Assembly (NCBI GenBank): GCA_031262295.1
Contig: JAISIA010000057.1
Location: 1-39,646 of the forward strand
Direction of reading: 5' to 3'
Length of the DNA: 39,646 nucleotides
Source: Bacteroidales bacterium
Lineage (GTDB): Bacteria; Bacteroidota; Bacteroidia; Bacteroidales; P3
Position numbers and translations under genes: made by a program. Below, in pieces: positions 1 through 39,646 of this stretch. Below the pieces are notes generated by a model. It worked only from the letters and a program-made list of their open reading frames with translations, searched no databases and was not told the DNA's origin. How positions within the stretch are numbered: position 1 is the stretch's first letter; every line of letters begins with the position of its first letter.

Positions 1-410
1 TTTCCTTTAAGGGCAAAAACGTAATATTTTCCCAAAATTTCATTTTCATTTATTTTTACAAAATAATCATTTCATTATTAATATATTACACTTGAATAAA
101 TCTTCGTTTTAGAAAATTAAAACGAGGTTTTAGAAAATTATTTCTTCGTTTTAGCAAAATAAAACAGCGTTTTATTTTGCTAAAACGAGGAAAAATTTTG
201 AAAAATTAAAAATATAGAAAAATGAATTAAAATTTGCTTGGATTATGTTGAAGGTTAATTGATTAATAATTTAAGAAAATTTTAACAAATTTTGGAGTTG
301 CAAAATTGAAATTTTGAGTGAAATGTTAAAAATTCGTCAAATTATGTGTTTTTTATGAGGATGAAATGTTAAAATTTAGGGGTTTTTAGGGTTGGAAATG
401 TTAAAATCTT
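1..410 (+). repeat. Composite intergenic repeat element, copy 1
   Basis: This stretch has no gene and aligns by eye with 12075-12505 over its whole length and with 22697-23030 over its second part. It starts with TTTCCTTTAAGGGCAAAA (1-18), matching TTTTCCTTAGGGCAAAA at 12076. About 80 bp later come 21-bp tandem units with core TCGTTTTAG (units end at 112, 133 and 154), then an AAAACAGCGTTTT mini-palindrome (161-173), an AT-rich linker, and three GAAATGTTAAAA sites at 320, 363 and 395. The layout is seen directly. Its function and whether it is mobile are unknown. The element may extend left of the window. Confidence 0.8.
146..188. repeat. 20-bp perfect inverted repeat with AGC loop
   Basis: The left arm 146-165 and the right arm 169-188 are exact reverse complements, separated by the 3-nt loop AGC (166-168). 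It lies at the end of the 21-bp tandem units of composite element copy 1 and includes its AAAAC-AGC-GTTTT core. No coding sequence covers it. It could form a strong RNA hairpin or a DNA cruciform. Confidence 0.85.
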
Positions 411-489
411 TTGAAAAAATAATATTTTAGATCTTTAATTTGTGGAGTTGATTGATAATTATTGTATTTACATAAAAAGTTATCTTTGT

Positions 490-636
490 TGTCGGCAACC
501 GACTTTTAATTTTCCTAACGGAAGTCTGGATATTAATTTATATATTTATAATCTAATAAAAAAAATATCTTTGTTTTAGAAGAAATAAAACAACGATTTG
601 TCTGCACTAAACTTTTAATTTGTCCTTATGGAAGTA
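490..636 (+). repeat. Two copies of the two-hairpin (GTCGG...TCCTAACGGA) repeat module
   Basis: 490-530 carries GTCGG-CAA-CCGAC (491-503) followed by TCC-TAAC-GGA (513-522) and AAGTCTGGAT. 598-636 is a decayed copy (GTCTGCACTAAAC, then TCCTTATGGAAGT). Related copies lie at 6941-6979 and 7025-7066 (reverse), 22548-22593, 22629-22660, 22919-22954 (reverse) and 31950-31992. A degenerate form of the TTTGTTTTAG / AAAACAACG module sits between the two at 570-595. The rest of 641-807 shows nothing beyond AT-rich DNA. Confidence 0.7.
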
Positions 637-807
637 AAAATTAAATATAATTTATAAAAAATCTTCTTTTAAAATTATTGGTCTAAATAATTGCTTTGTC
701 TTTATATGGCTTATTTTATTTTAATTTTATTCTACTTATTTTTTGTAACTTATGTAATATCCCTATAATTTTTTCGTCAAAAATGTGTTTAGGTATATAA
801 AAATGTC

Positions 808-815
808 TAATTTTG
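808..815 (+). promoter_or_regulatory. Possible -7 box of the atpE operon promoter
   Basis: TAATTTTG at 808-815 fits TAnnTTTG and would give a leader of about 60 nt before atpE. No clear TTG -33 box lies at the right distance. The box also sits inside a small inverted repeat, ATGTC...GACAT (803-819). A weaker alternative is GTAATTTG just before 868. Low certainty. Confidence 0.3.
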
Positions 816-869
816 ACATCTATTTTTTAGATAGAGTTAAATTAAAATTATTAGATTAGTAATTTGTAA

Positions 870-1140
<271 letters not shown>

Positions 1141-1142
<2 letters not shown>

Positions 1143-1167
1143 GAAAGGCTCTTTAAGAGCTTTTCTT
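1141..1167 (+). terminator. Hairpin between atpE and atpF (attenuator or mRNA-stabilising element)
   Basis: Arms 1141-1152 and 1156-1167 pair over 12 bp with one G-T wobble and a TTA loop, followed by ATTTATTTA. The hairpin overlaps the atpE stop codon. The following U-run is interrupted, so partial termination or 3'-end protection of a short atpE transcript is more likely than full termination. That would fit the need for many c subunits per enzyme (inference). Confidence 0.6.
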
Positions 1168-1199
1168 ATTTATTTAGAGAAAAATTAAATTAATTTATT

Positions 1200-1694
1200 A
1201 TGGAACTTATAACTCCTGAGCTTGGTTTAGTCTTTTGGATGGTTGTAGTTTTCCTTATATTACTTCTAATATTAGGAAAATTTGGTTGGCCTGTTGTTCT
1301 TAGAATGATTTCCGAAAGAGAACAACTAATTCAAAACTCTTTGGACGAGGCTAAAAAAGCAAGAGCTGAGATGGAAGATCTTAAATCAAACAACGATATT
1401 CTATTAAAGCAGGCTATGGAGGAAAGAGATAATATATTAAAAGAGGCGAAACTTTTGGGTGAAACCATAATGGAAAACTCCAAAGTTAAGGCACAAGAGG
1501 AAGCTCAACGTATAGTTGCCTCTGCCAAAGAAAGTATAAATTACGAAAAACTTCAAGCTCTAACAGAATTAAAAAATCAAGTTGCAACCCTATCAATAGA
1601 TATTGCAACCGATGTTCTAAAACAAGAACTATCCAATAAGGAATTGGATAAACAAATTGTTGAAAAAAGAGTTTCGGAGTTAAACTTTAATTAA
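1200..1694 (+). CDS. atpF: F1Fo ATP synthase subunit b
   Basis: The 164-residue peripheral-stalk subunit has one N-terminal membrane helix (about 8-28, LVFWMVVVFLILLLILGKFG) and then a long charged coiled coil rich in Glu, Lys and Ala (about 40-160). It links Fo to the delta/alpha cap of F1 as a dimer. The length is typical for the bacterial b subunit. It follows atpE after the intercistronic hairpin, and atpH begins 8 bases after its stop, so it is co-transcribed with the F1 genes. Confidence 0.95.
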   Translation: MELITPELGLVFWMVVVFLILLLILGKFGWPVVLRMISEREQLIQNSLDEAKKARAEMEDLKSNNDILLKQAMEERDNILKEAKLLGETIMENSKVKAQEEAQRIVASAKESINYEKLQALTELKNQVATLSIDIATDVLKQELSNKELDKQIVEKRVSELNFN

Positions 1695-1702
1695 TCCTAA
1701 CT

Positions 1703-2260
1703 ATGGCTTTTAATATTGTTTCTTCCCGATATGCTCGTTCATTATTTGATCTTTCTTTAGAAAGAAATGTATTGGATAGGATAAATTCTGATATGTCCTT
1801 AATCAATACGCTATGTTTAGAGAATCCAATACTGAATATTATTTTAAAAAATCCTAATATCAATATAGGGAAGAAGAAAAATATAGTTAAGGATTTATTA
1901 GAAAAAAGAGTTGATTCATTAACTTTGAGTTTTATTTTGCTTTTAATTGACAAACGAAGAGTGATTCTATTAAAAGAAATTGCTAATGAATTTGTTGGTT
2001 TTTGCAATAAATACAAAGGGATTAAGGTTGCAACACTAATAAGTGCAAATAAAATTGATGAATTAACAAAACAAAGGATAATAAAATTATTTGAAAAGCA
2101 GTTTAATTGTACAATAAAGTTGGAAGAAAAAGAAAATCCTTCCCTATTAGGAGGCTTTAAGATTATGATTGAAGATATGATCTATGATGCATCCATATTA
2201 AATCAATTAAATAGTTTGAAAAAGTCCTTTGCAAAGAATATTTATGAAAAGGGATATTAA
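1703..2260 (+). CDS. atpH: F1Fo ATP synthase subunit delta (OSCP-like)
   Basis: The 185-residue soluble protein connects the b-subunit stalk to the top of the alpha3beta3 hexamer. The N-terminal motif [14 protein letters not shown] (about 7-20) is characteristic of delta/OSCP. The C-terminal part contains the family-typical hydrophobic segment [22 protein letters not shown] (about 148-169, the last conserved block). It sits between atpF and atpA with gaps of 8 and 11 bases, the standard order for this operon. Confidence 0.94.
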
Positions 2261-2271
2261 TAAGAAAATTT

Positions 2272-3852
2272 ATGGCAGATATAAAACCTTCTGAGGTAAC
2301 AGCGATATTACGTAACCAATTATCCGATGCAAATCTTCAAGCCTCATTAGAAGAGGTTGGAACAATATTAAGTGTTGGAGATGGTATTGCTCGTGTTTAT
2401 GGTTTGAATAATGCACAAAGTGGAGAGTTAGTCCTATTTAGTAATGGAGTGCAAGGCATTGTTCAGAATCTTGAACAAGATAATGTGGGTATAGTAATTT
2501 TAGGAGAGACACAAGATATTAATGAGGGCGATACAGTAAAACGTACTGGTGAAATAGCTTCAATTAAGGTTGGAGAAGGCTTAGTGGGGAGAGTAATCAA
2601 CACAATAGGCGAACCAATAGACGGAAAAGGTCTTATTGAAGGAGAATTGTTTGAAATGCCTTTGGAAAGAAAGGCACCCGGAGTGATATTTCGTCAGCCT
2701 GTAAATGAACCTTTGCAGACAGGAATCAAGGCAATAGACTCTATGATTCCAATAGGGATGGGACAAAGAGAGCTAATTATTGGAGATCGTCAAACAGGTA
2801 AAACAGCAATTGCAATAGATACTATAATAAATCAAAGAGAATTTTTTGACAAAGGTAATCCTGTATATTGTATTTATGTTGCTTGTGGTCAAAAAGGCTC
2901 AACTGTTGCAAATATAGTAAAGACTCTACAAGAAAAAGGGGCGATGGAATACACAATTGTCGTTGCTGCAACGGCGTCAGATTCAGCAGCACTTCAATAT
3001 TACGCACCTTTTGCAGGAGCATCAATAGGAGAATATTTTAGAGATACAGGACGTAGGGCTTTGGTTGTTTATGATGATTTATCAAAACAAGCAGTCGCTT
3101 ATAGGGAAGTTTCTCTTTTGCTTCGCCGTCCGCCAGGAAGAGAAGCCTATCCAGGAGATGTATTCTATCTTCATTCAAGATTGCTTGAAAGAGCTGCTAA
3201 GATAATTAAGGAAGATGATGTTGCAAAGAATATGAACGACCTTCCAGAGTGTCTAAAAGATAAAGTAAAGGGTGGGGGATCATTAACTGCACTTCCTATA
3301 ATTGAAACTCAGGCAGGCGATGTTTCAGCATATATTCCAACAAATGTAATATCAATTACCGATGGACAAATATTCTTAGAGCTAAACTTGTTTAACTCTG
3401 GTGTTCGTCCCGCTATAAATGTTGGTATCTCCGTTTCTCGTGTTGGAGGTAATGCTCAAATTAAATCAATGAAGAAAGTAGCAGGAACTCTTAAATTAGA
3501 CCAAGCACAATATAGGGAGTTGGAAGCCTTTTCTAAGTTTTCCTCCGATTTGGATGCTACAACAAAGATGGTAATTGAGAAAGGAAAGCGTAATGTTGAG
3601 ATATTAAAACAAAAACAATACTCTCCTATGAAGGTGGAACATCAAATTGCAATTATATGTTGTGGAACTAATGGTTGGTTACAAAACGTTCCTATTGATA
3701 AAATGGAAGATTTTGAACACAATTTCCTCTTTTCTTTGGAAAATAATCATAGAGATATATTGGACAAATTGAAGAATGGTGAATTTAATGATGAAATAAT
3801 TGAGTCTTTGAAAAAGGTAGCACAAGAAAAGACTGCTAAATACTCTATTTAG
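2272..3852 (+). CDS. atpA: F1 ATP synthase subunit alpha
   Basis: The 526-residue regulatory nucleotide-binding subunit forms the F1 hexamer with beta. The P-loop GDRQTGKT is at 171-178. The N-terminal beta-barrel (about 28-95) and the alpha signature in the C-terminal half ([14 protein letters not shown]) are intact. The length is usual for Bacteroidetes. Its catalytic partner atpD is not in this operon but lies at 25557. atpG begins 5 bases after the stop. Confidence 0.98.
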
Positions 3853-3857
3853 AAAAG

Positions 3858-4733
3858 ATGGCTAACTTAAAAGAAGTAAGAAATAGGATAGATTCAGTAG
3901 GCTCAACAATGCAGATAACCTCAGCTATGAAGATGGTTTCTGCATCTAAGTTGAGACGTTCTCAAAATTCTGTTGTGGCATTACGCCCTTATTCCAAACT
4001 TTTATCAAATATAATTAATAACATAATGGATGATGAGGACATATTACAAGATAGTCCTTATGTTAAAAGAAAGAAAACGGAAAACATATTACTAATTGTA
4101 CTTACTTCAAATAAGGGTTTGTGTGGAGGATTTAATGCAAATGTAATAAAGCAAACGCTAAGAAGAATATCTGAAATATACAATGAAGATAAGTATATAA
4201 AGGTTGATTTGCTCTCTTGTGGGAAAAAATCTTCTGAATTCTTTTCAAAGATGAACGATATTCATATTTTTGAAACCAATGATGAGATTTGGGATAGCCT
4301 AACATTTGAAAATGTAACTAAGATAACCTCAAAAGTTATGGAGCTTTTCATCAATAAGACCTACGATAAGGTTGAAATCATCTATAACAAATTTAAAAAT
4401 GCTGCAACACAAATAATATCCAACGAGAACTTTCTTCCACTTGACAACTTTAATAATAAAGAAGAAAAGAAAAATAGTTTCTATATATTTGAACCATCTA
4501 AGGAAGAAATTATTCATAATATTATTCCTCAATCTTTGAAAACACAATTTTTTCGTTGTTTTTTAGATAGCTTTGCAGCAGAACACGGAGCGAGAATGAC
4601 GGCAATGCACAAAGCAACAGACAATGCACAAGGACTATTAAAGGAATTAAAACTTTCCTACAATAAAGCACGTCAAAGTGCCATCACAAACGAGATTATA
4701 GAAATTAGTGCTGGGGCTGAGGCATTAAATTAA
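3858..4733 (+). CDS. atpG: F1 ATP synthase subunit gamma
   Basis: The 291-residue central-shaft subunit rotates inside the alpha3beta3 ring. Both coiled-coil ends that form the shaft are visible: the N-terminal QITSAMKMVSASKLRRSQ (about 19-36) and the C-terminal KARQSAITNEIIEISAGAEAL. The middle Rossmann-like domain contains TSNKGLCGGFN. It is the last F1 gene of this locus, and nadB starts 9 bases after its stop codon. Confidence 0.97.
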   Translation: MANLKEVRNRIDSVGSTMQITSAMKMVSASKLRRSQNSVVALRPYSKLLSNIINNIMDDEDILQDSPYVKRKKTENILLIVLTSNKGLCGGFNANVIKQTLRRISEIYNEDKYIKVDLLSCGKKSSEFFSKMNDIHIFETNDEIWDSLTFENVTKITSKVMELFINKTYDKVEIIYNKFKNAATQIISNENFLPLDNFNNKEEKKNSFYIFEPSKEEIIHNIIPQSLKTQFFRCFLDSFAAEHGARMTAMHKATDNAQGLLKELKLSYNKARQSAITNEIIEISAGAEALN

Positions 4734-4742
4734 AAAAATAAA

Positions 4743-6296
4743 ATGAACTTTGAAATTGATTTCCTTGTATTGGGATCAGGAGTTGCTGGATTAAGTTTTG
4801 CACTTAAAGTTGCAGACTATGGAAAGGTGTGCATACTAACAAAAGCAGATGCAGCAGAATCTTCAACAAAATATGCACAAGGCGGAATAGCAGCTGTTAT
4901 GTATAGTCCCGACAGCTACGAAAAGCACATTAAGGATACCCTAATAGCAGGAGCTGGAATCTGTGATGAGAAAGCAGTACGTATAACAATAACAGAAGGA
5001 CCCAAAAGGATAGAAGAACTTATTTTGTGGGGGACTAATTTTGATAGAAAGTCCTCAGGAGTATTTGATCTTGCCAAAGAAGGGGGACATTCTGAATATA
5101 GAATATTGCATCATCAAGATAATACAGGCTTTGAAATTGAAAGAGCACTTTTAGAAAGAGCAAAAAATCACCCAAACATAACAATAAAAGAACACCAATA
5201 TGCTGTTGATTTAATAACTCAACATCATCTTGGAGAGAATGTAACTCGCCATAGAGGCGATATAGAATGTTATGGAGCATACGTATTAAATGAAAAAGAC
5301 AATTCAATAGATACATATTTGGCTCGCTTTACCCTAATTGCAACAGGAGGAAATGGCAATGTATATAGTACAACAACCAATCCCATTGTTGCAACAGGAG
5401 ATGGGCAGGCAATGGTTCATAGAGCTAAGGGTAAATTAGCAAATATGGAATTTGTACAATTTCATCCTACCTCTTTATATAATCCAACAGAAAAACCTTC
5501 TTTCCTTATTTCAGAAGCTATGCGAGGAGCAGGAGGAGTATTAAAAACCATAGATGGAAAGACATTTATGGAGAAATATGATGAAAGAAAATCATTAGCT
5601 CCAAGAGATATTGTGGCAAGAGCAATAGATCATGAGATGAAAATAAATGGAGAAGACCACGTTTATTTGGATTGCAGAACAATTGACAAGAGTGAAATTA
5701 TGAATCACTTCCCTAATATATATGCAAAATGTTTAGAAATAGGGGTGAATATAACAAAGGATATGATACCTGTTGTACCTGCGGCTCACTATTCTTGCGG
5801 TGGAATCCTCGTTGATGAAAATGGAAAGACAACAATAAATAATCTTTATGCCTCAGGAGAATGTTCTTCAACGGGATTGCATGGTGCAAATCGTTTAGCT
5901 TCAAATTCTCTTTTGGAGGCTTTGGTCTATTCCAATAGGGCAGCAGTAGATTGTTTAAAGAAGAAAGATTCAGTTAAAATAAATAAAAACATCCCGCCTT
6001 GGAACGCAGAAGGTATGGTTTTAAACGAGGAAATGGTACTAATTTCTCAATCTGTTAAGGAATTGCAACAAATAATGTCCAACTATGTTGGCATAGTTCG
6101 TTCCGAGCTTAGATTAAATCGTGCCTTTGATAGATTAAATCTAATTTATAAAGAAACAGAAGAGCTTTATAATCGTTCAGTTCTAATCCCCCAACTTTGC
6201 GAGTTAAGAAATCTAATTGCCAATAGCTATCTTATAATCAAAATGGCAAAGCAAAGAAAAGAAAGTGTGGGCTTGCACTATTTAGCAAAATATTAA
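4743..6296 (+). CDS. nadB: L-aspartate oxidase
   Basis: The 517-residue FAD enzyme oxidises L-aspartate to iminoaspartate, the first step of de novo NAD synthesis. In anaerobes fumarate serves as electron acceptor. The dinucleotide-binding motif GSGVAGLS is at 11-18, followed by SSTKYAQGGIAA (about 40-51), the active-site block HYSCGGILVDENG and the FAD-binding end YASGECSSTGLHGANRLASNSLLEAL. This pattern separates NadB from the related fumarate reductases. It begins 9 bases after atpG and so appears to be part of the ATP synthase transcript. nadA and nadC are not in this window. Confidence 0.95.
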   Translation: MNFEIDFLVLGSGVAGLSFALKVADYGKVCILTKADAAESSTKYAQGGIAAVMYSPDSYEKHIKDTLIAGAGICDEKAVRITITEGPKRIEELILWGTNFDRKSSGVFDLAKEGGHSEYRILHHQDNTGFEIERALLERAKNHPNITIKEHQYAVDLITQHHLGENVTRHRGDIECYGAYVLNEKDNSIDTYLARFTLIATGGNGNVYSTTTNPIVATGDGQAMVHRAKGKLANMEFVQFHPTSLYNPTEKPSFLISEAMRGAGGVLKTIDGKTFMEKYDERKSLAPRDIVARAIDHEMKINGEDHVYLDCRTIDKSEIMNHFPNIYAKCLEIGVNITKDMIPVVPAAHYSCGGILVDENGKTTINNLYASGECSSTGLHGANRLASNSLLEALVYSNRAAVDCLKKKDSVKINKNIPPWNAEGMVLNEEMVLISQSVKELQQIMSNYVGIVRSELRLNRAFDRLNLIYKETEELYNRSVLIPQLCELRNLIANSYLIIKMAKQRKESVGLHYLAKY

Positions 6297-6320
6297 TAAG
6301 CATAGAATATAGAAAAGACA

Positions 6321-6349
6321 AAGGTCAGCAGCAGGACGCTACTGACCTT
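6321..6349. terminator. Hairpin between nadB and the tRNA (possible bidirectional terminator)
   Basis: AAGGTCAG (6321-6328) and CTGACCTT (6342-6349) are exact complements, with a further AGC/GCT pair inside. It lies between the convergent nadB and tRNA genes. On the minus strand it is followed by a broken T-run (TGTCTTTTCT). On the plus strand there is no T-run. It most likely ends the tRNA transcript. Confidence 0.5.
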
Positions 6350-6373
6350 AAAGTCAATTCTTAAATCATCTTG

Positions 6374-6447
6374 TAGCGGAGACGAGAATTGAACTCGTGA
6401 CCTCCGGGTTATGAATCCGACGCTCTAACCAACTGAGCTACCCCGCC
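6374..6447 (-). tRNA. tRNA-Met (anticodon CAT), probably elongator
   Basis: The 74-nt cloverleaf reads on the minus strand from GGCGGGG (6447-6441) to discriminator A at 6374. The acceptor stem has 7 pairs including two G-U. The D-arm is GCTC-AGTTGGTTA-GAGC. The anticodon CAT is at 6413-6411. The T-arm is ACGAG-TTCAATT-CTCGT. CCA is not encoded. The anticodon stem has an A-C mismatch next to the loop. The G1-U72 wobble is not the C1-A72 mismatch of many initiator tRNAs. A lysidine-modified tRNA-Ile (CAT) cannot be fully excluded by eye. Confidence 0.92.
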
Positions 6448-6459
6448 AGAATGAGGTTG

Positions 6460-6489
6460 CAAAAATATAAAAAAAACACTTATCACCAA
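6460..6489 (-). promoter_or_regulatory. tRNA-Met promoter
   Basis: On the minus strand, TTG (6489-6487), 19 bp, then TATTTTTG (6467-6460), a full match to the Bacteroidetes TTG/TAnnTTTG pattern. The expected start is about 6 nt upstream of the mature tRNA 5' end. Confidence 0.65.
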
Positions 6490-6575
6490 ATAAAAAAACA
6501 CTTATAATCGCATTTTTTATTTATAGCTTGTAAAAAACTAAGAATTATTTATGGTTTCTTTAAAATATGAAAGAT

Positions 6576-6602
6576 AATTTACCCCCAAGCTGGGGGTAAA
6601 TT
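6576..6602. repeat. 12-bp perfect palindrome with AGC loop, not tied to a gene
   Basis: Arms 6576-6587 and 6591-6602 are exact complements (core ACCCCC/GGGGGT) around the loop AGC. It is one of the few GC-rich spots in the intergenic DNA. It lies about 85 bp upstream of the tRNA promoter, pointing away from any gene end. On the plus strand a T-run follows only after about 10 bases (TTTTTT near 6613). Apart from this, 6490-6786 holds nothing I recognise. Confidence 0.7.
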
Positions 6603-6786
6603 GCAAATATGCTTTTTTAATTTTTGATTAAAACATTATAATATTTTGTTAAAAATATGCGAAATTATGTTATTGTGAAATTAAAAAAGATTTATAGAAA
6701 ATGGAGATTATTTAACAATATTTTGAATCTTTATCATATAAAGGTGAAAAATTAAGATTGGAATAGGGGATTTAAATGCTATGAAA

Positions 6787-7066
6787 AAAAACAGCGTTTT
6801 AGTTTTCTAAAACGAAGAAATAATTTATTAAAACGAAGAAATAATTTACTAAAACGAAGAAATAATTTTTTAAAACAGCGTTTTATTCAGCCAAAATGCT
6901 GTTTTATTTTTATAAAATTATAGATAAAAAATGTAAAAACCAGACTTCCGTAGGAAAAATAAAAGTCGGTTGCCGACAAATGCTGTTTTATTTTTATGAA
7001 ATTATAGATAAAAAATGTAAAAATTAGACTTTTGGTTAGGAAAAAATAAATGTCGGTTGCCGACAA
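6787..7066 (-). repeat. Interspersed repeat cluster, reverse orientation
   Basis: The region starts and ends its first block with AAAACAGCGTTTT (6788 and 6872). Between them are three 21-bp units (6808-6828, 6829-6849, 6850-6870) with core AAAACGAAGAAAT, the reverse complement of the units elsewhere. A tandem duplication follows: 6894-6977 and 6978-7063 are near-identical. Each holds a reverse copy of the two-hairpin module (6941-6979 and 7025-7066) with GTCGG-TTG-CCGAC. Confidence 0.8.
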
Positions 7067-7070
7067 AGAG

Positions 7071-7099
7071 AAGGCGTTGAAAAAAGTTTTCAACGCCTT
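7071..7099 (-). terminator. Terminator hairpin of the hydrogenase operon
   Basis: AAGGCGTTGAAAA (7071-7083) and TTTTCAACGCCTT (7087-7099) form a perfect 13-bp stem with a 3-nt loop, 35 bases beyond the stop codon of the last hydrogenase gene. On the minus strand it is followed by CTCTTTG, a poor U-run, so efficiency is uncertain. Confidence 0.65.
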
Positions 7100-7133
7100 A
7101 CAAAAAAATATTAAGATTATTTTTTAGACTTAA

Positions 7134-7610
7134 TTAGTTGTATTCTTTTATGATGTCTTTTACTCCATCAGGAGTTAATCTACCATAAACCTTTTCTCCA
7201 ATTAGGACAACAGGTGCTAAACCGCAGGCACCAACACATCTTAAACAATTTAATGAAAACTTACCATCAGGTGTTGTTTCGCCAATACCTATTTTCAATT
7301 CTCTTTTAAATTCGTCCAAAACCTTTTCTGCACCACGTACATAGCAAGCAGTACCCATACAAACTGAAATTGGGTGATCTCCTTTTGGGGTCATAGTGAA
7401 GAAAGAATAGAAAGTCACAATGCCGTATATTTGTGCTACGGAAACATTTATTTGCTTTGCTATCACTTCTTGAACCTCTGCTGGAAGGTATCCAAATTCT
7501 CCTTGTACCTTATGAAGGACATTTATTGCTTCACCCGGCTTATTGCCAAAGGAAGCACAGATTTCCTTAATCTTATTTATTTTACTTTCTGATAACTTTA
7601 TCTTTGCCAT
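7134..7610 (-). CDS. hndA: NuoE-like [2Fe-2S] subunit of the [FeFe] hydrogenase (HndA/HydC)
   Basis: The 158-residue thioredoxin-like ferredoxin subunit transfers electrons within the NAD(P)-linked hydrogenase complex. The cluster ligands are visible: Cys84 and Cys89 (CMGTAC) and Cys125 and Cys129 (CVGAC). The N-terminal helical part, with AINVLHKVQGEFGYLP, and the motif QIYGIVTFYSFF are typical of NuoE/HoxE/HndA proteins. It is the last gene of the four-gene operon, starting 12 bases after the catalytic subunit. The alternative name is hydC of the trimeric electron-bifurcating enzymes; sequence alone does not decide whether the complex bifurcates. Confidence 0.92.
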   Translation of the reverse strand: MAKIKLSESKINKIKEICASFGNKPGEAINVLHKVQGEFGYLPAEVQEVIAKQINVSVAQIYGIVTFYSFFTMTPKGDHPISVCMGTACYVRGAEKVLDEFKRELKIGIGETTPDGKFSLNCLRCVGACGLAPVVLIGEKVYGRLTPDGVKDIIKEYN

Positions 7611-7622
7611 AACTCTATTGTT

Positions 7623-9395
7623 TTATCCTTCAATTTCTATTTGTTTTGACTTATCAAAATAGTGAGTATGTAGGAGGTGATGTGAAATTTCGCCACATGG
7701 TTCTCCCAACCATTCACTATATAGTTTCTTAATATATGGATTTTCATGAGATTTTCTAATTGGTTTTCCTTCGTCTTCGCGGTATATAGCCTCGTGACGA
7801 CGTTTAATAATTTCAAAATCTCCATGATGGAAAGGCTGACCTGCTCCACCAATACATCCTCCTGGACAAGCCATAATTTCTATTGCGTGGAAGTTTTCTT
7901 CGCCTCTTTTAACGCTATCCAACAATTTACGTGCATTAGCCAAACCATGAGCAATACCAATCTTTATTGGAGTTCCGTCAAAATCAACCTCAGCACTTCT
8001 AATTCCGTCTAAGCCTCTTAATTCTGTGAAATCAACCTTAGGAAGACTTTTTCCTGTGAATAGTTCGTATGCAGTACGTGTTGCAGCTTCAATAACACCT
8101 CCTGTTGATCCAAATATTACAGCAGCACCTGTTGATTCTCCAAGTGGATTATCAAAGTCTTCTTCTGGAAGATTATTAAGTTTTATGTTGAAAATCTTCA
8201 TTAATTCAGCCAATTCACGAGTTGTTAGAGCGTAATCCACATCAGGGTTGCCCTCTTCTTTAAATTCGTCTCTTTGACATTCAAACTTCTTTGCAACACA
8301 TGGCATAATTGAGACAACTACCATATCTTCTCGTTTTATTCCAAGTTTGTTTGCAAAGTAGTTTTTTGCGACAGCACCGAACATTTGTTGAGGAGATTTT
8401 GCAGTAGAAGGCACATCTAGCATATCAGGATAATTAGTTTCAAAGAAATTTACCCATCCTGGGCAGCATGAAGTAAGGATAGGAAGTTTTACGTTTTTAT
8501 CTCCATTCATAAATTTGCTTATACGTCCAAGCAACTCTGTACCTTCTTCCATTATTGTAAGGTCTGCTGCAAAGTCTGTATCAAAAACGTAGTCAAAACC
8601 TATTCTTCTAAGGGCTGCAACCATTTGTCCTGTTACTATAGAGCCGGGTTCCATTCCGAATTCTTCACCTAATGCAACTCTGACTGCTGGTGCTGTTTGA
8701 ACAATTACTGTCTTTTTTGTGTCATTTATTGCTGTTATGACTTGGCGAGTTTGATCCACTTCGCTTAAAGCTCCAACAGGACATGCCTGAACGCATTGTC
8801 CGCACATAGTACAAGGACTTTCAACTAAGTCTTGTTCAAAAGCGGGAGCTACAACAGCGTCAAAACCTCTGTTTATTGCAGAAAGAGCACCTACTGTTTG
8901 CCAAACATTACAAACAGATTCGCATCTACGGCACATAACACATTTATCAACGTCTCTAATTATTGCAGGGGATAGGTCTTTTCTATAAGTAGATTTTGCT
9001 CCTTGATAAGGTATATCTCTTATTCCTAATTTTTGTGCAAGGGCTTGCAATTCGCATTTTCCATTTTTTGGACATATTAAACAATCAGCAGGATGGTCTG
9101 ATAGGATTAATTCAACTACAGTCCTACGAGCATTAACTACTCTTAGGGAATGTGTATGTACAACCATACCTTCCATAACTTCTGTTGCGCAAGCAGGAGC
9201 TAAATTTTTTCTTCCTTCAACTTCAACAACGCAAACCCTACATCCGCCGGGACGATTTTCAAATCCAACACCATTTAATTCATAATAGCATAATGTAGGA
9301 ATATAAATACCAGCTTTGCGTGCTGCTTTTAATATGGTTTGTCCTTTTTCTACTGAAAGGACTTTATTATCTATTGTTATTTGTACTGTTTCCAT
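7623..9395 (-). CDS. hndD: [FeFe] hydrogenase catalytic subunit (HndD/HydA)
   Basis: The 590-residue cytoplasmic enzyme interconverts H2 with protons and electrons at the H-cluster. Domains in order: an N-terminal plant-type [2Fe-2S] domain (Cys36, Cys52, Cys55, Cys69), a His-Cys3 [4Fe-4S] site (HPADCLICPKNGKC, 101-114), two [4Fe-4S] ferredoxin motifs (CVMCRRCESVC at 152-162, CTMCGQCVQACP at 195-206) and the H domain. All three H-cluster signatures are intact: TSCCPGW (308-314), MPCVAKKFE (364-372) and MACPGGCIGGAGQP (508-521). The C-terminal small-subunit segment is present. The architecture matches the M3 type found in NADH-linked and bifurcating hydrogenases. The maturases hydE, hydF and hydG are not in the window. 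Confidence 0.96.
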   Translation of the reverse strand: METVQITIDNKVLSVEKGQTILKAARKAGIYIPTLCYYELNGVGFENRPGGCRVCVVEVEGRKNLAPACATEVMEGMVVHTHSLRVVNARRTVVELILSDHPADCLICPKNGKCELQALAQKLGIRDIPYQGAKSTYRKDLSPAIIRDVDKCVMCRRCESVCNVWQTVGALSAINRGFDAVVAPAFEQDLVESPCTMCGQCVQACPVGALSEVDQTRQVITAINDTKKTVIVQTAPAVRVALGEEFGMEPGSIVTGQMVAALRRIGFDYVFDTDFAADLTIMEEGTELLGRISKFMNGDKNVKLPILTSCCPGWVNFFETNYPDMLDVPSTAKSPQQMFGAVAKNYFANKLGIKREDMVVVSIMPCVAKKFECQRDEFKEEGNPDVDYALTTRELAELMKIFNIKLNNLPEEDFDNPLGESTGAAVIFGSTGGVIEAATRTAYELFTGKSLPKVDFTELRGLDGIRSAEVDFDGTPIKIGIAHGLANARKLLDSVKRGEENFHAIEIMACPGGCIGGAGQPFHHGDFEIIKRRHEAIYREDEGKPIRKSHENPYIKKLYSEWLGEPCGEISHHLLHTHYFDKSKQIEIEG

Positions 9396-9439
9396 TTTTA
9401 CAAGTGTTTAATCATAAAATAAAAATACTTTAAACTTAA

Positions 9440-11233
9440 CTATTGAATGCTTATTGCACCAAATTTACACCTTTCAATACAAGCACCACATTTAATACAA
9501 AGCTCTTGATTTATAAGATGAGGAAGTTTCTTTTCTCCTTTAATTGCATTAACAGGGCAATTTCTTGCACAAGCAGTACAACCTACGCACTGTTCTGGGT
9601 CAATGATGTATCTCATTAGAGATTTACAAACACCGGCTCTACATTTTTTATCCTTTATATGTTCAACATATTCGTCGTAGAAGTTGTCTATTGTTGATAG
9701 AACAGGATTTGGAGAAGTTTGACCTAAGCCACAAAGAGCAGTATCTTTAATAACTCCTGCAAGGTTTCTTAAATTGTCAAGGTCTTCCATTGTTCCGTTA
9801 CCCTTTGTTATCTTTTCTAAGATCTCATATAAACGTTTGTTTCCAATCCTACAAGGAGAGCATTTTCCACAAGATTCTTCTACGGTAAATTCTAAATAGA
9901 ATTTAGCAATGGCAACCATACATGAGGTTTCGTCCATAACGACCATACCTCCTGAACCCATCATTGAGCCAGCTGCTATTAGGTTATCATAATCTATAGG
10001 AGTGTCTAAATGTTTTTTTGTTAAACATCCGCCAGAGGGACCGCCAGTTTGAACAGCCTTAAATTCTTTTCCTCCCTTTATACCTCCACCTATTTCATAT
10101 ATAACTTCTCTTAGGGTTATTCCCATAGGAACTTCTATAAGTCCAACATTATTTATTTGTCCTGCTAATGCAAAAACCTTAGTTCCTTTTGACTTTTCTG
10201 TACCTATACTACTAAACCATGCAGCTCCTTTATTTATTATAATAGGAACGTTTGCATAAGTTTCAACATTATTTACATTAGTTGGCTTATTGTTATATCC
10301 AGATTGTGCAGGGAAAGGTGGTTTAAATGTAGGTTCTCCTCTTTTTCCTTCCATAGAATGTATAAGAGCAGTTTCTTCACCGCAAACAAATGCACCTGCA
10401 CCATAACGTAATTCTATATCAAAGTTAAATCCTGAACCCAAAATATCTTCTCCGAGCAAGCCATATTCTCTTGATTGATCAATGGCAGTTAATAAACGTT
10501 GGATAGCCAAAGGATATTCTGCACGAATGTAAATTAAACCTTTTGTAGCTCCAATTGCGTAACCATTAATTGTCATTGCCTCTAATACAGAATGAGGATC
10601 GCCTTCAAGAATTGACCTATCCATAAATGCACCAGGGTCTCCTTCGTCAGCATTACAAACAACGTACTTTTGGTCTGCGTGATTCTTTGAAGCAATTTCC
10701 CATTTCAATCCTGTTGGGAAACCTCCACCGCCTCTACCTCTAAGACCTGAAAGTTTTATTTCGTTTATAACTTGTTCCGGAGTCATTTCTCCTAAACATT
10801 TTGCTAAGGCTGCATAACCATCTTCACCTATATACTCTTCTATGTTTTGAGGATCTATAAAACCACAATTACGTAATGCAATACGCATTTGTTTTTTGTA
10901 GAAACCCATGTGTTTAGAGTCGGCAACTCTTTGGTCATTTTCAGGATCAGAATAAAGCAAACGTGTCACTTTACGTCCTTTGATAACGTGTTCTTCAATA
11001 ATTTCTCTTGCGTCCTCAGGCTTTACTTCTGTGTAAAAAGTATTATCAGGCATAATTTTAACAATTGGTCCTTTTTCACAAAAACCAAAACATCCTGTTA
11101 GAATAACCTGAACCTCGTTTTCCAAGCCCTTATCTTTAAGAGTTATTTTTAGATTGTCTGCAATCTCTTGACTCTTTGATGCACTACAACCTGTACCTCC
11201 GCAGATCAATAAATGCATTTTGTATTTAGCCAT
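9440..11233 (-). CDS. hndC: NuoF-like flavoprotein subunit of the [FeFe] hydrogenase (HndC/HydB)
   Basis: The 597-residue FMN and NAD(H)-binding subunit is where electrons enter or leave as NAD(P)H. The N-terminal thioredoxin-like [2Fe-2S] domain has Cys11, Cys16, Cys48 and Cys52. The glycine-rich nucleotide site GLRGRGGGGFPTGLKWE starts near 163, followed by CNADEGDPGAFMDR. A [4Fe-4S] site (ESCGKCSPCRIG) and a C-terminal pair of ferredoxin motifs (CVGCTACARNCP and CIKCGACIERC) complete the set. This is the full architecture of HydB/HndC. It lies between the HndB-like ferredoxin gene (28-base gap) and the catalytic subunit (44-base gap). Confidence 0.95.
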   Translation of the reverse strand: MAKYKMHLLICGGTGCSASKSQEIADNLKITLKDKGLENEVQVILTGCFGFCEKGPIVKIMPDNTFYTEVKPEDAREIIEEHVIKGRKVTRLLYSDPENDQRVADSKHMGFYKKQMRIALRNCGFIDPQNIEEYIGEDGYAALAKCLGEMTPEQVINEIKLSGLRGRGGGGFPTGLKWEIASKNHADQKYVVCNADEGDPGAFMDRSILEGDPHSVLEAMTINGYAIGATKGLIYIRAEYPLAIQRLLTAIDQSREYGLLGEDILGSGFNFDIELRYGAGAFVCGEETALIHSMEGKRGEPTFKPPFPAQSGYNNKPTNVNNVETYANVPIIINKGAAWFSSIGTEKSKGTKVFALAGQINNVGLIEVPMGITLREVIYEIGGGIKGGKEFKAVQTGGPSGGCLTKKHLDTPIDYDNLIAAGSMMGSGGMVVMDETSCMVAIAKFYLEFTVEESCGKCSPCRIGNKRLYEILEKITKGNGTMEDLDNLRNLAGVIKDTALCGLGQTSPNPVLSTIDNFYDEYVEHIKDKKCRAGVCKSLMRYIIDPEQCVGCTACARNCPVNAIKGEKKLPHLINQELCIKCGACIERCKFGAISIQ

Positions 11234-11261
11234 ATAATTCTATTATAAAAATGTTAATAAT

Positions 11262-11654
11262 CTAATCTTTTATTTTCTCGTAATTAACAGGAATAACTCC
11301 ATCAACCAATTCACCATCCTTTATGTACTTTTCAATGATTTGGTCTGCCTTTTTAATATCAACATATCCGAAAACTACGGGATCTTCTCCCGGACGTGTA
11401 ACTTCAATTGTTGGTTCTGCGTGACAATAACCCATACATCCAGTTTGTGTAAATACGGCATTAATACCTCTTTTTTCTGTTTCTTCCATCATATAGTCCA
11501 TAACTTGTTTTGCTCCTGCAGCAATACCACATGTTGCCATAGCAACTTTAACCTGAACTAAGCCTTCTTCTGTTCCTTTAACTCTTGTATCCAATTTTTC
11601 TTGGACACTTTGCTTCATCGCTCTTAAATCAGCCAATGATTTGATCTTTGTCAT
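11262..11654 (-). CDS. hndB: HndB-like thioredoxin-fold ferredoxin, first gene of hydrogenase operon
   Basis: The 130-residue protein resembles the small ferredoxin-like HndB subunit. VAMATCGIAAGAKQVMDYM carries Cys42. TGCMGYC carries Cys73 and Cys77. The second cysteine of the first pair, found in the NuoE-like subunits (C-x4-C), is missing here, leaving three cysteines. As I recall, the TCGIA(A/S)GA sequence is usual for this family, so this is probably a family trait rather than decay. It precedes hndC by 28 bases. The promoter lies at 11757-11728, giving a leader of about 65 nt. Confidence 0.85.
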   Translation of the reverse strand: MTKIKSLADLRAMKQSVQEKLDTRVKGTEEGLVQVKVAMATCGIAAGAKQVMDYMMEETEKRGINAVFTQTGCMGYCHAEPTIEVTRPGEDPVVFGYVDIKKADQIIEKYIKDGELVDGVIPVNYEKIKD

Positions 11655-11727
11655 ATTTAAATTTCCTTAAAATTATTTATTAATTAATACTTTTCATCAA
11701 TAGAGAAACACTTCTCAAAACAAGGTG

Positions 11728-11757
11728 CAAAGATATATTTTTTTATCAACTTATCAA
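11728..11757 (-). promoter_or_regulatory. Promoter of the hydrogenase operon
   Basis: On the minus strand, TTG (11757-11755), a 19-bp spacer, then TATCTTTG (11735-11728). Both boxes match the Bacteroidetes consensus. Transcription would start near 11721. Confidence 0.7.
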
Positions 11758-12034
11758 ATCTTTATACATTTATTTTCAATTTATAGCCTCAAATGCTAAT
11801 AATAGCAACAATAATTAAAGATATATTATAAAAATATATAATCAAAATCTACCTTATTTTTGAAAAATATAACCCCAATTTTTTATTTTTTTTCGCTTAT
11901 ATATAAAGATGCAAAACCAAATTTATTATATAAAAATTTTTTTTTTCTTTACCCTGTTTTTATTGTTTAAAAAAATATTTAACATTTTTTTTGATCAAAT
12001 GTCAAAATTTAAATTCCAAAATCAATTTTGCCAT

Positions 12035-12065
12035 TTGCATGTTTGAAATATTTTTTGTACCTTTG
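12035..12065 (+). promoter_or_regulatory. Strong promoter without a gene behind it
   Basis: TTG (12035-12037), 20 bp, then TACCTTTG (12058-12065), an excellent match. The next coding sequence on this strand starts almost 600 bases later and has its own promoter at 12606-12634. The first transcribed bases would enter composite repeat copy 2 at CCTTAGGGCAAAAGCC. The flanking DNA 11760-12034 shows nothing else beyond AT-rich sequence. Confidence 0.6.
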
Positions 12066-12074
12066 CCAAAACAA

Positions 12075-12505
12075 AGTTTTCCTTAGGGCAAAAGCCAAAA
12101 AAATCCACCCAATACTTATTTCATTTTTGTTAGTTATATAATCACTTTACTATTAGTTTGTTATAGTCAAATAAAACCTCGTTTTAGAAAAATAAAACCT
12201 CGTTTTAGCAAATTATTTCTTCGTTTTAGCAGACTAAAACAGCGATTTATTTCTAAGAAATCTTAATATTTTTTTCTTAATTTAGAATTTGGATTTTTAT
12301 AGTAAAAACATAGAAAAATCATATTAAAATTTCATTAAATCATATTGAGAATTAAGAATTTGAAAACCTAAAAAAGCATTTAGTATATTTTTGTTTAAAA
12401 ATTAGGGAATATTTTTAATAAAGGGTTGAAAAATGTTAAAATATTGGCTTTTTTTGGTAAAATGATGTTAAAATTTGGTCAAAAAACACATCAACTATGT
12501 TAAAA
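12075..12505 (+). repeat. Composite intergenic repeat element, copy 2
   Basis: It matches 1-410 in order: TTTTCCTTAGGGCAAAA at 12076, a related AT-rich stretch (ATAATCACTTTACTATTAG near 12138), 21-bp units ending in TCGTTTTAG (12188-12208 and 12209-12229), AAAACAGCGATTTA (12237), a related linker, then ATGTTAAAA sites at 12433, 12465 and 12497, spaced exactly 32 bp apart. No reading frame of note runs through it. Confidence 0.78.
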
Positions 12506-12605
12506 AAAATGTGAATTTATACTATTGGCTTATGTTTTTTAACCAATCATTAGGTATAATAAGGGAAAAAAAGGATTAAAAAAAACTTTTTATCCTTGTA
12601 GTTTT

Positions 12606-12634
12606 TTGTAATAAGGCTTTTCTTTGTACTTTTG
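12606..12634 (+). promoter_or_regulatory. Promoter of the lptF/G-glycosyltransferase operon
   Basis: TTG (12606-12608), 18 bp, then TACTTTTG (12627-12634). The start site would fall near 12641. This rules out the upstream TTG codon at 12624 as the gene start and leaves a 20-nt leader before TTG 12660. Confidence 0.65.
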
Positions 12635-12659
12635 TAAAAATTTAATTGCGATTTATTTT

Positions 12660-14249
12660 TTGAAAAAACTCGATTGGCTTTTAGTAAAATCTTTTTTAGG
12701 ACCCCTACTTCTTACATTTTCCATATCGGAATTTGTATTGCTTTTGCAATGGCTTTTTAAGGTATTGGAAAGAATAGTAGGTAAGGGTATAGACACAATA
12801 GTTATATTGCAGCTTTTCTGGTATTTGTTAATTACAATAATACCTATGGCTCTTCCTTTGGCTGTTTTGCTCGCCTCCATCATAACTATGGGAAATTTTG
12901 GTGAAAAATACGAGTTAGTTGCCATTAAGGCAGCGGGCATTCCTTTGTTTAGAGTTTTTCGTCCTTTGATGATAGTTGTTAGTTTTCTTAGCATTTTTGC
13001 CTTCTTTTGTGCAAATAATTTCGTGCCTATGGCATTGAAGAAACAAAGAACAATAATGTATGAAATATCTTCAAAAAAGCCTTCAATAAATATTCGTCCC
13101 AATGAGTATTATTCCGATATTGACAACTATGTAATAAGGATAGGGGATAAGCATAAGGACGGAAAAAACCTATCGGACATAATAATTTATGACCATAGTA
13201 AGGATTTGGGAAATATAAGTGTTACAAAGGCAAAAACAGGACAAATGTATAGCAAGGGAAATTATCTTTATTTTCGTTTGCAAGATGGTTTCACCTACGA
13301 TGAAACGACAGATAATTCAACCCTATACACCAATCCTCTTTTGAGAATAAATTTCAAGGAACAGACATTAAGGTTTGATATATCCGATTTTGCATATAAG
13401 GAATCGGAAGACGAAAATAGATATGCCAATCACTATAAGATGATGTCAATAGAAAGACTTATTAAGAATATAGATGATTTAAAAAAGGAGAACGATGCCT
13501 ATAATAGGACTATAATAAAAGGAATCCAAAATAAGATGGAGTTGGATAAATACTTTGATAAGCAAAAGGAGGAAAGAAATAATAACTCTGCTGTTTTTCA
13601 TCCTCAAATATTAGATGAAAAGGCTAAAAATAGTGAGAATAATATTAAAAAGAAATTTCAAAAAGAGAATAGTGCAAATAGTGTAAGCAATAAAAAAGAG
13701 GATATTATTGCAAAAGAGGATATACCAATTAAAGATACTATAAAAGATAACTATTCTTTCTATGAAGATTATGCTCTTTTGGATAAAAGCCAAAGAAAGA
13801 GGGTTAATGATTTTGCCCTACAAGATATGGCAATAATAAGGTCTGATGTAAAGATGTTGAGCAATAAGAAGGATTCGGACAATCAATATGTGCGTCTAAA
13901 CAAGAATGAGTTTCATAGAAAATTCACCCTATCTGTTGCATGTATAATTTTATTCTTTATAGGAGCACCACTTGGAGCAATAGTTCGCAAAGGTGGTCTT
14001 GGGATGCCTGTTGTTCTTTCTGCTATAAGCTTTATTCTATACTACGTTTTTGGTATGATAGGGGAAAAAGCCGCATCCGAAGGAGCACTATCTTGCTGGT
14101 TGGGTATGTGGAGTGCAACGATAATATTTTTCATTATAGGATTATTCCTAACCTTAAAGGCAACTTCCGATGCAGCATTTTTAAGTTTGGATACTTGGCA
14201 AAAGGCTTATGATAAGATTTTATTAAAGATAAAAAAGTGTAAAAAGTAA
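12660..14249 (+). CDS. LptF/LptG-family lipopolysaccharide export permease
   Basis: This 529-residue YjgP/YjgQ-family protein is an inner-membrane half of the LptB2FG transporter, which extracts LPS for delivery to the outer membrane. Four hydrophobic helices lie in the N-terminal part, starting from MKKLDWLLVKSFLGPLLLTF. A periplasmic domain and further helices at the C-terminus (LSVACIILFFIGAPLGAIVRKGG and after) follow. A highly charged, Lys/Asn/Glu-rich insertion at roughly 275-400 precedes the last helices. The start is the TTG at 12660: it gives the usual family N-terminus, and the promoter -7 box covers any start further upstream. F and G cannot be told apart here. The next gene starts at the base after its stop codon. 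Confidence 0.88.
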   Translation: MKKLDWLLVKSFLGPLLLTFSISEFVLLLQWLFKVLERIVGKGIDTIVILQLFWYLLITIIPMALPLAVLLASIITMGNFGEKYELVAIKAAGIPLFRVFRPLMIVVSFLSIFAFFCANNFVPMALKKQRTIMYEISSKKPSINIRPNEYYSDIDNYVIRIGDKHKDGKNLSDIIIYDHSKDLGNISVTKAKTGQMYSKGNYLYFRLQDGFTYDETTDNSTLYTNPLLRINFKEQTLRFDISDFAYKESEDENRYANHYKMMSIERLIKNIDDLKKENDAYNRTIIKGIQNKMELDKYFDKQKEERNNNSAVFHPQILDEKAKNSENNIKKKFQKENSANSVSNKKEDIIAKEDIPIKDTIKDNYSFYEDYALLDKSQRKRVNDFALQDMAIIRSDVKMLSNKKDSDNQYVRLNKNEFHRKFTLSVACIILFFIGAPLGAIVRKGGLGMPVVLSAISFILYYVFGMIGEKAASEGALSCWLGMWSATIIFFIIGLFLTLKATSDAAFLSLDTWQKAYDKILLKIKKCKK

Positions 14250-15440
14250 ATGAAGATACTGCAATTTTGTTATAAACCTCCACTTCCTGCCTCCGATGGA
14301 GGTGCTTTGGGAATGCATAGCCTCACTCTTGGACTTTTGAATAATGGGAACCAAGTTAAGGTTATTGCTTTTAACTCCTACAAACATCCATGTAATAAAG
14401 AACTTCTTCCAAAAAGCTATGTTGAGGCAACAGGGTTTGAAACCATATTTGTGGATTTAAAACTACATATAATTGATGCTTTGGTTTGTTTGTTGAAAAA
14501 CGAGAGTTACCATGTAAAACGCTTTGTAAATGAAAATATGGAACAAAGATTAATTTCTTTGTTAAAAGAAGAAACCTTTGATGTTGTGCAGTTAGAAAGC
14601 ATCCTTTTAGCACCCTACATTCCAATAATTAGGAAATATTCTAAGGCAAAGCTCATTTTAAGAGCACCAAATATAGAACATATTGTTTGGTTTCGTCTTG
14701 CTAAGAACACTAAAAACCCATTTAAGAAACTTTATCTTTTGCAGCTTGCCCATTCATTAAAGAAGTTTGAGTTAAGAAACATTAATTTCTTTGATGGAGT
14801 TTTTCCTGTTACGCAAATAGATGCTGATTTTTTCATAGAAAATGGTTGCAAATGTTTCTGTAAAGGCGTAGCTGTGGGTATGGAAATGCCCGATTTTATA
14901 GAACAAGATAATGTTGAAGAGAACACATTATTTCATATTGGTTCTATGGATTGGCTGCCCAATCAACAGGGAATAAAGTTTTTTATAGACAATATTTGGG
15001 ATTCCTTGCATCAAAAATTACCTTTTGTTAAAGCATATTTTGCAGGTAGGGCAATGCCTCTATGGATGATTAATCTAAATAAAGAAGGTATTGTTATATG
15101 TGGAGAAGTTCCCGATAGTACAGCATTTATTTGTTCTAAGGAGATTATGATTGTACCTTTGCTTTCTGGAAGTGGGATAAGAATAAAGATATTAGAGGCA
15201 ATGTCTTTGGGAAAATGTGTTATTGCAACCTCATTAGCTGTCGAAGGGATAATGTGTGAGGATGAAAAAAACGTATTAATTGCAAACACAAAGGAGGAAT
15301 TTATTGATAGAATCATAAGATGCGTAAAGGATAGGCAATTTTCAAAGATGATAGGACAAAATGCAGAAAACCTAATTAAGGAAAAATACAATATAAATGC
15401 AATAGCCAAGCAATTGACAGATTTATATATAAAATTATAA
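14250..15440 (+). CDS. Glycosyltransferase, GT4 (GT-B fold)
   Basis: The 396-residue protein is a likely retaining GT-B enzyme for envelope polysaccharide or LPS. The N-terminal acceptor half starts MKILQFCYKPPLPASDGGALGMHSL. A glycine loop (SDGGALGMH, about 15-23) and the C-terminal donor-binding block PLLSGSGIRIKILEAMSLGKCVIAT, with the conserved Glu of the E-x-M-x-x-G motif, place it in the GT4/GT1 group. No membrane helix or signal peptide is seen. It begins directly after the LptF/G stop codon, so translation is probably coupled. Donor and acceptor sugars cannot be read from the sequence. Confidence 0.85.
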   Translation: MKILQFCYKPPLPASDGGALGMHSLTLGLLNNGNQVKVIAFNSYKHPCNKELLPKSYVEATGFETIFVDLKLHIIDALVCLLKNESYHVKRFVNENMEQRLISLLKEETFDVVQLESILLAPYIPIIRKYSKAKLILRAPNIEHIVWFRLAKNTKNPFKKLYLLQLAHSLKKFELRNINFFDGVFPVTQIDADFFIENGCKCFCKGVAVGMEMPDFIEQDNVEENTLFHIGSMDWLPNQQGIKFFIDNIWDSLHQKLPFVKAYFAGRAMPLWMINLNKEGIVICGEVPDSTAFICSKEIMIVPLLSGSGIRIKILEAMSLGKCVIATSLAVEGIMCEDEKNVLIANTKEEFIDRIIRCVKDRQFSKMIGQNAENLIKEKYNINAIAKQLTDLYIKL

Positions 15441-15462
15441 AAAGGAAATAAAAACAAATATT

Positions 15463-16635
15463 ATGAAAATATTAGCAGTACTTTCAAGATTGCCCTATCC
15501 ACTTGAAAAAGGGGATAAATTAAGAGCATATTATCAATTAAGGGAACTTGCGAAAAACAATGAGGTATATCTTTTTTGTTTAAATAATTCTGAGCCTCAT
15601 CCTAAGGCAAAAGATATTCTACTTTCCTTTTTAAAGGATGTACATATTTCAGAGTTTAGTACCATTGATGCATTGGAAGGATTATTGGTTTCATTCTTTG
15701 ATGGGACACCATTCCAAACGGGATACTATTCTCACAGAAAAAACATAAAAGACTTTAAATCCTATTGCAAAAAGATACATCCCGATGTTATATTCTATCA
15801 ATTTGTAAGAATGGCAAAATATACTGATGTTTCCTATCCAAAGGTCTTGGATTTTCAGGATGCACTTTCAGTAAATATGGAAGGAAGAGCAAAAAAGAGT
15901 AGGGGAATAGTAAAATTTATATTTAAGAATGAAACAAAACGCTTAAAGAAATATGAGGCTAAGATGTTTGATATTTTTGATAAGCTCACAATAATTGTGG
16001 ATGCAGATAAAAAAGCCATTTCTTCTCCAAGACAAAATGAGATAATTGTACTTCCAAATGGGGTTGATGAGGCATATTTCAACTATAATACTCCTCAGAA
16101 AAAAGAATTTGATATAATATTTTCAGGAGGTATGAACTATTCTCCTAATGTTATTGCAGCTAATTATCTTGTTAAGGAAATTATGCCAAAGGTTTGGGAG
16201 AAGTATCCAAAGACTAATTTAGTCTTAGCAGGAGCTAATCCAACTGCAAGCGTAAAATCTCTTGCCTCAGATAAGGTAATTGTGACAGGATGGGTTGATG
16301 ATATGAAGGATTATTATGCAAAGGCTCGCATATTTATTGCTCCTATGCAAATAGGAACAGGATTACAAAATAAACTTTTAGAAGCTATGGCTATGAATCT
16401 TCCATGTATAACTTCCTCTTTGGCAAATGATGCACTAAAAGCTACAAATAATAAAAATATAATAATAGCCGACACTCCACAAGAGAATGCTGATGCAATT
16501 ATTTTGTTATTAACCAACCCTGAATTGGCAGATGCAATTGCCAAAAGAGGGAATGAGTTTGTTAAAGAAAACTATCGTTGGGAAACATTCAATAAAGTGT
16601 TGGAGCAAACTTTTTGTAGCATTATTCAAAAATAG
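15463..16635 (+). CDS. Glycosyltransferase, GT4, TIGR03087-like
   Basis: The 390-residue GT-B enzyme is in the same operon, 22 bases after the previous glycosyltransferase. The N-terminus (LSRLPYPLEKGDKLRAYYQLRELA, about 7-30) resembles the PEP-CTERM/EpsH1-associated sugar transferases. The donor site is IGTGLQNKLLEAMAMNLPCITSS. A segment FSGGMNYSPNVIAANYLVKEIMP marks the interdomain region. It is probably the last gene of the operon: about 60 bases of AT-rich DNA precede the next promoter, and no clear terminator hairpin is visible. Confidence 0.85.
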   Translation: MKILAVLSRLPYPLEKGDKLRAYYQLRELAKNNEVYLFCLNNSEPHPKAKDILLSFLKDVHISEFSTIDALEGLLVSFFDGTPFQTGYYSHRKNIKDFKSYCKKIHPDVIFYQFVRMAKYTDVSYPKVLDFQDALSVNMEGRAKKSRGIVKFIFKNETKRLKKYEAKMFDIFDKLTIIVDADKKAISSPRQNEIIVLPNGVDEAYFNYNTPQKKEFDIIFSGGMNYSPNVIAANYLVKEIMPKVWEKYPKTNLVLAGANPTASVKSLASDKVIVTGWVDDMKDYYAKARIFIAPMQIGTGLQNKLLEAMAMNLPCITSSLANDALKATNNKNIIIADTPQENADAIILLLTNPELADAIAKRGNEFVKENYRWETFNKVLEQTFCSIIQK

Positions 16636-16694
16636 ATTTATACATTATTATATATAGTTTTTGTTTATAATAAAATTAATTGTAAAGACTCTTT

Positions 16695-16726
16695 TTGCAA
16701 ATATGTATAAAAATGTTTTATCTTTG
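16695..16726 (+). promoter_or_regulatory. Promoter of the small secreted protein gene
   Basis: TTG (16695-16697), 21 bp, then TATCTTTG (16719-16726). The start site near 16733 lies just upstream of the ATG at 16749. It therefore excludes the in-frame ATG-like starts upstream. Confidence 0.65.
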
Positions 16727-16748
16727 CACCAATAAATTTCTAATTTTT

Positions 16749-17159
16749 ATGAAAAAAATCTTTTTTTTACTATTGGTTTCTCTATTTTGCCTTAAAGGCT
16801 TTGCACAAATAGAAAAATTGGATAGCACATACATATATATAGATAAGGATTTGGTTGTTTTGGGAATAAATTCCAATACAACAGATGAACAATTATTGGA
16901 TATTAGAACAAGGTTATTGAAGTATTCAACCATACGTTTCACCGAATTTGACGTTATTAGAGAGCAGACAAATGAAAAAGATAAGAAGGGGAAAATACAA
17001 TTCATATCTATGGAAGTTGATTGTAGGGATGGATATGTAGGAAAAATTTCTCATTCTTTTGAAAAAGGTGATACTTCTACTTGGGGTTTTTATCGCAATT
17101 ATGAGAAAAATTCCTATAAAAGGGCTTTTTATATAGGACAACTCTTAAAAGGGAAATAA
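16749..17159 (+). CDS. Small secreted/periplasmic protein of unknown function
   Basis: The 136-residue protein has a clear signal peptide (MKKIFFLLLVSLFCLKGFAQ, cleavage after about residue 20). I do not recognise the family. The mature part has few hydrophobic stretches, several aromatic residues and one cysteine (EVDCRDGYVG). The start at 16749 is chosen because it begins the signal peptide and follows the promoter by a short leader. A start further upstream would precede the transcript. It lies alone between the glycosyltransferase operon and rpmG. Confidence 0.7.
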   Translation: MKKIFFLLLVSLFCLKGFAQIEKLDSTYIYIDKDLVVLGINSNTTDEQLLDIRTRLLKYSTIRFTEFDVIREQTNEKDKKGKIQFISMEVDCRDGYVGKISHSFEKGDTSTWGFYRNYEKNSYKRAFYIGQLLKGK

Positions 17160-17243
17160 TATATTTATCAATAAAATAAAGGAGATAAAAAAATAATACT
17201 AACATTTTTTTAATAAAAATTAGGCTAATTAAAAAATAGTTTA

Positions 17244-17251
17244 TACTTTTG
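17244..17251 (+). promoter_or_regulatory. -7 box upstream of rpmG
   Basis: TACTTTTG at 17244-17251 matches TAnnTTTG and lies 23 bases before the rpmG start codon. No TTG is found at the right distance, so the -33 part is weak. Confidence 0.5.
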
Positions 17252-17274
17252 CACTCCAAAAATCACAAAGACAA

Positions 17275-17463
17275 ATGGCAAAGAAAACAAAAGATGCAAG
17301 AATACAGGTTATTTTAGAATGTACAGAACATAAGGCATCAGGTATGCCCGGTACATCAAGATATATAACAACAAAATCTAAGAAAAATACACCTGAACGT
17401 TTAGAATTGAAGAAGTACAACCCTATTCTAAAAAGAGTAACAGTACATAAAGAAATTAAATAA
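17275..17463 (+). CDS. rpmG: 50S ribosomal protein L33
   Basis: The 62-residue ribosomal protein contains the L33 signature [37 protein letters not shown], listed here in pieces: ILECTEHK (14-21), [21 protein letters not shown]. Only one cysteine remains, so it is the zinc-free form. It is followed after 20 bases by the DUF4295 gene. In many Bacteroidetes rpmB (L28) precedes rpmG; here it does not. Confidence 0.96.
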
Positions 17464-17483
17464 TAAAAATAGGAGAATAAATT

Positions 17484-17639
17484 ATGGCAAAGAAAGTAGT
17501 TGCAACTTTGAAAACAGCGGGTGGAAAGTCATACGCTAAGGTTATACGTATGGATCGTTCTCCTAAAACAGGAGCTTACACTTTCAAAGAAGAAATAGTG
17601 TTATCTGATAATGTAAAGGACGTTCTATCGAAGAAGTAA
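17484..17639 (+). CDS. DUF4295 family protein, 51 residues
   Basis: A short lysine-rich protein starting MAKKVVATLKTAGGKSYAKV and ending in LSKK. It matches the DUF4295 family that follows L33 in Bacteroidetes. The ATG at 17484 sits just after AGGAGAATAAATT. The function is unknown; its conserved place and basic character suggest a ribosome-associated role (inference). It ends 28 bases before a good terminator. Confidence 0.88.
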   Translation: MAKKVVATLKTAGGKSYAKVIRMDRSPKTGAYTFKEEIVLSDNVKDVLSKK

Positions 17640-17667
17640 AATCAGATACAAAACAAAAACATAGTAA

Positions 17668-17708
17668 AAGTTGTCTTGCTCTTAAAAGGAGAAAGGCAGC
17701 TTTTTTTT
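17668..17708 (+). terminator. Terminator of rpmG-DUF4295
   Basis: AAGTTGTCTT (17668-17677) pairs with AAGGCAGCTT (17693-17702) over 10 bp with two G-U pairs. A run of eight T (17701-17708) follows. It separates the ribosomal genes from ftsY. Confidence 0.8.
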
Positions 17709-17783
17709 GTTTAATTTTGCAATATAATTTTAAATAAAATGTTTTAATTATCCTTCATTTATTAACTTTATAATATAGAATCT

Positions 17784-18746
17784 ATGGGTTTATTTTCGTT
17801 TTTAAGCAAAGAGAAAAAAGAAAGCTTAGATAAGGGATTGGAAAAAACAAAAGAGAGTATTTTTTCCAAGCTTTCAAGAGCTGTTATCGGCAAAAGTAAG
17901 GTTGATAGTGAGGTTTTGGATAATTTGGAACAAATATTGGTGGAATCCGATGTAGGAGTTTCTACCACCCTTCGCATAATTGAGAATATTGAAAAGCGAG
18001 TTGCAAAGGACAAATATCTTGACACTGCTGAATTAAATCAAATATTAAAGGAAGAAATCATAGATCTCTTGAAAGTTAATGAGCAAGATGAAAGAGAGGG
18101 TTTTGATTTTGAAATAAAAAATAAGCCATACGTCATAATGGTTGTTGGTGTTAATGGCGTAGGAAAAACAACGACTATCGGAAAACTTGCTTACCAATTC
18201 ACAAAAGCAGGAAAAAAAGTTATATTAGGTGCAGCTGACACTTTTAGAGCAGCGGCTGTGGATCAGCTAACGATATGGGCAGAACGTACAAATGTGGATA
18301 TAGTTTCACAAGGTATGAATGCCGATCCTGCATCTGTTGCTTTTGACACCATAAAATCAGCCATTGCAAAAAATATAGACGTTGTTATAATTGACACAGC
18401 TGGAAGATTGCACAACAAAGTTGGACTTATGAATGAGCTTTCAAAGATTAGAAACGTCATGCAAAAGGTTGCCTCTTGGGCACCCGATGAAGTACTCCTC
18501 GTTTTAGATGCTTCAACAGGACAAAACGCAATTGAACAAGCAAAACAATTTACTGCGGCAACACAGGTCAATTCAATAGCACTAACAAAGCTGGATGGGT
18601 CGGCAAAAGGTGGCGTTGTGATAGGAATTTCCGATACCTTTAAAATACCAATTCGCTATATAGGCTTAGGAGAAAAGATGGAAGATTTACAAATCTTTGA
18701 TAAGAAGGCATTCGTTGAAAGTCTATTTGAAGAAAAAGAAAAATAA
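17784..18746 (+). CDS. ftsY: Signal recognition particle receptor FtsY
   Basis: The 320-residue SRP-family GTPase receives ribosome-nascent-chain-SRP complexes at the inner membrane. The four-helix N domain (about 1-110) precedes the G domain with GVNGVGKTT (122-130), DTFRAAAVDQL, DTAGRLHN and LTKLDGSAKGG. The closing GLGEKMEDLQIF is also typical. There is no long acidic A domain, which is usual for Bacteroidetes. A TAATTTTG at 17712-17719 could be its -7 box. The next gene starts 15 bases after its stop codon. Confidence 0.97.
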   Translation: MGLFSFLSKEKKESLDKGLEKTKESIFSKLSRAVIGKSKVDSEVLDNLEQILVESDVGVSTTLRIIENIEKRVAKDKYLDTAELNQILKEEIIDLLKVNEQDEREGFDFEIKNKPYVIMVVGVNGVGKTTTIGKLAYQFTKAGKKVILGAADTFRAAAVDQLTIWAERTNVDIVSQGMNADPASVAFDTIKSAIAKNIDVVIIDTAGRLHNKVGLMNELSKIRNVMQKVASWAPDEVLLVLDASTGQNAIEQAKQFTAATQVNSIALTKLDGSAKGGVVIGISDTFKIPIRYIGLGEKMEDLQIFDKKAFVESLFEEKEK

Positions 18747-18761
18747 TAAATACATAATTAT

Positions 18762-19481
18762 ATGAATAAGCTAAAAAATTTTATATTACTTGCTCTACTA
18801 TTAGCAACAATTAGTGTGAATGCACAAAATGATAGCATTAATAAATGTGATGAAAAGATAAATCATCACAATTTTTCAATGTTCTTAGGTTATGGTTTGC
18901 GTTTGTCCTCTTCGCCAAGCGACATAATTGACAATAATGCCCAGAATGAAGAACATTTTAAGACAATACGTCATGGTATCCAAATAAATTTTGCATACGA
19001 ATATATGCTAAAACCTTTCTTAGGTTTGGGATTTAAAGCCTCAGCATTTAATTCTTATGATGGCTTCTTCCATAAAGGAATAACAGGAGATAGTGTAGAA
19101 TATAAGGATGACACTTATATTTTCTATGTTGGTCCTTCAATAAAATATGTTTTGCCAAAAATAAATGATAAGTTGGATTTATATATTAGAGGAACGCTTG
19201 GCTATCTTTCTTTTAGGGATTCTCAACAAAGAGCAACAGCGGCTCCTTCCACAGGAAAATTAACTGCAACAAATGCAACCTACACAGCAAAAACTTTGGG
19301 TTACGGATTAGATTGTGGAATTGATTATTCAATTAATGACTATCTTTCATTAGGATTTAACTTTGCCTTCTTAGGAGGAGAGGTTTCCAATTTTAAGTTT
19401 GGAGAAGATAAACTTAAAGCTAAGGAAAGTGAAAACCTAAGTAGGTTAAACTTTTCTTTGGGTGTAGTAATAAAACTCTAA
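18762..19481 (+). CDS. Outer-membrane beta-barrel protein
   Basis: The 239-residue protein has a signal peptide (MNKLKNFILLALLLATISVNAQ, about 1-22). The mature part has alternating polar/hydrophobic strands, aromatic residues at strand ends and a terminal strand LNFSLGVVIKL, all typical of small OmpA/OmpW-like barrels. It probably forms an 8-strand barrel in the outer membrane; the cargo or role is unknown. It follows ftsY after 15 bases and may be co-transcribed with it. Confidence 0.75.
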   Translation: MNKLKNFILLALLLATISVNAQNDSINKCDEKINHHNFSMFLGYGLRLSSSPSDIIDNNAQNEEHFKTIRHGIQINFAYEYMLKPFLGLGFKASAFNSYDGFFHKGITGDSVEYKDDTYIFYVGPSIKYVLPKINDKLDLYIRGTLGYLSFRDSQQRATAAPSTGKLTATNATYTAKTLGYGLDCGIDYSINDYLSLGFNFAFLGGEVSNFKFGEDKLKAKESENLSRLNFSLGVVIKL

Positions 19482-19549
19482 ATTAATACCTATATAATTA
19501 TCAAATAATAATTCTAAACTAACATTTAAAGAATAATACTTTTAAGAAA

Positions 19550-20848
19550 ATGGCACTAACAATTAATATTATTTCTTTGGGATGTTCAAAAAATACTGTT
19601 GATTCCGAATTTATAGCAGGAGGTTTAGCAAATAAAGGATACGATGTTGGCTTTGATTTAAACAAGAAATACATTGATATAACAATAATAAACACCTGCG
19701 GGTTTATACATGATGCAAAACAGGAGTCAATCAACACCATACTATTGCAATGTGCATTAAAGAAAAGTAATAAAGTAGGAAGGGTTATTGTTTGTGGATG
19801 TCTTTCTCAAAGATATGAAAAGGAACTACAAGAAGAACTACCTTTGGTAGATGCTTTCTTTGGAGTTGGACAATATGATAGTCTTTTAGCATATCTTGAA
19901 AGAGAGAATGAAGAACAACTATACAATAAAACACGTCTTTTAAGCACTCCAAAACATTATGCCTATTTAAAAATAGCAGAAGGATGCAATAGAAATTGTT
20001 CCTATTGTGCTATTCCAATAATTAGAGGTAAGAATATTTCTCGTAGAATTGAAGATATAATTGAAGAGGCAAATAAATTGGTAGAAGAAGGTGTTAAAGA
20101 AATAATATTAGTTGCACAAGATACTACCTATTATGGAGTAGATCTATATGGGAAAAGAAGACTCTACGACCTATTAAAAGAACTTGTAAAAATAGATAAA
20201 CTAAAATGGATAAGGATTCAATATGCCTATCCGCAGGCTTTTCCTTTGGAGGTTTTGGATTTAATGCAAAAGGAAGAGAAAATATGTAAATACATTGACA
20301 TTCCTTTACAACATATTAGCAATAGTGTGCTTGATAGTATGAAAAGGCATATCACATCCACTGAAACAGAAAACCTAATTAAACAAATAAGAGAAAAAGT
20401 TGCTCAAATTTCAATTCGTACAACCTTTATTGTGGGCTATCCCAATGAAACAAAAGAAGATTTTTCCCTTTTAAAAGAATTTGTCAAAAAAAGCCGCTTT
20501 GAAAGAATGGGTTGCTTTACCTATTCTCCCGAAGAGGGAACTAAGGCTTTTCTATTAGAAGATAATGTTTCAGAGGAAGAAAAACAGGAAAGAATGGATG
20601 AATTGTTGGATATTCAACAAGAGATTTCCTTAGAACTAAACCAAGAAAAAATAGGAAAAGTTTTTGAAGTTATAATTGATAGAAAAGATTTGGATTTCTT
20701 TGTTGGAAGAACACAATACGATTCTCCCGAAGTGGATAATGAGGTTCTAATTTCTGATAAATATTCTTTGGAAGTAGGAGAGTTTTATAATATAAAAATT
20801 GTTGATGCTGTTGAATTTGATCTTATAGGAGAGGTAATTTATGAGTAA
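19550..20848 (+). CDS. rimO: Ribosomal protein S12 methylthiotransferase RimO
   Basis: The 432-residue radical-SAM enzyme adds a methylthio group to the conserved aspartate of ribosomal protein S12. The N-terminal UPF0004 domain binds one [4Fe-4S] cluster through Cys12, Cys50 and Cys84. The radical-SAM cluster motif is C146-x3-C150-x2-C153 (GCNRNCSYCAIP). A C-terminal TRAM-like RNA-binding domain follows from about 365. The start MALTINIISLGCSKNTVDSE is the usual RimO N-terminus and separates it from MiaB. It overlaps the following TPR gene by 8 bases. Confidence 0.95.
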   Translation: MALTINIISLGCSKNTVDSEFIAGGLANKGYDVGFDLNKKYIDITIINTCGFIHDAKQESINTILLQCALKKSNKVGRVIVCGCLSQRYEKELQEELPLVDAFFGVGQYDSLLAYLERENEEQLYNKTRLLSTPKHYAYLKIAEGCNRNCSYCAIPIIRGKNISRRIEDIIEEANKLVEEGVKEIILVAQDTTYYGVDLYGKRRLYDLLKELVKIDKLKWIRIQYAYPQAFPLEVLDLMQKEEKICKYIDIPLQHISNSVLDSMKRHITSTETENLIKQIREKVAQISIRTTFIVGYPNETKEDFSLLKEFVKKSRFERMGCFTYSPEEGTKAFLLEDNVSEEEKQERMDELLDIQQEISLELNQEKIGKVFEVIIDRKDLDFFVGRTQYDSPEVDNEVLISDKYSLEVGEFYNIKIVDAVEFDLIGEVIYE

Positions 20849-21128
20849 AACATTTGAAGAAAAATATAAAGAAATAAGACTCCTAATTGATAAGGAACTT
20901 ATTGGTGAGGCAAAAGAAGAATTGGATAAGATAATTCAAGAAGATAATTTGCAAGAAATGGCATATTATCTTAAAGGAAACCTTTATAAAAAAGAGCAAA
21001 ATTGGAAAGATGCAATTAATAACTACACTAAGGCAATTGAAATAAATCCTTCCTCTGTTGCTAAACAAGCAAGGGATATGTGTATTGAAATTCTCAAATT
21101 CTACAATACTGATATGTATAATCATTAG
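20841..21128 (+). CDS. Small TPR-repeat protein
   Basis: The 95-residue protein contains one to two tetratricopeptide repeats: AYYLKGNLYKKEQNWKDAINNYTKAIEINPSS (about 41-72) fits the 34-residue pattern with G, Y, A and P in place. No signal peptide is seen. Its ATG lies inside the last codons of rimO, so translation is coupled. It is likely a protein-interaction module; the partner is unknown. Confidence 0.8.
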   Translation: MSKTFEEKYKEIRLLIDKELIGEAKEELDKIIQEDNLQEMAYYLKGNLYKKEQNWKDAINNYTKAIEINPSSVAKQARDMCIEILKFYNTDMYNH

Positions 21129-21161
21129 TAGGAAAATAAAAACAAAAATAAAGACCACAAT

Positions 21162-21953
21162 ATGTCATTTACACTATTGATAATTCTTTTTCTTAGCGGC
21201 ATAATTGTAGGCTTTATTAATACCCTTTCAGCAGGAGGAACAACCCTTTCAATTGCTCTTTTTCTTGCACTTGGTCTTCCAATAGAAAGTGTTAATTCAA
21301 CAAATAGGATAGGGGTATTAATTCAAAGCTTTTCTGCATCTTTAATGATGAGGAAAAAACACTTGATAAATTATAATAAAATTCTCCTTCTTACACTTCC
21401 AACAATTTTTGGAGCAATTTTTGGAGCAATTTTGGCTTCATATATCACAAGCTCTTTGTTCTCCCTACTCTTTGCAGGAGTTTTGCTTCTTACTTTGGTT
21501 TTTATGTTTATAAATCCCAAAACCCTATATAAAGAAGATGAAGAAAAGACAAAAAAGAAATATACCCTTATTCATTATCTTGTATTCTTTTTTATTGGAA
21601 TTTATGGGGGATTTATTCAAGTTGGAACGGGCTATTTCCTAATTGCAGCAGGAACTCTTCTTTTGGGCTATGATTTAATTCAAACCAACGCCATAAAGGT
21701 GACAATAATGTTTTTCTATACCTTAGTTGCAATGGTTGTTTTCTTTTTTGAAGGAAATATAAATTGGACCTTTGGACTTTTACATGCAGCAGGGGGAGCC
21801 CTTGGAGCTTATTTGGCAACACTCTTTGCAATAAAAAAAGGAGCTAAATTTATTCGCTGGCTTATCATATTTGTAATAATTGTCACAGCGTTGAACCTTT
21901 TGGGCATAATTAATTTGAAAGAAATAATGTCCAACTTCGTAAAAGTTTTATAA
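21162..21953 (+). CDS. TSUP (TauE/SafE) family membrane permease
   Basis: The 263-residue integral membrane protein has about 7-8 hydrophobic segments in two related halves. Each half has a glycine-rich motif at its start: IIVGFINTLSAGGTTLSIAL (about 14-33) and GIYGGFIQVGTGYFLIAAG (about 143-161). TSUP proteins move sulfite, sulfonates or other small organic anions. The substrate cannot be read from the sequence. It follows the TPR gene after 33 bases. Its stop codon overlaps a -7-like box for the next gene. Confidence 0.88.
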   Translation: MSFTLLIILFLSGIIVGFINTLSAGGTTLSIALFLALGLPIESVNSTNRIGVLIQSFSASLMMRKKHLINYNKILLLTLPTIFGAIFGAILASYITSSLFSLLFAGVLLLTLVFMFINPKTLYKEDEEKTKKKYTLIHYLVFFFIGIYGGFIQVGTGYFLIAAGTLLLGYDLIQTNAIKVTIMFFYTLVAMVVFFFEGNINWTFGLLHAAGGALGAYLATLFAIKKGAKFIRWLIIFVIIVTALNLLGIINLKEIMSNFVKVL

Positions 21954-21958
21954 CTTTG
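21951..21958 (+). promoter_or_regulatory. -7 box upstream of the PepSY-like lipoprotein gene
   Basis: TAACTTTG at 21951-21958 matches TAnnTTTG and overlaps the stop codon of the TSUP gene. The lipoprotein ATG is 46 bases downstream. No convincing TTG -33 box is seen. Confidence 0.45.
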
Positions 21959-22003
21959 CCATCTCTAAAATAAGAAATGTTGAATAACTAAAAATATTTT
22001 GAA

Positions 22004-22450
22004 ATGGAAAAAATAATTTTTTTAATATCATTAGTTGCAATCCTTGTAAGCTGCTCTACAACTAAAAATAGGAATTTGGTAAATGAAAAAGATGTGCCTG
22101 CACGTTACGTAAATGACTTCAAAAAGAATCGTCCTAATGCACAAAAATCTTCATGGGAAAAAGTAGATTCCCTATCCTATAAAGCCATTTTTACAGATAA
22201 TAATAACCAAATGCAAATACTATATTCCAAAACAGGAACACAAACCTCTTGGATAGTGCCTTTGCAATATGTTCCTTCTGCAATTACAGACTATATTACA
22301 AAAAACTACCCTTCTTATAAACTACAAGAAGTTTCAATATCTGATGTGAAAAATAAAAAGGTATATAATGCCGTTATAAAACTAAATAAAAAAGAAGTAA
22401 AAACTTTGGAATTTGACCTAAATGGTGAATTTAAATCCGAAGTAAGATAA
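22004..22450 (+). CDS. Lipoprotein with PepSY-like (DUF2874-type) domain
   Basis: The 148-residue protein has a type II signal peptide. The lipobox LVSC places the lipidated cysteine at residue 17. The remainder resembles the PepSY-like domains of Bacteroidetes: VPARYVNDFKKNRPNAQKSSWEKVD, then ILYSKTGTQTSW and VPSAITDYITKNYPSYKLQEVSI (given as fragments). In this family the pattern is an xxY...W..V repeat. It is presumably on the periplasmic face of a membrane; no ligand is known. A terminator follows at 22508. Confidence 0.78.
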   Translation: MEKIIFLISLVAILVSCSTTKNRNLVNEKDVPARYVNDFKKNRPNAQKSSWEKVDSLSYKAIFTDNNNQMQILYSKTGTQTSWIVPLQYVPSAITDYITKNYPSYKLQEVSISDVKNKKVYNAVIKLNKKEVKTLEFDLNGEFKSEVR

Positions 22451-22507
22451 ATAGTTTTAGATTTACAATAATTTAAAACTAATTTTTTAACATTTTCAAT
22501 TCAAAAA

Positions 22508-22544
22508 AAAACGAAGATTTTTAATTAAGTCTTCGTTTTCCTTT
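22508..22544 (+). terminator. Terminator after the lipoprotein gene
   Basis: AAAACGAAGA (22508-22517) and TCTTCGTTTT (22530-22539) are exact complements, followed by CCTTTT. The arms use the same CGAAGA/TCTTCG sequence as the interspersed 21-bp units, so the terminator may itself derive from that repeat. Confidence 0.65.
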
Positions 22545-22547
22545 TAT

Positions 22548-23030
22548 GTCGGGGCGGCAACCGCCCTTTGTGTTGTCCTTGCGGAAGTCGGGATTTTATA
22601 ATTACATAATTTAATTCAATATAAAAAAGTTGGCAACACTTGTTTTGTCCTAACGGAAGTAAAAAAATACATTTATATATTCATAATTTGACATAAATAA
22701 AACCGCGTTTTAGGAAAATAAATCTTCGTTTTAGTAAATTATTTCTTCGTTTTAGTAAATTATTTCTTCGTTTTAGCAGAATAAAACAGCGTTTTATTTG
22801 AATTTTTCTTCGTTTTTTTCTGGAAAAATAAGGTTTTGAGTTTTTTAATTAAAAATCGGGGAAAATATATTAAAATTTGTTTGGATTATATTGATAATTA
22901 ATAATTTGAAAATATTAAATTCCGTTAGGAAAAACAAAGGTCGGTTGCCGACAAAAATTGAGTGAAATGTTAAAAATTCATCAAATTTTGTGTTTTTTTG
23001 ATGAAAGAAATGTTAAAATTTGGGGAATTT
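22548..23030. repeat. Interspersed repeat region with composite element copy 3
   Basis: In order: a two-hairpin module with the stem GGGCGG-CAA-CCGCCC (22552-22566) and TCCTTGCGGA, a second decayed copy (22629-22660), then 21-bp units (22735-22755 and 22756-22776 identical), AAAACAGCGTTTTATT (22783), and a linker matching copy 1 (TTAAAATTTGTTTGGATTATATTGA near 22870, split as in copy 1). A reverse two-hairpin module lies at 22919-22954, and GAAATGTTAAAA sites at 22964 and 23007 are 43 bp apart, as at 320 and 363. 23031-23115 holds nothing further. Confidence 0.78.
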
Positions 23031-23115
23031 GCGAAAAATATTGTTAATTTTTTTGCAAATTTTAAGTTATTTGGAATTTTAGTAGTGGAATTTATTGCTC
23101 TGCTTTAAGAATCCT

Positions 23116-23877
23116 TTACCAAATCTCTCCTATTGGGAACTTTTTACGGAAGTTTTTAAGGCTTTCTCTATCAATTTGGCAATAGAGAATCTCTTCTTTA
23201 TTATCCTCACATCTAATTATTGTCTCTCCTTTATAGGAAATAATTTGCGAATGTCCTGAATATTTAACCCCTGTTTCATCTTTGCCTATACGATTTACTC
23301 CTGCAACATAAGCCAGATTTTCAATGGCTCTTCCCTTTAAAAGAGTGTCAAAAACATCTATTCTACTCTCTGCCCAAGAAGAAGGGAAAAGTGCAATATC
23401 GTATTCATACTCACCATTACTATAAGTGTTCCTCATCCAGAGAGGAAAACGCAAGTCAAAACAAATAAAAATAGCTATCCTCCATCCTAAATATTCAACA
23501 ATAACCTTCTTTTCTCCCTTTGTTATCTTGTCTTTCTCTTCTGAAAGAATGAAGAGATTTCTCTTATCATAAGAAATATATTCTCCGTTTGGATAAAAAA
23601 AATATGCCCTATTAAAAAATTTTCCCTCCTCCTCTATCAGTATAGTTCCCAAAACTGCAACATTCTTTTTTTGAGAAAGGTTTTTCATCCACAAAAAAGT
23701 CTTCCCATATTCTTTTTCTGATAAAGAGGCATTGGTAGTAAAGCCCGTGGAAAACTCTTCTTGAAGAATAATTAAATTTGTATCTTCTTTAAGTGTGCTT
23801 AATAAACTTTCTAAGTGCGTTAAATTATAAGGAATATCCCCATATTTTGTATCGTTTTGAACAATTGCTATATTCAT
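23116..23877 (-). CDS. Nitrilase-superfamily amidase (omega-amidase-like)
   Basis: The 253-residue carbon-nitrogen hydrolase has the catalytic triad Glu40 (LQEEFSTGF), Lys105 (YDKRNLF) and Cys139 (FICFDLRFPLWMRN). The close match of EFSTGF and CFDLRFP to the YafV/Nit2 group suggests an omega-amidase acting on 2-oxoglutaramate or 2-oxosuccinamate, a metabolite-repair role. The usual Pro before the catalytic Glu is Gln here. It is 53 bases downstream of the leucine-rich-repeat gene and probably in one transcript with ribF. No signal peptide; cytoplasmic. Confidence 0.88.
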   Translation of the reverse strand: MNIAIVQNDTKYGDIPYNLTHLESLLSTLKEDTNLIILQEEFSTGFTTNASLSEKEYGKTFLWMKNLSQKKNVAVLGTILIEEEGKFFNRAYFFYPNGEYISYDKRNLFILSEEKDKITKGEKKVIVEYLGWRIAIFICFDLRFPLWMRNTYSNGEYEYDIALFPSSWAESRIDVFDTLLKGRAIENLAYVAGVNRIGKDETGVKYSGHSQIISYKGETIIRCEDNKEEILYCQIDRESLKNFRKKFPIGEIW

Positions 23878-23930
23878 AGTCTTTATCTTTTTTTATAAAT
23901 TCTTGTTTTATTAAAAATTATTCCTGCCTT

Positions 23931-24455
23931 TTAGTTGCAATTACATGGATATGCCATACGTATTTTGGCATTAGGAAATAGTGCTTTTATACTCTTTTGT
24001 TGCTTTCTATTCATTTGAATTGCCCTCATATCTAAATACAATAGGGTATTCCCCCACAGAGAAAACTCTTTATAGAAACTCTTTATTTTATTATCCCACA
24101 TAATTAATGTGTCAATATTTAATAGACTTAACTCCTTAGGAAGGGTTTCTATGTAGTTGGAAGAAAGATCCAAGTAGTGTAAGTTTTTTAATAGGGATAA
24201 TTCTTTGGGAATTTCTTTTATGTAGTTTTGTTTTATTATTAGTTTTTCAAGACTTTTCATTAATAAAACTTCCTTAGGAACTTCTTTTAACTTCTTTTTT
24301 GATAGGTCTAAAAAAGTTATTGTATCGTAAAAAGGAGAAAGTAAGAGGTTATTTTCTTTGTTTTGATTGTTTGTATTAGGAAATTCGCTCTGTCCCTTTA
24401 AAATAAAAGAAAGAAAGAAGAGAAAAAAGAAAAGGAAAAAAAAGCCTTTATTCAT
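23931..24455 (-). CDS. Secreted leucine-rich-repeat protein
   Basis: The 174-residue protein has an N-terminal hydrophobic signal segment (MNKGFFFLFFFLFFLSFILKGQ), probably cleaved. About four leucine-rich repeats follow (spaced every 23 residues: LDLSKKKLKEVPKEV, LIIKQNYIKEIPKEL, LDLSSNYIETLPKEL, LIMWDNKIKSF). The C-terminus is Cys-poor except CNC. The start at 24455 is preferred over an in-frame ATG at 24479: it begins the signal segment directly and overlaps the ribF stop by 8 bases, a typical coupled start. It is likely exported for protein binding; the partner is unknown. Confidence 0.78.
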   Translation of the reverse strand: MNKGFFFLFFFLFFLSFILKGQSEFPNTNNQNKENNLLLSPFYDTITFLDLSKKKLKEVPKEVLLMKSLEKLIIKQNYIKEIPKELSLLKNLHYLDLSSNYIETLPKELSLLNIDTLIMWDNKIKSFYKEFSLWGNTLLYLDMRAIQMNRKQQKSIKALFPNAKIRMAYPCNCN

Positions 24456-25377
24456 TTTTTGAAAAATATTCTTTTGCAATTAATACATCCTTATTTATTG
24501 CTTGTTTTAATAATTCTAAATTGTCAAACTTCTTTTCCTCTCTAAGAAAATCTTTGAGGCGTAATTTAACCTTTTTGCCATATAGATCAATATTCTTATC
24601 CAATATATGCACCTCTATTCTCTTTTCTGTCTTTTCTAAGGTTGGGCGAATGCCAATACTTGTTACGCTATTGTATTTTTCCTTTCCTTCAACCAATAAT
24701 TCCGAGAAATATACACCTGAAAGGGGTAATAGTTTTTCTGGAAAAACCTCTAAATTTGCCGTTGGCACTCCAAGTTCTCTTCCTATTTTATCTCCACTAA
24801 TAATGGTTGAAGAAAAACTATAGTCTTCTCCAAGAAGTTTATTAGCAAGAGGAATATCCCCTTTAAGTAGGGCATTACGTATCTTAGTTGAAGAAACATC
24901 TATATCATCAACCTTAACGCATAAGGACATTCTTTCAATAATTAGGTCCTTTCTTTTATCCATTATATATTCGCTATCTAAGGAAGAATCTCTATTTCCA
25001 ATTTGATTATCATAACCTAAAAGTATTAGTTTAGGATTATACTTTTGTTGAAGAATAGTTATGAAATCCTCAGCCGATAGTTTTGAAAAGCTCTTATCAA
25101 AATGTATTAGGACAATTCTATCAAATCCTAATGAGGATAGTTTTTCCAATCTTTCCTCTTTTGTTTGTAGGAGTTTAATATCATAATTTGGGTCTAAGAC
25201 TTGCTTTGGGTGATTATCAAAGGTTATGATAAGGGGTTTTGCTTTTAGTTTTTCAGCTTTTTCTTTAAGAGTATTAAGCAAAAGTTGATGTCCTAAATGC
25301 ACGCCATCAAACATTCCTATGGTTATTAAAGGACGAAAGGACAAATGTTGTTTAGAGTTAAAAGATATAATATTCAA
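24448..25377 (-). CDS. ribF: Bifunctional riboflavin kinase / FAD synthetase
   Basis: The 309-residue enzyme converts riboflavin to FMN and then FAD. The N-terminal nucleotidyltransferase domain has the GMFDGVHLGH motif (21-30). The C-terminal flavokinase domain has GRELGVPTANLEV and the conserved GVYF. The length is normal. The promoter is at 25431-25403 with a leader of only about 20 nt, so there is no room for an FMN riboswitch. It heads the transcript ribF-LRR-amidase. FMN is needed by the hydrogenase flavoprotein and FAD by NadB in this window. Confidence 0.95.
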   Translation of the reverse strand: MNIISFNSKQHLSFRPLITIGMFDGVHLGHQLLLNTLKEKAEKLKAKPLIITFDNHPKQVLDPNYDIKLLQTKEERLEKLSSLGFDRIVLIHFDKSFSKLSAEDFITILQQKYNPKLILLGYDNQIGNRDSSLDSEYIMDKRKDLIIERMSLCVKVDDIDVSSTKIRNALLKGDIPLANKLLGEDYSFSSTIISGDKIGRELGVPTANLEVFPEKLLPLSGVYFSELLVEGKEKYNSVTSIGIRPTLEKTEKRIEVHILDKNIDLYGKKVKLRLKDFLREEKKFDNLELLKQAINKDVLIAKEYFSKNE

Positions 25378-25402
25378 TAGTGATTGATTTTAGTTAGTTT
25401 TG

Positions 25403-25431
25403 CAAAGGTAAGAAAAAAAACATTTATACAA
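25403..25431 (-). promoter_or_regulatory. ribF promoter
   Basis: On the minus strand, TTG (25431-25429), 18 bp, TACCTTTG (25410-25403). This matches the consensus well and lies 26 bases before the ribF start codon. Confidence 0.7.
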
Positions 25432-25455
25432 TTTTTCTTATTTTTTTTCTTCTAC

Positions 25456-25489
25456 TTGCTTTACTTTACAAAGAAATAGTGTAAATTCG
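25456..25489 (+). promoter_or_regulatory. Possible atpD-atpC promoter
   Basis: TTG (25456-25458), 23 bp, TAAATTCG (25482-25489), one mismatch to TAnnTTTG. It lies divergent to the ribF promoter in the 179-base gap and about 67 bases before atpD. Confidence 0.45.
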
Positions 25490-25550
25490 CAGCCTATAAA
25501 CTAAAAATAATTTCATATTAATAAATATGAATAATACTATTTAAAAATAA

Positions 25551-27074
<1,524 letters not shown>

Positions 27075-27088
27075 TATTATAAGCAAAT

Positions 27089-27325
27089 ATGAATATAAAG
27101 ATTATTTCTCCTGAAAAAGAGGTTTATCAAGGTGAAGTCACCTTAGTCCAACTACCGGGAATTGACGGACTATTTGAGATATTGGAAAACCACGCTCCTA
27201 TAATTTCTGTACTAAAACAAGGGAAAATACGTCTTATTACTCCATTAAAAAAGGAAGAAATTATAGATATAAATAGCGGAGTTATTGAATGCTCAAACAA
27301 TAATATTCAAATACTAATACAATAA
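27089..27325 (+). CDS. atpC: F1 ATP synthase subunit epsilon, short form
   Basis: The 78-residue protein corresponds to the N-terminal beta-sandwich of epsilon only (IKIISPEKEVYQGEV, LFEILENHAPIISVLKQGKIRL). The C-terminal two-helix domain that can inhibit ATP hydrolysis in other bacteria is absent. I know short epsilon subunits from Bacteroidetes, so this is not obvious truncation. A strong terminator begins 60 bases after its stop codon and ends the atpD-atpC unit. Confidence 0.93.
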   Translation: MNIKIISPEKEVYQGEVTLVQLPGIDGLFEILENHAPIISVLKQGKIRLITPLKKEEIIDINSGVIECSNNNIQILIQ

Positions 27326-27384
27326 AAGAAATTTACAAATAATATAAAAGGAAGATTTATTTTTATTATTTAATCATTAAGACG

Positions 27385-27421
27385 AATAACATCCACCCGA
27401 AAAAGTGGATGTTATTTTTTT
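27385..27421 (+). terminator. Terminator of atpD-atpC
   Basis: AATAACATCCAC (27385-27396) and GTGGATGTTATT (27405-27416) form a perfect 12-bp stem with an 8-nt loop, followed by a run of T to 27421. Confidence 0.9.
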
Positions 27422-27474
27422 ACTCCAAATTTTGATTTAAATAAAACAAAATAATATCCAAATATGATTTTATA

Positions 27475-28296
27475 CTATAAGAATTTTATTCTATCAGCCA
27501 ATAGAAGAAAATAATCAATAGACCATATATCCAATTCCTTAGGGTTTTGAATAAAGGGAATAACATCTTGCTTTACCTTATTAATATCGGTGGAAGAAAG
27601 TCTTTCTTTAAGCATCGTTAAAAAAGATTCCTTATCTATATTCATATCATTAAATTCTTTGGTTCTAATTTGTAAATGAGAGAAATTTAAAGGCACATTA
27701 TTTTTAACGTACCATTGAAAGTCATACCAATCTCTGCCCTTTATACGAGTTTTCCATTTGCGAAATAATAGAGCATGCATCTTTCCTGCATATAAATCTG
27801 GAAGAGTAAAACAATTTGTCATAAAAGAAAAAGGCATCAATATTAGTTTTTGTTCTGTTGTAAAACCTAAAGGAGGGTCAATATCAACTTCTATTTTAAT
27901 TTTTAAATCTTTTTCCGTATTGAATTTAACATCATATATAATAGTATTATCTTTTAAGAATGCAGACTCCACTTTTGTTTCTGCTTTTTTTTCTTTTTTA
28001 TTAATAACTACATCTCTACCTGAAGCCTTAAATTCATCTATAATTGACGGAAAATAGTTCTCTAAATCAAATTCCTCATCTTTTCTTATAAGAGAAAAAT
28101 CCATATCTTCACTGAAACGTGGTAAATTATGAAATATCCTCAAACAAGTACCTCCATAAAAAGCTGCCTTATCAAAGAATCCTCCACGAGATAATCCAGC
28201 AAGAGCTATTTCTTGCATAACTTCATGTGTTGCATTTCTTTTTTGATCCTTAGTTTTCATCTCATATTTTGAGAGCATTTGTTCAAATATTGTCAT
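27475..28296 (-). CDS. AbiEii-type nucleotidyltransferase toxin
   Basis: The 273-residue protein belongs to the nucleotidyltransferase AbiEii/AbiGii family, the toxin of type IV toxin-antitoxin systems that cause abortive infection. The active-site pattern is intact: FYGGTCLRIFH (GGT at 48-50), then RFSEDMDFSL (Asp64 and Asp66) and, further on, KIEVDIDPPLG. MenT/AbiEii enzymes of this superfamily transfer nucleotides, in studied cases to tRNA; the target here is unknown. Its ATG overlaps the antitoxin stop by one base, so translation is coupled. It ends about 55 bases from the atpC terminator, facing it. Confidence 0.88.
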   Translation of the reverse strand: MTIFEQMLSKYEMKTKDQKRNATHEVMQEIALAGLSRGGFFDKAAFYGGTCLRIFHNLPRFSEDMDFSLIRKDEEFDLENYFPSIIDEFKASGRDVVINKKEKKAETKVESAFLKDNTIIYDVKFNTEKDLKIKIEVDIDPPLGFTTEQKLILMPFSFMTNCFTLPDLYAGKMHALLFRKWKTRIKGRDWYDFQWYVKNNVPLNFSHLQIRTKEFNDMNIDKESFLTMLKERLSSTDINKVKQDVIPFIQNPKELDIWSIDYFLLLADRIKFL

Positions 28297-28919
28297 TATG
28301 ATAATAAATTTAATAATAGTTTAAGTATATCTTTTTTTCTACCTACCTTTATGCAATCCTTAATAATATCTTTGTTCATATTATCTAAGGCAGACATATC
28401 AAAACGTAGGTCTTCTTCTAAGAAAGTAATTAATGCTTTTTCCGATTGTAGTCTTAATTGAGGAGTTATAACAATCATATCACATAAGGCTTTTTCAATA
28501 GAAGCTATAAGAAAAGTGTATTTATTTTCAATTGTTTCTTGTCTAATGCCTATTGGATAATAATCCCTATTTATTGTTATATATTCAAAATTACCTATTG
28601 AATTTGTAAATTTTTTAGAACGATTCATTGTTAAAGAACGAAGAGTATATACATGTTCGGGAATTAATCCATAATGACTCAATGCACTTTCCATAGAAAC
28701 GTATGAAGGACCATATATATGATTTGCTATTAACTCTGCTGATAATAATTGTTTTGTTACCTTTGGTGAAACAACATACATACTTCTTTTCAATCTTATT
28801 ATCTTTCCTTCCTCTTCCAAAGATGCAATCTTGTTACGAGGGAAATGATAATTGGAATACAAAGAACGTAAAACTGCATAATCAACAGGTACTATCCCCA
28901 ATTGCTCCAATTTTTCCAT
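28296..28919 (-). CDS. AbiEi-type antitoxin / transcriptional regulator
   Basis: The 207-residue protein has an N-terminal winged-helix-like region (VLRSLYSNYHFPRNKIASLEEEGKIIRLKRSMYVVSP, about 23-60, in fragments) followed by an AbiEi-like C-terminal domain with LIANHIYGPSYVSMESALSHYGLIPE. The gene is read before the toxin, as usual for abiE. The start is set at ATG 28919: an in-frame GTG at 28943 lies within the promoter -7 box and cannot be the start. AbiEi antitoxins repress their own promoter; no clear operator repeats are visible here. Confidence 0.85.
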   Translation of the reverse strand: MEKLEQLGIVPVDYAVLRSLYSNYHFPRNKIASLEEEGKIIRLKRSMYVVSPKVTKQLLSAELIANHIYGPSYVSMESALSHYGLIPEHVYTLRSLTMNRSKKFTNSIGNFEYITINRDYYPIGIRQETIENKYTFLIASIEKALCDMIVITPQLRLQSEKALITFLEEDLRFDMSALDNMNKDIIKDCIKVGRKKDILKLLLNLLS

Positions 28920-28942
28920 ACTATAATCTCTTAATTTTCGCA

Positions 28943-28950
28943 CAAAGATA
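28943..28950 (-). promoter_or_regulatory. -7 box of the abiE operon
   Basis: On the minus strand, TATCTTTG (28950-28943) matches perfectly. A TTG -33 box is not evident at the usual distance. The ATG is 24 bases downstream of the box, giving a leader of about 17 nt. Confidence 0.55.
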
Positions 28951-29039
28951 GTAACTTTTGCATCAATAGTTGAATTTTATCAGAATAATTGTGCAAAATC
29001 TACTGAAAAATAGGATAAGATTCTTATAATTTATGTTTA

Positions 29040-29061
29040 AAAAAGGCTAAATGTTGTTTAG
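29040..29061 (-). terminator. Weak terminator of the secreted protein gene
   Basis: On the minus strand, CTAAA (29061-29057) and TTTAG (29051-29047) pair around a 5-nt loop, followed by CCTTTTTT. It lies directly downstream of the stop codon at 29068. The stem is short. Confidence 0.45.
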
Positions 29062-29067
29062 TTTTCC

Positions 29068-31716
29068 CTATCTATAAATAAAAACTTCTCCTGATTGAGT
29101 GACAACATCGTTTTTCTTATCGGCATAACGATAGGTTGCCTTCCAAACGTAGGCACCTGTTTGTACGTATTCTCCTTTGTATTTACAATCCCATACATTT
29201 TCTTGATTGGTTGTTGAAAATACAACTTCACCCCAACGATTATATATCTTTAAAAGGAAGTCAATAGGGTTATCAACATAGACTCTAAAAGTAGAAACAC
29301 TTGGATTATTATCATAAATATAAACCCCTGTTGGTGCCCAACAATAATGGGTATTATGTATTCTTATAATATTATCTGTAGAATCTGTACATCCCTTATC
29401 CGTTTCAACCATTAGCTTTACTATATATTGACGTATTGTATCACTAAGAGTAAAGGTATGTACAAAATAGCTTTCGTTAGACTGAGCACCATCGGATATT
29501 GTCCATAAACGATTAAAGCTATTTTCAGTTTTATCTTCAAATATCACCAAAGGATCTAAATCATCAATAATTTTTGGATTAAAGTCCATCTGAACCTCAG
29601 GCAAAGGATTAACATAAACAATGGTGGTATCGGAATTTATACATCCTATTGAATCTTCTGCAAAGGCAATATACATTGTAGAAATCTTAGGATGTACTTT
29701 TAAAGATTCCTCTGTGGAGTTTTCTATTGCCTCATCCATAGGAATAGAATGCCAATAGTATTTATCTACATTACCATTAAGAGCAATTGTTGTAGAGTCT
29801 CCATAACATATAGAAATATCATTATTAACATTAATTATTGGCTTATCCGATGCTCTTACAATAACGCTTGCCTTTGTTTCACATCTGGTAGGACCATAAG
29901 TAACGCTTACTTCATATTGTGTTTCTGATTGCTCAGGCTTAACACTTATTGAAGGGCTTTTTTGACCATTATCCCATTCAAAGGTGCAATTATCTTTTGA
30001 AGAGTTTGCAGTAAGAAGAGTTGTTGTTCCCAAACAAATATTAGTATCTCCATTAATTGATACTTGTGGAGCTTCATTTACTTGAATATATACAACATCT
30101 TCTGCAAAACAATTCAATGCATCTGTAAGTTTATATTTTAAATTTCCTGAAATAGGAGGAACGTATGATAGGGTAGTAGCACTTTGATTAGGTATTACAT
30201 CATTATTAAAAAACCAAGAAGAAGTACCAGTAGGAGAAGTCTCATCTAAGTTAAGAAATGACATCTCATCGCCATTACAACAAGAAGTATCTTCAAAAAG
30301 TCTAACACTAAATTCTCTTGGATGAACAATAACTGTATCTCTTCTTGTACAAACCCATTGACCCATTTCATTCTGATTGTCTGCTTCAAATATGTAGTAT
30401 ATATCTTGTGTTGGCGTATCAACATAATTATTGGGGTTTGCAATAGTTGTAAAATTTTCTAAAACAGGTCCTGTCATACCAGCTTGTTTTTTTACCTTAT
30501 ATTGGTGTGCTCCGTTTAAACTAAAAGCTATATTATTGCCTAAACAAACAGTATCATACCTACCAGTATCTCCATTATGTGTTATATAAAAAGGAGGAAG
30601 ATCAATAGGTTTTACAAGTATAGAATCGCTATAATAAAGCACATCTACATTTCCATTTAAATCTGGCAACCTATCAATAGTTGTTTCCATAATATACCAC
30701 ATTGGTCCTTCTTCCTGTGTAGGTTGTACTCTTACCCATTCATCACTACCAGAAGTTACATTGGGACCTTCTGTAGGAAGATTAAGACCAACTCTATTAT
30801 AATCTTCGCTTGTAGCACTTCTTCTATACCATTGTGTAGATTGGCTTAAATTTCCTTGAGGTCTTATTCTCCAAGCCTCATTTTGTGCTGTCCAATCAGA
30901 GGTTCCATTATAACTTACACCTTCGCTATTGGTAATAGCAAGCCCTTGTGTTCCATCTGCATTTTGAATACCAAGCGTTGCCCATCCAGAATTCCATGAA
31001 GGGCAAGAAGGTTTATTTAGCATATAAAATTCTATAGTATTTGTTGTCTCATATAAAACTATCATCTGAGTTGCAAGCAAATTAGTACAAATATACATTG
31101 GAACTTGATAATAACTTAATATAAGTCTTCTACAAGGATAATCTCCTACTATAATGTAAGACATACTACCTCCTTGTCCAAAATGTATGTCATGATATGG
31201 ACTAAAAATGCAATTTAAAAATTCAGTAGAAGCTGTACTGGGAAGAACCATGTGAGTACTCCAACTACAACCTTGTCCTGCTTTGGCTAAATTAAAAGAA
31301 AGATTGCCGTTAGTACTCATAATACAACTATTATATGTATTTCCATAAAAAGAAAAAACAAAAGGTGGTGCACCTGTTGGTAAACCATAACTTAAACTAA
31401 ATACGTTTCCCCAAACATCATCTGATGCTGAAATATCAACATCTATTCTATTATCATATTCACTAAGATTAAAAGAACAAGGAGGATTAAATGGTATTGA
31501 TTCATAAATGTAGTTTGTGGAGGCACCTGGTGCATAAGTAAAAGCTTTTAATTGTATGTAGTCTTGACTGCAAGATAATTGTACTGTATCTCCTGAATTA
31601 TTTTCTGTTGTATCGCTTGCCCAACTATGATGAATATAAGCACTAATACAGGATTGTTGTCCTAAAACATTTATAGTGATACCAAAAAATAAAATAAAAT
31701 AAAATAATTTTCTCAT
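29068..31716 (-). CDS. Secreted multidomain protein with type IX secretion C-terminal domain
   Basis: The 882-residue protein begins with a signal peptide (about 1-20, ending LGQ). A long beta-rich N-terminal part contains a segment FSFYGNTYNSCIMSTNGNLSFN like those in surface or adhesin-type proteins. Several Ig/PKD-like repeats follow in the second half (for example CNGDEMSFLNLDETSPTGTSSW, the block near DKTENSFNRLWTISDGAQS). The last about 90 residues (CWAPTGVYIYDNNPSVSTF to the end, with KIYNRWGEVVF and TGAYVWKATY) match the gliding-motility-associated (type B) C-terminal domain, which directs export by the T9SS to the cell surface. No enzymatic motif is seen; adhesion is plausible. Transcribed alone from its own promoter. 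Confidence 0.88.
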   Translation of the reverse strand: MRKLFYFILFFGITINVLGQQSCISAYIHHSWASDTTENNSGDTVQLSCSQDYIQLKAFTYAPGASTNYIYESIPFNPPCSFNLSEYDNRIDVDISASDDVWGNVFSLSYGLPTGAPPFVFSFYGNTYNSCIMSTNGNLSFNLAKAGQGCSWSTHMVLPSTASTEFLNCIFSPYHDIHFGQGGSMSYIIVGDYPCRRLILSYYQVPMYICTNLLATQMIVLYETTNTIEFYMLNKPSCPSWNSGWATLGIQNADGTQGLAITNSEGVSYNGTSDWTAQNEAWRIRPQGNLSQSTQWYRRSATSEDYNRVGLNLPTEGPNVTSGSDEWVRVQPTQEEGPMWYIMETTIDRLPDLNGNVDVLYYSDSILVKPIDLPPFYITHNGDTGRYDTVCLGNNIAFSLNGAHQYKVKKQAGMTGPVLENFTTIANPNNYVDTPTQDIYYIFEADNQNEMGQWVCTRRDTVIVHPREFSVRLFEDTSCCNGDEMSFLNLDETSPTGTSSWFFNNDVIPNQSATTLSYVPPISGNLKYKLTDALNCFAEDVVYIQVNEAPQVSINGDTNICLGTTTLLTANSSKDNCTFEWDNGQKSPSISVKPEQSETQYEVSVTYGPTRCETKASVIVRASDKPIINVNNDISICYGDSTTIALNGNVDKYYWHSIPMDEAIENSTEESLKVHPKISTMYIAFAEDSIGCINSDTTIVYVNPLPEVQMDFNPKIIDDLDPLVIFEDKTENSFNRLWTISDGAQSNESYFVHTFTLSDTIRQYIVKLMVETDKGCTDSTDNIIRIHNTHYCWAPTGVYIYDNNPSVSTFRVYVDNPIDFLLKIYNRWGEVVFSTTNQENVWDCKYKGEYVQTGAYVWKATYRYADKKNDVVTQSGEVFIYR

Positions 31717-31745
31717 GAGGTTATGCCGTTTAACTATTTTTTTTG

Positions 31746-31779
31746 CAAAAATAACTTATTTACCCAATAAAGCACACAA
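31746..31779 (-). promoter_or_regulatory. Promoter of the T9SS-secreted protein gene
   Basis: On the minus strand, TTG (31779-31777), 23 bp, then TATTTTTG (31753-31746). It lies 30 bases upstream of the start codon. Confidence 0.5.
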
Positions 31780-31949
31780 AGAGACGAAAATATTTGCTTT
31801 TTTTTTGAAAGTTTTCTAAAAACACAGCCTTATATCTTATAAATTAAAACCAAATAAACCAAATAAAAACTCAATGCAAAATCATCTTATAATAACATCT
31901 TTACATGTTGCAAAACTAAAATGCTGTTTTGTTGTTAGTAGACTTTTTA

Positions 31950-32107
31950 TTTGTCGTTAGCCGTCCTTTATTTTTCCTGCGGAACTTAGGGTAGCCTTCT
32001 TATCTATTTATAATTCAGGTCGCCTAAAACGAAGATTTAGTAAATTATTTCTTCGTTTTAGTAAATTATTTCTTCGTTTTAGAAAACTAAAACAGCGTTT
32101 TATTTTT
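31950..32107 (+). repeat. Interspersed repeat cluster
   Basis: 31950-31992 is a decayed two-hairpin module (TTTGTCGTTAGCCG, then TCCTGCGGAA). 32041-32061 and 32062-32082 are two identical 21-bp units with core TTCTTCGTTTTAG. AAAACAGCGTTTTATTTT starts at 32090. A reversed fragment CTAAAACGAAGATTTAG precedes the units (32024-32040). It sits between the divergent promoters of the secreted protein and the four-gene cassette. No linker or ATGTTAAAA sites like those of copies 1-3 follow. Confidence 0.78.
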
Positions 32108-32289
32108 ACATAATCTAAGTTTTTTTAATCGTGTTTAAGAAATAGGAAAATTTTTGTTTAAAAATCAAGATTTAAAAATAAATTAAGCCAGATAAAAAAC
32201 TTTTTTACCAAAGAAAAATATCCGCATTCGCTAAAATCAATCAAAAATTCCCTAAATTGGATTAATTAATATGAAATTATAAGTTATTG

Positions 32290-32314
32290 ATATATATATA
32301 TATATATATATATA
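32290..32314. repeat. (TA)12 microsatellite upstream of the cassette promoter
   Basis: Twelve uninterrupted TA dinucleotides (32291-32314) begin 49 bp and end 25 bp upstream of the predicted -33 box of the four-gene operon. The tract is prone to slippage and to DNA melting. Length changes would move upstream contacts relative to the promoter but leave the -33/-7 spacing untouched. Confidence 0.9.
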
Positions 32315-32339
32315 GTGCTGTTTTTTATTGGAAAATATT

Positions 32340-32369
32340 TTGTTTGTGTTGTAAAGTGATTTATTTTTG
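32340..32369 (+). promoter_or_regulatory. Promoter of the four-gene cassette
   Basis: TTG (32340-32342), 19 bp, TATTTTTG (32362-32369), a full consensus match. Transcription would start near 32376, giving a leader of about 67 nt. It is the only good promoter found ahead of 32443-37972. Confidence 0.65.
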
Positions 32370-32442
32370 TTGCTTAAAATGTTAAATTTTATAAGTAATA
32401 CAAGAAGAATAAAAATTGATTTATTAAATTATCTTGATTAAA

Positions 32443-33729
32443 ATGAAAGATGCAATAAAACAGTATATAGAGCAAATACTTTATTCCTTACAAATGGAGG
32501 ATTGTTCATATGATATTTATCAAAATCATGTGGATACTTTTCCTATGTGGATAAAAACTGATAAAGTTATTTGCGAATTTGCTGTTTGTATTCATAATTG
32601 TAGTGATTCTGATAGATTATCTAGATTTATAGGTAAAACAATATACAATGGCAACAATAATACAATCTATTGGTTTGAAGGAGATGTTGCAGAGAATATT
32701 GTAGAGACATTTTGTGATGATGTTAAAGATGTTTCTATTGACTGGCTAAAGCAGGATACAAGACTGCCTGTATGGTTGGATTCTTTAATATTTAAAGATT
32801 TATTAGCTCAATATGCTCCAGATTTTCAGAGATTTGATTATAATCTTAATTTAACAAAAGAAGATAATCTCAAATATTTGGGCACGTATTTCCCACGTAG
32901 TTATGCAGAATCTTTTTGCATATTCAGCAATATCTTTCAAAATGATATATATAACAATTTGTTTAATCATGATACTGTTTCTGTTTTATCTGTGGGCTGC
33001 GGTACTGGAGGTGATGTGATAGGTTTGTTGACTGCTATTCAGAAATATTGTACATCTATTACTACATTGACTATATATGCTATTGATGGAAATAAAGAAG
33101 CCTTATTAATATTTAAACGTATTGTTAATAAATTAAAAGATTTTTGCAATATAGAAATAGAATTTAATACAATTAATGAAACATTTCAATCAACCAAAGA
33201 TATAGATATAATTGTTGACAAATTACCTTATAAAACATTTGATTTTATTCTATCTTTTAAAATGCTATGTGAGCTTATTTTTGATGGAAAAGGCTCTAAT
33301 GATAATGCGTACTATGAATTTACAACAATGCTTTTGCCAAGATTATCAAATATTGGACTTTGTTGTTTGTTGGATGTAACAACTAAATCTGCTATGGGAA
33401 AATTTATCCCAGTATTAATGAATACTCAATTAAATCAAGCACTACGAGATTTGGAAGAATATGCAACATTATTGCCATTGCCTTGCTCTTTGTACGAATC
33501 TATATGTTATGAAGAATGTTTTACGCAACGACATTTTTTTGTATCATCTAAACAAAAGGATAGAGATATTAGTAAAGTATGCTATAGAATTATTGGACAT
33601 AAACAATTTATAGCATCTTTAAAACATGATTGTACAGAAATTAAATATGTTTTGCGAAATAAAGATGGAGAAAATATATGTTGCTCCAAAGCAAAAGGTA
33701 ATATGTATAGAGATGGATATAAACTATAA
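32443..33729 (+). CDS. Cassette gene 1: SAM-methyltransferase-like protein
   Basis: The 428-residue protein has a Rossmann-type class I methyltransferase core in its second half. Motif I is VLSVGCGTGGD (181-191), followed by IYAIDGNKEAL (motif II with an acidic ribose ligand) and FDFILSFKMLCEL in the position of motif IV. There is no NPPY or DPPY, so it does not look like a standard DNA amino-methyltransferase. The first about 170 residues match nothing I recognise and contain several cysteines. The start is ATG 32443; an in-frame TTG three codons earlier is less likely. The gene is the first of four, with the helicase 16 bases downstream. Substrate unknown. Confidence 0.72.
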   Translation: MKDAIKQYIEQILYSLQMEDCSYDIYQNHVDTFPMWIKTDKVICEFAVCIHNCSDSDRLSRFIGKTIYNGNNNTIYWFEGDVAENIVETFCDDVKDVSIDWLKQDTRLPVWLDSLIFKDLLAQYAPDFQRFDYNLNLTKEDNLKYLGTYFPRSYAESFCIFSNIFQNDIYNNLFNHDTVSVLSVGCGTGGDVIGLLTAIQKYCTSITTLTIYAIDGNKEALLIFKRIVNKLKDFCNIEIEFNTINETFQSTKDIDIIVDKLPYKTFDFILSFKMLCELIFDGKGSNDNAYYEFTTMLLPRLSNIGLCCLLDVTTKSAMGKFIPVLMNTQLNQALRDLEEYATLLPLPCSLYESICYEECFTQRHFFVSSKQKDRDISKVCYRIIGHKQFIASLKHDCTEIKYVLRNKDGENICCSKAKGNMYRDGYKL

Positions 33730-33745
33730 ATAATAAAGATATAAT

Positions 33746-34768
33746 ATGCCTAAAAGAAGTTTTTATGTAAAAGATTCGGAATTAGATGACTATCAGGTTA
33801 AAATAATTAATAAAAGAAGCGATAATTCTTTCATCGTCAAGGGTTGTGCTGGCAGTGGAAAGTCAATATTAGCATTATGGAAAGCCAAGCAAATTCAAAA
33901 TGAGAAGAAAGGTTCGTATCAAATAATCGTATTTACTAAAGCCTTGATGCAATATATGGCTGATGGAATTCACCAAGTAGGCATAGATGCTAATAATGTA
34001 GACTATTTGTGGTCTTATGAAAATCGTAAAGGATGCCCTTCATCTGATTACATTATCGTTGATGAAGCCCAAGACTTTTCTAAAGAAGACATTTTGAATT
34101 TTAAATCCAAAGCTCGAAAAGCATTGCTTTTGTATGGTGACTCTGCACAACAATTATATAAGTTCTTGCAAGACAAACAAACAGTATCTATGGAAGAATT
34201 AGCCATAATAACAGGATTTCAAACAGAACAATTAGTCTTTAATCATAGATTACCGAAAACGATAGCTAGAGTGGCAGAATACATTAGTAGTACTAAAGAT
34301 GATTTGGAAGATAGATGTAAAAATGAAGGCATTGAAAAACCTAAAATTTTAATGTGCTCTTCTTTTAATGCTCAGTTAGATAAGATTGCTGAAATTATAA
34401 AAAATAGAAACTTTGAAGATGTTGGCATACTTTTTCGTCACAATGAAGAAGTTGAACGAGCTTATAATTACTTTAGAAATAAAGGTTTGACAGTAGAAGC
34501 AAAATTTAATCGCACAATCGATTTGAACTTTAATTCTGATAATCCTAAGCTCATGACATATCATAGTTCTAAAGGATTGCAGTTTGAAGCAGTGTTCTTG
34601 CCAGACTGTACGTGTGATAGTAATGATGACAGAAATGCTTTGTATGTAGCTATAACTAGAACATATCAAGTACTTTATGTTCTTCATTCCGGTAACTTAT
34701 CGAATTTTTTCGACCCTATACCTTCCAGTCTATATGAAAAGAGTATTAAAGTAACAGAAGAATTATGA
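33746..34768 (+). CDS. Cassette gene 2: compact SF1 (UvrD/Rep-like) helicase
   Basis: The 340-residue protein carries the superfamily 1 helicase motifs in order: a Q-motif-like LDDYQVKII (13-21), Walker A GCAGSGKS (33-40), Walker B DYIIVDEAQD (101-110), motif III LLYGDSAQQLY (128-138), motif IV-like NHRLPKTIARV (166-176), motif V TYHSSKGLQFEAVFLPD (271-287) and motif VI VAITRTYQ (301-308, arginine finger Arg305). It is half the size of UvrD and lacks most of the 1B/2B insertions, as in small helicase/ATPase subunits of some defence systems. Its stop codon overlaps the next start (ATGA), so it is translationally coupled to gene 3. Confidence 0.9.
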   Translation: MPKRSFYVKDSELDDYQVKIINKRSDNSFIVKGCAGSGKSILALWKAKQIQNEKKGSYQIIVFTKALMQYMADGIHQVGIDANNVDYLWSYENRKGCPSSDYIIVDEAQDFSKEDILNFKSKARKALLLYGDSAQQLYKFLQDKQTVSMEELAIITGFQTEQLVFNHRLPKTIARVAEYISSTKDDLEDRCKNEGIEKPKILMCSSFNAQLDKIAEIIKNRNFEDVGILFRHNEEVERAYNYFRNKGLTVEAKFNRTIDLNFNSDNPKLMTYHSSKGLQFEAVFLPDCTCDSNDDRNALYVAITRTYQVLYVLHSGNLSNFFDPIPSSLYEKSIKVTEEL

Positions 34769-36936
34769 TAAAAAAATTATATATCCCCACATCAACGCTC
34801 AATTTTAACAACATGATGTCGAGCGAATCTATTTCTCCTGCTTCATTTTATGAAAAAAGAGGCTATGGGTATAAAAGATATGAAAGAGTAGCCCCTAACA
34901 GATTGTCTAATATTATTCTTTTATACGAAAAATACCCCATATTTAAAATTGAGAATAGCGAAATAGAAAATTATCCTTTAGTACTTGAAGTAGAGATTCC
35001 ACCCTTTTTGGACTGCAATATTCACGATGGTAATGGTTGCTATTTTTCAAAAAAAACCATATATTTGAACCCAATATATACTAAAATAATCTTTAGGAAT
35101 CAGGATGAAATGACAAGCACTTTGTCTAAAACAGAACCCAGCATAGAAACAAAGATGGTTCATTTGTATGAAGCCAATATGGCGATTTTGTCAAATGACA
35201 TAGAAACATATGAGTGGGTGGATACCAATATGAAGGATTCACAAGAAGATATTTCAATATATATATCAGAGGATAAACTAATAAACAAATTGAAGGGATT
35301 CATGTATGCCTATTTAATTGCATCAAATCAATCAATCCCTGATTACATAGTAAAGATTAAGCGTGATATGAAGTTATTGCGTAATCTTCTTTCGGCTGTC
35401 ATCGCAAGTCCGAATGGACTTGCGACTTCTGCAGAAAATAAACAGTTAGAAGACATATATAATGAAATAAACGACTTATTCTACCAAAATTCTGAATATA
35501 GCTATAAAATCAAAGAACTACTTAAACAGAAAGCAAGTGAATACGACTATCCGCAATTTGAAAGCATACTGCAAAAAGAGCATATTTTTGATGATTGGAT
35601 TAAGAAGCAATCAGACTTATCTATATTGCAGCCACCATTTTGTATAGATGAATTTCATATTACTAATTCCGAAATAGACAAAACTGCTAAACTTGAGAAT
35701 TATTTGAATGGTATCAGTACTCAAATAGCATTATTAGAAAATAAATGTGGAAATAATCATATTCCATCATCTCAATTACCTCAATTACAGAATGGGCGAA
35801 TATCCCAAATTAAAGGACAAAAAGATTTCGTAATGAAACTCTTTAATGAATATTTAGAAGAAGCTTACTCTAAGAGCGATTTCTTGCAATCTCGCTACAA
35901 TTTTGCCACGAGTGGAGGAAAACTATTTAAGGAAGAACTAAAAGAACGATGGGATACAGATCCTTCTCGTGAATACATCAATAGTTTACGTTGTAATCTA
36001 AATGAATTTCAGTGTTTTGATATAAATAGCAGCGATAACCAAACGCTGAAGTCCTTTGCTGCATTCTGTCAAAAAGGAGATGCTGATATAGATAAATTGG
36101 AAGACTATCTTATTTCCAATTTAATAGGAGACTTTAGGATATCATTCTCTTTGTGGGGTATTATTTTTGGTTTTGCAGAAATGCCAAAAACGTTCACTAA
36201 CAAGTTTTTTGCTTCAAAGAACATGGAGTATATTACGGAAATATATAAATATATTTTTGAACAAATTCATGGAATCCATTTGGAAGGTAGCATTAAACCG
36301 TATGAACTACGAGCGGATATAGAAACGCCAAGTAAAATGAATCAGGTTGATAATCATAGCCCAGAGCAAACACAAACGATGTTCAATTTAATCCCAGAAG
36401 AGTTGAAGTGGATTTTTAATTCGGACGAGTTCAAAAGCTTATCAGAATCAGCTCAAAAATATTTTAAAGAGGGACTCCTAAAACATTACTTTGGCTCAAA
36501 TAAACAAATTGATGATAATTTTATCAAGGCAATAGAAAAACTAACATTTCCAAAGTCAAAAACAAAATGGGAGAAAGTTGTCAAATATATAAAGGGAGGG
36601 ATAAACCCCAGAAAGAGAGATACTACACCTCAAGAGTCCTCCTTATTCCAATTTGAAGTTGGCAAGGATTTTTATTGTGATAGCAATACTTTTTATTCCT
36701 TGAGATCATTGCTCCCTGAAAAAAAATCCATACAAAAGAAGTTTAAAGAAGATATTGAGTGGTTTCAAGCGGAATATATCAAAGGGGAATCATCTACTTA
36801 TTATGCAAAAGCAAGTAGAGAAAATGAACGAGTAATAGAATCTTTTGAAAGATATATACGGAAGAAAAAGTATAATGATAAGATTAATATAGATCGCATC
36901 ATTTCAGAACTTAAAAGATTGTATAATGTCAGATAA
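34765..36936 (+). CDS. Cassette gene 3: large protein of unknown function
   Basis: The 723-residue protein belongs to no family I recognise. It starts MIKKLYIPTSTLNFNNMMSS and continues SESISPASFYEKRGYGYKRYER. No signal peptide, membrane segment, P-loop or recognisable nuclease motif is seen. The middle (about 200-400) looks helical and coiled-coil-like, rich in Lys, Glu, Leu and Asn. The C-terminal about 150 residues are strongly charged (NPRKRDTTPQES, SRENERVIESFERYIRKKKY). Its ATG overlaps the helicase stop, and its last codons overlap the DUF1848 start, so it is embedded in the operon. A 24-bp GC-rich palindrome lies in its coding sequence (35402-35425). It is probably the core effector or scaffold, by elimination only. 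Confidence 0.75.
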   Translation: MIKKLYIPTSTLNFNNMMSSESISPASFYEKRGYGYKRYERVAPNRLSNIILLYEKYPIFKIENSEIENYPLVLEVEIPPFLDCNIHDGNGCYFSKKTIYLNPIYTKIIFRNQDEMTSTLSKTEPSIETKMVHLYEANMAILSNDIETYEWVDTNMKDSQEDISIYISEDKLINKLKGFMYAYLIASNQSIPDYIVKIKRDMKLLRNLLSAVIASPNGLATSAENKQLEDIYNEINDLFYQNSEYSYKIKELLKQKASEYDYPQFESILQKEHIFDDWIKKQSDLSILQPPFCIDEFHITNSEIDKTAKLENYLNGISTQIALLENKCGNNHIPSSQLPQLQNGRISQIKGQKDFVMKLFNEYLEEAYSKSDFLQSRYNFATSGGKLFKEELKERWDTDPSREYINSLRCNLNEFQCFDINSSDNQTLKSFAAFCQKGDADIDKLEDYLISNLIGDFRISFSLWGIIFGFAEMPKTFTNKFFASKNMEYITEIYKYIFEQIHGIHLEGSIKPYELRADIETPSKMNQVDNHSPEQTQTMFNLIPEELKWIFNSDEFKSLSESAQKYFKEGLLKHYFGSNKQIDDNFIKAIEKLTFPKSKTKWEKVVKYIKGGINPRKRDTTPQESSLFQFEVGKDFYCDSNTFYSLRSLLPEKKSIQKKFKEDIEWFQAEYIKGESSTYYAKASRENERVIESFERYIRKKKYNDKINIDRIISELKRLYNVR
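35402..35425. repeat. Perfect GC-rich palindrome inside a coding sequence
   Basis: TCGCAAGTCC (35402-35411) and GGACTTGCGA (35416-35425) are exact complements around GAAT. It codes in frame for about Ala-Ser-Pro-Asn-Gly-Leu-Ala-Thr within cassette gene 3. It is clearly richer in G and C than its surroundings, which suggests an inserted palindromic element rather than ordinary coding drift. Confidence 0.8.
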
Positions 36937-37972
36937 AATTCAAATAATGACAAGGGATAAAGTTGCTGAAGCATTAGCCCCTATCATTATCTCAGCCAGT
37001 CGTTCAACGGATATTCCTGCATTCTATGCGTCATGGTTCATTGAACGACTAAGGCAAGGCTATGTTGTATGGACAAATCCATTCAATCAGAAACCCATGT
37101 ATGTCTCGTTTAATCATACGAAAGCTATTGTCTTTTGGTCAAAAAACCCAAAACCGATTATTCCATATCTGCATGAATTGGATAAGAGAGGAATTTGTTA
37201 TTACTTTCAATTCACTCTTAATGATTATGAAAAAGAAGGCTTTGAACCGAATGTTCCCCCATTAGAAGACAGAATTGCTACATTCAAACAATTGTCGTCT
37301 CTCATTGGAAAAGAAAGGGTTATATGGAGATTTGACCCTTTGATGATTACCTCGGAATTGTCGGCAAGAGATTTACTGCTGAAGATATGGAATATAGGCA
37401 ATCAGTTGAAGGACTATACCGAAAAGCTGGTTTTCAGTTTTGTTGATGTGCAAACTTACCTTAAAGTTCAAAATAATTTGATAAAAAGGACGCATTATTT
37501 TGATAAAAATAGTGTGCAATACGCTGAGCTGACTGAAAAGCAGATAATAGAGATAGTTGAAGGGTTATGCAAAATTAGAGAATATTGGAAGAGTGAAGGC
37601 TGGGATATTATCTTGTCTACTTGTGCTGAAGGAATTGACTTAGATATGTATAAAATAGAGCACAACCGTTGTATTGACGGAGAATTGATGGTACGTATTT
37701 TCCCCGAAAATGAGCAATTGCAATACTATCTAAATCATGGTACATTTGAAATAGATTTGTTTGCTTCAGAAGCATCTATGCCATTTTATCAATCCAAATC
37801 TGCAAAAGATAAGGGGCAGCGAAAAGAATGTGGTTGTATAGAAAGTAAAGATATTGGTATGTACAATACTTGTCCTCATAACTGTGTATATTGTTATGCG
37901 AATACTTCTCCAGAAGCTGTTAAAAATAATTTTTTGAAGCATAAATTAGATAGTGAAAGTATTATTTTGTAA
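36926..37972 (+). CDS. Cassette gene 4: DUF1848 protein with C-terminal radical-SAM-like cysteine motif
   Basis: The 348-residue protein matches the DUF1848 family by its start (PIIISASRSTDIPAFYASWF, 19-38), the segment FNHTKAIVFWSKNPKP and the C-terminal cysteine cluster. Cys302, Cys304 and C316-x3-C320-x2-C323 (CPHNCVYCYAN) are present. The CX3CX2C spacing is that of radical-SAM enzymes, but it lies at the end of the chain rather than near the start, as in this family. The reaction is unknown. It overlaps gene 3 by 11 bases and is the last of the operon. The downstream direct repeat starts 57 bases beyond. Confidence 0.85.
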   Translation: MSDKIQIMTRDKVAEALAPIIISASRSTDIPAFYASWFIERLRQGYVVWTNPFNQKPMYVSFNHTKAIVFWSKNPKPIIPYLHELDKRGICYYFQFTLNDYEKEGFEPNVPPLEDRIATFKQLSSLIGKERVIWRFDPLMITSELSARDLLLKIWNIGNQLKDYTEKLVFSFVDVQTYLKVQNNLIKRTHYFDKNSVQYAELTEKQIIEIVEGLCKIREYWKSEGWDIILSTCAEGIDLDMYKIEHNRCIDGELMVRIFPENEQLQYYLNHGTFEIDLFASEASMPFYQSKSAKDKGQRKECGCIESKDIGMYNTCPHNCVYCYANTSPEAVKNNFLKHKLDSESIIL

Positions 37973-38028
37973 ATATTTTGCTTTAAACTATTCAATACCT
38001 GCTATTTTAATAACCTTTAACAACTATT

Positions 38029-38285
38029 ACTATTTCTTATTCCTCTAATTAATATCCCATTATTCAAAACATGATCAAAATTTTTTCAATTTTTGAAGGA
38101 TATAATCCTTTCATTGATAGAATGCTTGCAACCATTATCAGCAAGTTATGATGCCTAAATTTGGCGTTCTTTTCCTCTTGCCTTACCCTTGGGCGTGAAT
38201 ATGGGCAGGAAATGAGCTTTAAAAATGCAGAAAAAAGATAAAAACGCTGTGTTTTTTGTTGTCTTTTGCTAAAAGGAGCGTTTTT
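38029..38285 (+). repeat. Long direct repeat, copy 1 (upstream of the KilA-N gene)
   Basis: It aligns over its full length with 38861-39116, with few gaps and scattered substitutions (roughly four bases in five identical by eye). Best-kept blocks: CTTATTCCTCTAATT, ACCATTATCA, AAGTTATGATGCCT, CTTACCCTTGGGCGTGAATAT and AAAAACGCTGT. It has no open frame of note. CTTGC (38125-38129) and GCAAG (38141-38145) can pair around the loop AACCATTATCA. AAAAACGCT...AGCGTTTTT at the end forms a 9-bp stem. Confidence 0.9.
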
Positions 38286-38473
38286 ATTCTATTTTTTCTG
38301 TGTTTTTTCTGGATTTTTTAAGAAGAGATTTCGGAAAATTTTTGAAAATCTTGATAGATTTATGAGAGATTGTTTTTTTATAAATTTTGAAATATATTTT
38401 TTATGATTTAAGATTATTGCTGAAAATAATGCATTAAATTAGTCAAAAGAGGCTGTAAATACTAAAAATACTT

Positions 38474-38481
38474 TATTTTTG
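38474..38481 (+). promoter_or_regulatory. -7 box upstream of the KilA-N gene
   Basis: TATTTTTG at 38474-38481 matches TAnnTTTG and lies 50 bases before the ATG at 38531. No clear TTG box is found upstream. 38286-38473 is AT-rich and shows nothing else. Confidence 0.5.
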
Positions 38482-38530
38482 TAATTGAAAAAATTATTTT
38501 TTTCTAAATACATCTTAATCCAAAGGCTAT

Positions 38531-38827
38531 ATGAACAAAAAAGACAAAATAACTGTACAAGGAACGGAGATAATTATCTTTAAGAAAGAGCATGAAGATT
38601 ATATTTCACTGACAGATATAGCAAAAATACGTGATGCAGAAAATCCTTCGCAAATAATCAGTTTATGGTTGCGTACTTATAGTACAATAGAATATCTTGG
38701 TTTGTGGGAGATGTTGAATAATCCGAATTTTAAACCCCACATTTATGAGGGGTTTAAAAATGAATCAGCAAAACCACACTTCTGGATGTCGCCGCAAAAG
38801 TGGATAAATGAAACTAACGCCAGCTGA
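38531..38827 (+). pseudogene. Truncated KilA-N domain protein
   Basis: The 98-residue frame begins as KilA-N proteins do: MNKKDKITVQGTEIIIF, then DYISLTDIAKIRD, the region SLWLRTYSTIEYLGLWEMLNN, and HFWMSPQKWINETNA. Family members usually carry on for about 100-200 residues after the MSPQKWIEETNA block, with a GRYGGTYAH-like stretch. Here the frame stops at Ser98. KilA-N is a DNA-binding domain of phages and phage-derived genes. The gene is therefore probably a remnant; a short functional protein cannot be ruled out. It has a -7 box and normal codon content. Confidence 0.75.
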
Positions 38828-38879
38828 AATAACTATTTTTTTAGAAAATAGAGCTGATGTACTATTCTTATTCCTCTAA
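38808..38879 (+). other. Cut-off gene start overlapping the KilA-N remnant
   Basis: A second frame starts with ATG 38808 and reads MKLTPAEITIFLENRADVLF before a stop at 38877-38879, inside direct repeat copy 2. The first 18 codons look protein-like and overlap the end of the KilA-N frame by 20 bases, as coupled genes do. The frame ends about 19 bases into the repeat. It may be the 5' end of a gene replaced by the repeat. Family not identified; weak. Confidence 0.3.
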
Positions 38880-39116
38880 TTCCTATCCAATTATTCAAAA
38901 CACGATCAAAAATTTTCCAATTTTTGAAGCAAGTAATCCACTCATTGATAAGAATGTTGTAACCATTATCAACAAGTTATGATGCCTCAAAATTTGAATA
39001 TTTGCCTTCGCCCTTACCCTTGGGCGTGAATATCGCAAGGAAATGAAGTTTAAAAATGCTGAAAAAAGACAAAAACGCTGTATTTTTTGTTGTCTTTTTC
39101 ATAAAACAGCGTTTTT
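38861..39116 (+). repeat. Long direct repeat, copy 2 (downstream of the KilA-N gene)
   Basis: This copy pairs with 38029-38285 and begins at ACTATTCTTATTCCTCTAAT. Here the small stem reads TTGT-AACCATTATCA-ACAA, so the C-G pair of copy 1 is changed to T-A on both sides. CGCCC (39009-39013) pairs with GGGCG (39022-39026). The final hairpin has 11 bp (AAAAACGCTGT/ACAGCGTTTTT) around a 22-nt T-rich loop. It shares ATAAAACAGCGTTTT with the interspersed family. Confidence 0.9.
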
Positions 39117-39646
39117 GCTAAGATTTTCTTGCATTTTTCAATGTTTTCCCGCCGCTTTTCCTCACGGAATTTCTCTCAAATTCTCACCAAATCTTCCCCG
39201 AATCCTCCTAAAATTTTCCTAAGTCCTCTCCAAAATCTCTACGGCTCTCTATAATCCTATAAATTCCCTCTAACTTCTATATGATTTTTCTTGCAAATTC
39301 TCCTGCCCTTTCTTTGCATCTCTTTGAAATAACCTTTTTGAAAAACTGCTTTTTCTAATTTTTATAAAAAAAGAAACAAAACGAACTTTTAAATGAGGCG
39401 GAAAAACTCTAAAAAAACGGAAACATTGAATTAGAATTTTAGAATAAAAATAAGAAAAAATGGGCATAAAATTCTCATAAAATGAAAAACTATTAGTTTT
39501 TTTGATGTGTAAAAAACATTTTTTTTTAAAAGGGATAAAAGTTGCTTATTATTTTATCAATCAAAGCTGAAGCAGTGAATAAATCTTAATGTGTGTTTAA
39601 TTTTTTGTTAAAAAAGCGAAAAAAAATAAGAATTTATTTGGTAATA
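39117..39646. other. Non-coding, pyrimidine-rich tail of the window
   Basis: No credible gene. From about 39130 to 39345 the plus strand is strongly enriched in C and T, with frequent CTC/TCT/CCT (for example TCTCCAAAATCTCTACGGC). Beyond that it is AT-rich. The one 65-codon minus-strand frame (39270-39467) has no promoter, no recognisable domain and an artefact-like composition. Confidence 0.6.

Follow-up and report, generated by a model that had tools for sequence, protein, structure and literature searches.

Arrays of 21-bp units lie at regular intervals between the genes of an uncultured, gut-type Bacteroidales bacterium, and their register is under constraint against indels while the copies themselves drift. 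The window, that is, the whole stretch of DNA that was analysed (39,646 nucleotides; positions 1-39646 of contig C18), belongs to a 2.04-Mb genome in 89 contigs (G000, hereafter the own genome), the assembly of which is 99% complete. Its AtpA is nearest to those of rumen Bacteroidales assemblies (81%), and its exact tandem pattern had no match among the genome contigs searched. A sequence-only reading had noted five tandem arrays in the window. These are real, with all 23 units on exact 21-bp grids (Table 1), and the phenomenon is larger than was noted. The even spacing of the arrays and the turnover of their sequences between species are points absent from that reading. No prior description of such arrays was found in the open PubMed Central literature, which is no proof of novelty.

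As the sequence-only reading held in placing them between operons, all five arrays lie in gaps between genes. Two of the gaps are convergent, including that of array 2 (6297-7133), two are divergent, and array 1, at the contig start, lies upstream of the atp genes. The core TTCTTCGTTTTAG, taken at up to two mismatches, has 16 matches in the window against 2.4 expected, a count reached by none of 100 shuffles. A TTCTTCG core is missing from some units, and three kinds of unit alternate. Likewise, the end sequence claimed to be common to all arrays does not extend to array 3, whose last unit ends in AAAACAGCGATTT. A lone degenerate unit at 559-600, composed of ATCTTTGTTTTAG and then TAAAACAACGATTTG, is perhaps an array remnant. 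The window also contains a tRNA gene (6374-6447, minus strand) in the convergent gap of array 2, and, at 29068-31716 on the minus strand, a large surface protein that combines PKD/Ig-like domains with a type IX secretion signal of the CHU_C kind.

Table 1. Arrays, copies of the dispersed repeat element A and associated features in the window (unit kinds as in the text).
Feature	Position	Strand	Description
Array 1	97-195	+	Five lattice positions, centres 104, 125, 146, 167, 188
Array 2	6787-6885	-	Five units (centres 6794 to 6878), three of type a
Array 3	12172-12249	+	Four units, centres 12179 to 12242; within full element A copy; divergent gap
Array 4	22698-22796	+	Five units, centres 22705 to 22789; joined to partial element A; convergent gap
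Array 5	32025-32102	+	Four units, centres 32032 to 32095; first unit inverted yet in register; divergent gap
Element A copy	1-480	+	Cut by contig start; carries array 1
Element A copy	11979-12539	+	Full-length, judging by similarity; contains array 3
Partial element A, right two thirds	22728-23097	+	Carries array 4
Promoter-like site in element A, Bacteroidota type	12034-12067	+	TTTG-N20-TAnnTTTG; putative promoter
Companion module	6894-7067	-	84-bp tandem copies; adjoins array 2

Each unit is composed of a 6-bp half-site, a 3-bp centre, a second 6-bp half-site and a 6-bp linker, following TA(WWW)C-NNN-GTTTTA-G-N-AAAW, and three kinds account for nearly all of 338 units. Kind a (TATTTC-TTC-GTTTTA, n=127) always has TTC at its centre, kind b is TAAATC-TTC-GTTTTA (n=59), and kind S, the dyad, is TAAAAC-NNN-GTTTTA (n=110) with a centre that is mostly AGC or GCT. 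Their order follows a grammar, with b or S first, a inside and S(AGC) last. Array 1 of the window reads b, dyad GAG, a, dyad AGC and a partial GAG unit, and its last part is able to fold into a long hairpin. Slippage homogenisation would account for uniform arrays; here the units differ in kind and their order is fixed, which argues against simple slippage. Perfect dyads make up about one third of the units, the other two thirds being unable to form a hairpin of their own, and occur less often than half-sites paired at random would give, subject to an ascertainment caveat. Unit-level hairpins were accordingly rejected, most units being asymmetric.

Unit-pair geometry was measured over 748 kb of the own genome, where 474 of 480 close pairs fall on a 21/42/63-bp grid. 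Same-strand pairs number 209, 136 and 70 at these distances (415 in total) against 3 elsewhere, and inverted pairs 33, 21 and 5 (59 in total), again against 3 elsewhere. Because reversed units keep the register, the grid belongs to the unit centres and not to head-to-tail copying. When no sequence is assumed, 21 remains the most frequent period of tandem repeats in the non-coding part of the own genome (99, versus 5 each for 20 and 22). The sequence-only reading had allowed that the helical phasing could be chance if the period varied among copies or if units occurred freely inside genes. In the own genome the period is constant, and 109 of 111 cores lie outside called genes in the 381-kb part of the sample used for this count (hexamer-based gene calls made within the analysis); the two exceptions are isolated near-matches, neither of them within an array. 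The genome-wide count that it had proposed returned 448 matches to a 20-mer at up to two mismatches, where the reversed control gave 1.

Many of the arrays are carried by element A, a dispersed repeat of ~550 bp with a sharp left end and at least 40 copies, confined to this species; other arrays occur without it. Array length is 15+21n bp in 39 of 39 element A copies. Gaps other than 21n amount to 0.004 per substitution in the arrays, compared with 0.23-0.27 in the flanks of the same copies, and are thus ~60 times rarer: about one indel per four substitutions in flanks, and one per ~250 in arrays, whole 21-bp steps excluded. Divergence is 0.076 in the arrays and 0.17 in the flanks.

The spacing of the arrays is even, strongly so in the own genome and suggestively in relatives. 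The distances between neighbouring arrays of the own genome (n=58) have a mean of 8.1 kb and a CV of 0.31, and span 4.0-13.0 kb, with only one below 3 kb (a 0.5-kb pair) and none above 13 kb; as the sampled stretches are ~20 kb long, distances above ~15 kb are under-sampled, a limit that holds equally for the null placement. Random intergenic placement of the same numbers in the same stretches gives a CV of 0.72-0.83 and puts 28-35% of distances below 3 kb. Two separate halves of the data yield CVs of 0.30 and 0.26, the spacing is more regular when counted in bp than in genes, and no such evenness is seen for the other repeat modules of this DNA (CV 0.65-0.82). Where neighbours are classed by lying in element A (A) or outside it (B), the AA, AB, BA and BB means all fall at 7.8-8.6 kb, and the spacing therefore belongs to the arrays, not to their carrier. 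The exact sites of the whole-genome search, a list independent of the choice of stretches, give 1 of 53 distances below 3 kb among the listed contigs C3-C46, against 13.7 expected; the exception is an array pair on C20, 766 bp apart. In relatives the pooled spacing CV is 0.57, with a P of 0.02-0.13 according to the null used. G068 has distances of 7-10 kb and G010 of 4-9 kb, and on a 407-kb contig of G034 the CV of 0.74 is not significant (P about 0.1).

Element A also explains the likeness that the sequence-only reading had seen over about 400 bp between 1-410 and 12075-12505. In an alignment of 410 columns, positions 1-377 and 12078-12476 are 67.6% identical, and the score of 136 compares with 59 at most in shuffles. 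Both regions are copies of the element, the first of them truncated by the end of the contig. Contigs C5, C7, C11, C12, C14, C16, C18, C22, C37 and C38 all end inside element A; its repeats thus break the assembly, and the true copy number is probably higher. A promoter-like block, TTTG-N20-TATCTTTG, is conserved among the copies, and the array lies downstream of it. The element is oriented at random to neighbouring genes, including the gene downstream, and a function as their promoter was rejected on this basis. A motif, AAATGTTAAA, recurs at both ends of the element (seen at the ends and in the right part of the copies, and in the window at 339-407 and 12430-12510), its first pair forming the inverted repeat TTTAACATTT-N8-AAATGTTAAA, and is possibly a binding site for a mobilising protein.

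The companion module beside array 2 is composed of CAGCATTT, an AT-rich stretch, a TTCCGTTAGGA hairpin and a GTCGG-TTG-CCGAC hairpin. A second dispersed hairpin family has a constant TTG/CAA triloop within stems that vary but remain complementary, followed by TTTATTTTTCCTAACGGAAGTCTGG; examples are GTCGG-CAA-CCGAC, GGCGG-CAA-CCGCC and CTGC-TTG-GCAG. These hairpins occur in many intergenic gaps, and in the window at 6894-7067, 480-600, 22550-22660, 22930-22955 and 31930-31990. Their GAC/GTC parts could pair in two mutually exclusive ways, and the family is a possible structured RNA. The arrays match no Rfam family, a search that yielded just a tRNA and one chance hit below the threshold.

Of 149 genomes of the family, 26, from five genera, show the pair-of-units pattern. 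Tandem periods in non-coding DNA of the sampled relatives, for which some of the stretches were picked for holding matches, are 21 (91), 22 (19) and 20 (1), whereas a 21-bp period was counted once in family members without arrays and 15 times in 80 other Bacteroidota loci. Those of the 15 that were inspected look mostly like the atpE coding repeat or like heptamer repeats, and the signal outside the family is not comparable. The arrays of G035 are TAATC-based (46 of 46 pairs on grid for TAATCTGCG), those of G068 have three half-site kinds, and those of G107 have a 22-bp period. Lattices of 22 bp, at times 23 bp, with the palindromes AAAAAACATATGTTTTTT and TTCGGACCGTCCGAA, are seen in L211-L214 (G107), L226 (G011) and L202 (G003), and the arrays of G068 (L191:9880-10300 and L191:17300-17620) are arranged as inverted repeats, imperfect but very long (MFE -106, z -10.5). 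The gap beside a NuoE-like gene (window 7134-7610) holds different 21/22-bp arrays in the own genome, G005 and G001, and no array in G007, G010, G002 and G003. Gene order was rearranged at the two loci compared for empty sites. Copy number varies widely between sister species, amplification being patchy, and G002, G012, G020 and G016, of the same family and genus, have no 21-bp signal. Arrays of this 21-bp geometry, 22-bp in some, are present in several genera of the family, with sequences replaced between species.

The strict two-turn phasing, the protection of the register, the position between genes and the regular spacing are together what would be expected of cooperative binding platforms for a chromosome-organising protein. 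The arrays may be helically phased platforms for a putative host DNA-binding protein, one per ~8-kb domain, serving as topological insulators in the manner of BIME-2, a tentative reading to which we give somewhat less than an even chance. A sequence-specific host protein would bind successive 21-bp units of each array; with one site per two helix turns, the bound subunits would share one face of the DNA, so that cooperative binding would be possible. One such complex roughly every 8 kb between genes would partition the chromosome topologically or structurally, as is proposed for BIME-2/gyrase sites in E. coli, and many of the platforms in this species would ride on the dispersed element A. That phased arrays act as a chromosome ruler, defining domains about every 8 kb, with letters replaced and geometry kept as recogniser and marks co-evolve, is possible but on the doubtful side. 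What we infer in this account is that a protein binds, and does so cooperatively, that it helps to organise the chromosome, and that it co-evolves with its sites. A single conserved protein is hard to reconcile with the sequence turnover, and given the species that lack the signal, the role is not universal. The 22-bp lattice of some relatives, slightly off two turns, the two close pairs noted above and the weak evenness in relatives also count against this account. Of the interpretations in the sequence-only reading, an array of protein-binding sites fits the strict register (inverted units included), the indel protection, the intergenic location and the even spacing, with binding itself putative. 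A non-autonomous mobile element fits element A, which is dispersed and carries many arrays; on the other hand, some arrays exist outside it, and the search for a transposase of the tested families came up empty.

The main rival is a mobile element showing immunity. The arrays would be transposase-binding sites of such an element and its relics, with the 21-bp grid a requirement of the transposase, like the repeated end sites of Tn7-like or Mu-like elements, and with target immunity and near-saturation generating the even spacing. Element A, dispersed and species-specific, carries imperfect 33-bp inverted repeats close to either end (in single copies 88-100%, with E of 1e-4 to 1e-6), and both the patchy amplification among species and the minimum array distance near 4 kb are in keeping with this. 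Yet these repeats are not significant in the element A consensus, the listed flanks of its copies have no clear target-site duplications, bare arrays are spaced like those in element A, and hard exclusion alone (a shifted exponential) is rejected by its poor fit (KS P=4e-4, with long distances under-sampled). Furthermore, the own genome has no matches to Y1 (PF01797; 0, with positive controls found), DDE_Tnp_1 (PF01609), rve (PF00665) or RVT_1, although IS elements present in many copies can be missing from assemblies of this type. We consider this explanation unlikely.

It is similarly improbable that the arrays are neutral or selfish palindromic mosaic repeats, growing and shrinking in 21-bp steps, spread by recombination and persisting between genes where they are harmless. 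Length differences of 21n are common (347 pairwise cases), and the uneven copy number among sister species and the intergenic location would be expected of such repeats, but the near absence of non-21n indels where substitutions pile up, the non-random unit order and a spacing far more even than random intergenic placement would not. An RNA-level element at gene 3' ends, such as a terminator, mRNA stabiliser or Rho-linked site, is very unlikely. Outside element A, arrays are mostly 3' of genes near the stop codon, co-oriented with the upstream gene 19:2, with only 1 of 36 in divergent gaps, and half fold better than shuffles (median z -2.5). In relatives, however, there is no such bias (15:14) and divergent gaps are not avoided, so that gene-3' placement is no rule of the arrays. 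Arrays inside element A face either direction, perfect dyads are scarce and most units lack a hairpin of their own, as noted above, and an RNA function gives no reason for a register common to inverted units. Orientation by replication strand was also rejected (11:11 outside and 18:10 inside element A in the own genome), and a minus bias on G034:C16 (18:4 gaps) was unconfirmed elsewhere.

BIME-2 elements of E. coli bind gyrase and have a proposed role in chromosome organisation (PMC2817692), and bacterial chromosomes contain diffusible supercoil domains of ~10 kb, to which the ~8-kb spacing is close (PMC3420936). BIME-2 would be the nearest functional analogy. Like BIME-2 and REP elements, the arrays are high-copy, extragenic clusters of palindromic units that face either way, alternate in kind and are capped, though only about one third are perfect dyads. 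Unlike the 20-40 bp palindromes with variable spacers of BIME-2, the units here keep a strict 21-bp lattice, and no even spacing is reported for BIMEs in the literature found. REP elements are defined by a GTAG or CGTC terminal tag (PMC3733652). The unit consensus TAWWWCNNNGTTTTAGNAAAW has no such tag next to the palindrome and the own genome has no Y1/RAYT gene; the arrays are thus not REP/BIME by definition. BOX elements of Streptococcus pneumoniae are intergenic, and their ends stay constant while the internal tandem modules vary in number. Element A shares this architecture, and its dispersed copies with common ends are MITE/BOX-like, but its sequence and module sizes differ and its inner module also lives outside the element. 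In plasmid iterons and ArgR-type paired operators, sites 21-22 bp apart, two helix turns, support cooperative binding on one face. The arrays resemble these in site spacing, but exist as hundreds of copies dispersed along a chromosome, and their binding protein is putative. Tandem, partly palindromic short repeats also recall CRISPR; here the 21-bp unit DNA is continuous, the period being the unit itself, and no array has unique spacers, in agreement with the sequence-only reading, which had set CRISPR aside.

With an evenly spaced, sequence-defined set of arrays, the question whether fixed DNA marks set the borders of supercoil domains would become directly testable. The arrays also provide an exact DNA bait for a putative chromosome protein, and the sister species a natural comparison in which one geometry is written in different letters. 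Together, evenly spaced arrays in this bacterium and the same geometry in its relatives suggest that a putative protein marks the chromosome, or anchors it, in even steps.
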